Below, piece after piece: positions 1 through 45,159 of a DNA stretch of 45,159 bases. Every line of letters begins with the position of its first letter. The stretch's first letter is position 1. The notes beneath the pieces are model-generated. The model had not been told where the DNA came from and searched no databases. It saw nothing but the letters and a program-made list of their open reading frames with translations. Where the stretch lies: contig PXTG01000107.1 of assembly GCA_003023365.1 (NCBI GenBank), forward strand, positions 1 through 45,159. The letters are read 5' to 3'. This DNA is from Bacteroidetes bacterium QH_7_62_13. Lineage in GTDB: Bacteria > Bacteroidota > Rhodothermia > Rhodothermales > Salinibacteraceae. Position numbers and translations under genes: made by a program.

Positions 1-64
1 CCGCCCCATCAGGGTCAAACCGGACGACAATGGTATCTCCGTCTTTGATACTGCATGTGACCAC
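1..64 (-). CDS. Possible partial ORF running off the window edge
   Basis: On the minus strand the reading frame stays open from just after the stop codon at 89-91 to the window edge. A GTG at 62-64 could start it. The visible peptide includes KDGDTIVVRFDPDG, which looks like real beta-rich coding sequence rather than noise. It is in the same frame as the small Ser/Gly-rich ORF just upstream, so it could be a third gene of that operon or the remainder of a gene interrupted by the TAG. The piece is too short to assign a function. Confidence 0.25.
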   Translation of the reverse strand, partial: MVTCSIKDGDTIVVRFDPDGA

Positions 65-88
65 CGTAGAGGAGTACGAGAGTCCCCA

Positions 89-289
89 CTAATCGGAGGA
101 GTTGCCGGAGCTGGATCCGGAGTCAGACCCTGACCCAGATGTACCGGATGTGGGAGGCTGCGGCGTGGACTCAAACGACGGGATGCTGTTCGGCTTCGAG
201 GGTTTAGCTCCTCCCTTCGTACCTCTATCGTTCTGCCGTCCAGTGTGGTTGTTGTTTCCGCTATTAGTGCCTTTGTCGTTCTTTGGCAT
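89..289 (-). CDS. Small low-complexity Ser/Gly/Asn-rich protein
   Basis: This is a 66-residue ORF starting ATG two bases after the stop of the membrane protein upstream, so the two are almost certainly co-transcribed. The N-terminal half is Asn/Gly/Lys-rich and the C-terminal half is Pro/Ser/Gly/Asp-rich, with no predicted fold, no membrane segment and no signal peptide. I recognise no family. The tight spacing to a membrane protein with a soluble C-terminal tail suggests a shared role. It may be a disordered linker peptide or the start of a longer protein broken by the TAG at 89-91, since the frame stays open beyond it. Function unknown. Confidence 0.5.
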   Translation of the reverse strand: MPKNDKGTNSGNNNHTGRQNDRGTKGGAKPSKPNSIPSFESTPQPPTSGTSGSGSDSGSSSGNSSD

Positions 290-291
290 AA

Positions 292-951
292 CTAAAAAAT
301 CTTTTGCCCAATCTCACTGAGGCGTGCATCCTCTGGGTTAGTCATTACTGCGACTGACTCGATAAGATCCGAAGGGAGAAAGATGTGCTGATACTCAGTT
401 GCGAAATACCCATCTTTGTCCTCATCGTACCGGGCGGGCTCCTCAAGGAGTATGTCTCTTTGAGAAGGCCCAACGTAGTCGTCTGCTGTCTCAATCTTCC
501 CAGCAAAAACATCGCCTTCGGTGGTGACGACAACAACCCAGTGGTCTTCAGCGTGGTTGTTGATCAAGTCATCCCACGCGTAAGGCTGAATGGTACCGTG
601 CCTCTCTTCATATTGGTGGTGTGCCCATCCAAGGACTGCGCCAACCCCTGCAGAGAAAGTAAGGTGGGTAAGGTAAGCAATGCTAAACTCCCACCCGGCC
701 GGTGGGACCAAGGTTGCTTCTTTTCCTCGACCGGTCACATCAACGTATGAAAACACTGGTCCGGAGAAGATGGCTGAAACTAAAATTGTCAGCACCAATC
801 CCACCATCCCGATAAGAAGGACTCGAACGATGTAGCTGATTCGCTTTTCTTGCCAGTCCTCACCAACCACTTTGCTGTATATCAATTCACCTGGTACACC
901 AGGCGTCATCACTACGGCAACGAGGACAAGTCCCGTGAAAAAGCCGGTCAT
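292..951 (-). CDS. Membrane protein with DUF6338-like C-terminal region
   Basis: The product is 219 residues. The N-terminal part carries three or so hydrophobic segments (about residues 2-22, 43-70 and 88-110). The rest is soluble and contains the pattern HWVVVVTTEGDVFAG followed by RDILLEEP, which recalls DUF6338 proteins: membrane anchors with a small beta-barrel-like tail that are often seen in accessory regions. This assignment is from memory of the family pattern and is tentative. The ATG at 949-951 is the first of the frame. Base composition is visibly lower in GC than the neighbouring core genes, which fits an acquired segment. It is followed two bases later by the low-complexity ORF. 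Confidence 0.6.
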   Translation of the reverse strand: MTGFFTGLVLVAVVMTPGVPGELIYSKVVGEDWQEKRISYIVRVLLIGMVGLVLTILVSAIFSGPVFSYVDVTGRGKEATLVPPAGWEFSIAYLTHLTFSAGVGAVLGWAHHQYEERHGTIQPYAWDDLINNHAEDHWVVVVTTEGDVFAGKIETADDYVGPSQRDILLEEPARYDEDKDGYFATEYQHIFLPSDLIESVAVMTNPEDARLSEIGQKIF

Positions 952-1193
952 AAGAAAATATAGACTTGTCTAGATTCGTCTTTATGGGTCTCTACGCAGG
1001 TATTGATCACAAGAGTACCCACGTCATCGATCATCCTTTTCCGCCTGATCCTGCTGCTAGAACGCTCGGGCATCGGTTTCGGCAGACGCATTGATACTCT
1101 GATTGAAGGATTCGGAAAGTGGTTGTGAGACACGAGGTTGGACGGACCCCTTGATTCACATACATACGTTCACACCGACACACTTCCATACCC

Positions 1194-2735
1194 TTACCCG
1201 ACGTAGTACAGCTCCGCGCCCGGTCCCAGCGGCAGGCCGAGGAGAATCCAAAGGAGGAAGACGAGGGTGCTCGCCCCCCCGAAGCCGATGGAGTAGGGGA
1301 GCATCAGGGCGATGATGCTCCCGATGCCGGCATCCTCGTCGTAGCGCTGGGCGAAGATGATGACCAGTGGGAAGTAGGGGAGGAGCGGCGTCAGGATGTT
1401 GGTGAAGGAGTCGCCGACGCGATAGGCGGCCTGCACCATTTCGGGCGAGTAGCCGGGATCGCCCGCCAGCATGAGCATGGGCACGAATACCGGCGCCATG
1501 ATGGCCCACTTTGCCGAGGCGCTGCCCACAAACAGGTTGATGAGCGCCGAGACGAAGATGAACGCGATGAGAAGTGGGATGCCGGTGAACCCAATGTTTT
1601 GCAGGAGGTCGGCGCCGCTAATGGCGATGATAGACCCAAGGTTGGACCACTCGAACATGGCGATAAAATGGGCGGCGGCGAAGGCGAGGACGATGTAGGC
1701 GCCCATGTCGGCCATCGTGTCGGCCATCATGTCGGCCACGTCCGAGTCGTCCTCGATCTCGCCCACCACGATGCCGTAGGTGAGGCCGGGGAGGAAGAAG
1801 AGGAGGACCATGAGGGCCACGATGCTCTCGATGAGGGCCTCGAATTCGGCCAGGGGCGCCCCCTCCGGCACGGCCAACAGCACGACCCCGACGATGGCGA
1901 GGAGGGTGACGCCGCCCGCCCACTTCAGGCCCCGGCGCTCCTCGTCGGTCAACTCACTGGACTCGATGTCCTCCTCGTCGAAGTCCTCCGGCGGCTCGTA
2001 TTCCCCCAGGTACGGCTCCACGATCCGGTCCGTGATGTAGGCGCCCAGGACCACGAAGACGGGCGTGAGCGCAATCATGAGCCACCAGTTGGCCGTCACC
2101 GGCACCGTGTAGCCCTCGTCGATTAGCTGGGCGGCGGGCTCCGTGAAGCTGGCGAGCAGGGGGTCGAGCGAGGTGAGCAGGAGGTTCGCGCTGAAGCCCG
2201 CCGAGACGCCCGCAAACGCCGCCCCGAGTCCGGCGAGGGGGTGGCGCCCGACCCCGTAGAACAGCACGGCCCCGAGCGGGATGACGACGACGTAGCCCGC
2301 GTCCACCGCCAGGCTCGACATGATGCCCGCGAAGATGAGGGCGGCGGTGAGGAGCACGTCCGGCACGCTGGCCACAAACGACTTCAGCGCGGCGCTGATG
2401 AGGCCCGTCTTGTCCGCCACCCCGATGCCCAGCATCACCACGAGAACGAGCCCGAGCGGGGGAAAGTCGGCAAATGTCTCCGCCATGTCCGTGAACAGCC
2501 TTCGGATGTTCTCGTCGGAGAACAGGTTGTCGGCCGCGATCGTCTCGTCGGTGCCGGGATGGACCACGCTCACGTCGGCGGTGTGGGCGATCCAGGACGC
2601 CACCATCACGATGGCGATGAAGATGAAGAAGAGGGTGACGGGGTCCGGAAGGGCGTTTCCGGATCGCTCGACGTAGTTCAGGGCGCGCTCGGACCAGGAC
2701 GTATTCGCGGAGGCCTCGGCGGACTCAGCAGGCAT
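1194..2735 (-). CDS. abgT: AbgT-family transporter
   Basis: A 513-residue polytopic membrane protein of the AbgT (p-aminobenzoyl-glutamate) family. The characteristic C-terminal block is intact: GSASAKWAI, then PVFVPM, then a stretch with YRVGDSFTNILTPLLPY, which in the family lines the substrate pathway. A charged cytoplasmic loop rich in Asp/Glu (about residues 245-270) splits the two halves. Length matches the family (about 500-520). Known members either import p-aminobenzoyl-glutamate (E. coli AbgT) or export sulfonamides (MtrF, YdaH); the sequence alone does not say which applies here. It is transcribed alone, divergently from the SDR gene 85 bases away. Confidence 0.9.
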   Translation of the reverse strand: MPAESAEASANTSWSERALNYVERSGNALPDPVTLFFIFIAIVMVASWIAHTADVSVVHPGTDETIAADNLFSDENIRRLFTDMAETFADFPPLGLVLVVMLGIGVADKTGLISAALKSFVASVPDVLLTAALIFAGIMSSLAVDAGYVVVIPLGAVLFYGVGRHPLAGLGAAFAGVSAGFSANLLLTSLDPLLASFTEPAAQLIDEGYTVPVTANWWLMIALTPVFVVLGAYITDRIVEPYLGEYEPPEDFDEEDIESSELTDEERRGLKWAGGVTLLAIVGVVLLAVPEGAPLAEFEALIESIVALMVLLFFLPGLTYGIVVGEIEDDSDVADMMADTMADMGAYIVLAFAAAHFIAMFEWSNLGSIIAISGADLLQNIGFTGIPLLIAFIFVSALINLFVGSASAKWAIMAPVFVPMLMLAGDPGYSPEMVQAAYRVGDSFTNILTPLLPYFPLVIIFAQRYDEDAGIGSIIALMLPYSIGFGGASTLVFLLWILLGLPLGPGAELYYVG

Positions 2736-2820
2736 GGACGGTCAAGGGGGCTGTTGCATGAGTGCACTCGAACACCGACTTTGATGGTATCAATTCCTGT
2801 CCTCAGATACAATCCCCTAC

Positions 2821-3612
2821 ATGGCTGTCTCCCCATCCTCCGTCGTCCTCATCACCGGCGCCACCTCCGGCATTGGCCGCAGCGTCGCCCATCGCTTCGC
2901 CGGGGACGACTGGCGCGTGGGCCTCCTGGACCCCGACGAGACGGCCGTCCACGAGCTGGCGGAGGCGCTTGATGCGCCGGACGTGTACGCGCAGGCCCTG
3001 GACCCCGCCGACGAGGCGGCGGTGCAGGACGCCCTGGTTACGTTCGCCGAGCAGATGGACGCGCGGCTCGACGTGCTGGTGAACGCCGCCGGGCGCATGC
3101 GCTCCGGCCGCTTCGACCAGCTCGACCTGCCCGCGCACCGCGACATTCTCAACGCCAACCTCTGGGCCATGCTCGCGGTGACGCACGCGGCCTTTCCGCT
3201 GCTGCGCGACACCGAGCGGTCGCGGGTCATCAGCATTGCTTCGGCGTCCAGCATGTACGGCACGCCCGACCTGGCCAGTTACTCGGCCGCGAGGGCCGGG
3301 GTGCGCTCCCTCACGCAGGCGCTCAACCTGGAGTGGTCGCAGCACGGCATCCACGTTTGCGACGTGATCCCGCCGTACGTGGATGCTCCCGCAGGGGCTG
3401 CCGCGGAGGAGGAGCCGATGCCCGTCCGTCCGCGCCGCCGCCTCGCGCCGAATCTGACGGTCGACGACGTGGCCGACGTGGTGGAGGAAGCCGTCACCGA
3501 AGATCGGATTCACTGGCCCGTGGGGCAGCAGTTCCGGTGGGTGTATCGCCTTTCAGACGTCCTGCCGGCGCCGGTGGTGCGCCTCCTCATGCGGTACGTG
3601 TCGGGGTTTTAG
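2821..3612 (+). CDS. Short-chain dehydrogenase/reductase with Arg in place of the catalytic Lys
   Basis: A 263-residue classical-type SDR. The glycine-rich dinucleotide motif TGATSGIG lies at residues 12-19, an acidic residue at the end of the second strand (D37 region) favours NAD(H), NAAG is at 88-91, and the catalytic Ser and Tyr are near S141 and Y154. The active-site motif reads YSAAR (154-158): the nearly invariant Lys is Arg, read directly from an AGG codon. The segment after the active site has IPPYVDA instead of the usual PG motif. Substrate is unknown. It stands alone between abgT (divergent) and msrA (convergent). The ATG start follows a short intergenic gap. Confidence 0.88.
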   Translation: MAVSPSSVVLITGATSGIGRSVAHRFAGDDWRVGLLDPDETAVHELAEALDAPDVYAQALDPADEAAVQDALVTFAEQMDARLDVLVNAAGRMRSGRFDQLDLPAHRDILNANLWAMLAVTHAAFPLLRDTERSRVISIASASSMYGTPDLASYSAARAGVRSLTQALNLEWSQHGIHVCDVIPPYVDAPAGAAAEEEPMPVRPRRRLAPNLTVDDVADVVEEAVTEDRIHWPVGQQFRWVYRLSDVLPAPVVRLLMRYVSGF

Positions 3613-3707
3613 TCGTGAAGAGAATCCCCGCGCACAATATGCCGGGGAAGAGCCGGCCCCAACCACCGAGTTTGCAGGGACGAAACGCGTTCCGATACGC
3701 GCGGGGG

Positions 3708-4415
3708 CTATTGCGACGCTAACGGAGCATCTGAACCGGCGGCATCGCCCCAAATCTCTCGGAGCCGAGCGTCCCGACCGCAGCCCCGCCGATATCGTTT
3801 GTACTCGCCCGGATTCTTTTTGTAGTAGTTCTGGTGGTATTCTTCCGCCGCGTAGAACGCATCCAGCGGCTGGACCTCCACGGCGATCGACTGATCGAAC
3901 TGGGCCGCGACCGCCTGCTTCGACGCGTCGGCGAGGCGTCGTTGCCGGGCGTCGTGTGCAAAGAGGGCGGGACGATACTGGGACCCTCGATCACAGAACT
4001 GTCCGCCGCCGTCAAACGGATCGACGTTGTGCCAGTAGATCCGTAGCAGGCGCTCGTAGTCGACCTTCGTGGAGTCGTAGACCACCTGGACGACCTCGGT
4101 GTGGTTCGTATTGCCGTACGAGACCTCCCGGTACGACGGGTTCTTCTTCTCTCCTCCCGCGAAGCCGGAGGTGGTTGAGGCCACGCCGTCCACCTTGTCG
4201 TAGGGCGGTTCCATGCACCAGAAGCAGCCCCCGGCGAACGTGGCGGTGTCGGCGACCGCGGCGGGAAGAATCGACTCGGCAGCCGCCGACGCGGTGTTCT
4301 CGGCGTCCGACGCGGGCGTGCAGGAAAGCAGAAGTAGACCGGCGATCACGGCGCCGATGAGGCCGATGAAAGCGGGCGTACGTCGAAAGTGAGGCAACAT
4401 GGGTGTGGTCGGCAT
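3708..4415 (-). CDS. msrA: Peptide methionine-S-sulfoxide reductase, lipoprotein form
   Basis: MsrA reduces the S epimer of methionine sulfoxide in oxidised proteins. The active-site motif GCFWC is present, followed by the family blocks SGFAGG, YGNTNHTEVV and the HNVDPF/GGGQFCDRGSQYR region. The N-terminus has a charged start, a hydrophobic stretch and a lipobox LLSC, so the enzyme should be exported and lipid-anchored, acting on envelope proteins. The frame is open upstream to a GTG at 4508, but the ATG at 4415 (or 4400) gives a normal lipoprotein signal and is preferred. A second, non-active-site Cys (RRGCGR) near the C-terminus could serve as resolving Cys. Single gene, convergent with the SDR. 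Confidence 0.92.
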   Translation of the reverse strand: MPTTPMLPHFRRTPAFIGLIGAVIAGLLLLSCTPASDAENTASAAAESILPAAVADTATFAGGCFWCMEPPYDKVDGVASTTSGFAGGEKKNPSYREVSYGNTNHTEVVQVVYDSTKVDYERLLRIYWHNVDPFDGGGQFCDRGSQYRPALFAHDARQRRLADASKQAVAAQFDQSIAVEVQPLDAFYAAEEYHQNYYKKNPGEYKRYRRGCGRDARLREIWGDAAGSDAPLASQ

Positions 4416-4709
4416 GAGGGGCGTACGTGGAAGTCTGGATGGAGAGGAGACCGGCACAAAACGTCTAGCAGCCAAAGTTGTACCGGGAAGGGTCAATCTG
4501 TTGGACACGTCGCAGATACGTTACGCTGCGCGGCCGTTGAGATTCGGCCAGCGGCGTTCGGCAGAGGATTCTTTCTCTTTCCCATAGCGTCGTACTCCGG
4601 CCCCGACGTTCATGGAGGGGGAGAGGTCCCCGGTAACTCTCGCGCCGCTCCGGCCGGGGAATCCGTCCGTCGGTTTTTGGGCTCCGACCGGCCCCGCGAA
4701 TGAACGGTT
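4416..4709. other. Intergenic region with no recognisable gene
   Basis: About 290 bases between the msrA start and the 3' end of the next minus-strand gene. Open frames here are short and have no protein-like composition. The region should contain the msrA promoter and the terminator of the upstream unit, but I cannot place either with confidence. Confidence 0.4.
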
Positions 4710-5219
4710 TTACAGTGAGCCGCGCTCCTCCTCCAGCAGTAGGGTTTTCTCGTGGAAGACGGAGGTTCGGAAATAGGTGCAACTGCGCTCAACGCGGTCG
4801 TCATACTGGGCGGTGTGGATGGCAACGAGCCCGTCGAGGGGTTCGCTCAACGTTTCGACGGCGTCGTCGAGGTAAACGGGGATCAGAATCTCATCGAGGG
4901 CGGATTGGAACCGCTCGAAGGCATCGTCTTCACATCGCGGGGTGTTGTTTGGGGAACGACGGTCGTCCACCTCAACTCGATTTTTCTCGACATGAATCGC
5001 GCACACCACGGAGCCAGATTGGAGATCATCCTCAATGACCGCCACTGTGTGGGTGGTGTCGGCTCCCGGCCGGGGCGTCGCCCCGTTTAAGCGATAGGAT
5101 GCACCCGGCGCTCCGACGAAGTTGACCTCGGGGGTGTCCTCGGGGATGTGGATGTAGGGGGGACTGGAAGGGTCAGAGACAGATCTCCACGCCTCGTTGT
5201 CGGCCACGTAGTAGCTCAT
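4710..5219 (-). CDS. Conserved-looking hypothetical acidic protein
   Basis: A 169-residue soluble protein, Asp/Glu-rich like the rest of this proteome, with no signal peptide or membrane segment. I do not recognise a domain. Its codon use and acidic composition match the neighbouring enzymes, and the ATG lies 18 bases after the stop of the aldo/keto reductase gene on the same strand, so it is probably the second gene of a two-gene operon. A link to the reductase is inferred from position only. Confidence 0.65.
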   Translation of the reverse strand: MSYYVADNEAWRSVSDPSSPPYIHIPEDTPEVNFVGAPGASYRLNGATPRPGADTTHTVAVIEDDLQSGSVVCAIHVEKNRVEVDDRRSPNNTPRCEDDAFERFQSALDEILIPVYLDDAVETLSEPLDGLVAIHTAQYDDRVERSCTYFRTSVFHEKTLLLEEERGSL

Positions 5220-5237
5220 AGGGATAGAAGAGGTCGG

Positions 5238-6236
5238 TTAGCGAGAGCCGTACGTATGTTCGGAGCGCTCTTCGACGCGATCGGTGGCGGGGGGCGGGGT
5301 GGGCGCCAGGTCACTGATCGCCTCGTAGAGGTCCGGGGTCATATCGATCTCCAGCGCGCCGAGCGAGCCCTCCAGTTGATCCAGCGTGCGGGCGCCGATG
5401 ATGGGTGCGGTGACGGCGGGGTGGTGGGCCACCCAGGAGACCGCGAGGGGGACCGGATTGTACCCGTGCTCCCGGGCAAACTCCGTGAAGCGGTCGGCCA
5501 CCTCGTAGTGCACGTCGGCCCCGTACCGCGTCTGATACATCTGATTCTCGACCAGCCGCCCCTTCTCGGGGGCCCGATCCAAACCGTATTTGCCGGTGAG
5601 CAGGCCGCCGCCGAGGGGGCTGTAGGTTAGGACGCCCAGGTCTTCGCTCTCGGCCATTGGAAGAAGTTCGACCTCCGCCTGCCGTTTGGCGAGATTGTAC
5701 ATGGGCTGGAGAACGTGGAACGGCGTCCAGCCCTCCCGACGCTGAACACCGAGGGCCTTCATCACCTGCCAGGCCGCGAAGTTCGACGCGCCCAGATAGA
5801 GGACCTTGCCCTGCCGCACCAGGTCGTCGAGGGTGCGGAGCGTTTCGTGGAGCGCCGTCTTTTCGTCGAACCGATGAATGAAAAGAATGTCGATCCGGTC
5901 GGTGTCTAAACGACGGAGGCTATTTTCGACGGCCCGGACAAGGTGGTACCGGTGGGCGCCCCGGGCATTCGGGTCCTCACCAGTGGGGAAGTAGGCCTTT
6001 GTCGTGAGGACAACCTCGTCCCGGCAGTCGGCGATGAGGTCCCCCAAAATTTCTTCGGACCGCCCGTCTTCGTAGACGTTGGCGCAGTCGAAGGCATTGA
6101 TGCCGGCCTCACGGCACCGCTCAAACATCGCGGCGGCGGTGTCTGGATCGGTGTCGCCCCCAAACGGCATGGTCCCCAGGCAGAGGGGAGAGATCTTGAC
6201 GCCCGTGTCACCTAGGTAGCGGTAGAAGTCAGTCAT
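5238..6236 (-). CDS. Aldo/keto reductase
   Basis: A 332-residue (beta/alpha)8 NADPH-dependent oxidoreductase. The catalytic tetrad is visible: D50 and Y55 in FDCANVY, K80 in LTTKAY, and H121 in LFIHRFD. The C-terminal cofactor-binding region includes APIIGART. The layout resembles the YajO/Tas-like bacterial AKR group acting on aldehydes or sugars; the substrate cannot be told from sequence. The ATG start is directly downstream of the divergent gap after the epimerase-hydrolase gene. It overlaps nothing and leads an apparent two-gene unit with the acidic hypothetical protein. Confidence 0.92.
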   Translation of the reverse strand: MTDFYRYLGDTGVKISPLCLGTMPFGGDTDPDTAAAMFERCREAGINAFDCANVYEDGRSEEILGDLIADCRDEVVLTTKAYFPTGEDPNARGAHRYHLVRAVENSLRRLDTDRIDILFIHRFDEKTALHETLRTLDDLVRQGKVLYLGASNFAAWQVMKALGVQRREGWTPFHVLQPMYNLAKRQAEVELLPMAESEDLGVLTYSPLGGGLLTGKYGLDRAPEKGRLVENQMYQTRYGADVHYEVADRFTEFAREHGYNPVPLAVSWVAHHPAVTAPIIGARTLDQLEGSLGALEIDMTPDLYEAISDLAPTPPPATDRVEERSEHTYGSR

Positions 6237-6288
6237 GCTGCAAAGCGGTTGGATCGTCGATTGTGAGTGGTGGCGCTAGTCGGGACGG

Positions 6289-7452
6289 CTACGCCCCCGC
6301 GTAGTGATGTTGGAGGAGAGTGGAGAGAACGGAAAGAGGAACGGTCCGGAGGCTGTGCTGAGAGCCCGGAATCACCGACAGGCGGGCGTGGGGGAGCTGC
6401 CGGTGGAGGGACTGGGCGCCGTCGAGGGGGAACAGCGGATCCTCGTCCATGGCCGTAACGAGGGTCGGATGCGCGACGGCCCCGAGGGTGTTCATCGCGG
6501 TCTCGGATTTCTCGGGGAGGCGGGCGATGAACGACCGAAGGGCCGGAAAAAGTCGATCGGGGTGCTCGTGCTGGTTGAGCAAGGCGTCGGCACGCCCCGG
6601 ATCTCGTTCGCGGAGGGTTTCGAGGTTGAGACGAGCGTTCATGGCGTCGGCGAGGGCCTCCGTCCACACGAGATTTGGGCTTAGCAGGGCGAGGCGATCC
6701 ACGCGGTTCGGGGCCGTGTGGGCGGCCTGAAGGGCGACGGAGGCGCCCAGTGAGAAGCCGAAGACGTGAGCGGAGGAGACGTCGACGGCGTCTAGTCCTG
6801 CGAGAGCGTCCTGCGCGAATCGCTCAAGGGTCAGTGTATCGTCGGGGGGAAGGGAGGAGGCCCCGTGGCCGCTCAGGTCCACGCCGATCACGTGGAACGA
6901 GGGTTCCAGCCGACGCATGAGCGGGGCAGTATCTGCGCGGGTGCTGCCCGCGGCGCCGTGCAGTAGGAGGACCGACGGGCGATCCCGGCGTCCCCGTTCG
7001 TACACCCCAAGCTGTCCGTCCCGATGCGGGACACGGGTGGGCGACCAATCGGAAGCCGTTGATTCACAAAACTCGACCAGGACGCCGTGGGTCTCTTTCG
7101 GGTGCACAAAGAAAATCTGTTTCTCGTCGGCCCCCGACTGGGGCGTTTCGCTCAGGAGCGTGAAGTCGGCCTCCCGGAGGCGGGCCATCGTTGCCGTCGC
7201 GTCCTCTACTTCAAACGCGAGATGATGCAGTCCCTCGCCTTGGTTGTCGAGGAACTTTTGCACCGGCGAGTCCGGGCCGAGGGCCTCAAGGAGTTCGAGT
7301 TTCGCCGATTTTCCATTCAAGAAATGCGTGCGGACCTGCTGGTCGGTCACGGTTTCGGCCTTGTAGGGGCGTGCACCGAGCAGCTCCTGGAAGCAGTCAA
7401 TGACCGCCTCGACGTCCTTAACCGCCACGCCGACGTGCTCAAGTCTAAGCAT
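6289..7452 (-). CDS. Fusion: methylmalonyl-CoA epimerase + alpha/beta hydrolase
   Basis: A 387-residue two-domain protein. Residues 1-133 are a VOC-fold methylmalonyl-CoA epimerase: LEHVGVAV (metal ligand H6), EGLHHLAFEV (H76/H77) and VLVEF (E127) match the family's metal ligands. Residues about 141-387 are a complete alpha/beta hydrolase: oxyanion motif HGAAGS (165-170), nucleophile elbow GFSLG with S234, an acidic residue at D336/D338 and GSQHS with H366. The two are joined by only about eight residues. The epimerase half converts (S)- and (R)-methylmalonyl-CoA; the hydrolase half might act on a CoA thioester or ester, which is inference. No internal stop or frameshift is visible in the frame. 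An artefactual fusion of adjacent genes is possible given lesions elsewhere in the window. Confidence 0.88.
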   Translation of the reverse strand: MLRLEHVGVAVKDVEAVIDCFQELLGARPYKAETVTDQQVRTHFLNGKSAKLELLEALGPDSPVQKFLDNQGEGLHHLAFEVEDATATMARLREADFTLLSETPQSGADEKQIFFVHPKETHGVLVEFCESTASDWSPTRVPHRDGQLGVYERGRRDRPSVLLLHGAAGSTRADTAPLMRRLEPSFHVIGVDLSGHGASSLPPDDTLTLERFAQDALAGLDAVDVSSAHVFGFSLGASVALQAAHTAPNRVDRLALLSPNLVWTEALADAMNARLNLETLRERDPGRADALLNQHEHPDRLFPALRSFIARLPEKSETAMNTLGAVAHPTLVTAMDEDPLFPLDGAQSLHRQLPHARLSVIPGSQHSLRTVPLSVLSTLLQHHYAGA

Positions 7453-7549
7453 CGTAAGGGTGTGCTATGGGAAGGCGAGCCGCAGTGAAAATTCAGCGAT
7501 ACAGTCCGCGATCGAACTTGGGAGCAGGGATATATGTACGGCAATCCCT

Positions 7550-8566
7550 ATGACGACCGAACGTCCCGAGACCGACGTAGCGAACGATCCCGAGCGACCG
7601 ACCGGGGCCGAGCAGGCCTCCGAGGTCCAGCGTGCCCGCCGGTGGGCGATGTCGCTCAGCCTGATCGTGTCCGTCGTCATGTTGGTGGGCAAGGGGGCGG
7701 CCACGTACCTGACCGGGAGCACCGCGATTCTATCCGACGCGGCCGAGTCGGTGATCCACCTCTTCGCGACCGGGTTTGCGGGGTTCAGCCTGTGGTACGC
7801 CGCGACGCCTCCGGATTCGGATCACCCGTACGGGCACGGCAAGATCGCGTACTTTGCGGCCGCCGTGGAAGGGGGATTGATCCTCCTGGCGGCGGTCAGC
7901 ATTGGATGGATGGCCGTGCGTGACCTCCTAACCGGACCGGATCTCCGACAGTTGGGGCTCGGCCTGTACCTGTTGGGCGGGCTCACCGTCATCAACCTGG
8001 CTCTCGGGTGGTACCTCATCCGTACCGGGCGTCGCACGAACAGTCTCGTGCTCGTCTCCAACGGCCAGCACGTGATGACGGACATGTGGACGAGCCTGGG
8101 CGTCATCGTCGGTGTGGGCCTCGTGTGGCTCACGGGGGTGCGATGGCTCGACCCGGTGGTGGGCTTGCTCGTCGCGGCCAATATTTTTCGGACCGCAACA
8201 CGGCTCCTTCGCCGCTCCATCGACGGGCTGATGGACGAGGCCGATCCGGAGGCCACCGAAGACCTACTCGACGAACTCGCCGAGGCGAAGGCCGACGGGA
8301 CGATTGCGGAGTTTCACCAGGTGCGGCACCGCCGCTCGGGGGATCAGGTCTGGATCGAGTACCACCTCATGTTTCCCGGCGAGATGTCGATCCGCGACGC
8401 CCACGCTCGCTCGCACGAGGTCGAGGATCGGGTTGACGCCCTGTTTCCGGACGACGACGTGCACGTCACCGCCCACCTGGAGCCCCAACGCCATGACGAC
8501 GCCCATCCGGAAGGCCACCGGGAGCCGGCCGATCCGCTCCGGAAGGTCTTCTACGATTCAGCCTAG
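7550..8566 (+). CDS. Cation diffusion facilitator (CDF) metal transporter
   Basis: A 338-residue CDF exporter, probably for Zn, Fe, Mn or Co, working as a dimer by proton antiport. TM2 carries LSDAAESVIH, giving E66 and H70 at the positions of the usual metal-site pair. TM5 carries NGQHVMTD, giving H174 and D178. The HPYGHGK loop is at 92-98. A soluble C-terminal domain (about 228-312) has the regulatory ferredoxin-like fold, followed by a His-rich tail (HDDAHPEGHRE). The frame is open back to 7400, but that part overlaps the opposite gene; the ATG at 7550 gives a normal N-terminus. Convergent with mdh across a strong hairpin. Confidence 0.9.
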   Translation: MTTERPETDVANDPERPTGAEQASEVQRARRWAMSLSLIVSVVMLVGKGAATYLTGSTAILSDAAESVIHLFATGFAGFSLWYAATPPDSDHPYGHGKIAYFAAAVEGGLILLAAVSIGWMAVRDLLTGPDLRQLGLGLYLLGGLTVINLALGWYLIRTGRRTNSLVLVSNGQHVMTDMWTSLGVIVGVGLVWLTGVRWLDPVVGLLVAANIFRTATRLLRRSIDGLMDEADPEATEDLLDELAEAKADGTIAEFHQVRHRRSGDQVWIEYHLMFPGEMSIRDAHARSHEVEDRVDALFPDDDVHVTAHLEPQRHDDAHPEGHREPADPLRKVFYDSA

Positions 8567-8583
8567 GAGAGGAGCTGCCCGAC

Positions 8584-8619
8584 CGCATGAAGGGCACGAA
8601 TAGGCGTGCCCCTCATGCG
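8584..8619. terminator. Strong hairpin between convergent genes
   Basis: A near-perfect inverted repeat: CGCATGA-a-GGGCACG, a six-base loop, then CGTGCCC-c-TCATGCG. It lies between the stop of the CDF gene and the 3' end of mdh, where a bidirectional terminator is expected. There is no long T run on either side, so it may act with Rho or as an mRNA 3'-end stabiliser. Confidence 0.6.
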
Positions 8620-9506
8620 TCTCGACGGCCGGTTCGCAGGGATCCCTTATCCGATTTCGCCGGCGTCCCGAAGGCGCTGTAGGTCATCGAGGTTGCTGTG
8701 GACGTGCTCGGCGGAGGTGTCGAGCTTTCGAGGCCGTATTCGCCATCGCAGTACGCCGCGGCCGGAAGGATGCGCTTGTTGTCCTTGATGATGGCTTCCG
8801 TCATTTCGGCGGCCGCGGCACCGGGCGCGTACCAGGCGGAGGTGCCCATGAGGTCCACGATCTCGCCCCCGCCCCCCTTCGTCCGCTCCACGATGTCGGT
8901 GATGGCGCTGTCGTCAAGCCACTGGGTGAGCGGAATGCCGCCGATGGTCGTGTACCGGGGGAGGGGCACCATGGTGTCGCCGTGTCCGCCCATGAGGAGC
9001 GCCTGGATGTCTCGGACCGACACGTCCAGCTCCTCGGCGATGAAGGACCGGTAGCGGGCCGTGTCGAGCACGCCGGCCATGCCCATCACCCGGTTGGCGG
9101 GGAAGCCGCTCGCCTCGTAGGCCACGTACGTCATCACGTCGAGGGGGTTGGCCACAACGATGATCGTACTGTCCGGACTGCCGTCTACGAACTGTTCCGT
9201 GACCCCGCCGACGATTTCCGTGTTCTTGGCGAGCAGGTCGTCGCGGCTCATGCCGGGACTACGTGGCAGGCCCGCGGTGATGATGCAGACGTCCGAGTCT
9301 TCCGTGGGGCCGTAGTCGTTGGTGCCGGTAACGGTGGTGTCGAAGCCGTGGACCGGGCCCGACTCCATCATGTCCAGGCCCTTGCCCTGGGGCATGCCTT
9401 CTTTGATGTCGACCATCACAACCTCGCCGACCATATCCTTCTGGGCGACGCAGTCCGCTACGGTGGCGCCGACATTTCCGGCCCCGATAACGGTTACTTT
9501 TTGCAT
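8613..9506 (-). CDS. mdh: Malate dehydrogenase with a deleted and frameshifted C-terminus
   Basis: NAD-dependent malate dehydrogenase of the LDH-like type, converting malate and oxaloacetate in the TCA cycle. Residues 1-260 are normal: GAGNVG (8-13), D33 for NAD, substrate loop GLPRSPGMSRDD with R82 and R88, VANPLD, and GGHGDTMVP with catalytic H175. After CDGEYGLE the frame turns into a Ser/Thr/Pro-rich tail unlike any MDH. The true C-terminus, a peptide including LDTSAEHVHSNLDDLQ and ending at a TAA at 8647-8649, is present in another frame. So about 30 codons (the strand and loop with the usual FIGVPV block) plus a non-multiple of three are missing near 8737. Either a pseudogene or an assembly error. 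Confidence 0.85.
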   Translation of the reverse strand: MQKVTVIGAGNVGATVADCVAQKDMVGEVVMVDIKEGMPQGKGLDMMESGPVHGFDTTVTGTNDYGPTEDSDVCIITAGLPRSPGMSRDDLLAKNTEIVGGVTEQFVDGSPDSTIIVVANPLDVMTYVAYEASGFPANRVMGMAGVLDTARYRSFIAEELDVSVRDIQALLMGGHGDTMVPLPRYTTIGGIPLTQWLDDSAITDIVERTKGGGGEIVDLMGTSAWYAPGAAAAEMTEAIIKDNKRILPAAAYCDGEYGLESSTPPPSTSTATSMTYSAFGTPAKSDKGSLRTGRRDA

Positions 9507-9620
9507 AAGAGGGGAGTGGTTTTGTGAGAAGTGTACTGACGAGCAACGTGGGACTTCTAATCAAAGGACGAGCGGGACCGGCTGCCAGCAATATTTCGCG
9601 AAAAGAGGGGGGGGAGACGG

Positions 9621-10373
9621 TCATAGTGCGCCGACGAGGTCGCGGAGTCGGAGCTCCCAGACCTTGAGGGCGGCCTCCCGGACGATGGCCTTGCTCATTT
9701 TGGACTGCCCTTCCGTCCGTTCGGTGAAGATGACGGGGATCTCTTTCACCTCGAAGCCGGCCCGCCAGCTGCGATAATGCATCTCTACCTGGAAGGCATA
9801 CCCGTCGGAATTGACCCGATCGAGGGGAAGCGCTTCGAGGACGCGGCGATGAAAACACTTAAAGCCGGCCGTCACGTCGCGGATCGGCATGCGGGTGATG
9901 CTGCGCGTGTAGATCCCGGCGGCGTACGAGAGGACGAGGCGGGACAGTGGCCAGTCGATCACGCGAACGCCCCCCACGTAGCGTGAGCCAACTGCAAGAT
10001 CGGCTTCTCCGGTGCGGACCGTCTCGATCAGGCGAGGCAGGTCGTCGGGGTCGTGCGAGAGGTCAGCGTCCATCTCACAGATGAAGGTGAAGTCCCGGGC
10101 CAGGGCATAGCGAAAGCCGCGGAGATAGGCCGTGCCAAGCCCGAGCTTCCCGCCTCGCTCAATGAGGTCGATACGGGCCGGGGTGTCCTCCATGGCCTCC
10201 TGCACAACCTGCGCCGTGCCGTCGTCGGAGTTGTCGTCGACGATCAAAATAGAGATGGGGGTTGGTTGGGCCAGCACCAGGTCAATCACACGACCGATGT
10301 TATCGGCTTCGTTGTAGGTAGGAATGATGACGAGTGCGTTGGCAGCGGCGTCGGGGGCAGAAGCGGGAGACAC
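9621..10373 (-). CDS. DPM1-type polyprenyl-phosphate mannosyltransferase (GT2)
   Basis: A family-2 glycosyltransferase of about 250 residues resembling dolichol/polyprenol-phosphate mannose synthase, which moves mannose from GDP-mannose to a membrane polyprenyl phosphate. Motifs: PTYNE (18-22), DDNSDDGT (46-53), the metal-binding EMDADLSHDP (100-109), GSRY, and a C-terminal FTERTEGQSKMS block. There are no membrane segments, so it is the soluble, peripherally bound form. The frame allows TTG at 10376 or GTG at 10373 as start; GTG is chosen. It follows mdh's promoter region and is divergent from pdhA. Confidence 0.88.
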   Translation of the reverse strand: MSPASAPDAAANALVIIPTYNEADNIGRVIDLVLAQPTPISILIVDDNSDDGTAQVVQEAMEDTPARIDLIERGGKLGLGTAYLRGFRYALARDFTFICEMDADLSHDPDDLPRLIETVRTGEADLAVGSRYVGGVRVIDWPLSRLVLSYAAGIYTRSITRMPIRDVTAGFKCFHRRVLEALPLDRVNSDGYAFQVEMHYRSWRAGFEVKEIPVIFTERTEGQSKMSKAIVREAALKVWELRLRDLVGAL

Positions 10374-10699
10374 CAATTGAAGACGTTGATAAAGAGAGAA
10401 ACGAAAAAGAAATCACCGAACCGTTCTTAGGGCTACGCCCAAGTGGTTCAAACCTAATTGGTGGGGGGGCGAATGACAATGCAGGCGATAGGGACTGGAA
10501 GCGGTTTCGATGGGATATGAGCAAAGATTGGTCGTTTTCGAAACCGAGCCTCGGTCCTGAGATACAAACGGTGGCGAAATTGAATTATTCGCACCACCAA
10601 TCGATCCTCGCAAGCGAGATCGACCGGTCCGCTCGCGGTTCCGGTGGGGAGCGTCGATCCCCCGTCTCGTTGTCTTCCTCAATCTGACCAACGCGCGAC
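10374..10699. promoter_or_regulatory. Divergent control region with three dyads before pdhA
   Basis: This gap of about 326 bases between the glycosyltransferase (minus) and pdhA (plus) has no gene. It is less GC-rich than its surroundings. It holds a compound hairpin at 10418-10449 (GAACC...GGGC-tac-GCCC...GGTTC), a perfect 9-base inverted repeat CGGTTTCGA (10502-10510) / TCGAAACCG (10538-10546), and a hairpin GGTGGCGAA...TTCGCACCACC (10570-10598). Promoters for both genes must lie here; I cannot place -33/-7 boxes reliably. Confidence 0.5.
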
Positions 10700-11896
10700 A
10701 TGGCTGATCAGCAGAACGAGGCCCCCGACGCTACGGCAGAGGATGCCGCCACGACCGAGAAGCGCCCAAGTCCCCTCTCCGGAGACGGTGCGTCGGAGGA
10801 GCCCATCGAAGGACCTTGGACCCACCAGTCCATCGATATTCCAGAGGGGCCGATCGAAGAGACGGTCTCTTTCGACACGTACCCTGCCGGCCAGTACGGC
10901 CACGGGGAGTTGGGCTTCGAGGACGACGAGGTGCTGGATCTTCTGCGTAATATGCTTCTGCAGCGGCGCTTCGAAAACCGCTGCCGGCAGATGTACCAGC
11001 AGCAAAAAATCTCCGGATTTCTACACCTCTACATCGGGCAGGAGGCCGTCTCCACGGGAAGCGCCAACGCCGTCGACATCGGGGAAGACTCCATCATCAC
11101 GGCCTACCGTGACCACGGTATGGGATTGGCCATGGGGCTAACGCCGGAGGAATGTATGGCGGAGCTGTTCGGGAAGAAAACGGGCTGTTCGAAGGGGAAG
11201 GGGGGATCGATGCACTTCTTCGACCGGGAAAAGAAGATGATGGGCGGGCACGCCATCGTCGGGGCGCACCTCCCCCTCGGGGCCGGGATTGCGTTTGCTC
11301 ATAAATACCGGGGCGAGGACAACGTCTGCCTGTGCTTCTTCGGCGACGGCGCGATGCACCAGGGGGCTTTCCGCGAGGCCTGTAACTTGGCCGGCATTTA
11401 CGAACTACCCATCGTTTTTGTCTGCGAGAACAACCAGTACGCGATGGGGACCGCCGTGGATCGAGCCTTCAGTAAACCCGATCTCTTCAAACACGGCTAT
11501 AACTTCGACTTTCCGAGCTCCCTTGCCAGTGGGATGGACGTGTTCAGTGTCAATAAGGCCATTCAGGACCACGTCGAGAACTACGCCCGAGACGATCAAC
11601 CCTCGTTCCTGGAGGTGCGCACCTACCGGTACCAGGGCCACTCCATCACCGATCCGGCCGAGTACCGGGCCGAGAATGAACTCGACGAGCGAAAGAGCGA
11701 AGACGCGATCGTCCGACTGGAGAAGTACATCGTCGACCACGACATTGCGACGCAGGAGGAAATTGACGGTATGGACGACGAGGTGACCCAGACGGTGAAG
11801 GACGCCATTGACGCCGCCGACGCCGCCGACTTTCCGGACGAGGACGCCCTCTACGACGACATCTATGCCCAGGAGGAGTATCCCTTCATTGCCTAG
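10700..11896 (+). CDS. pdhA: Pyruvate dehydrogenase E1 alpha subunit
   Basis: Thiamine-diphosphate-dependent E1 alpha of the pyruvate dehydrogenase complex, 398 residues. The ThDP motif runs from GDGAMHQGAF (GDG at 215-217) to ENN (NN at 244-245). The phosphorylation-loop-like region YRYQGHSITDP is also present. A 60-residue acidic N-terminal extension precedes the E1 fold, longer than in most relatives and typical of halophile proteins. It starts ATG and is followed at about 105 bases by pdhB and then pdhC on the same strand, so the order alpha, beta, E2 is a standard PDH operon. E3 is not in this window. Confidence 0.95.
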   Translation: MADQQNEAPDATAEDAATTEKRPSPLSGDGASEEPIEGPWTHQSIDIPEGPIEETVSFDTYPAGQYGHGELGFEDDEVLDLLRNMLLQRRFENRCRQMYQQQKISGFLHLYIGQEAVSTGSANAVDIGEDSIITAYRDHGMGLAMGLTPEECMAELFGKKTGCSKGKGGSMHFFDREKKMMGGHAIVGAHLPLGAGIAFAHKYRGEDNVCLCFFGDGAMHQGAFREACNLAGIYELPIVFVCENNQYAMGTAVDRAFSKPDLFKHGYNFDFPSSLASGMDVFSVNKAIQDHVENYARDDQPSFLEVRTYRYQGHSITDPAEYRAENELDERKSEDAIVRLEKYIVDHDIATQEEIDGMDDEVTQTVKDAIDAADAADFPDEDALYDDIYAQEEYPFIA

Positions 11897-12001
11897 GAAG
11901 CCCTGGATGGGGAGTGGGGACTGTGGAGATCCTCGCATTTCGGGGCGCTCGCTCGTCTGTTTTCCTTCCGACTTGAAATCCCAATTGCCACATTCGACAC
12001 C

Positions 12002-12985
12002 ATGGCTACACTTCAATTCCGTGAGGCGCTGCGCGCCGCGATGACTGAAGAGATGGAGCGCGACGACGACATCTTCCTCATTGGGGAAGAGGTCGCCGAG
12101 TACGACGGCGCCTACAAGGTGAGCAAGGGCATGCTCGACCAATTTGGTCGCGACCGGGTGATCGACTCGCCGATCAGCGAGCTCGGGTTTGCGGGATTGG
12201 GCATCGGGGCCGCCATGAACGGTCTCCGCCCGATCGTCGAATTTATGACGTTCAACTTTTCGTTCATGGCCTTCGACCAGGTCGTCAATAACGCGCCGAA
12301 CATGCGCTACATGTCGGGTGGACAGTTCGACGTGCCCATCGTTTTCCGTGGGCCCAACGGAGCGGCCGGGCAACTCGGTGCCACACACTCCAACTCCACG
12401 GAGGCGCTCTACGCCAATTTTCCCGGTTTGAAGGTAGTGTCCCCCTCCGTCCCCGACGACGGAAAGGGCCTGCTCAAGAGTGCCATTCGCGACGACGATC
12501 CGGTCGTATTTCTCGAAAGTGAGCTCATGTACGGGTTGAAGGACGAGGTGAGCGAGGAGGACGACTACACGATTCCGCTGGGCTCGGCCCGCGTGGCACG
12601 GGAGGGTGGCGACGTGACGATCGTGGCGCACAGCAAGAGCTACCACGTCGCGATGGACGCGGCCGAGGAGTTGGAAAAAGACGGCTACGAGGCGGAAGTA
12701 ATCGACCCGCGCACCATCAAGCCGCTTGACATTGAGACGATCGTCGAGTCGGTCGTCAAGACCAACCGATGTGTCGTCATCGATGAAAGCAATCCGTTTG
12801 CGAGTGTCGCGTCGGAGGTTACGCAGCAGGTCCAGGACCGCGCGTTCGATTACCTCGATGCCCCGATCCTCCGGGTGACGGCCCCCGACACGCCCGCGCC
12901 CTACGCCCCGAATCTCATGGACGAGTACATGCCCGGCGTAGACGAGACCGTCGAGAAATGCAAGCGGGTGCTCTACACCGAGTAG
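12002..12985 (+). CDS. pdhB: Pyruvate dehydrogenase E1 beta subunit
   Basis: 327 residues, the usual length. It pairs with the alpha subunit to form the alpha2beta2 E1 that decarboxylates pyruvate and acetylates the E2 lipoyl group. Family blocks seen: IGEEVAEYDGAYKVSKG, SPISELGFAGLGIGAA, VFRGPNGAAGQLGATHS, and the C-terminal transketolase domain with IDPRTIKPLD and PFASVASEV. Starts at ATG, with no frame disruption. The gaps to pdhA (105 bases) and pdhC (91 bases) are long for an operon but contain no terminator I can recognise. Confidence 0.95.
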   Translation: MATLQFREALRAAMTEEMERDDDIFLIGEEVAEYDGAYKVSKGMLDQFGRDRVIDSPISELGFAGLGIGAAMNGLRPIVEFMTFNFSFMAFDQVVNNAPNMRYMSGGQFDVPIVFRGPNGAAGQLGATHSNSTEALYANFPGLKVVSPSVPDDGKGLLKSAIRDDDPVVFLESELMYGLKDEVSEEDDYTIPLGSARVAREGGDVTIVAHSKSYHVAMDAAEELEKDGYEAEVIDPRTIKPLDIETIVESVVKTNRCVVIDESNPFASVASEVTQQVQDRAFDYLDAPILRVTAPDTPAPYAPNLMDEYMPGVDETVEKCKRVLYTE

Positions 12986-13076
12986 TCCGCCCGGAGACTC
13001 ATCGATCCCCGTCTGGGATTCGTCCAGTCGATCAGTATCATTCCGACTTCTCAACTCCAAACCCACATTCGTAAGG

Positions 13077-13640
13077 ATGGCGATTCCGATTGAGATGCCC
13101 AAGCTGAGTGACACCATGGAAGAGGGGGTCCTGTCCGCGTGGCTGGTGGACGAGGGGGACGAGGTGTCGTCCGGCGACGTGCTCGCGCAGGTGGAGACCG
13201 ACAAGGCCACCATGGATCTGGAGGCGTTCGACGACGGCGTGCTTCTGAAGAAGCTCATTGGCGAAGGGGACGCGGTTCCCATTGGGGAATTGATTGCCGT
13301 GATCGGGGAGGAGGACGAGGACATCTCCGACCTCGTGGCCGAGCACGACGATGGGGATGGGGACGGGGCCGCCGAAGACGTCGAAGAGACAGACGACGGA
13401 GCCGCTGAGGAGCCGGCCCCCTCCGAGGACGCCGGCACGGAGGCCGACGTTGTCGACGAACCGGCGGGGGACTTCAGCTTCGGGAGCGGACGCCGGAGCC
13501 GGTGCCCGCCGGAACGGACGCGGAGGGACGACGCATCAAGGCCTCGCCGCTTGCCCGCCGGATTGCTCAGGAGCACGAGGTGGATCTTGCGGCCGTGGAG
13601 GGGTCCGGGCCGGAGGGGCGAATCGTGCGGCGGGATGTAG
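13077..13640 (+). CDS. pdhC: Pyruvate dehydrogenase E2, N-terminal part (frameshifted)
   Basis: The first part of dihydrolipoyl acetyltransferase. Residues 1-80 form a lipoyl domain with the lipoylated Lys in ETDKATMDLEA (K43). A long Asp/Glu/Ala linker follows to about residue 138. From about 13488 on, this frame reads Arg/Pro-rich nonsense until a stop at 13638-13640. The peripheral-subunit-binding domain continues instead in the frame of the next entry. Adding one base within the GG at about 13488-13489 would restore a continuous protein running through TPEPVPAGTDAEGR. The real gene therefore spans 13077-14434. Confidence 0.85.
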   Translation: MAIPIEMPKLSDTMEEGVLSAWLVDEGDEVSSGDVLAQVETDKATMDLEAFDDGVLLKKLIGEGDAVPIGELIAVIGEEDEDISDLVAEHDDGDGDGAAEDVEETDDGAAEEPAPSEDAGTEADVVDEPAGDFSFGSGRRSRCPPERTRRDDASRPRRLPAGLLRSTRWILRPWRGPGRRGESCGGM

Positions 13641-14434
13641 AGGCGCGCATCGAAGAGCGCGAACAAGCCCCCGAGCCGGCCGCCTCGCCGCAGCCCAGCG
13701 TGGAGGAGCCGTCCTACGAGATGCCCGCGGAGGAGGACGGGTACGAGACGGAGGACATCTCGCAGATGCGAGAAACCATTGCGCGTCGTCTTGCGCAGAG
13801 CAAGTACTCCTCGCCTCACTTTTACCTCACCGTCGACATCGACGTGGAGCGGGCGGTGGCGCTCCGCGAAGAGCTGAATCAGTTGGCCGAAGAACAGGGG
13901 CGCGCAAAAATCTCCTTCAACGACCTCATCACCAAGGCCTGTGCGTTGTCGCTGCGGAATCACCCGTACGTCAACGCCTCCTATCTTCCCGAGGAAGGAG
14001 AGATTCGGACGTACAACTACGTGAACATGGGCATTGCCGTCGCCATCGACGAGGGCCTCATCACCCCCGTGATCGAAAATGCGGACCGGAAGGGCCTTAC
14101 AGAAATTGCCCGTGAGACCCGCGAGCTGGCCGAGCGGGCCCGCAACCGGGACCTGGAGCCGGAAGAGTTTGAAGGCGCGACCTTCACGACGAGCAACCTC
14201 GGCATGTTTGGGATCGAGGAGTTTACCGCCATCATTAATCCGCCGAACTCCGCCATCCTGGCCATCGGCGAAATTCGGGACACGCCGGTGGTAGAGGACG
14301 GCGAGGTCGTCCCCGGCAAACGCATGAAGGTGACGCTCTCCTGCGACCACCGGGTTGTGGATGGGGCGACCGGTGCAGACTTCCTCGACAGCGTGCGTTC
14401 GTACCTGGAGGAGCCGATGAACCTCCTGCTGTAG
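13502..14434 (+). CDS. pdhC: Pyruvate dehydrogenase E2, C-terminal catalytic part
   Basis: The remaining part of E2. The peripheral-subunit-binding domain (IKASPLARRIAQEHEVDL ... GRIVRRDV) binds E1 and E3. A short Pro/Glu linker leads to the acetyltransferase core, with the catalytic motif DHRVVDGATGADFL near the C-terminus. The annotated start is an in-frame GTG at 13502, which is unlikely to be a true initiator: the frame is coding upstream too and joins the lipoyl part by a one-base shift at about 13488. If the frameshift is real, the complex would lack an E2 with both lipoyl and catalytic domains. Confidence 0.88.
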   Translation: MPAGTDAEGRRIKASPLARRIAQEHEVDLAAVEGSGPEGRIVRRDVEARIEEREQAPEPAASPQPSVEEPSYEMPAEEDGYETEDISQMRETIARRLAQSKYSSPHFYLTVDIDVERAVALREELNQLAEEQGRAKISFNDLITKACALSLRNHPYVNASYLPEEGEIRTYNYVNMGIAVAIDEGLITPVIENADRKGLTEIARETRELAERARNRDLEPEEFEGATFTTSNLGMFGIEEFTAIINPPNSAILAIGEIRDTPVVEDGEVVPGKRMKVTLSCDHRVVDGATGADFLDSVRSYLEEPMNLLL

Positions 14435-14482
14435 TGTTCATCCTGAAAGCGTTGAACGCCGAGTCCTTCAACGTTTCCTCCT

Positions 14483-15295
14483 ATGACAATTGCCCACTTC
14501 TCGGACCTTCACTTCGGCCGGATCGCACACCCCGGCATCGTCGAGGCGCTGGTCCGAGAGGTGAACGGAAGCCCTGTCGATCTGGCGGTTCTGAGTGGCG
14601 ACCTCACGCAGCGCGCCCGGCCCCATGAGTTTGAGCGGGCCGTGGCCATGCTCGACGCCATCGATCCGCCGATCCTCGTTGTGCCCGGAAACCACGACGT
14701 GTATCCCTGGTGGCGGCCCTATCGCCGACTCGCGACGCCGCTCCGTCGGTACTGTCGATACGTGACTGAGGACCTCGCGCCGACGCTCGAAACCGGTGAC
14801 GTGGCGGTGTTTGGTCTCTCATCCGCCTACGGAGCCACGATCAAGGGAGGACGGGTGACCGATGAGGACCGGAAGGCCCTTCGGCGATACTTCGGGTCGG
14901 TCGCTCCGGAGACGTTCAAGGTTCTCGTGCTGCATCACCACCTCACCGAACTGCGGTCCCTCGGTCCCCACGATGTGGCGCGCCAGGCCCGAAAAACCCT
15001 CAACGTAGCGGGCGAACTGGGGATCGAGCTTATTCTCTCCGGACACCTTCACATCTCCCACATCGAACCCCTGACCATCATCCCGAGAGAACAACGGATT
15101 GTCGTGGCGAGTGCAGGGACTGCGACGAGCAATCGATGGCGTACGCCTCAGAGTGCGACCAACTTCTACAACCGAATTACGGTCGGGGAAGAGGAGTTTC
15201 AAGTTGAAGAGCGGCGCTACATCCCGGCCGAGGAGCGATTTTTGCGGGACAGTACCACCCGTTTCGAGCGACGAACAGCGGGTTCCCCGGAGTAA
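14483..15295 (+). CDS. Metallophosphoesterase
   Basis: A 270-residue calcineurin-like phosphoesterase with all five metal-binding blocks: DLH (D8, H10), GDLT (D40), GNHD (N70, H71, D72), a His cluster at 151-153, and GHLH (187-190). The family includes cyclic-nucleotide phosphodiesterases (CpdA-like), DNA-repair nucleases and lipid A precursor hydrolases; the size and GHLH spacing are closest to CpdA-like/YkuE-like enzymes, but the substrate is not determined. No signal peptide. It starts 48 bases after pdhC and may be read through from that operon. Confidence 0.88.
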   Translation: MTIAHFSDLHFGRIAHPGIVEALVREVNGSPVDLAVLSGDLTQRARPHEFERAVAMLDAIDPPILVVPGNHDVYPWWRPYRRLATPLRRYCRYVTEDLAPTLETGDVAVFGLSSAYGATIKGGRVTDEDRKALRRYFGSVAPETFKVLVLHHHLTELRSLGPHDVARQARKTLNVAGELGIELILSGHLHISHIEPLTIIPREQRIVVASAGTATSNRWRTPQSATNFYNRITVGEEEFQVEERRYIPAEERFLRDSTTRFERRTAGSPE

Positions 15296-15339
15296 TAGGG
15301 GGTGATTCCAGTCCCTCTCCCAGTGTCGCGCGACTTCAG

Positions 15340-16362
15340 ATGATGACCCGCTCCGTTTCCGACGTCGTTTTCGTTCTTTCAATTGTCTTAGGAGGCCTCT
15401 TCTTGGGTGCCTGCGACGGCCAAGACACATCCTCGTCGCAATCGGAGCCCTCCCGCTCGGTAGATCGCCGCGTGGAGGCTTCGCTCCGCGATCACGTTCA
15501 GGGCCTTCAAGACGACATGCCGAGGGAAGGAACGGAGGGCTTTGCGGTGCCGACCGATGACGACCTGGCAAACTGGCGGATGGTGGTGGGGCGGTTGGTC
15601 GACGGTGATACGTCAGGGGCACGCTCCCTCATCAGCGAACATGCCTCGTCCTACGAGTTGGTTGAACTGAGGGATCCGGCTACGGAGCAATCCTACGTGC
15701 TGCTCCAAGAAGGACCCTCCGTCGCTCGGGGATGGGGCGCCGTGGTGCTGAACCCGAATGCGGACCGCAACGTCTTCATCGAGGTGCCCCACCCTGTGTT
15801 TGACCTTGAGACGCACGTACAGGGGGCAGAGCTCTTCCGGGACATCGATGCCCGCGCCCTCATCATGGCAGGAACTCACCGGTGTGCCAACGAGGGGAAT
15901 TCGCACTGTGACGGACGGACCGGCGTCTGTGGGGCGTCTGGTCCCTTCAAAGAGTCAGACGATGCCCACGTCGAAGCGTCTCCCTTTCAGGTGACCCACG
16001 AAGTGCTCACCGATCGCTTCCCGGCCGCGGTTGTCTTCAGTTTGCACGGGAACGGGCGCGAACCGTGCGAAACCGTCTTCTTGAGCAGTGGCGTGGAAGA
16101 CGACACCCCTCCCTCGGTGGCGACCCTCCACCGGGCTCTTGAGGAGCGGGGGGTCTCTGCGGGTACACCGGAGACGTCCTCGTGTCCACTCATCGGGAGT
16201 ACAAACGTGCAGGGACGCCACACGAATGGATCGTCGAATCCCTGTACAGAGGCAGCTTCCACCGCCTCGGGACGGTTCATTCACGTGGAGCAGAAACTCG
16301 ATTTCCGACGTTCCGAAGACAAGTACCAACACCTGATCGAGGCGATCAAGGAAACGCTTTGA
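15340..16362 (+). CDS. Cys-rich lipoprotein, possibly a metallo-amidohydrolase
   Basis: 340 residues with a lipoprotein signal ending in LGAC (C25), so it should be exported and lipid-anchored. The mature part has nine further Cys, which is unusual in this proteome and suggests disulfides. Conserved-looking blocks are FIEVPHPVFDLET (H151, D155), LIMAGTHRCAN (H180), CDGRTGVCG, H210 and H220, and VFSLHGNG (H236). The spacing of these His/acidic residues recalls the zinc site of N-formylglutamate amidohydrolase or zinc carboxypeptidase-like folds; this is a structural guess, not a match. Function unknown. It may start at either of two adjacent Met codons. Confidence 0.75.
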   Translation: MMTRSVSDVVFVLSIVLGGLFLGACDGQDTSSSQSEPSRSVDRRVEASLRDHVQGLQDDMPREGTEGFAVPTDDDLANWRMVVGRLVDGDTSGARSLISEHASSYELVELRDPATEQSYVLLQEGPSVARGWGAVVLNPNADRNVFIEVPHPVFDLETHVQGAELFRDIDARALIMAGTHRCANEGNSHCDGRTGVCGASGPFKESDDAHVEASPFQVTHEVLTDRFPAAVVFSLHGNGREPCETVFLSSGVEDDTPPSVATLHRALEERGVSAGTPETSSCPLIGSTNVQGRHTNGSSNPCTEAASTASGRFIHVEQKLDFRRSEDKYQHLIEAIKETL

Positions 16363-16614
16363 GACCGAGTCGGACCCGTTCCCATTCCGAATCGTCCCTT
16401 AGAAACGAGAGTGGTGTCGTCATTTCATCGGCGTGTCGTCCCGTTTGTTGATTGGTGGGGGGCGGATCCCCGTTTCCAGTTTCTGTGCAATTCTATCTAC
16501 GGCCCGAGATTCCCGAACACGTGAAAGAGACCGGGCGTTGTGCTATTCGGGATCGTTCAGGTACTGCTCCCAAGGTACCGGCCGTCAACTCCCTCACCGA
16601 TTCTGGACGCGTGC

Positions 16615-17100
16615 ATGCCGACGACCCAAACCACGAAACTCAACCAGCTACTGCGTCCCGAGCGGGTCCGAATTCGGCTGTCGGGAACCACGAAGGCAGA
16701 AATAATCAATGCCCTCGTTGACCTGCTCGACGGCCACGAGGACATTGACAGCCTCGACGTGGTGCGGAACGCCATCTTCGACCGGGAAGAGATGATGTCG
16801 ACGGGCGTCGGGAAGGGCCTCGGTCTTCCTCACGCGAAAACCTCTGCCGCAACGGATACCGTTGCGGCCTTTGCTACGACTGAGGAGCCTGTGGACTTTG
16901 GCGCCATCGACGACAACCCGATTCGTCTACTTCTGCTATTGGTGGGTCCGAAGGAGCATAAGTCCAAGCATATCAAGCTCCTTGGACGCATTTCTCGCCT
17001 GGTCAGTCGTGATCCGTTGCGTGAACGGCTCGTCGCTGCCGACGCGCCGGAGACCGTCATCGACATTCTGCGCGAGGGCGAGTCCGAGTTGCGAAGTTAG
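16615..17100 (+). CDS. ptsN: PTS EIIA domain protein, PtsN (EIIA-Ntr)-like
   Basis: A single-domain EIIA of the fructose/mannitol type, 161 residues. The phosphorylated His is in GLGLPHAKT (H73); the block DREEMMSTGVGKG before it and LLLLVGPKEHKSKHIKLL after it are typical. No EIIB or EIIC domain and no sugar PTS genes nearby, so a regulatory role as in PtsN (nitrogen/potassium/stress control) is likely. The ATG at 16615 is chosen over the upstream open stretch from 16540, which has no EIIA-like sequence. hisS follows 85 bases downstream. Confidence 0.88.
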   Translation: MPTTQTTKLNQLLRPERVRIRLSGTTKAEIINALVDLLDGHEDIDSLDVVRNAIFDREEMMSTGVGKGLGLPHAKTSAATDTVAAFATTEEPVDFGAIDDNPIRLLLLLVGPKEHKSKHIKLLGRISRLVSRDPLRERLVAADAPETVIDILREGESELRS

Positions 17101-17185
17101 ACTCGCTCGTCCCGGAACGAGAGATGTTCGGCATCGGGGGATTGGCTCGTTTTGTTCTTATCCACGATTCTACTGATTCACATCC

Positions 17186-18448
17186 GTGAGTACCTTCCAA
17201 AATATCAAGGGTACGTTCGACATCCTGCCGGACCCGTACACCGACGACGGCGGAACGCGTGTGGCGTCCACTGCAGAATGGCGGTACGTGGAAGACACCC
17301 TCCGGGACGTGATGGCTCGGCACAACTTCGACGAGATTCGGACGCCCATTCTGGAGCCCACGGAGCTTGTCGCCCGGGGCGTGGGCGAATCTACGGACAT
17401 CGTTCAGAAGGAGATGTTTGCCTTCGAGCGTGGCGACACGAACTACGTTTTGCGCCCGGAGGTGACGGCTCCCGTGGTGCGATCTTTCTTGCAGCACCAC
17501 CTCGAACAGCGGGGGGGCGTCCAAAAGCTGTTCTACATGGGGCCGTGCTTCCGAGCCGAGCAACCACAGAAAGGACGCTACCGCCAGTTTCACCAGTTCG
17601 GGGTCGAGGTCCTGGGTACCGACGATGCTCGGGCGGATGCGGAAACCATTGCCATCATGACGGCTCTGTACGAGGCGCTTGGTATTGCGGACACGCGCCT
17701 TCGAGTGAATACACTTGGGACGCCGGACCGTCGTGAGAAATACGTCGAGGCTCTGCGCGATTATCTGGAGCCCTACGCCGACGACCTCTCGGACACCAGT
17801 CGGCGCCGATTGGAGCGCAATCCCCTCCGCGTTCTCGACACGAAGCTGGAACACGAACAGCAAATTGTACAGGACGCCCCCCAACTCATCGACTACGTTA
17901 ACGATGAGAGTCGGGCTCACTACGACCGCGTGAAAGGGCTGCTCGACGATCTAGGCGTCCCCTACGACGAAGATCCTCATCTCGTGCGGGGGCTCGACTA
18001 CTATACCGAAACGACCTTTGAGCTAGAGAGTGCTGCGCTCGGCGCGCAGAGCGCCCTCGCGGGTGGGGGCCGGGAACGTCTCTTCCTGGCCCTCGACGCC
18101 GCCGACGTGACGCTTCCCGGTTCTGCGGACCCCGACGTCTTCATCGCGGCGCTGGGCCAGGACGCCGAACGGTGGGTATTCCGAACCACGCAGAAACTGC
18201 GCGCGGACGGCCTCCACGTGGCACTGGACCTCAAGGGCCGCTCCCTAAAGGCTCAGATGAAAGAGGCCAACCGGCAGAATGCCCCTTACGCCCTCATCAT
18301 TGGCGACAACGAGCTAGAGGCCCGCGAAGCGACGGTTAAAGAGATGGAGAGCGGCGAACAAGTTACCGTAGCCTTCGACGAATTGACGGAATATTTGAGT
18401 ACTCACGCGTCGGAAGGGGCAGAGGAGGCCCCTGTGACGGGCGGCTAG
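17186..18448 (+). CDS. hisS: Histidyl-tRNA synthetase with an internal deletion at motif 3
   Basis: HisRS charges tRNA-His. Present: motif 1, motif 2 (FRAEQPQKGRYRQFHQF), the histidine-binding block LVRGLDYYT (267-273), and the C-terminal anticodon-binding domain. At residues 293-298 the sequence goes from AGGGR straight to ERLFLAL. In all HisRS I know, about two dozen residues lie between these (a YDGL...LGG segment, then the start of motif 3 with its GFAxGxER signature). So the gene has an in-frame deletion at 18073/18074. Length is 420 versus the usual 430-460. An enzyme lacking this ATP-binding strand should be dead, which argues for an assembly error or a second copy. Start codon is GTG. 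Confidence 0.9.
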   Translation: MSTFQNIKGTFDILPDPYTDDGGTRVASTAEWRYVEDTLRDVMARHNFDEIRTPILEPTELVARGVGESTDIVQKEMFAFERGDTNYVLRPEVTAPVVRSFLQHHLEQRGGVQKLFYMGPCFRAEQPQKGRYRQFHQFGVEVLGTDDARADAETIAIMTALYEALGIADTRLRVNTLGTPDRREKYVEALRDYLEPYADDLSDTSRRRLERNPLRVLDTKLEHEQQIVQDAPQLIDYVNDESRAHYDRVKGLLDDLGVPYDEDPHLVRGLDYYTETTFELESAALGAQSALAGGGRERLFLALDAADVTLPGSADPDVFIAALGQDAERWVFRTTQKLRADGLHVALDLKGRSLKAQMKEANRQNAPYALIIGDNELEAREATVKEMESGEQVTVAFDELTEYLSTHASEGAEEAPVTGG

Positions 18449-18552
18449 GGGTCTGCCGGGCGCGCCGATCTCCGCTCGTGTGGGAAGAATCGCTGAGGAC
18501 GTCGCCTGCTGGTAGTAAGGCCAACGCGGCCCCCGGACCTTCACCCAGTGGG

Positions 18553-20424
18553 TCAGTTCGGCTGTGCGCTGAGGATCAATGCACCAAGTGGGGGAAGCGT
18601 GAGCTCCAGGGAGTGCTGATGGCCGTGCTTCGGGGAGGGCTCGCTAGGGACGCTGCCTTGATTGCCCACATTGCTTCCCCCGTATAGCTGGCTGTCGCTG
18701 TTGAGGCGTTCCCGCCAGACCCCCTGTTGGGGGACCCCAATTCGGTAGTTCTCACGGACGACAGGGGTGGCGTTGAGCACAAAAATGAGTGATTCGTCGT
18801 CTCCGAGGCGGCGATACGCGAGGACGCTGTTTTCTCGGTCGTCGTAGGAGATCCACTCGAAGCCGTCCGGGTCGTCGTTCCAGAGAGCGGGGTGGCTCGT
18901 GTAGAGTTCGTTGAGGTCGCGCACCCACTTCATCAGGCCCCCGTGCAACTCGTGGTCGGTGAGTCTCCACGCCAGCTCCTGGTCGTGATTCCACTCGTGG
19001 TGCTGGCCAAACTCGCCGCCCATGAAGAGCAACTTCTTGCCGGGATGGCCGAACATGTGGCCGTAAAGAAGCCGAAGATTGGCGGCTTTTTGCCAGTTGT
19101 CGCCCGGCATCTTTCCCCAGAGTGAGCGTTTGCCGTGCACCACTTCGTCGTGGGAGAGCGGGAGGGCGTAGTTTTCGGAAAAGGCCCAGCTGAGGGTCCA
19201 GGTAAGGTCGCCGTGGTGGTACTTGCGGTGGACCGGTTCGTGGCTCAGGTAATCGAGCGTGTCGTTCATCCAGCCCATGTTCCATTTGTAGAGGAAGCCG
19301 AGTCCCCCGTGTTCGGTGGGCGTCGTTACGCCGGACCAGGTGGTTGATTCCTCCGCCAGCATAATGGCCTCCGGGTACTCCCTGTACACGTGCTCGTTGG
19401 TTTCCTGCAGGAGGCTAATCGCTTCCAGGTTTTCCCGCCCGCCGTGGACGTTGGGGGACCAGTCGCCCTCACGGGAATAGTCACGGTACAGCATGGAGGC
19501 GACGGCGTCCACGCGGAGCCCGTCCACGTGGTATTTGTCGAACCAGAAGAGGGCGTTGGAGAGAAGAAAATTGCGGACGCCATTCTTCCCGAAATCAAAC
19601 ACCCGCGTGCCCCAGTCGGGATGTTGACGCATCAGCGGGTCCTCGTACTCGAAAAGGTGGGAGCCGTCGAAATAGGTGAGGCCCTGAGGGTCGGTGGCAA
19701 AGTGCCCGGGGACCCAGTCCATGATGACCCCGATTCCTCGCTGGTGGAGGTAGTCAATGAGGTACATCAGGTCCTGCGGGTTGCCGTACCGGAAGGTTGG
19801 GGCGTAGTATCCGAGGATTTGGTAGCCCCAGGACCCGTAGTAGGGATGTTCGGCGAGCGGCAGGAATTCCACGTGGGTAAAGCCAAGTTCCTCCACGTGA
19901 TCGGCGAGGGGCTCGGCCACCTCGCGGTAGCTTAGTGATTCGCCGTGTTGCTCGTGTCGCCAGGAGCCGAGGTGTACCTCGTAGATGGAGAGCGGTCCGT
20001 TCCGGCCGGCCGGGCCGTGCCGCTGACGCATCCACACATCGTCGTCCCACTCGTAGGTATCCAGGTCTCGGATGATGGCGGACAGGCCCTGGTATGTATT
20101 CTCGGCCGGGGCTTCCATCTGGAAGGCGTAGGGATCGGTGCGATCGACCCATTCCTCGCTGGTCTTGAGGTGGTACTTATACTTTTGGCCGGGCTTTGCG
20201 CCGCGGATGTAGCCTTCCCAGAGTCCTCCCTCACGCCGGGACAAGACATCGGCCCCGGACCTCCAGTCATTGAAGTCGCCGGTCACCTCTACCCGGTCGG
20301 CGTTGGGGGCCCAGACCGTGAACCAGGTCCCTGCCTGGTTGGGATGTGCACCTAGGCGTTCATAGCTATGGGTGTGGGTGCCTTCCTTCCAGTAGTAAAT
20401 GTCATCGTCGGTGAGTCGGGGCAT
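18553..20424 (-). CDS. glgB: 1,4-alpha-glucan branching enzyme
   Basis: A 623-residue GH13 branching enzyme that makes alpha-1,6 branches. An N-terminal CBM48 (about 10-105, with [19 protein letters not shown]) is followed by the catalytic barrel: nucleophile D306 in [12 protein letters not shown], acid/base Glu in LAEES (358/359), and the [13 protein letters not shown] transition-state block. A C-terminal beta domain closes the protein. The length fits the short GlgB form without the first N-terminal module. It is the third gene of glgE - treS/mak - glgB on the minus strand and convergent with hisS. Confidence 0.96.
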
Positions 20425-20561
20425 GGGGATCGTGGGGCATGGAATGAGACGTGAGGGAAGCTTGGTCGCGATGGGTGCCCGGAGGGAAAGCGCTGCGAGA
20501 GAATCCCGCCGGTGCTTTTCGCCCGCATCGGTGGAACCACGGGGACGTGGTTGGACACCCC

Positions 20562-23500
20562 CTACGGGCTAGAGGACGAGAGGCTTGCGTCCTGATTCGC
20601 CTCTCCTAGAAGGCGGCGGAGCCCCTGAAGCGGTAGCCATGCCCAATTCGGACGGTGGTTGAGCTCGTATCGCACCTCGTAGATCGCTTTGTGGAACAGG
20701 TACCCCCAGAGGAACGAGTAGCGGGCCGGGGCGGGGGGGAGGAACGCCACGTCTTCCACCGTGTCGCTGTAGGCGTTCAGGAACGTCATCTCGGACCAGC
20801 GTAGCAGCGCGTCGATCCAGGGGGCGTACCTCTCATCGGTGTTGGTGAGCTCCTGCCATGAGGCAAGCACTGCATACTCAAGCGAGCGCAGCATACCGGC
20901 TACGTCGCGCAGAACATTCTCCCGCAGGCGGCGCTCGTCGAGGGGACGGGCCGGTTCGCCCTCGAAGTCGAGAATATAGAAGTCCCCCTCGGCTCGAAGA
21001 AGTTGCCCGAGGTGGTAGTCTCCGTGAATGCGTATACGCTTGTGGTTGCCCGTCACGTCTTCGAGACGCCGAATGCGGGCGTACGCTTCCGCCCATGCTT
21101 CTTCGGTGGGGACCTCGCCGTTCAAGTACTCGGCGTGTCGATCGATCAACGTCCGTGTGTCTTCGAATTCGGACCGGAGCCGTTGGGCCAGCATGTTGCC
21201 GGCGTCGGCGGGAGCGTCAACGGGACGCAGGTCCCCGGCTTCGGCCTGGGAGAGAGCGTGGTGCATTTCAGCGGTCCTCACCCCCAGCACCCGGGCAAGC
21301 GATACGAATTCTGTGGCCACGTCTTCGAGCCACACGGGGACGGATTCCGCCGTGGTCGGGCCGTAGGTCCAATCGTTCATGGCCAGCGGGGACCCACTGG
21401 AGAGGGCCTGTTCACGGGGAAAGACAGAGTCTTTTACCCGGCTGAGAAACCAGTTCGTGCAGGAGAGGGCGTAGGTCCACCCATCCGAGTCTACCGGCAA
21501 GGCCTCCTGCAGGACACCGATTGTGTATTTTCGGGCCGACTGTCGGAAGTCGATGGTGCCGTGAAGGCGGGGAGAAAACTTGAAGCCGACGTTTGTGAGG
21601 TGGTCGAGAAGTTCTTTCTCGGGGTTCGGACCCACCTCCAGCCGCCGGTAGATTTTAACGAAGTAGTCGTCGTTGACGATGGCGGAGGTGTTGCTCTGCT
21701 CACCGGTTAGAAGATGAATGTGTTCGGCCGTCTCGCCCTCGGCGGCCTCGGAGGGCTCGGCCGTGTAGACGCCCTTGAGCGAGCGCCCTTTGCCCTCTTT
21801 TTGCCACCACTGGAAGAGGGTGGCCCAGAAGTCTTTGTTTACGGTGGCGTCGTAGACGAGCCGGCGTTCGTCGCAGTCGTCGATATCAAGCCAGGCGAGC
21901 GGCGCGCTCGGATTCTTTTTCTGAATTGAGGTCGCTTCGTCCTCGGGTGCCGCCATCAAGGGAAGGGTGTAGAACGCTTCTCCCTCCTCCAGATCGACTC
22001 GGAGGACTGAGAGGTAGACCACAGGGTCTTTTTGCAGGCGCACGGCGTCCTCGACGACGATCTCGTTGATGGCCTCCCCTTTTAGTCCGAACCAGCGTTG
22101 ATCTCGTAAATAGCCGGGCAGCAGCGATTTCAGCTGTTCTGGCCCTCGGCCCCGGGCCATGGTGGGGACGAGAACGTTTTGAAGTCCCTCCGCCACCGGT
22201 AGAACGGGGAGCTTCTCGCCGTTCGGGCCCGCATCGGCGAGCCGGAGGCCGCGTTCAAACGGGTCCTCGTGTTCGAGCTCTTCTTTTGGGACGAGTTTGA
22301 ACCAGTAGAAGTGATGAGGCGCAACGGTGACGTGGTACGGCTCCTCGTCGATGGAGGGGAAGGTGGACTGGCCGAACACCTCGATGGGGGCCATGCCTTG
22401 CAGGTCGTCGCGCGGCGGAAGGTGGACCGACTGTGCAAAGCGAGACAGGTTCACGAGAACGAGGAGGCGATCCCCTTCATACTCGCGGATAAAGGCAAGG
22501 ACCGATTGATTCTCTATCGATAAGAGATCCAGGGAGCCCCGGCCGAAGATTTTCTTGTGCTGCTGGCGCAGAGAGATGAGGCGACGCATGAAGTGGAGCA
22601 GGGAGTGAGAGTCTTCCTCCGCCGTCTCCACGTTCACGAACTCATAGCTGTATTGTCCCCGATTGATGGGGGGCTTGAAGAGCTTGTGGTGCGGGGCGCG
22701 CGAGAAGCCTCCGTTTTTGTCCGGGCTCCACTGCATAGGGGTGCGGACGCCGTTCCGGTCGCCGAGAAAGGGGTCGTCGCCCATTCCAATCTCGTCGCCG
22801 TAGTAGATGATGGGACTCCCCTTGAGGCTGAAGAGGAGCGCATTGATGAGCTCAATCCGTCGCCGATCGCCCCCGAGCAGGGGGGCGAGGCGCCGCCGGA
22901 TGCCCATGTTGATGCGAAATCGATCGTCGGCCGCGTACTCGTGGTACATGTAGTCCCGCTCCTCGTCGGTCACCATCTCCAGGGTAAGTTCGTCGTGGTT
23001 ACGGAGAAAGAGGGCCCACTGCGCGTCGTTGGGAATGCCGCTGGTGAGGTCGAGCATCTCGACAATGGGGCGCCGGTTTTCCCGCCGCAGCGCCATGAAG
23101 ATCCGTGGCATGATCGGGAAGTTGAACGCCATCTGGACGCCCGTGCTCTTGCCGTCGGCGTCCTCGCCAAAGTACGGAAGCGTGTCTTCCGGCCACTGAT
23201 TGGCCTCGGCCAAAAGCACTTTGCCCGGGCCGTAGCGTTCCTCCACGGCGGTCCGGAGTTCTTTCACGAAGGCGATGGTTTCGGGGAGGTTCTCGCTATT
23301 GGTGCCCTCCCGCTGGAAGAGATACGGCACGGCGTCGAGCCGCAGGCCGTCCACACCCATGTCGAGCCAAAAGAACATGGCCTCTTTCATCTTTTCCCGA
23401 ACTTCCGGGTTGTCGTAGTTGAGGTCGGGCTGGTGGGAGAAGAAGCGATGCCAGTAGTATTTCTGGGCCTTCGGGTCCCATTCCCAGTTCGAGTCTTCGG

Positions 23501-23948
23501 TGTCCGTAAAAATAACCCGTACGTCCTCGTACCTCTCGTCGGTTTCGCTCCAGACGTACCAGTCGTGTTTATCGGAATCTGGGTCGCGCGCTTCCTGAAA
23601 CCAGGGGTGCTGATCGGAGGTGTGATTCAGCACCAGTTCGGTGACGACGCGCATGCCCCGGGCATGGGCCTCGTCGAGGAACGCCTTGAAGTCGTCGAGG
23701 TCGCCGTGGACGGGAAGGACTTTGAAGTAGTCGGCGGTGTCGTACCCGTCGTCCTTCAACGGGCTTTCGAGGAAGGGGAGCAACCAGAGGGTATTGACGC
23801 CCAATGAATCGAGATAGGGCAGCTTCTCGCGGAGGCCCTGAAAGTCGCCGTAGCCGTTATCGTTCGAGTCGTAGAAAGAACGGACGTGAAGTTCGTAGAT
23901 GACGGCGTCTTTATACCAGAACGGATCCGTGAGGAAGTCGTCGGGCAT
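20562..23948 (-). CDS. treS: Trehalose synthase fused to maltokinase (TreS-Mak)
   Basis: A 1128-residue bifunctional enzyme. Residues about 1-560 are TreS, a GH13 enzyme that interconverts trehalose and maltose: nucleophile D205 ([10 protein letters not shown]), acid/base E248 (LLAEANQW) and NHDE with D319. Residues about 615-1128 are a maltokinase (Pep2-like), which uses ATP to make maltose-1-phosphate: the kinase catalytic loop HGDYHLGQ and the metal motif DFEGEP are intact. The fusion channels trehalose to maltose-1-phosphate for GlgE, encoded just upstream. Gap to glgE is 48 bases and to glgB about 137. Such fusions are known in several phyla. Confidence 0.95.
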
Positions 23949-23996
23949 ACGTCGGGAGGGAAGGAGGGGATGGCGGAACGGGGCGGAAGAACGGCA

Positions 23997-26030
23997 TCAG
24001 GCATGGACGAGTTGATTGTAGACCGAATGGGTCGTCTCATCGGTAGGCGCACGGTCGATGCGAAAAATATGGGCGGGGGCTTCGGGCGTCAGATGGAGGT
24101 AGTGGTGGGTGCCCCGCCACGTGTAGCGAGCGTCGTTCAAGAGGTCGTGCACTGGGAAGGCGGTGTCGGACGGCAGATCGAGGTCATCGTTCGGCAGTAC
24201 GAGCTGACCTTCCCGTGCGTTGTGGGCGTCTAGGTTCACGACCACCACCACGAGGTTGTCACCGGTCGCTTTGCTGTACGCGATTAGCTTTGGGTCCTTC
24301 GTTTCGTGGAATCGAATGTTGCGCATCCGCTGCAGGGCGGGATTGTCGTCCCGGATGCGGTTGACGCGAGCCATGAACGGTTGAAGGGAGGTCGGGTCGT
24401 TCCAGTCCCAGGTCCGAATCTGGTATTTTTCGTTATGGGCGTACTCCTCTTTCGCCTCTCGTTGTCGGTTGTCGACGTGTTCGAAGGGCGGACCGTAAAC
24501 CCCGTAGGCACTCGACATGGTGGCGGCCAGGACAAACCGGGCCTTGTGCGCCGGGCGTCCGCCCTGGACGAGTTCGTCGTGGAGGATATCGGGGGTGTTG
24601 GGCCAGAAGTTGGGACGGTAGTGCTCGGCCACCTCGGTCTGGAAAAGCTCCCGACCATACTCCTGGAGCTCTTGCTTGGTATTCCGCCAGGCAAAATAGG
24701 TGTAGGAGGTGTTGAAGCCCAGTTTGGCAAGATTGTACATCGTCTTCGGCCGGGTGAAGGCCTCGGCGAGAACAATGAGTTCGGGGGTCTCCTTCCGCAA
24801 CTCACGGAGGCACCACTGCCAGAAGGCGAACGGTTTGGTGTGGGGGTTATCGACGCGGAAGGTCGTGACGCCGTGATCGATCCAGTACTCGAAGATGCTC
24901 TTCAGTTCGTGCCAGAGCGCCGGCCAATCGTCGGTTTCAAAGTCGATGGGGTGGATGTCCTTGTATTTCTTCGGTGGATTTTCGGCGTAGCGGATGGACC
25001 CGTCGGGCCGGTGGGAGAACCACTCCGGGTGTTCTTCGACGTAGGGATGGTCGGGGGAGGTCTGAAAGGCAAGATCAAGGGCAACCTCCAGGCCCAGGGC
25101 GGTTGCCTGGTCCACAAAGCGGTCGAACGCCTCGATCCCCCCAAGCTTCGGGTGGACGCTTTTGTGTCCACCCTTGGAGCCGTCCTCCAAGAACCCGCCG
25201 ATGGCCCACGGGCTGCCGGGGTCGTCGGGGGCGGCCTCGGGGGCGTCGTCCGTTCCTTTGCGGTTGGTCTCGCCGATGGGGTGGACGGGGGGCAGGTAGA
25301 CGATATCGAAGCCCATCTCCTGGATGCGGGGAAGTCGCTCAGCCGCGTCGTCGAGCGTGGCGTGCTGATCGTCGGGGCGGGCCGAGCGGGGGAAAAACTC
25401 GTACCAGGCCGCGTTGCGGGCCAGCTCCGGATCTACCAATACCTCATAGGTGGCGCTGGTGGTCTGCTGATGATGAGGGGCGTGGCGACGCACCAGTTCG
25501 GCGATCTCGTCGCCCAACGCCGCCGCCGCGTTGCCGTTTTCAAAGGCCTCGATGTGAGCTTCCAAGAGCTCCCGGTCGTCCGGGGGGGCATCCTCCGCGG
25601 CCTCGGCCAACAGGTCGACCCCAACTTGCAGCTCACTTTCGATCTCGGCCGGCGGTTCGCCCCCCTCCACCCGCCGTCGAAACTGATCCTGCCACGTCGC
25701 GAAGCGATCGATCCATGCCCGAACGCGGTACAGATAGGTACCAATGGTTGAGACCCCGAAGGCTCCCTCGTACTCGTCGTTGCCGGCGTCGGCCATTCGC
25801 ACGACATGTTCGGTGTCCTCGTCCTCGTGGCGGTACAGCAGCTCGACGGAGAGAACTTCGTGGCTATCCACGATGACCCCGGCGGTTACCGCCACTTCCT
25901 CGCCCACGGTGCGCTTGATGGGCCAGCGCCCGCCGTCCACCATCGGGGCCACGGAGGAGATGACCACTCGGGACCAGGACGTGGGAAGAGACTCGGTCGC
26001 AGAAGAATGGGACGCGGCAGAGGGGGTCAT
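23997..26030 (-). CDS. glgE: Alpha-1,4-glucan:maltose-1-phosphate maltosyltransferase
   Basis: GlgE (GH13_3) extends alpha-1,4-glucans with maltosyl units from maltose-1-phosphate. 677 residues, the usual length. An N-terminal beta-sandwich plus helical inserts (about 20-200) precede the barrel. The nucleophile is D394 in FRVDNPHTKPF and the acid/base E423 in LAEAFTRP, the same positions as in the well-studied Streptomyces enzyme. ATG start at 26028-26030. It is the first gene of the glgE - treS/mak - glgB unit; its promoter lies in the 220-base region shared with the divergent glgX. Confidence 0.96.
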   Translation of the reverse strand: MTPSAASHSSATESLPTSWSRVVISSVAPMVDGGRWPIKRTVGEEVAVTAGVIVDSHEVLSVELLYRHEDEDTEHVVRMADAGNDEYEGAFGVSTIGTYLYRVRAWIDRFATWQDQFRRRVEGGEPPAEIESELQVGVDLLAEAAEDAPPDDRELLEAHIEAFENGNAAAALGDEIAELVRRHAPHHQQTTSATYEVLVDPELARNAAWYEFFPRSARPDDQHATLDDAAERLPRIQEMGFDIVYLPPVHPIGETNRKGTDDAPEAAPDDPGSPWAIGGFLEDGSKGGHKSVHPKLGGIEAFDRFVDQATALGLEVALDLAFQTSPDHPYVEEHPEWFSHRPDGSIRYAENPPKKYKDIHPIDFETDDWPALWHELKSIFEYWIDHGVTTFRVDNPHTKPFAFWQWCLRELRKETPELIVLAEAFTRPKTMYNLAKLGFNTSYTYFAWRNTKQELQEYGRELFQTEVAEHYRPNFWPNTPDILHDELVQGGRPAHKARFVLAATMSSAYGVYGPPFEHVDNRQREAKEEYAHNEKYQIRTWDWNDPTSLQPFMARVNRIRDDNPALQRMRNIRFHETKDPKLIAYSKATGDNLVVVVVNLDAHNAREGQLVLPNDDLDLPSDTAFPVHDLLNDARYTWRGTHHYLHLTPEAPAHIFRIDRAPTDETTHSVYNQLVHA

Positions 26031-26179
26031 TCGACGTCAGAAGAGAGAAAAGGAATCGAACGGGTCCCGACCGGTGCTCCCGTCCGGGAAAGTACACGCT
26101 ACGCACTAGCGAACAAAAATCCCAACCTTCTCAAGTCGTTTCTAGGGGGCGCGGGGGAGTCAAAAATAACTTCGAGTGA

Positions 26180-26219
26180 ACCCGGGCGATTGCGATTGCC
26201 GGGTCCTCCGGGTTTTCTT
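26180..26219 (+). promoter_or_regulatory. Terminator-like hairpin in the glgX leader
   Basis: ACCCGG (26180-26185) and CCGGGT (26199-26204) form a six-base stem with a 13-base loop. A second CCGGG copy (26208-26212) is followed by TTTTCTT. The two CCGGG copies could compete for the same partner, as in an attenuator. It lies 35-75 bases before the glgX start. Function is not shown. Confidence 0.35.
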
Positions 26220-26253
26220 GACGAGCACCTCCTCTTCTTTTCGAACGACGTCA

Positions 26254-28449
26254 ATGGTCATGGATGCATCCGGCACCCCCCTTGAGAGCGGTTCCCGTCA
26301 GGTCAAAAAAGGACTTCAGATTCGTCCCGGAAAGCCCTATCCGAGGGGGGCAACCTGGGATGGCATCGGCGTGAACTTCGCCCTGCACAGCGAGCACGCC
26401 GATAAGGTAGAGCTCGTGCTGTTCGAGGACGCCCAGGACAGTGAACCGGCTGTTACCATTGAGTTGCCGGAGCGCACCGGGCCGATGTGGCACGGCTACG
26501 TGGTCAACCTGCGGCCGGGTCAGCTCTACGGCTACCGGGTGCACGGGCCCTACGACCCCGCCAATGGTCACCGCTTCAACCCCAATAAGGTTCTCCTTGA
26601 TCCGTACGCAAAAGCCATCGGACGCCCCCTACGCTGGGACGATAGCCTGTACGGGTACGATGTGGACGACGAGGAGCAGCTCGACCTGTCCTACGACGAT
26701 ACCGACAGTGCCCCGTACGCTCCGCTCGGCGCAGTCGTCGAGGAGACGTTTGCCTGGGGAAACGACCGGTCCCCCGAGATCCCGTGGGAGGATACCATCA
26801 TCTACGAGGCCCACGTAAAGGGCATGACCAAAAAACACCCCGAAGTCCCCGAGTCCCAGCAGGGCACCTACCTGGGCATGGCCTGCGAGCCGGTTATCGA
26901 TCACCTGAAGAAACTGGGGGTCACGACGGTACAGCTGCTGCCCGTGCACGCCAAGATGCACCGGCGCGAACTGTTGGAGAAGGGACTCCGCGAGTACTGG
27001 GGATACAACACCCTGTCCTACTTCGCCCCGGAACCGGAGTATGCGTCGGGCGGTCCGGCAACCGCCGTCCGGGACTTCAAGATGATGGTGCGCTCCCTGC
27101 ACGACGCGGGACTAGAGGTCATCATCGATGTGGTGTACAACCACACCTGTGAGGGAAGCCGGCTGGGGCCGACGCTCTCCTGGCGTGGTATTGACAACCG
27201 CACCTACTACAAGTTGAATCCCGACGACGACCGCTACTACATGGACTACACCGGGACGGGCAACACGCTCGATCCCGGCGACTCTTACGTCCTCCAGATG
27301 ATCATGGACAGTCTGCGGTACTGGGTCACCGAGATGCACGTCGACGGATTTCGGTTCGACCTCGCGTCGGCCCTGGCCCGAGAGCTCTACGACGTCGACA
27401 TGTTGGGCTCCTTTTTCAAGGTTGTGCAGCAGGACCCCATTCTCAGTCAGGTAAAGCTCATCGCCGAGCCGTGGGACGTGGGGCCAGGGGGATACCAGGT
27501 CGGCTCGTTCCCTTGGCAGTGGGCGGAATGGAATGGGCGTTACCGCGACGCCATCCGGCGGTTCTGGCGGGGCGACGACGGACTGACCGGGGACGTTGCC
27601 ACCCGCATTGCCGGGTCCAGCGACCTCTACGAACGTTCGGGGCGACGTCCGTTTGCGTCTATTAATTTCGTGACCGCTCACGACGGGTTCACGCTGGAGG
27701 ACCTCGTGAGCTACGAAGAGAAGCATAACGAGGAAAATTTGGAGGACAATGAGGACGGACACGACCACAACTACTCGACGAACTGCGGCGTGGAGGGGCC
27801 TACCGACGACCCACAAGTGATTGAGTGCCGGGAGCGTCGCAAACGAAGCTTGATGGCGACCCTTATGCTCTCACAGGGCGTCCCGATGATTCTAGGCGGA
27901 GACGAGCTCTCCCACACGCGCCGCGGCAACAATAATCCCTACTGTCAGGACAATGAGATTTCGTGGTACGATTGGGACCTCGACGAGCGGGAGGAGAAGT
28001 TCTTGGCGTTCGTACAGGACCTCACGAACTTTCGGAAAAAGCACCCGAGCTTCCGTCGCCGACACTTCCTGGCCCCGGTTGGGGAGGAGGGAAGCACCGG
28101 CGACGTGTTGTGGTGGCACCCCGAGGGGCGTGAGATGACGCAGGACGATTGGCACGACGAGGAGCTTCGCGCCTTCGGCTATCTGCTGCGTGGAATGGAC
28201 CTGGAGCCGGACCCGCAGGGACGGCCGCGTCGCGACGACTCGTTCCTGGTGCTCATGAATCAGGGCGATGATTCCGTCCCCTTCGAGCTCCCGCAAGAGA
28301 CCAATGAGCTTGAGGACGTCAGTTGTTCGGCCTGGCACCTGGTTCCCGAATTGGCCGATGGGGAGGGGGAGGCGGACGATTCGTGGGGGCCGGGGGGCAC
28401 GCTAAGAGCAGCAGCGGGGCTCGATTGGGCCATGCTCCACGCGGGGTAG
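26254..28449 (+). CDS. glgX: Glycogen debranching enzyme (isoamylase type)
   Basis: About 731 residues, a GH13 isoamylase/GlgX that cuts alpha-1,6 branches. N-terminal CBM48 ([20 protein letters not shown]...), then the barrel with nucleophile in [14 protein letters not shown], acid/base in [14 protein letters not shown], and [14 protein letters not shown]. The frame is open from a GTG at 26176, but the ATG at 26254 (or 26260) starts the protein-like part. The last 15 or so residues after [10 protein letters not shown] look wrong for the family and are antisense to the 3' end of the ABC permease, so the natural stop may have been lost. Divergent from glgE. Confidence 0.93.
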
Positions 28450-29240
28450 AGGCCCGCCAACAGTGCCGCCCCGACGGCCAGCAGGAGCGCCTGAGCGAGG
28501 ACCTCGCCCGAGACAGTGAGTTGAAGTGTCCAGCCGAACGAGCGTTTGTTGATGACAAAGACCAGGACATACGCAAGGGCGTAGCCGAGGGGCAGTGAGA
28601 GCACCCCTGCGATGGCGCCCATCAACCCCGTTTGGAGCGTCACGTAGCCGCCCAATTGCGGCGGAGTCATCCCGGTTGCACGCAGCACCCCCATCTCCCG
28701 TCGTCGCTCCAGTTCCAGAGCCATCAGCGCGCTGAGCACCCCGATAAAGGCGACGACGATCGCCAGGATGCGCAACACCGTCGTGATGGTGAAGGCACGG
28801 TCGAAGACGGTGAGAGAGGTTTCGCGGAGGGCCCGGTTCGACCGGATGACCACGTCCTGCAGTCCGCTTACGGCCGCTCGCATATCGGCGATGAGCGCAT
28901 CCACATTTTTTCCCTCTTCGGCATAAAACGCGAGCCCGGATCGCCCCCGATCGTCGTAGAAGCGGGTGTAGGTGGACCGGCTCATCATGACCACTCCGAG
29001 GTCGGACCCGTAGTCGTAGTAAATGCCTTCAATTGGAAAGGCGTGGCGCCCTCGGTCCGTTTGTAACCGCACAGTGTCCCCCACACCGAGATCATGTCGG
29101 TAGCTGTACGGTTCGGAGACGAACACCGCAGGGCGCTCTCGAAATCGGGGCCAGATTGTGTCGGGATCCCCCTCCTTGAACCGATACACGTCTTCGGTTT
29201 TGGGCCCCGGCTCGATCGCGACGAGGTCGGTTTGGCCCAC
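28260..29240 (-). CDS. ABC transporter permease, C-terminal part (FtsX/MacB type)
   Basis: The second part of a large LolC/FtsX-like permease. It carries an extracytoplasmic domain and then a terminal FtsX domain with about four membrane segments (starting near [16 protein letters not shown]). [20 protein letters not shown] is the cytoplasmic coupling motif. The coding frame extends upstream of the ATG at 29240 through [17 protein letters not shown] to about 29290. The protein should normally end soon after [13 protein letters not shown] (about 28410); the further 50 residues are antisense to glgX and probably not native. Belongs with the next entry as one broken gene. Confidence 0.75.
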
Positions 29241-29295
29241 GTCGGCGTCGACGGTGGTGCGGCGGACGGAGTAGGCCCCGGCGACGCCCTCAACG

Positions 29296-30864
29296 TCACA
29301 CGTCGGCCTGGAGGGACTGCGTGAGCCAGTCCTCGACGGTTCCCCGGAAGCTATCGATCATGAGGCCGACGCCGACGGTGGCGGCGACGGCCACCATCAG
29401 CGCGGCGATGGCCACCCCCGTGCGACTGAGGCTGGTAACCACGCCCCGCGCGGCCATGCGGCCGATGACGCCGAAGAGGCGGTCGAAGAGGGGGCGGGCG
29501 GCGGAGGCCACCCCCATCACGAGGAGCGGGGTGAGGAGGGCAGCCCCTCCGAGCAGGCAGAGCAGGGCCAGGTAGCTCACCACAATACTCTGTTCGGTCA
29601 CCGCCAGGAGGAGGACCCCCAGGGCGCCGACCCCGAGACCCGCCCCGGCAAGTCGTGGGGCGAGATCCTTCACGTTCGTTTCCTGCGTCGACCGACGGAG
29701 CACCGTACTTACGGGGGCGTTGGTGGCCTCCCGGGCGGGCGGAATCGCCGCCACGAGCGTCGTCCCGACGCCAAGCAGTGCTCCTTTCGCCAGGATCCAG
29801 GGGGAGATGGACAGCTCACTCACCTGCACCACGAAGTACAGGTCGTTAATCGTCTGCGCGAGAAGCTGTACCAGCCCCGAGGCCAGTACGATGCCGAGGA
29901 GGACCCCGATCCCCGTCCCCACGACCCCGAGGAGGGCGGCCTCTCCCAGGACCACTCCGAAAACCTGCCGCTTCGTCACACCCAGTGCCCGCAGCCGGCC
30001 GATGAGCCCGCGTCGCTGGACAATGGAGAACGTCATGGTGTTGTAGATGAGGAACGCCCCGACGACCAGTGCAAGCAGGCTCAGCGCCGTCAGGTTTAAC
30101 TCAAACGCCCGGGTCATCTGCTCGACGGTTTCCGTACGGGTGTCCGACCGCCGGACCTGGGCCCCGTCCGGCAGAGCGGTACGGATCCGGCTCAGCGCAG
30201 CGGCCTGCGCCTCATTGTCGGAGGGAAGGAGGAGATCGATGCGGCTCAGTCGACCCGACATGTCAAGCAGCCGCTGCGCCGTCGAGACGTCGACGACCAA
30301 CAGGTTGGCCACGGCGCGGCGGGTCCGCTCGTCGTCCGGTTCGATGCGCCCCACGAGGCGAACGGGGTGTTCAGTGCCCTCGACCCCCACACGAAGTGTA
30401 TCTCCCAGCGCAAGGCCGAGGCTTCGGGCCGTCGGGGCCGACATTAGGGCCGCGTCCTGGGTCATGAACGATCCGAGGTCGAGGTTGCCCCCTGCGCCGG
30501 TCCCGAGGTACGGGCGGAACAGGGCGTCCGTGAACGGATCGATCCCTATAACCTGGAAGGTCCGGTCGCCCCGCCGTAGGGTCGCGTAGCCCTCCACCAC
30601 TGGGGCAGACGGACGCACGCCGGCGTCGACGCGCAGGCGGCGGTACACGTCATCGTCGAGCGCCCCCCCTGCCCCGACAACCTGGTGGGTCGCCGTCCCC
30701 GTCACCGTCTCCGCCGAAAGCTCGAAGGCCCGCTGCGCACTGCCGTTGGCGAGGTCGATGGACACGACCACGGCCACCCCGATCGCCACGCCGAGCACCG
30801 ACAGGCCCATCAACCAGGGATGCCGGGTGAGGTAGCGGAGGCTGGAGCGCTGGAGAAGACTCAT
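29296..30864 (-). CDS. ABC transporter permease, N-terminal part (FtsX/MacB type)
   Basis: 522 residues: an N-terminal membrane segment (about 18-38), a large extracytoplasmic MacB-like domain (about 40-250), an FtsX domain with three or four membrane segments and the coupling motif QRRGLIGRLRALGVTKRQV, then the mid-protein membrane segments. The frame stops at TGA immediately after LTQSLQADV, exactly where the second extracytoplasmic domain should begin; that domain continues in another frame. About 25-30 codons seem to be missing. With the LolD-like ATPase 83 bases upstream it forms a lipoprotein/lipid-export or devBCA-like transporter of the double-FtsX type. Confidence 0.82.
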   Translation of the reverse strand: MSLLQRSSLRYLTRHPWLMGLSVLGVAIGVAVVVSIDLANGSAQRAFELSAETVTGTATHQVVGAGGALDDDVYRRLRVDAGVRPSAPVVEGYATLRRGDRTFQVIGIDPFTDALFRPYLGTGAGGNLDLGSFMTQDAALMSAPTARSLGLALGDTLRVGVEGTEHPVRLVGRIEPDDERTRRAVANLLVVDVSTAQRLLDMSGRLSRIDLLLPSDNEAQAAALSRIRTALPDGAQVRRSDTRTETVEQMTRAFELNLTALSLLALVVGAFLIYNTMTFSIVQRRGLIGRLRALGVTKRQVFGVVLGEAALLGVVGTGIGVLLGIVLASGLVQLLAQTINDLYFVVQVSELSISPWILAKGALLGVGTTLVAAIPPAREATNAPVSTVLRRSTQETNVKDLAPRLAGAGLGVGALGVLLLAVTEQSIVVSYLALLCLLGGAALLTPLLVMGVASAARPLFDRLFGVIGRMAARGVVTSLSRTGVAIAALMVAVAATVGVGLMIDSFRGTVEDWLTQSLQADV

Positions 30865-30947
30865 CGGGACGGAGAGCGTTGCGGGAGGGAGAAGTCACGG
30901 GTGGGAGGGGATCCCCGACCCCCACAGGGGCTGACTGGCCGAGTGGG

Positions 30948-31691
30948 CTACTCGGGCGACGGACCGGCGGCGTCCGCGAGGAAATTGGGGAGTTCCTCGT
31001 GCAAAACGCCGCCCCGAAGATGAAGCACGCGGTCGGCGCGGTCCAGAGCCTCTCGGTCGTGGGTGGCCACGAGAAGCGTTGTTCCGGTTTCCCGAACGAG
31101 ATCGTCCAGCAGCGCAAGGACCTGCTGCCCCGTTTCGTAGTCGAGGTTGCCCGTTGGCTCGTCGGCCAGGACGAAGAGCGGGTCGTGGGCCAGGGCACGG
31201 GCTACGGCCACGCGTTGCTGTTCCCCGCCCGAGAGGCGGTCCGGGAAGCTGTCGAACCGGTCGCCCAGGCCGACGTGGGCGAGCACCTCTTGTGCCTGCT
31301 GGCGAGCTCCTTCCAGGGACGCGCCCGCCAGCTCTAGAGGCAGGAGTACATTCTCGATCACCGTCAGTGTCGAAATGAGGTTGAACGACTGAAACACGAA
31401 GCCGATGTTTGTGCGGCGGAAGAGGGTCCGCTCCGTCTCGGAAAGGCCCGTGAGGTCGGTCCCGTCGACGACAATCTGTCCGGACGTGGGCAGGTCGATG
31501 CCGCTCACGAGGTTGAGGAGGGTGCTTTTGCCCGCTCCGCTTCGGCCCATGAGGACGACGGATTCCCCCCGATCAATCGTGAGGGAGAGATCCTGCAATA
31601 CCTCGCGCTCACTCGGGCCCTCACTGTATGTTTTGGTGATGCCCTGGAGGGCGAGAACCGGGGACTCGGAAGAAGGGGAGGCGGCAGACAT
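30948..31691 (-). CDS. ABC transporter ATP-binding protein, LolD/MacB type
   Basis: A 247-residue ATPase. Walker A GRSGAGKS (49-56), Q-loop Q101, signature LSGGEQQ (153-159), Walker B LFVLADEP (172-179) with catalytic E178, and the H-loop in VATHD. The subgroup signature ADEPTGNLD places it with LolD/MacB/FtsE, which pair with FtsX-type permeases. It lies directly upstream of such a permease on the same strand. It drives envelope transport or mechanotransmission; the cargo is unknown. ATG start. Confidence 0.93.
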
Positions 31692-32048
31692 GGCGACAGG
31701 ACCATTCTCAAGGCAACGACGCCCCTTGCACCCAATTCGGACGAGGAGGTTCGTGCGCGCCCCAACTCGGTCATTGATTGTCGGGGCTTTTTTACAGGAC
31801 CTGCATGGCGGGAGCTAGACCGAACTGCAACCAGATGACGAACCCGGTTGTCTTGTCCGGTCCCCTGCTCGTTCGCGGATCTCGTGAGCTGACCGGCTAA
31901 TGGCGCCCATTCATCGGTCGACAGGGCCAACTCAGCGCACCGCGTGCATCTTTTCGGTTGGTAGCAGATAGAGGACGAGTGGCTCAATTGAAGAGCCAGT
32001 AGACTTCGTTCGCCCCTTCGTCCATTCGGCCTTGATTGCCCATTCCCC
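31692..32048. other. Intergenic region with one terminator-like hairpin
   Basis: About 357 bases between divergent genes. No ORF here looks coding. It must hold the promoter of the LolD-like ATPase on minus. On plus, GCCCC (31759-31763) and GGGGC (31783-31787) flank a 19-base loop and are followed by six T, like a weak intrinsic terminator, although no plus-strand gene precedes it. Confidence 0.35.
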
Positions 32049-32408
32049 ATGCAACTGACGATCGATAAGGTCCCGAAGACCTATCCGAATGGGCCGCAGG
32101 CATTAAAGGAGGTATCCCTCGCGATCCCGTCGGGGACGTTCGGCCCCCTCGGGCCCCACGGCGCCGGAAAATCGACCCTGATGCGGTGCGTCGCAACGCT
32201 CCAGGAGCCCGACACCGGCGCCATCCAGTTCGGCGACATCGACGTGCAGGCCGCCCCCCATGCGCTCCGCAAGACGCTGGGCTATTTGCCGCAAGACTTT
32301 GGCGTCTACAAAGAGGGGACGGCCGGAGACCTGCCTGATCACTTTCGCCGTCCTGAAGGGCATCGGCGATGGGCGGGAGCGTGAACCCGTAGACGACAAC
32401 TCCGAGTA
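32049..32408 (+). pseudogene. Truncated and frameshifted ABC transporter ATPase
   Basis: The first 95 or so residues are a clear ABC ATPase of the ABC-2 export type: SKTYPNG-like start, Walker A GPHGAGKS (His where Asn is usual), then LGYLPQDFGVY with the Q-loop. After about 32335 the frame changes: DHF is followed by nonsense, while AVLKGIGDGRE, the expected continuation, is read in the next frame until a TAG at about 32408. The signature motif, Walker B and H-loop are absent. It cannot be functional. A decayed remnant or the result of a deletion; no partner permease remains before the next gene. Confidence 0.75.
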
Positions 32409-32459
32409 GGTCTTGACGCTTATTCCTTCGGTACTAACCCACTCATTGAAATCAACTCC

Positions 32460-33341
32460 ATGCAGAAGCAATTTCTCACTCTCACGATTGGCCTCGTTCT
32501 CGCGATCGGCGGTTCGCCCCTCCACGCCCAGCCGCACGAGCGTACCGTCCGCGACACCGTGTCGGTGGGGGACGGCCCCGTGTCGATCGACAACCGGGAG
32601 GGAAGCATCACCGTCTCCACCTGGGGCCGCGACGAGGTGGCGTACCGGGCACGCATCGTCAGCGAACAGGTGGAGGAAGCGGTGCAACAGACGCGGGTCG
32701 ACATCGATCGGTCCGGCGGGGGCCTCTCCCTCACGACCAACTACGACGACGTGGAGGGCCAGTGGACGTTCGGCCCCCGGGCGTTCGGGTACGTGAAAAC
32801 GGATCCGCCCGTGCACTACACGATTCGAATGCCGGAGTCCGTCGCTCTACAGGTTGACGACCACGAGTCGGACATTGACGTGTCCGGCTTGTCGGACGCA
32901 GTTCGGATTGACACGCACGAGGGCGACACCCGCATCACGGATCACAGTGGACGGGCCGAGGTGTCGTCCCACGAGGGGCAAACGGTGCTCCGGGAAATGA
33001 CCGGCAATCTTATCGTCGAGACCCACGAGGGGGCCGTGACCGTTGATGGCCTCAGCGGGCGGCTTGATCTTGAGACCCACGATGGCCGGGCCGACGTTCG
33101 AATTGATGCACTGAAGGAGATCGTGGCGGACACCCACGAGGGCGTGGTTACGCTCTCGGTGCCGGCGTCTTCGGGATTTGATCTCTCGACGGATCTTGGG
33201 AACGAGGCCACCCTGGAGGAAAGCATCGACCTGTCGTCCGCTCGGCGTGGGGAGAACGATTACCGGGGTTCTGTTCGAGGGGGCGGGCCACTCCTCCGGT
33301 TAACCTCGCACGAAGGCCGGATTACTCTCCGGTCGCAGTGA
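32460..33341 (+). CDS. Exported DUF4097-type beta-strand-repeat protein
   Basis: 293 residues with a Sec signal peptide (cleavage after LHA, about residue 23). The mature protein has repeated strands at about 18-20-residue intervals, each built around S/THEG or THDG: THEGDTRI, SHEGQTVL, THEGAVTV, THDGRADV, THEGVVTL and SHEGRITL. This is the single-stranded right-handed beta-helix-like pattern of DUF4097 (LiaG/adhesin-like) proteins. Periplasmic or surface location is expected; the molecular role is not known for the family. It follows the broken ABC ATPase, and such proteins are often encoded next to ABC or ECF-sigma operons. Confidence 0.8.
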   Translation: MQKQFLTLTIGLVLAIGGSPLHAQPHERTVRDTVSVGDGPVSIDNREGSITVSTWGRDEVAYRARIVSEQVEEAVQQTRVDIDRSGGGLSLTTNYDDVEGQWTFGPRAFGYVKTDPPVHYTIRMPESVALQVDDHESDIDVSGLSDAVRIDTHEGDTRITDHSGRAEVSSHEGQTVLREMTGNLIVETHEGAVTVDGLSGRLDLETHDGRADVRIDALKEIVADTHEGVVTLSVPASSGFDLSTDLGNEATLEESIDLSSARRGENDYRGSVRGGGPLLRLTSHEGRITLRSQ

Positions 33342-33409
33342 ACGGATCTTCGACGGGGACGTGCTGGTGAGATCGTCTCGTACTCTGCAGAGTTCATGAT
33401 TTCGACCGT

Positions 33410-34825
33410 ATGCCCGACTACCGCCTCGGCTTTGAGAGTCTCCGTCACGAACGCCACGTCCCCGACCTTCCGGTGCACGGGGACCTTCCGGACTGGCTTA
33501 CCGGCACCCTGATCCGCAACGGCCCCGCCCAATTCGAAGTCGGCGACCAGGCCTATAACCACTGGTTCGACGGGCACGCGATGTTGCACGCGTTTCGGAT
33601 GGGCGGCGGGACGGTGGAATACCGAAACCGGTTCCTCCAATCGCAGAGCCGGCAAGAGGCGCTGGACGCGGGGGAGATTGTTCGGTCGGAGTTTGCGACG
33701 GATCCCTGCATGTCCATCTTCGGCCGGGCGATGAGCGTCTTCAACCCCCAGCCCACGGACAACGCCAGCATCAACGTGGCCCGGATCGACGACGCGTACG
33801 TAGCGCTGACCGCGACGCCCATTCCCGTTGTGTTCGATCCGGCGACCCTGGAGACGGCCGGGGTCGTGGACTACGACGACGACGTAGATGCGCCCATGTC
33901 GACCGCTCATCCGCTGGTGGAGCCGGGGACGGGGCGCACCGTCACCTACCTCACGGAGTTTGGCCGACAGAGCAAATACCACATCGCCGGGATCGAATCG
34001 GGCAGCCGATCCCGCGAGGTATTGGCGACGCTTGACGTGGACCGGCCCCGGTACATGCACAGCTTTGGCATGACGGAGCGGTACGTGATCTTAGCGGAGT
34101 GGCCCCTGGTGGTCGATCCGCTGGATCTGCTACTGCGGGGGAAGCCGTTTATCGAGAACTTCGAGTGGGAACCGCAGCTCGGCACGCGCTTCCGGATCCT
34201 TCGCAAAGAGGATGGGGAGGAGGTAGCGACCTGCACCGCGGAGGCCGCCTTCGGCTTTCACCACGTCAATGCGTTTGAACGAGGGGAAGAAGTTGTCTGT
34301 GACGTCGTCACGTACCCGGATGCCTCCATCATCGACGACCTCTACCTCGATCGTCTTCGGAGCGACGATCCCACGCCCGGAACGGGTCACCTTCGTCGCT
34401 ATCGACTTTCTCTGAATGGCGGCCCGGTCTCGAGTACGGTACAGAGCGAGGAGCAACTAGAGCTTCCGCGGATCCACGAGGAGGCGGCCCGGGCACGGCC
34501 CTACCGGCACGTCTACGGCGTGGGAGAGGAGACCCCCGGCTCCTTTACTGACGGGCTCGTAAAAATTGATGTTGAGACTGGTGGAGCGACAACGTGGCGC
34601 GAGCCCGGCACCTATCCGGGAGAGCCCGTATTCGTACCGGATCCGGAGGGAAAGAGTGCGGAGGATGGCGTCGTGCTATCCGTCGTGCTCGATCCGTCGG
34701 CCAATCAGTCGTTTCTGCTCGTTCTCGACGCTGGTTCGTTCAACGAGCGGGCGCGAGCGGACGTCCCCCACGCCATCCCGTTTGGCTTCCATGGCCAGTT
34801 CTTCGAGGAAGAGAGTGGACGGTGA
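33410..34825 (+). CDS. Carotenoid oxygenase (RPE65/CCD family)
   Basis: A 471-residue seven-bladed propeller dioxygenase that cleaves carotenoid or apocarotenoid double bonds using Fe(II). The four iron His are visible: H167 (STAHPL), H217 (YMHSFGMT), H284/H285 (FHHVNAFE) and H461 (FGFHGQF). RNGPAQFEVG and HWFDGHAMLHAF near the N-terminus are family hallmarks. In a carotenoid-rich halophile with retinal proteins, cleavage of beta-carotene to retinal or an apocarotenal is a reasonable guess but not shown. No signal peptide. ATG start, 68 bases after the DUF4097 gene. Confidence 0.92.
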   Translation: MPDYRLGFESLRHERHVPDLPVHGDLPDWLTGTLIRNGPAQFEVGDQAYNHWFDGHAMLHAFRMGGGTVEYRNRFLQSQSRQEALDAGEIVRSEFATDPCMSIFGRAMSVFNPQPTDNASINVARIDDAYVALTATPIPVVFDPATLETAGVVDYDDDVDAPMSTAHPLVEPGTGRTVTYLTEFGRQSKYHIAGIESGSRSREVLATLDVDRPRYMHSFGMTERYVILAEWPLVVDPLDLLLRGKPFIENFEWEPQLGTRFRILRKEDGEEVATCTAEAAFGFHHVNAFERGEEVVCDVVTYPDASIIDDLYLDRLRSDDPTPGTGHLRRYRLSLNGGPVSSTVQSEEQLELPRIHEEAARARPYRHVYGVGEETPGSFTDGLVKIDVETGGATTWREPGTYPGEPVFVPDPEGKSAEDGVVLSVVLDPSANQSFLLVLDAGSFNERARADVPHAIPFGFHGQFFEEESGR

Positions 34826-34918
34826 GAAGTCGTTCCTCGTTCGTTGAACGGACGGCCCGCCGTGTCGATTTGATTACGATCCGTCCGGACCACGCTTTCT
34901 AAGGGGTGGTTTCTTGCA

Positions 34919-35524
34919 GTGTTCGAATCACTGCTCACCGTGTCTCGTCTCACTGTGGTCCCGGAGTTTCTACTGCCCGACTGGGTGCCGAATGCACATC
35001 CACTGATCGTACACTTCCCGATTGCCCTCATCTTCATCGCCCTGGCCGCCGACACATTGGCTCTTTGGCTCGGGGAGCGCTGGGAGACCGGATGGGAGGT
35101 GGCAACGGGACTTTACGTGGCGACGGGATTGAGCGCAGTCGTGAGTTACTACAGTGGGACCTGGGCGATCGATACGGTGACCATCGCCACCCCGGACGCC
35201 GCGCGCACCCTATCGACTCATTCCCATTGGGCGTGGTACACGATGCTGGCTACTAGTGGGTACGCGCTGGTCCGAACCGTCGGGGTCTTTGTGCCTCGGG
35301 TGCGGGGAAGTCGTGCCGCCCATGTCTTGCTTCTCGTTGTTGGACTCGGCACGGTGTTCCCGTTGTACAAGACTGGGGAGAACGGGGGGGCGATGGTATA
35401 CAAGCGCGGGGTGGGGGTGACGCGTGTCCAAGAGCTTTCCACGTCGACGACCGCTATGCCGGACACTACCGATCCGGACACCGTTCGAGCGTCGTCGTCC
35501 GCATCCGGCGCAACGCCGAAATAA
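34919..35524 (+). CDS. DUF2231 membrane protein
   Basis: About 200 residues with four membrane segments. NAHPLIVHFPIALI near residue 25 and the C-terminal NGGAMVYKRGVGV are the hallmarks of DUF2231, a family with paired His that may bind haem; that function is predicted, not proved. The C-terminal 30 residues are a Ser/Thr/Asp-rich tail. The start is a GTG at 34919 sitting inside a hairpin (GCAGTG...CACTGC); an in-frame GTG at 34940 is an alternative. Confidence 0.8.
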   Translation: MFESLLTVSRLTVVPEFLLPDWVPNAHPLIVHFPIALIFIALAADTLALWLGERWETGWEVATGLYVATGLSAVVSYYSGTWAIDTVTIATPDAARTLSTHSHWAWYTMLATSGYALVRTVGVFVPRVRGSRAAHVLLLVVGLGTVFPLYKTGENGGAMVYKRGVGVTRVQELSTSTTAMPDTTDPDTVRASSSASGATPK

Positions 35525-35547
35525 CGCTCCCCCGTTCTCGTGGGAGG

Positions 35548-37821
35548 CTAGAAGGCAGCGAGCTCGCGGGCGGCATCAAGAATGCCCTCGTCACTCGGCA
35601 GCACGGCCCGCTCCAGGGAGTGGGCGAAGGGAATGGGGGTGAACTCGCCGGCGACGCGGCGGATGGGCGCGTCGAGGTACTCGAAGGCCTCGTCGCCGAT
35701 CTGCGCGCAAAGCTCGGCGCCGAACCCGATGAACTCGTGGTCCTCGTACACCACGAGGGCACGGTTCGTCTTCCGGATTGACTCCATGACCGTTTCCGAG
35801 TCGAGGGGGACGATGGTCCGAAGATCGACGACCTCCACGTCCACGCCTTCTTTTTCCAACTCCTTCGCCGCGTTGAGCGACTTCTGTACCATCATGCCGT
35901 AGGTCACGATGGTCATGTCCGACCCCTCGCGGGCGATGCGGGCTTCCCCGAACGGAAGGGTGTAGTTTTCGGGGGGCGTCGGGGTCCGGGCCGAGGCCGC
36001 GCGGTACAGGGCCTTGTGTTCCAGGAAGAGAACGGGATCCTCCGACCGAACGGCCGTGGCCAAGAGGCCCTTTGTATCGGCGGCGGTGGAGGGAAGGGCC
36101 ACCTTCAGGCCCGGCGTGTGGCCGAAGATGGACTCAATGTTTTGCGAGTGGCAGAGCCCGCCGTGGATATACCCGCCGCAGGGGACGCGGATGACCATGG
36201 GGCAGCTCCACTGGCCGTCGGAACGGTATCGGAACGGGGCCACTTGGTTACGAAGCTGCTGCATGGCCGGCCAGATGTAGTCGGCAAACTGAATCTCGAC
36301 GACCGGGCGGAAGCCACTTGCGGCGTAGCCGACCGCCGTGCCGATGATCGATCCCTCCGCGAGGGGGGAATTGAAGCAGCGGTCCGCGCCGAACTCGGCC
36401 GTCAGGTCCTTCGTGGCGGTGAAGACGCCGCCTTTGTCCCCGGCCACATCCTCACCGTATACGACGATCGACTCGTCCCGCGCCATCTCCTCCTTGAGCG
36501 TGCGGTTGATGGCGTCGACCATCACGATGGGGTCTTCGTCCTCGTCCAGATCGTCTTCGGAGTTGTAGTCGATATCCAGGTCACCCTCGAAGAAGACGTG
36601 CTCGGTGGCCGTGTCGGGATCGGGGTCGTCTTGCTGCTTGGCCCAGTCGGCGGCCTCGTCGACCTGCTCGTGGACCTCCTCCTCCATGGTGTCGGCCTCG
36701 TCCTCGGTAAGGATCCCTTCGTCGATCAGGACCGCTTCGAGTCGAGAAATCGGGTCGATTTTCCGATCGGCCTCTAGCTCTTCGGGGGTGCGGTACTTCG
36801 TGTGATCGTCCGAGGAGGAGTGGGGGAGAAGTCGAACCACATCGGCCACGAGGCAGACCGGGCCGTTTCCGGCACGGATGTGCTGGATCGCAGCCTGGGC
36901 GGCGGAGGCACTGGCGAAAAAATCGGTGCCGTCCACGCGCATGCGGCTGAGTCCCTCGTATCCCGCGGCAAGCTTGTAGGGAGTGCCCCCGGCCGTCTGC
37001 TCGTCGATGGGCACACTGATGGCGTACTTGTTATCCTGGACGACGAACAGGGCCGGTGCCTGCTCACGGGCGGCCCAGTTAAGGGCTTCGTGGAAGTCGC
37101 CCTGCGAGGTCGCGCCATCCCCGCAGGAGATGTACACGTAGTTATCTTCTCCCCGGTCCTGGATCCCGAAGCCAAATCCAACGCCGGGATTGAACTGGGC
37201 CCCCACCGATGAGGCCGTCGTCATCACGTTGAGATGCTTGAGGCCGAAGTGTTCGGGCATCTGCCGGCCCCCAGAGTTCGGGTCGTCAGCCTTCGCGAGG
37301 TGGGCCAGAACCGCTTCCTCCGGCTCCATGCCCAAGGAGAGGGCCATGCAGAGGTCCCGGTAGTAAAAGCAGAACCAGTCGTGACCCGGCCCTTCTCCCG
37401 GACGGGAGTACTGGCTGATGGCCGACTGTAAGGCCTCGTGCCCCGCACATCCGATGTGGAAATGTCCCTTGCCTTGTTTGAGCAAGGTGAGCATCTTTTC
37501 GTCGAGGCGCCGGGACAGCATCATGGTGCGCAGGCGCCGCCGAAGAGTATCGGCGTCAAAGTCGGCCGGACCGAGCTGCGCAATGTCGATCGACCCATCC
37601 GACTCGATGGACGGGATTTGGGGAATGGCCGCGTGGCCGTCCCCATGCATCAGCTCCTCAACGGGAAGGTCGTCCTCGGCCGGGTCCTCCACCGCTTGAT
37701 CGGGATCGGGATCCGGCGCCTCCGCGTCCGGCATCTCCAGCTCGGGCGGGGGCTCCTCCGTTTCCGTCTCGCCGGATTCGTCGGTGGTCTCGGGGTCGGG
37801 GGTGTCGTTATTATTCGCCAT
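35548..37821 (-). CDS. Fused E1 alpha-beta of a 2-oxoacid (branched-chain) dehydrogenase
   Basis: A 757-residue fusion. Residues 1-80 are a very acidic Pro/Glu/Asp tail. About 90-410 are E1 alpha with the ThDP motif GDGATSQGDFHEALNWA ending in DNKYAIS (D where N is usual). An acidic linker (about 410-435) leads to E1 beta (about 435-757) with YGEDVAGDKGGVF, SPLAEGSIIG and the C-terminal block DLRTIVPLD. Fused E1 proteins of this type in Bacteroidota-like bacteria act in branched-chain 2-oxoacid dehydrogenase. No E2/E3 lie beside it, and the pyruvate-specific E1 genes are separate (pdhA, pdhB). ATG start. Confidence 0.92.
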   Translation of the reverse strand: MANNNDTPDPETTDESGETETEEPPPELEMPDAEAPDPDPDQAVEDPAEDDLPVEELMHGDGHAAIPQIPSIESDGSIDIAQLGPADFDADTLRRRLRTMMLSRRLDEKMLTLLKQGKGHFHIGCAGHEALQSAISQYSRPGEGPGHDWFCFYYRDLCMALSLGMEPEEAVLAHLAKADDPNSGGRQMPEHFGLKHLNVMTTASSVGAQFNPGVGFGFGIQDRGEDNYVYISCGDGATSQGDFHEALNWAAREQAPALFVVQDNKYAISVPIDEQTAGGTPYKLAAGYEGLSRMRVDGTDFFASASAAQAAIQHIRAGNGPVCLVADVVRLLPHSSSDDHTKYRTPEELEADRKIDPISRLEAVLIDEGILTEDEADTMEEEVHEQVDEAADWAKQQDDPDPDTATEHVFFEGDLDIDYNSEDDLDEDEDPIVMVDAINRTLKEEMARDESIVVYGEDVAGDKGGVFTATKDLTAEFGADRCFNSPLAEGSIIGTAVGYAASGFRPVVEIQFADYIWPAMQQLRNQVAPFRYRSDGQWSCPMVIRVPCGGYIHGGLCHSQNIESIFGHTPGLKVALPSTAADTKGLLATAVRSEDPVLFLEHKALYRAASARTPTPPENYTLPFGEARIAREGSDMTIVTYGMMVQKSLNAAKELEKEGVDVEVVDLRTIVPLDSETVMESIRKTNRALVVYEDHEFIGFGAELCAQIGDEAFEYLDAPIRRVAGEFTPIPFAHSLERAVLPSDEGILDAARELAAF

Positions 37822-38564
37822 GTCCAGATCGGTCGTTGCGAAAAGCCATCCGAAGGTCCATGTACGTCGTTGTCCGCAGGGTAGCGGACGAGCAGAAGGG
37901 GGACAGGGAACGGCGAGTCGTGGTCATCGAAGCGCTTCCGAACGTCAATCCCTGTATGGCCTCTGCCTCACGAGATTTCCTTTACTAAAAGTCTGTTTGG
38001 TGGATTGATGTGCGGCCCACACGAGCGAGGCGAGGGCCGAAGGGTCATGCCTTTGCGGTGCTGACGAGTTCTGTGAGTAAATACAATGGTCGAAGCCGCA
38101 AAAGGTGCCCAAACGAGCCCTGTAGTGGGGGCCGAGCGAGAGCGAGGTCATGCCCCTGGTGACCGACCGGGCAAGTGCAGGAGCCATCTTGCGCTGGGAA
38201 CGCAGTGACCAAGTCGTTCACGAGCTGCGCGAGATCCACGAAGTCGCAGCGCTGGGAGCAAGGCCATCTAGATGGGCCACGACCGAGTGCTCTCTGGGGG
38301 GCCGCAGAGCGTCCACCAAACAGACGCTAACGGTTTCATAATATAGGGAAGCGCCTACCAAACAAAAAGACGCAGGTACACGAAGAGATAATTTTTGGCG
38401 GACGTGCACAGAAATGAACATTCGGGGATCTTTCGAAGGGTGATAGGGAGGCCCGATCCCCTTCAACTTCTTTCTGAAAGACAAGGACGGGAACGCTTAG
38501 CCGCCCCGGAGGAGTCGAGTTGCGAAGAATGCTCCTCGGAATGAACAAGGAGAGGGGGCCGGTA
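37822..38564. other. Long intergenic region holding a MITE-like element
   Basis: About 740 bases without a convincing gene. 37822-37988 should contain the promoter of the fused E1 gene. 37989-38326 is the element annotated separately. A degenerate copy of its terminal repeat (CTACCAAACAAAAAGACGC) lies at 38355-38373. 38424-38458 holds an inverted repeat GGGGATC...GATCCCC that could end the histidine kinase transcript, though no T run follows. Confidence 0.5.
37989..38326. mobile_element. MITE-like element, about 338 bp
   Basis: A perfect 14-base inverted repeat, GTCTGTTTGGTGGA at 37991-38004 and its complement at 38312-38325, extends after a 5-6 base gap by TGCGGCCC (38011-38018) / GGGCCGCA (38299-38306). 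CTAA occurs immediately outside both ends (37985-37988 and 38327-38330). This fits a 4-base target duplication of the YTAR type made by IS5-family elements. No intact transposase lies inside; two ORFs of 60-65 codons are not recognisable. It is best read as a non-autonomous or internally deleted element. Confidence 0.6.
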
Positions 38565-40019
38565 CTACGCTTCCGCGGTTTCGGGCTCAGGTGCGAACGG
38601 AAGTTCAAACCAGAAGCGCGTCCCGCGTCCTTTCGTACTCTCGACCTGAATTTCTTCACCGTGGGCGTGGATGATTTGCTGCACGATACTCAGCCCCAGC
38701 CCCGTACCGCCGCTGTCGCGAGCTCGGTCTTCGTCTACCCGGTAAAAGCGGTCGAAGATGCGTTCGAGATGATCCTCGTCGATGCCCTGTCCCGTATCAG
38801 CAACCTGGACGCGGACCTTATCGGCCCGGCGTTGGACCCGACACCGCACCGATCCGCTATCGGTGTACGCGATGGCGTTCTCGACGAGATTGACGAGAAC
38901 CTGTCGAATGCGCGACCGATCGGCGTGTACGAAGAAGCGCGACACGTCGATCTGCAGGTCGAGGTCCTTTTCTTCGGCCTTCGGACGAAGCATCTCGGTC
39001 ACCTCGTCCACCAGATCCTTTAGGTTGAAGACCGACCGGTTGATGAGGTCTTCCCGGTATTCGAGCCGGGCAATGTCGATGAGGTCGTTGAAAAGGTTCT
39101 GGAGCCGATTCAGGTTCGTCAGGGCCTTCTCGGCGTACGACTTCCGCTGATCGTCGTCGAGACCGGGGGTGCCGAGGGCCTCAAGATACCCGCTGATCGC
39201 GAAAATTGGATTCCGCACCTCGTGTGAAACGTTGCCGATGAACTCGCTCTGTAGCCGGGTCAGGCGCTCAAGCTCCTCGATCTTTTCCCGAGTGGCTTCC
39301 CCGGCTCGGTTGAGGCTGTCGGCAAGGTCCTGGAACTCGGCGGCACGGGAGTCAATGCGGATTTTCCCGGCGAACTGCCCCTCGGCCACCCGACGAGCAG
39401 TCTTCTGTATGCGGTGAAGGGGGGTCGTGACGCGGTAGGCGGCGGTAAAGCTTCCGATGAGGGCAAGGATCAGGGCCAAAACCATTCCCAGAACGAGCAC
39501 GAGCTGGGACCGCTGAACCAGATGGTACAGGGGCGGAGCGAGCTGAGCCACCCGAACGATAAAGTCGGCGTCGGGGCGGTAGAGGGAGGCAACAAAAACC
39601 GTTTCCCCCGCCTCATTGGTGCGGCGTGCATACCGGGCCGCACCATTGGACACGGTTTGGAGGGTTTCGGGACGAGCAAGCGAGTCCGGCGTAAAAAAAG
39701 AGGAGGAGGCCGACTCGTAGTAGCTCGTGTCCGGGGTGACGAGAGCCACGTGAAGGTCGGTAAGCTCCGTAAGATTTTTCACAATGCCGTGCCGTCGGGC
39801 CGGGTCGGCCTCCTCCACTTGGACCGCGATGCGTTCGGCCTGATTCCGGAGCGTCTGGTTCATGGCCGTGCGCATCTCACCGCGCAACACCAGCATCGCG
39901 TACAGACCTACGCCTACCACAGCCGTTCCGACGAAGAGAGCAAATGTCAACACCATCCACGTCTGCGTGGAGGCCCGACGGGGCAGAATGAGATCACCAA
40001 TCGAACGGAGCATCGACAT
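38565..40019 (-). CDS. Membrane sensor histidine kinase (HAMP)
   Basis: A 484-residue kinase: TM1 about 21-45, an extracytoplasmic sensor (about 46-168), TM2 about 170-195, HAMP about 196-245, then HisKA with FIGNVSHEVRNP (phosphorylated H266) and HATPase_c with the N box (NLVENAI), G1 (DTGQGID), F box and G2 (GGTGLGLSIV). All catalytic boxes are intact. The signal is unknown; the layout is PhoR/ResE-like. It lies 21 bases after the response-regulator gene on the same strand, so the two are a cognate pair. Confidence 0.95.
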   Translation of the reverse strand: MSMLRSIGDLILPRRASTQTWMVLTFALFVGTAVVGVGLYAMLVLRGEMRTAMNQTLRNQAERIAVQVEEADPARRHGIVKNLTELTDLHVALVTPDTSYYESASSSFFTPDSLARPETLQTVSNGAARYARRTNEAGETVFVASLYRPDADFIVRVAQLAPPLYHLVQRSQLVLVLGMVLALILALIGSFTAAYRVTTPLHRIQKTARRVAEGQFAGKIRIDSRAAEFQDLADSLNRAGEATREKIEELERLTRLQSEFIGNVSHEVRNPIFAISGYLEALGTPGLDDDQRKSYAEKALTNLNRLQNLFNDLIDIARLEYREDLINRSVFNLKDLVDEVTEMLRPKAEEKDLDLQIDVSRFFVHADRSRIRQVLVNLVENAIAYTDSGSVRCRVQRRADKVRVQVADTGQGIDEDHLERIFDRFYRVDEDRARDSGGTGLGLSIVQQIIHAHGEEIQVESTKGRGTRFWFELPFAPEPETAEA

Positions 40020-40040
40020 ACAACAGAGGCGAACCGCAAC

Positions 40041-40793
40041 TTAGAGACACAACGGAAAATCGAACAGACTCCCCGCTGTGTCCCGCTTCGAACGCAGCGC
40101 CCCGCCGACGAATCGGTAGCCGACCCCGCGCACCGTCTGGATGTGCTCGGCGTAGTCGCCCAACTTCTCGCGCAGATTCTTGATGTGGGCGTCCACCGTG
40201 CGTTCGGTGACCATCATGGCGTCCTTCCAGATTGTCTCAAGCAGCTGCTGGCGGGTGAAGGCCTTGCGAGGGTGTCGCACCAGGTAGCGCAGGAGTTCAA
40301 ACTCCGTAAGCGTGAGGCCTAGATCCTCACCGTCCAGCTCGGCTCTGTACTCGTCCTCGTAGATTTTGAGGCCGTCAACTTCGAGAATACTGCTTTCCTC
40401 CACGCCGGAGCGACGGAGAACGGCCTTGACGTGGGCGACGAGGACCTGAGGAGACACCGGTTTGGTGAGGTAGTCGTCTCCCCCAAGCATGAGGCCTTCG
40501 ATCTGATCCTCCTCCTCGGTCTTGGCACTGAGGAAAACGATTGGAATGTCTTCGGTCTCGACACGGGAGCGGAGTTTTCGGCAGACCTCGTAGCCGTCAA
40601 CGCCCGGAAGCATAATGTCGAGCACGATCAGATCCACATCGCCCGACGCCATCTCAAGCGCCTCTTCGCCGTCGTGAGCGGTGTGGACGGTGTATCCCTC
40701 TTCTTCAAGGAAGTGACCAACGACTTCGACGACATCTTTCTCGTCGTCGACGACAAGAATGTCGATGTCACCAGGATCGGCAGTGATAGGCAT
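40041..40793 (-). CDS. OmpR/PhoB-family response regulator
   Basis: A 250-residue regulator. Receiver domain 10-128: acidic pair D16/D17, phospho-acceptor D59, S89 and K111 all in place. Winged-helix DNA-binding domain about 135-230 with the recognition region RTVDAHIKNLREKLG and the VRGVGYRF wing. A further 20 residues follow the usual end. It is the first gene of the two-component operon. An AT-rich nested palindrome lies about 50-90 bases upstream of its ATG and may be an autoregulatory site. Confidence 0.95.
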   Translation of the reverse strand: MPITADPGDIDILVVDDEKDVVEVVGHFLEEEGYTVHTAHDGEEALEMASGDVDLIVLDIMLPGVDGYEVCRKLRSRVETEDIPIVFLSAKTEEEDQIEGLMLGGDDYLTKPVSPQVLVAHVKAVLRRSGVEESSILEVDGLKIYEDEYRAELDGEDLGLTLTEFELLRYLVRHPRKAFTRQQLLETIWKDAMMVTERTVDAHIKNLREKLGDYAEHIQTVRGVGYRFVGGALRSKRDTAGSLFDFPLCL

Positions 40794-40842
40794 AGGTTAG
40801 GATAATTTACTTGGTGAGAAAAATCGTGGAGGAGCGCTCGGT

Positions 40843-40880
40843 GTGAAGATAAAATACGAATGTTTCGTAAATGTCTTCAC
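40843..40880. promoter_or_regulatory. Nested palindrome upstream of the response regulator
   Basis: An inner perfect dyad TACGAA-TGT-TTCGTA (40855-40869) is nested in an outer pair GTGAAGA (40843-40849) / TCTTCAC (40874-40880) with almost the same centre. It lies in an AT-rich island 50-87 bases before the response-regulator start and about 75-110 bases after the alr stop. It could be an operator, part of the promoter, or a weak alr terminator. Confidence 0.45.
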
Positions 40881-40954
40881 GCGTTCAACAAAGATCCACG
40901 GAATGGGATGCACTATTGTGGTTCATCAAACATGCGAACTCGTAACGATGTTGT

Positions 40955-42199
40955 CTAGAACGAGGAGAGTGACGTCTGGACTCGGGGTTCTTGGTGGGGG
41001 ACGCCACTGGTCGCGGAGTTGAGATACCGGCGAGGGACCCGTGGAGAGATCCCGCAGCAGATCTCGTACGGAATCGTCTCGGCCCAATCGGCGACGTCGT
41101 ACAAGGTGGGGCTGGAGGGACCGAAGAGAACCGCCTCGTCCCCAACTTCGACGTCGGCCGCCGGCGATTTATCCGGCGGACCGAGGTTTACCATGCACAT
41201 GTCCATGCAGATCGTGCCCACAATCGGGTGCTGGTGGCCGTTGATGCGGACCGAGGCCCGGCCAGAGCACAAGCGCGGATAGCCATCTCCGTATCCGACC
41301 CCGAGGGTCGCGATGCGCGTGGTCTGGGACGCGCGCCAGCGGGCCCCATAGGAAATTGGCGTGCCCGGCTCGACTGTTTTCAGGTGCGTGACCCGGGCCT
41401 TTAGTGTCATCACGGGCTGCAGGTCGATGCGATCGCGAAGTTCGGGCGTGGTGGTGAGGCCGTAGAGCGCAATGCCGGTACGGACGAGGGGGGTTGAGAA
41501 GTCGTGAGCGCGGCCCCCAATTGTGAGCAAAGCCCCAGTGTTTGCCGCGTGGATTCGGCCCGTAACGGAATCGGGCGAATCCAGGGCGTCGAGCAGAGAC
41601 GTAAACCGATTCAACTGTGTTTGCGTGAAGGGACTATCCGGCTCGTCGGCGGTGGCAAAGTGCGTCCAAATTCCCGCCAGGAGAACACCAGAGGCTTCGG
41701 ACAGCTGTGAGATCGTCTCCCGAGCATCTTCGAGGGAAAGACCGATGCGGCCCATTCCGGTATCCACCTTCACGTGAGCACGAATGGGCTCATCCGACCG
41801 CCCGTGCTGACAGGCAGCTTCTGCCGTCTCGACAGAGGAGATCGTTGCGGAGAGGTCGTGTGTGGTGTACACTGAAAGCTGGTCGGGAAACGGCGCCCCG
41901 AGCACGAGGATTTGTTCCTCTATTCCTGCCTCCCGGAGGCGCACTCCTTCTGCCGGACGGGCCACGGCAAAGTGCCGAACGCCTTCTTCACGTAGTACCT
42001 GAGTGACAGCCGTGGCGCCATGCCCGTATGCATCGGCCTTGACGATGGCCATGAGCTTAGCCCCGTCCGCCCGGGCCTGTAAGGTCCGAACGTTGTGTCG
42101 GAGGGCACCGAGATCAACGGTCGCCGTTACCGGAGCGAACCGATCAGGTTGGGAAATCGGTCGATTAATGGGCTCTGAAGACTGCGGTCGACTGCTCAC
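40955..42199 (-). CDS. alr: Alanine racemase
   Basis: PLP enzyme making D-alanine for peptidoglycan. The PLP Lys is in AIVKADAYGHG (K54 from the GTG start) and the catalytic Tyr in ISYGARW. The C-terminal beta domain includes GVGYGDGYPR and the conserved block VGTICMDMCM. No ATG precedes the fold: the frame offers GTG at 42199 or TTG at 42289. GTG is chosen because the extra TTG-started residues lack any family resemblance. About 415 residues, slightly longer than usual because of a short N-terminal and C-terminal extension. ddl lies 2.7 kb away on the other strand. Confidence 0.93.
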   Translation of the reverse strand: MSSRPQSSEPINRPISQPDRFAPVTATVDLGALRHNVRTLQARADGAKLMAIVKADAYGHGATAVTQVLREEGVRHFAVARPAEGVRLREAGIEEQILVLGAPFPDQLSVYTTHDLSATISSVETAEAACQHGRSDEPIRAHVKVDTGMGRIGLSLEDARETISQLSEASGVLLAGIWTHFATADEPDSPFTQTQLNRFTSLLDALDSPDSVTGRIHAANTGALLTIGGRAHDFSTPLVRTGIALYGLTTTPELRDRIDLQPVMTLKARVTHLKTVEPGTPISYGARWRASQTTRIATLGVGYGDGYPRLCSGRASVRINGHQHPIVGTICMDMCMVNLGPPDKSPAADVEVGDEAVLFGPSSPTLYDVADWAETIPYEICCGISPRVPRRYLNSATSGVPHQEPRVQTSLSSF

Positions 42200-42401
42200 G
42201 TGAAGGATGCGCAAGCTTTTGGTAAAACTTCCACCTGAGAATGGTTCCGAGAACTGGGCCTCCCCGACTCCGGTTGATGAAAGAGACAAGCACGGAGGTG
42301 AAGATGTCCGTAGCGTATCCGACGGATGAGAGATGCATCGAGGTGGACTGGATGGCGGGGACCGTTTGGAAAGAGGGTCTGTTGCGAAGAAGGCACCCTG
42401 A

Positions 42402-44753
42402 GGGGTACTTTACGACCACGTCGGCCCCCTACTCTTCGTTGCGGGGGCTGGGTCGCCCGCATTCGGCCAAACGGCAGATTCCGTAGAATTCTCGCTAGAG
42501 GCCATTCACGCCTCCGATGCGTTCTCCCCGGAAGCCTTTCGGGGCGGCCGCTGGACCGACGAGGGGCCGGTGATCACGTATATACAACCGGCCGATACGG
42601 GAAAGGCCACCCACCTGATGCGATATAACTTGGAAACAGGGGATAGCTCACGGGTGATTGATGGGACGAACCTCTACGCCGAGGACGTAAACCGCCTGGT
42701 GCAGATTGAAGACTACCAATTCAGCGACGACAGGAAGAAGGTCCTTATCTATACGGATTCGAAGCGAGTGTGGCGGGCCAATACGAAGGGATACTACTAC
42801 GTCTACGATCTTTCAGCTCAAACCCTCACCCCGGTGACCGACCGTCAAGATGGTCACCAGATGTTTGCCAAGTTCAATCCTTCGGCCTCCCAGGTCGCGT
42901 TCGTCCGCGAGCGCGACCTGCATGTCGTAGATCTGGCCACAGGCACTGAAACGGCGCTCACGACGGACGGACGCGAGGGGGGGATGATCAACGGTACGGT
43001 CGACTGGGTGTACGAAGAAGAGTTTCGGGTTCGGGATGGGTGGCGGTGGAGTCCGGATGGGCAATACATCGCCTTCCTCAAACTCGACGAATCGGACACG
43101 CGAGAGTTTGCCCTCACCAATTACACGAGCCGCTACCCGGAGTATAAGCGATTCCGATATCCGAAAGCCGGGGAGGTGAATAGCGAGATCAAGGTAGGGG
43201 TGGTGGATGTAGGAGCCGTCGACACGGCCAAAACCAACCAAGAGGAAGCCATTAAGTACTTTGACACCCAGACGTGGGATCCTGAGTTGTCGCAGCCGGA
43301 AGAGCGGTCCGACCCTCACGAATACATACCCCGAATGGGATGGACCCCCCAAATCGACGGGCGTCACCGCGTGTGGGTGTTTCGGCTAAATCGCCTGCAG
43401 AACAAGCTTGATCTCCTCTACGGCGACCCGAAAAAGGGAATGGTTCGGACCGTTCTCGAAGAACAGAACGAGACCTACATCGACGTGGAGAATGGCAAGA
43501 TCACTTACCTGGACGATGGAGAACATTTTGTTTTCCAGTCCGAGCGCAGCGGCTTCAACCACGCCTATCTCTACCGCAACGACGGAACGGAGCTTGGCCC
43601 CATCACCGACGGGGACTGGGAAGTAACCTCATTCCACGGTCTCGACGAAGAATCTAATACAGCCTACTTCACCGCCACTCGCACCTCCTCGATTCAGCGC
43701 CATCTGTATCGGGCCGATGTTTCGGTGGCCCCCCACGATACGGCTCAACCGCCCCGGAAGGTGACCGAGAAGGCGGGCTGGCATACCATCGATTCTTCGA
43801 AAGATCGAGACTATTACATCGACACCCATTCGCGGCGAGGCACCCCGCCCACCTGGAGCCTCCATAAGGCCGACGGGACGAGGGTGAAGACCCTTCAGGA
43901 CAATCGCGCCCTCGACCAACGTCTCGCCCGTATGGACCTACCGTCGGCCAGATTCACGTCTCTCCCCGGGGCAGACGGCACGTCCCTCAACAGCTATGTC
44001 ATGAAGCCGACCGACTTCGACACGTCCCGGGAGTATCCGGTCCTCATGTACGTGTATGGAGGCCCCGGAGTGCAGACCGTCACCGATCAGTGGGGCGGCA
44101 GTCGTCACCTCTGGCATCAGTACCTCGTTCAGAAGCACGATGTCGTTCTGGTGAGCGTCGACAACAGGGGGACGGGGGGACGCGGGAAAGACTTCCAGGA
44201 CGTTCCGTATCAGCGTCTGGGTCTGCCGGAGGCGGCCGATCAGATCAATGCCGCCCAGACCCTGGCCGACTCGTCGTGGGTGGATGAGGACCGAATCGGC
44301 ATTTGGGGGTGGAGCTACGGCGGTTACATGACCCTTCTCTCAATGCTTCGGGGCGACGGGCCGTCCACCTTCACGGCGGGCCTTTCGGTGGCCCCCGTCA
44401 CGGACTGGCGCCTCTACGACACCATCTACACGGAACGCTACATGGCGCCGCCGCAGGCCAACACGGACGGCTACAGAAAGGGGGCCCCCCAGACCTATGC
44501 CGCCCGCCTCCGGGATGAACAAGACTTGCTCATCGCTCACGGCAACGACGACGACAACGTCCACCCCCAAAACACCGTGCAGATGATGCAGAAGCTGCAG
44601 CAGGAGGGCAAGCAGTTTGAGTTCATGCTGTATCCCCAGAAGGCCCATGGGCTTGACGGGGCGAAGACTCGCCTCCATCTGTACCGGATGCTGACACGCT
44701 TTATCGAGGAGCACCTCGCCCGTCCCGAACAGGAGAGGCCGGCGTCGCGGTGA
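42402..44753 (+). CDS. DPP IV-type S9 serine peptidase, start out of frame
   Basis: A dipeptidyl-peptidase IV-like enzyme: an N-terminal eight-bladed propeller (residues about 1-450), then an alpha/beta hydrolase. The catalytic triad is intact: Ser in GWSYGGYM, Asp in HGNDDDNVHPQN and His in KAHGLDG. The coding frame runs back from the first possible start (GTG 42570) through SLEAIHASDAFSPEAFRGG and a secretion-signal-like LLFVAGAGSPAFGQTA to a stop at 42399-42401, with no start codon. An ATG at 42352 in the neighbouring frame reaches it only if one C is added to the CCCCC run at 42425-42429. Expected to be exported. Minimal ORF is 42570-44753. Confidence 0.88.
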   Translation, partial: GVLYDHVGPLLFVAGAGSPAFGQTADSVEFSLEAIHASDAFSPEAFRGGRWTDEGPVITYIQPADTGKATHLMRYNLETGDSSRVIDGTNLYAEDVNRLVQIEDYQFSDDRKKVLIYTDSKRVWRANTKGYYYVYDLSAQTLTPVTDRQDGHQMFAKFNPSASQVAFVRERDLHVVDLATGTETALTTDGREGGMINGTVDWVYEEEFRVRDGWRWSPDGQYIAFLKLDESDTREFALTNYTSRYPEYKRFRYPKAGEVNSEIKVGVVDVGAVDTAKTNQEEAIKYFDTQTWDPELSQPEERSDPHEYIPRMGWTPQIDGRHRVWVFRLNRLQNKLDLLYGDPKKGMVRTVLEEQNETYIDVENGKITYLDDGEHFVFQSERSGFNHAYLYRNDGTELGPITDGDWEVTSFHGLDEESNTAYFTATRTSSIQRHLYRADVSVAPHDTAQPPRKVTEKAGWHTIDSSKDRDYYIDTHSRRGTPPTWSLHKADGTRVKTLQDNRALDQRLARMDLPSARFTSLPGADGTSLNSYVMKPTDFDTSREYPVLMYVYGGPGVQTVTDQWGGSRHLWHQYLVQKHDVVLVSVDNRGTGGRGKDFQDVPYQRLGLPEAADQINAAQTLADSSWVDEDRIGIWGWSYGGYMTLLSMLRGDGPSTFTAGLSVAPVTDWRLYDTIYTERYMAPPQANTDGYRKGAPQTYAARLRDEQDLLIAHGNDDDNVHPQNTVQMMQKLQQEGKQFEFMLYPQKAHGLDGAKTRLHLYRMLTRFIEEHLARPEQERPASR

Positions 44754-44896
44754 GAAAGAGTCGGGAGCGGTCTGGCTTCCGCTGAAGGGACAGACGACTT
44801 TCAACCGTCGAGGGCAGAAGGCTGGCGCTCGTGAATCCCGTAATTCTGAGACGTTCATTCCTGCTGGTTTCGCGCAATCAATCGTTCCGTTCGCTC

Positions 44897-45159
44897 GTGG
44901 CTTCCGAGAATTTGAATGTAGGTGTTGCTCTAGGCGGCGTTGCGCCCGAACACGAAGTGTCCGTCATTTCGGCGTTGCAGGCCGCGGCGGCCCTCGATCG
45001 CGACCGCTACGATCCCGTGCCGCTCTACATCGCGAAAGACGGCACCTGGTACACCGGCCGGGCATTGCAGGACGTGGACCGGTACGCCGACCTCGACGAA
45101 TTGCTTGATGATGCGGTCCCGGTAGCTCTTTGCCCCACGCCCCACGGTCGGCTTGAGCT
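44897..45159 (+). CDS. ddl: D-alanine--D-alanine ligase, N-terminal fragment
   Basis: The open frame to the window edge gives NVGVALGG, then [14 protein letters not shown], the ATP-grasp ligase N-terminal signature (usually GGxSxEHEVS; here VAPEHEVS), then [16 protein letters not shown]. Ddl joins two D-Ala for peptidoglycan. The start is probably GTG at 44897; an in-frame GTG at 44831 is also open. About 87 codons are visible, and the catalytic domain lies beyond the window. Together with alr this places the D-Ala branch of wall synthesis around the peptidase gene. Confidence 0.88.

What the first reader, a model, noticed from the sequence alone, without database searches (positions are those of the whole stretch)
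6289..7452. Single-ORF fusion of methylmalonyl-CoA epimerase and alpha/beta hydrolase
The epimerase part is complete with its metal ligands (H6, H76/H77, E127), and the hydrolase part is complete with S234, D336/D338 and H366. They are joined by only about eight residues. Methylmalonyl-CoA epimerase is normally a free-standing protein of about 130-150 residues. A fused hydrolase could act on a CoA thioester in the propionate/methylmalonyl pathway or in proof-reading; this function is inference. The window has deletions elsewhere, so an artefactual fusion must be excluded.
Basis: partly seen in the sequence, partly recalled or inferred. Interest (0 to 1): 0.68.

Follow-up and report, generated by a model that had tools for sequence, protein, structure and literature searches.

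The report
Methylmalonyl-CoA epimerase fused to serine hydrolase
In Salinibacter and related bacteria the enzyme that flips methylmalonyl-CoA during propionate breakdown is fused to a second, apparently working serine hydrolase; the fusion is real and old, and in several sister groups the hydrolase half has decayed into an inactive remnant, so it looks like a useful but dispensable partner of unknown substrate.

Summary
The 387-residue ORF at 6289..7452 (-) is real. Residues 2-129 are a bona fide methylmalonyl-CoA epimerase (NCBIfam TIGR03081, above its cut-off). Residues ~139-387 are a complete lidded alpha/beta-hydrolase. An assembly artefact is excluded: the same two-domain ORF occurs in 37 genomes of the same GTDB order, some on few-contig assemblies, at 40-64% identity. 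No relative with two adjacent genes was seen. In 34 of 34 full-length fusions the epimerase ligands (H6, H77, E127) and the hydrolase H165, S234, D338, H366, W263 and H295 are invariant, and the hydrolase half is under purifying selection. The fusion is the genome's only epimerase and occurs with methylmalonyl-CoA mutase.

In the alignable cases this is the same hydrolase with the lid deleted and the active site lost. An rpoB tree suggests at least three independent inactivations. Some members have lost the tail altogether, and Rhodothermus-like genomes lack the epimerase.

Best reading: an epimerase plus an accessory, dispensable serine hydrolase. Thioester proof-reading is possible but unproven. 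No description of this architecture was found in the open papers searched.

The parts
6289..7452 (-). Fused gene: methylmalonyl-CoA epimerase / alpha-beta hydrolase, 387 aa
   Evidence: Single open frame; full-length homologues in 37 genomes
7060..7452 (-). Epimerase domain, residues 1-131 (metal ligands H6, H77, E127; also E53)
   Evidence: TIGR03081 133.8 bits; alignment to human MCEE with ligands from PMC6525113; invariant in 34/34
7039..7059 (-). Inter-domain linker, residues 132-138
   Evidence: Between strand 125-131 and strand 139-143 of the predicted model
6292..7038 (-). Alpha/beta-hydrolase domain, residues 139-387: His165 (oxyanion region), Ser234, Asp338, His366
   Evidence: Pfam; invariant in 34/34; structural match to valacyclovir hydrolase Z 31.4
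6475..6681 (-). Lid (cap) region, residues 258-326, with invariant W263 and H295; the part deleted in the decayed orthologues
   Evidence: Helical insertion in the model; W263/H295 34/34; reduced from 68 to 7-14 residues in 18 of 18 alignable tails

Best explanation
This is one polypeptide with two independent active sites. Residues 1-131 are the cell's only methylmalonyl-CoA epimerase: a metal-dependent VOC-fold enzyme that interconverts (R)- and (S)-methylmalonyl-CoA so that the B12-dependent mutase can make or use succinyl-CoA. Residues 139-387 are a lidded serine hydrolase with a Ser234-Asp338-His366 triad; it most probably hydrolyses a small ester or thioester by the usual acyl-enzyme route. 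The fusion arose once, near the base of this order. The hydrolase is an accessory activity: retained under selection in six families, but inactivated (active site lost together with the lid) in at least three lineages that still need the epimerase. Its likeliest job is clean-up around the propionyl/methylmalonyl-CoA node, for example hydrolysing an off-pathway acyl-CoA. Shown by sequence: the fusion, intact sites, conservation, constraint, co-occurrence with the mutase, decay elsewhere. Inferred: catalytic activity of each half. Guess: the substrate.
For: Epimerase family above cut-off with all ligands. It is the only TIGR03081 match over cut-off in each genome; MCM is present in its own genome and in nearly all epimerase-bearing genomes. 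Genomes with no MCM hit (G344, G336, G365, G376) are incomplete MAGs of 62-87%. Rhodothermus-like genomes (7) lack the epimerase, and their only mutase matches lie in ~1160-aa frames, unlike canonical ~720-aa MCM. Hydrolase triad, His165 and lid residues W263/H295 are invariant in 34/34 fusions from six families; dN/dS of that half is 0.09-0.35. Predicted fold is confident and matches solved serine hydrolases. Tails elsewhere are homologous (hmmsearch E 1e-7 to 1e-22 for f3, f4, f9, G315; iterated profile adds f5, f7, f51), with Ser/His/oxyanion-His motifs lost and the lid deleted. The rpoB tree places dead forms in at least three places among active ones.
Against: No activity has been measured for either half. 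There is no operon link to mutase or carboxylase: neighbours are a cation-efflux gene and an aldo/keto reductase, or uvrC and genes read as spmA/B in sister families. The epimerase-domain tree alone does not reject one clade of decayed forms (AU p 0.42), so transfer rather than repeated loss is possible. 'Clean-up' is not directly supported by anything beyond the fusion partner.
Confidence: 0.5

Rival explanations
1. The hydrolase half is active but has nothing to do with methylmalonyl-CoA: a general esterase or lactonase that became fused by read-through between neighbouring genes and is kept for its own substrate.
For: Closest named families are diverse ester/C-C hydrolases at 20-25% identity; free-standing relatives reach only about 33% identity over most of the domain and are of unknown function; no operon link to the pathway; repeated loss while the epimerase stays.
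Against: Long conservation of the fusion across several families without re-splitting; no adjacent free-standing hydrolase found by the domain query within 1.5 kb of the outgroup epimerase genes examined, so no trace of a pre-fusion gene pair.
Confidence: 0.3
2. The C-terminal domain mainly has a structural or regulatory role for the epimerase (solubility, oligomerisation, substrate entry); catalysis was secondary, which is why lid-less, site-less versions persist.
For: Tails of 115-195 residues remain fused and constrained (dN/dS 0.13-0.51 in f3 and f54) although catalytically dead.
Against: In 34 fusions the complete catalytic apparatus is invariant, which a purely structural domain would not need; in other members (G179, G304, several f5) the tail is gone altogether.
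Confidence: 0.17
3. The ORF is an artefactual fusion from missing sequence at the junction.
For: The same window has a real-looking deletion with frameshift in the nearby malate dehydrogenase gene.
Against: The same layout, with 34-42 residues from E127 to H165 (38 in 25 of 34), is in 37 genomes including few-contig assemblies.
Confidence: 0.01

Closest known systems
Methylmalonyl-CoA epimerase (TIGR03081; solved: human MCEE 3rmu, 6wf6, Mycobacterium tuberculosis 6bu2, 1jc4)
   Same: Full-length family match above cut-off, same metal ligands, sole epimerase with mutase in the genome
   Different: Known members are free-standing proteins of about 130-150 residues; this one carries a second enzyme domain
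Human valacyclovir hydrolase / BPHL (2ocg)
   Same: Best structural match of the hydrolase half (Z 31.4, 2.2 A over 246 residues), Ser-Asp-His triad, lidded fold
   Different: 23% identity; BPHL neutralises the alpha-amino group of its substrates with D123 (PMC4198189), the residue after the nucleophile S122, where the fusion has Leu/Met/Phe, so alpha-amino-ester specificity is not expected
Intracellular PHB depolymerase PhaZ (8ynv)
   Same: Best sequence-profile match in the PDB (E 2.4e-26)
   Different: Only 5 of 114 genomes of the order have any PhaC_N match, most of them partial, so PHB turnover is an unlikely role
meta-cleavage product hydrolases / PcaD / esterase YbfF
   Same: Same lidded alpha/beta-hydrolase class, hits
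   Different: All scores far below the curated cut-offs of PcaD, BphD, HsaD, RutD and others

Membership tests
Methylmalonyl-CoA epimerase (TIGR03081) | Score above the curated equivalog cut-off, full profile length | tested here: met
   133.8 vs 114.95 bits, profile 1-129/129
Methylmalonyl-CoA epimerase (TIGR03081) | Metal ligands His, His, Glu | tested here: met
   H6, H77, E127 align with human His50/His122/Glu172, 34/34 conserved
Methylmalonyl-CoA epimerase (TIGR03081) | Works with methylmalonyl-CoA mutase in the same cell | tested here: met
   MCM in own genome at C38; canonical mutase and epimerase both missing in Rhodothermus-like genomes. Co-occurrence only, not an assay.
Methylmalonyl-CoA epimerase (TIGR03081) | Epimerase activity | not testable with these tools
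   Needs assay
Lidded alpha/beta-hydrolase (Abhydrolase_1 / serine hydrolase) | Family score above gathering cut-off | tested here: met
   93.1 vs 25.8 bits
Lidded alpha/beta-hydrolase (Abhydrolase_1 / serine hydrolase) | Nucleophile elbow G-x-S-x-G, acid, His in order | tested here: met
   G232-F-S234-L-G236, D338, H366, invariant
Valacyclovir hydrolase (BPHL) | Acidic residue after the nucleophile that reads the alpha-amino group | tested here: not met
   Position 235 is M/L/F in 34/34; D123 role from PMC4198189
PHB depolymerase (PhaZ) | Host makes PHA (PhaC present) | tested here: not met
   PhaC_N in 5 of 114 genomes, not in own (incomplete) genome or in G147
CoA thioesterase (any) | Hydrolysis of an acyl-CoA | not testable with these tools

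The most novel reading that the evidence does not exclude
The hydrolase is a dedicated methylmalonyl-CoA-node thioesterase physically coupled to the epimerase (a clearing or proof-reading valve), and its dead, lid-less descendants in sister families have become non-catalytic modulators of the epimerase: an enzyme-to-pseudoenzyme series within one orthologous gene.
Probability: 0.15. Interest if true: 0.65.

Novelty: new variant of a known kind. Interest (0 to 1): 0.42.

Why it matters
Fusions often point to linked functions, and methylmalonyl-CoA epimerase is otherwise a small, free-standing enzyme in everything examined here outside this order. This gives a concrete candidate for an unrecognised activity at the propionate/methylmalonyl-CoA node. 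The graded series within one order (intact hydrolase, lid-less dead tail, no tail, no epimerase) is a natural experiment on how a fused enzyme domain is lost.

Tried and rejected
Artefact at the junction: rejected by 37 genomes. Two adjacent genes in relatives: none seen. PHB depolymerase role: disfavoured by near-absence of PHA synthase. Alpha-amino-ester hydrolase (BPHL-like) specificity: disfavoured by residue 235. Operon evidence for a shared pathway: none. The first rpoB tree had five rows in a wrong reading frame and was discarded; repeated correctly. Pfam on seven tails alone recognised a hydrolase in only two, so the homology rests on profile comparison. Tails of G361, G183, G362, G364 and G311 could not be shown to be hydrolase remnants, and f54 is borderline. 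Structures of the decayed tails were not predicted because those loci are outside the stated rule of the tool. Paper searches for an epimerase fusion, for methylmalonyl-CoA hydrolase and for YbfF thioesterase activity gave nothing relevant.

Full report
Observation. The minus-strand ORF 6289..7452 codes for 387 residues without a stop. Its N-terminal part matches the methylmalonyl-CoA epimerase equivalog TIGR03081 over the full profile, above its cut-off, and its closest solved relatives by sequence include human and bacterial epimerases. Its C-terminal part matches Abhydrolase_1/6. AlphaFold2 on an alignment of 12 fusions gives a confident two-domain model (pLDDT 90, pTM 0.79) with a linker of about seven residues. 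The hydrolase half matches human valacyclovir hydrolase best (Z 31.4, 2.2 A, about 246 residues); Foldseek finds epimerase-type structures for the other half (6bu2, 3oa4).

Ligands and triad. By alignment with human MCEE, whose metal ligands are His50, His122 and Glu172 (PMC6525113), the ligands are H6, H77 and E127. H76 is conserved but not the aligned ligand. The hydrolase has S234 in GFSLG, H366, and D338 as the probable acid. All of these, plus H165, D336 and the lid residues W263 and H295, are identical in 34 of 34 full-length fusions.

Is it real? The genome is an incomplete MAG (62% complete, 118 contigs). The same layout is found in 37 genomes of the order at about 40-64% identity, including G147, whose main contig has 3,551,823 bases (which I recall as the size of the S. 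ruber DSM 13855 chromosome), and other few-contig assemblies. Three of the 37 are cut by contig ends or a run of N (G350, G332, G324). Relatives with two separate adjacent genes were not seen. A scan of contigs of 84,980 species with the hydrolase domain found 14 related loci: 13 carry the epimerase in the same frame and one (L118) is cut at a contig edge. In 296 genomes drawn from the phylum, listed matches outside the order covered only the epimerase part.

Pathway context. The fusion is the only protein over the TIGR03081 cut-off among the listed matches in the genomes that have it. MCM is present in the window's genome (C38) and in nearly all genomes with an epimerase; the four genomes without an MCM hit are incomplete. 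Seven Rhodothermus-like genomes (f2) have no epimerase above cut-off, and their only mutase matches lie in ~1160-aa frames, probably IcmF-like fused mutases (names by inference). The gene is not in an operon with mutase or carboxylase. In Salinibacter it lies between a divergent cation-efflux gene and an aldo/keto reductase; in several sister families it is followed by uvrC and two small genes that I read as spmA/spmB. The shared upstream neighbour supports orthology across many of the families.

The decayed forms. In families f3, f4, f5, f7, f9, f51, f54 and one genome of f11 the orthologue has about 240-330 residues: the epimerase plus a tail. A profile of the 34 intact hydrolase domains finds the tails of f4, f9 and G315 (E 1e-13 to 1e-22) and f3 (E 1e-7 to 1e-8), with matching segments on both sides of the lid and nothing in it. 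hhalign gives probability 99.8 for f4/f9/G315 and 93.7 for f3. A profile that includes these finds f5 (G363, G366), f7 and two f51 tails above the best of 1,700 shuffled tails (11.2 bits); f54 is borderline. In all 18 alignable tails the lid is reduced from 68 to 7-14 residues and the oxyanion His, nucleophile elbow and catalytic His are lost; f3 keeps a Ser at the nucleophile column but in no G-x-S-x-G motif. Tails of f3 and f54 still show dN/dS below 1 (0.13-0.51), higher than their epimerase halves (0.03-0.17); intact hydrolases show 0.09-0.35. These are pairwise Nei-Gojobori estimates and rough. Other members (G179, G304, several f5) have no tail.

How often? An rpoB tree (58 rows, rooted on other Bacteroidota) puts intact fusions in f10+f53, f1, f6 and f11, and dead or lost forms in f3, in G315 inside f11, and in one large group of f54, f2, f8, f9, f7, f4, f51 and f5. 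With one gain of the fusion and vertical descent this needs at least three losses of the active site. The short epimerase domain alone neither supports nor rejects a single clade of decayed forms (AU p 0.42), and some deep branches are weakly supported, so the number is a best estimate.

Mechanism. Shown by sequence: two complete enzyme domains in one chain, long conservation, constraint, co-occurrence with the mutase, decay elsewhere. Inferred: the epimerase half works as in characterised epimerases; the hydrolase half is an active serine hydrolase. Guess: its substrate. The lidded fold is compatible with small esters or thioesters. Two specific roles were tested and disfavoured: alpha-amino-ester hydrolysis as in BPHL (residue after the nucleophile is M/L/F, not Asp; PMC4198189) and PHB depolymerisation (PHA synthase nearly absent). 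The repeated loss shows the hydrolase is not required for the epimerase or pathway to persist.

Novelty. The domains are known; the combination, its restriction as far as seen to one order, and its graded decay were not found described in the papers searched. I class it as a new variant of a known kind.

Noticed in passing
window 8613-9506 (-): Malate dehydrogenase with a deletion and frameshift near its end: after GEYGLE about 31 residues present in a sister (L044) are missing and the true C-terminus (DTSAEHVHSNLDD...) continues in another frame. Natural or assembly error not determined.
   Followed up: partly
Rhodothermus-like genomes G003, G008, G050, G058, G155, G319, G320: No methylmalonyl-CoA epimerase; their only MM-CoA mutase family matches lie in frames of about 1160 aa (probably IcmF-like).
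   Followed up: partly
L105 (G325): A divergent free-standing epimerase (143 aa, 41% identity) in a family (f10) whose other members carry the fusion; likely replacement.
   Followed up: no
families f10 and f53 (G231, G316-G318, G322, G323, G325, G326): MM-CoA mutase large subunits in frames of 530-640 aa, possibly with a separate B12-binding subunit, unlike the ~720-aa form in f1.
   Followed up: no
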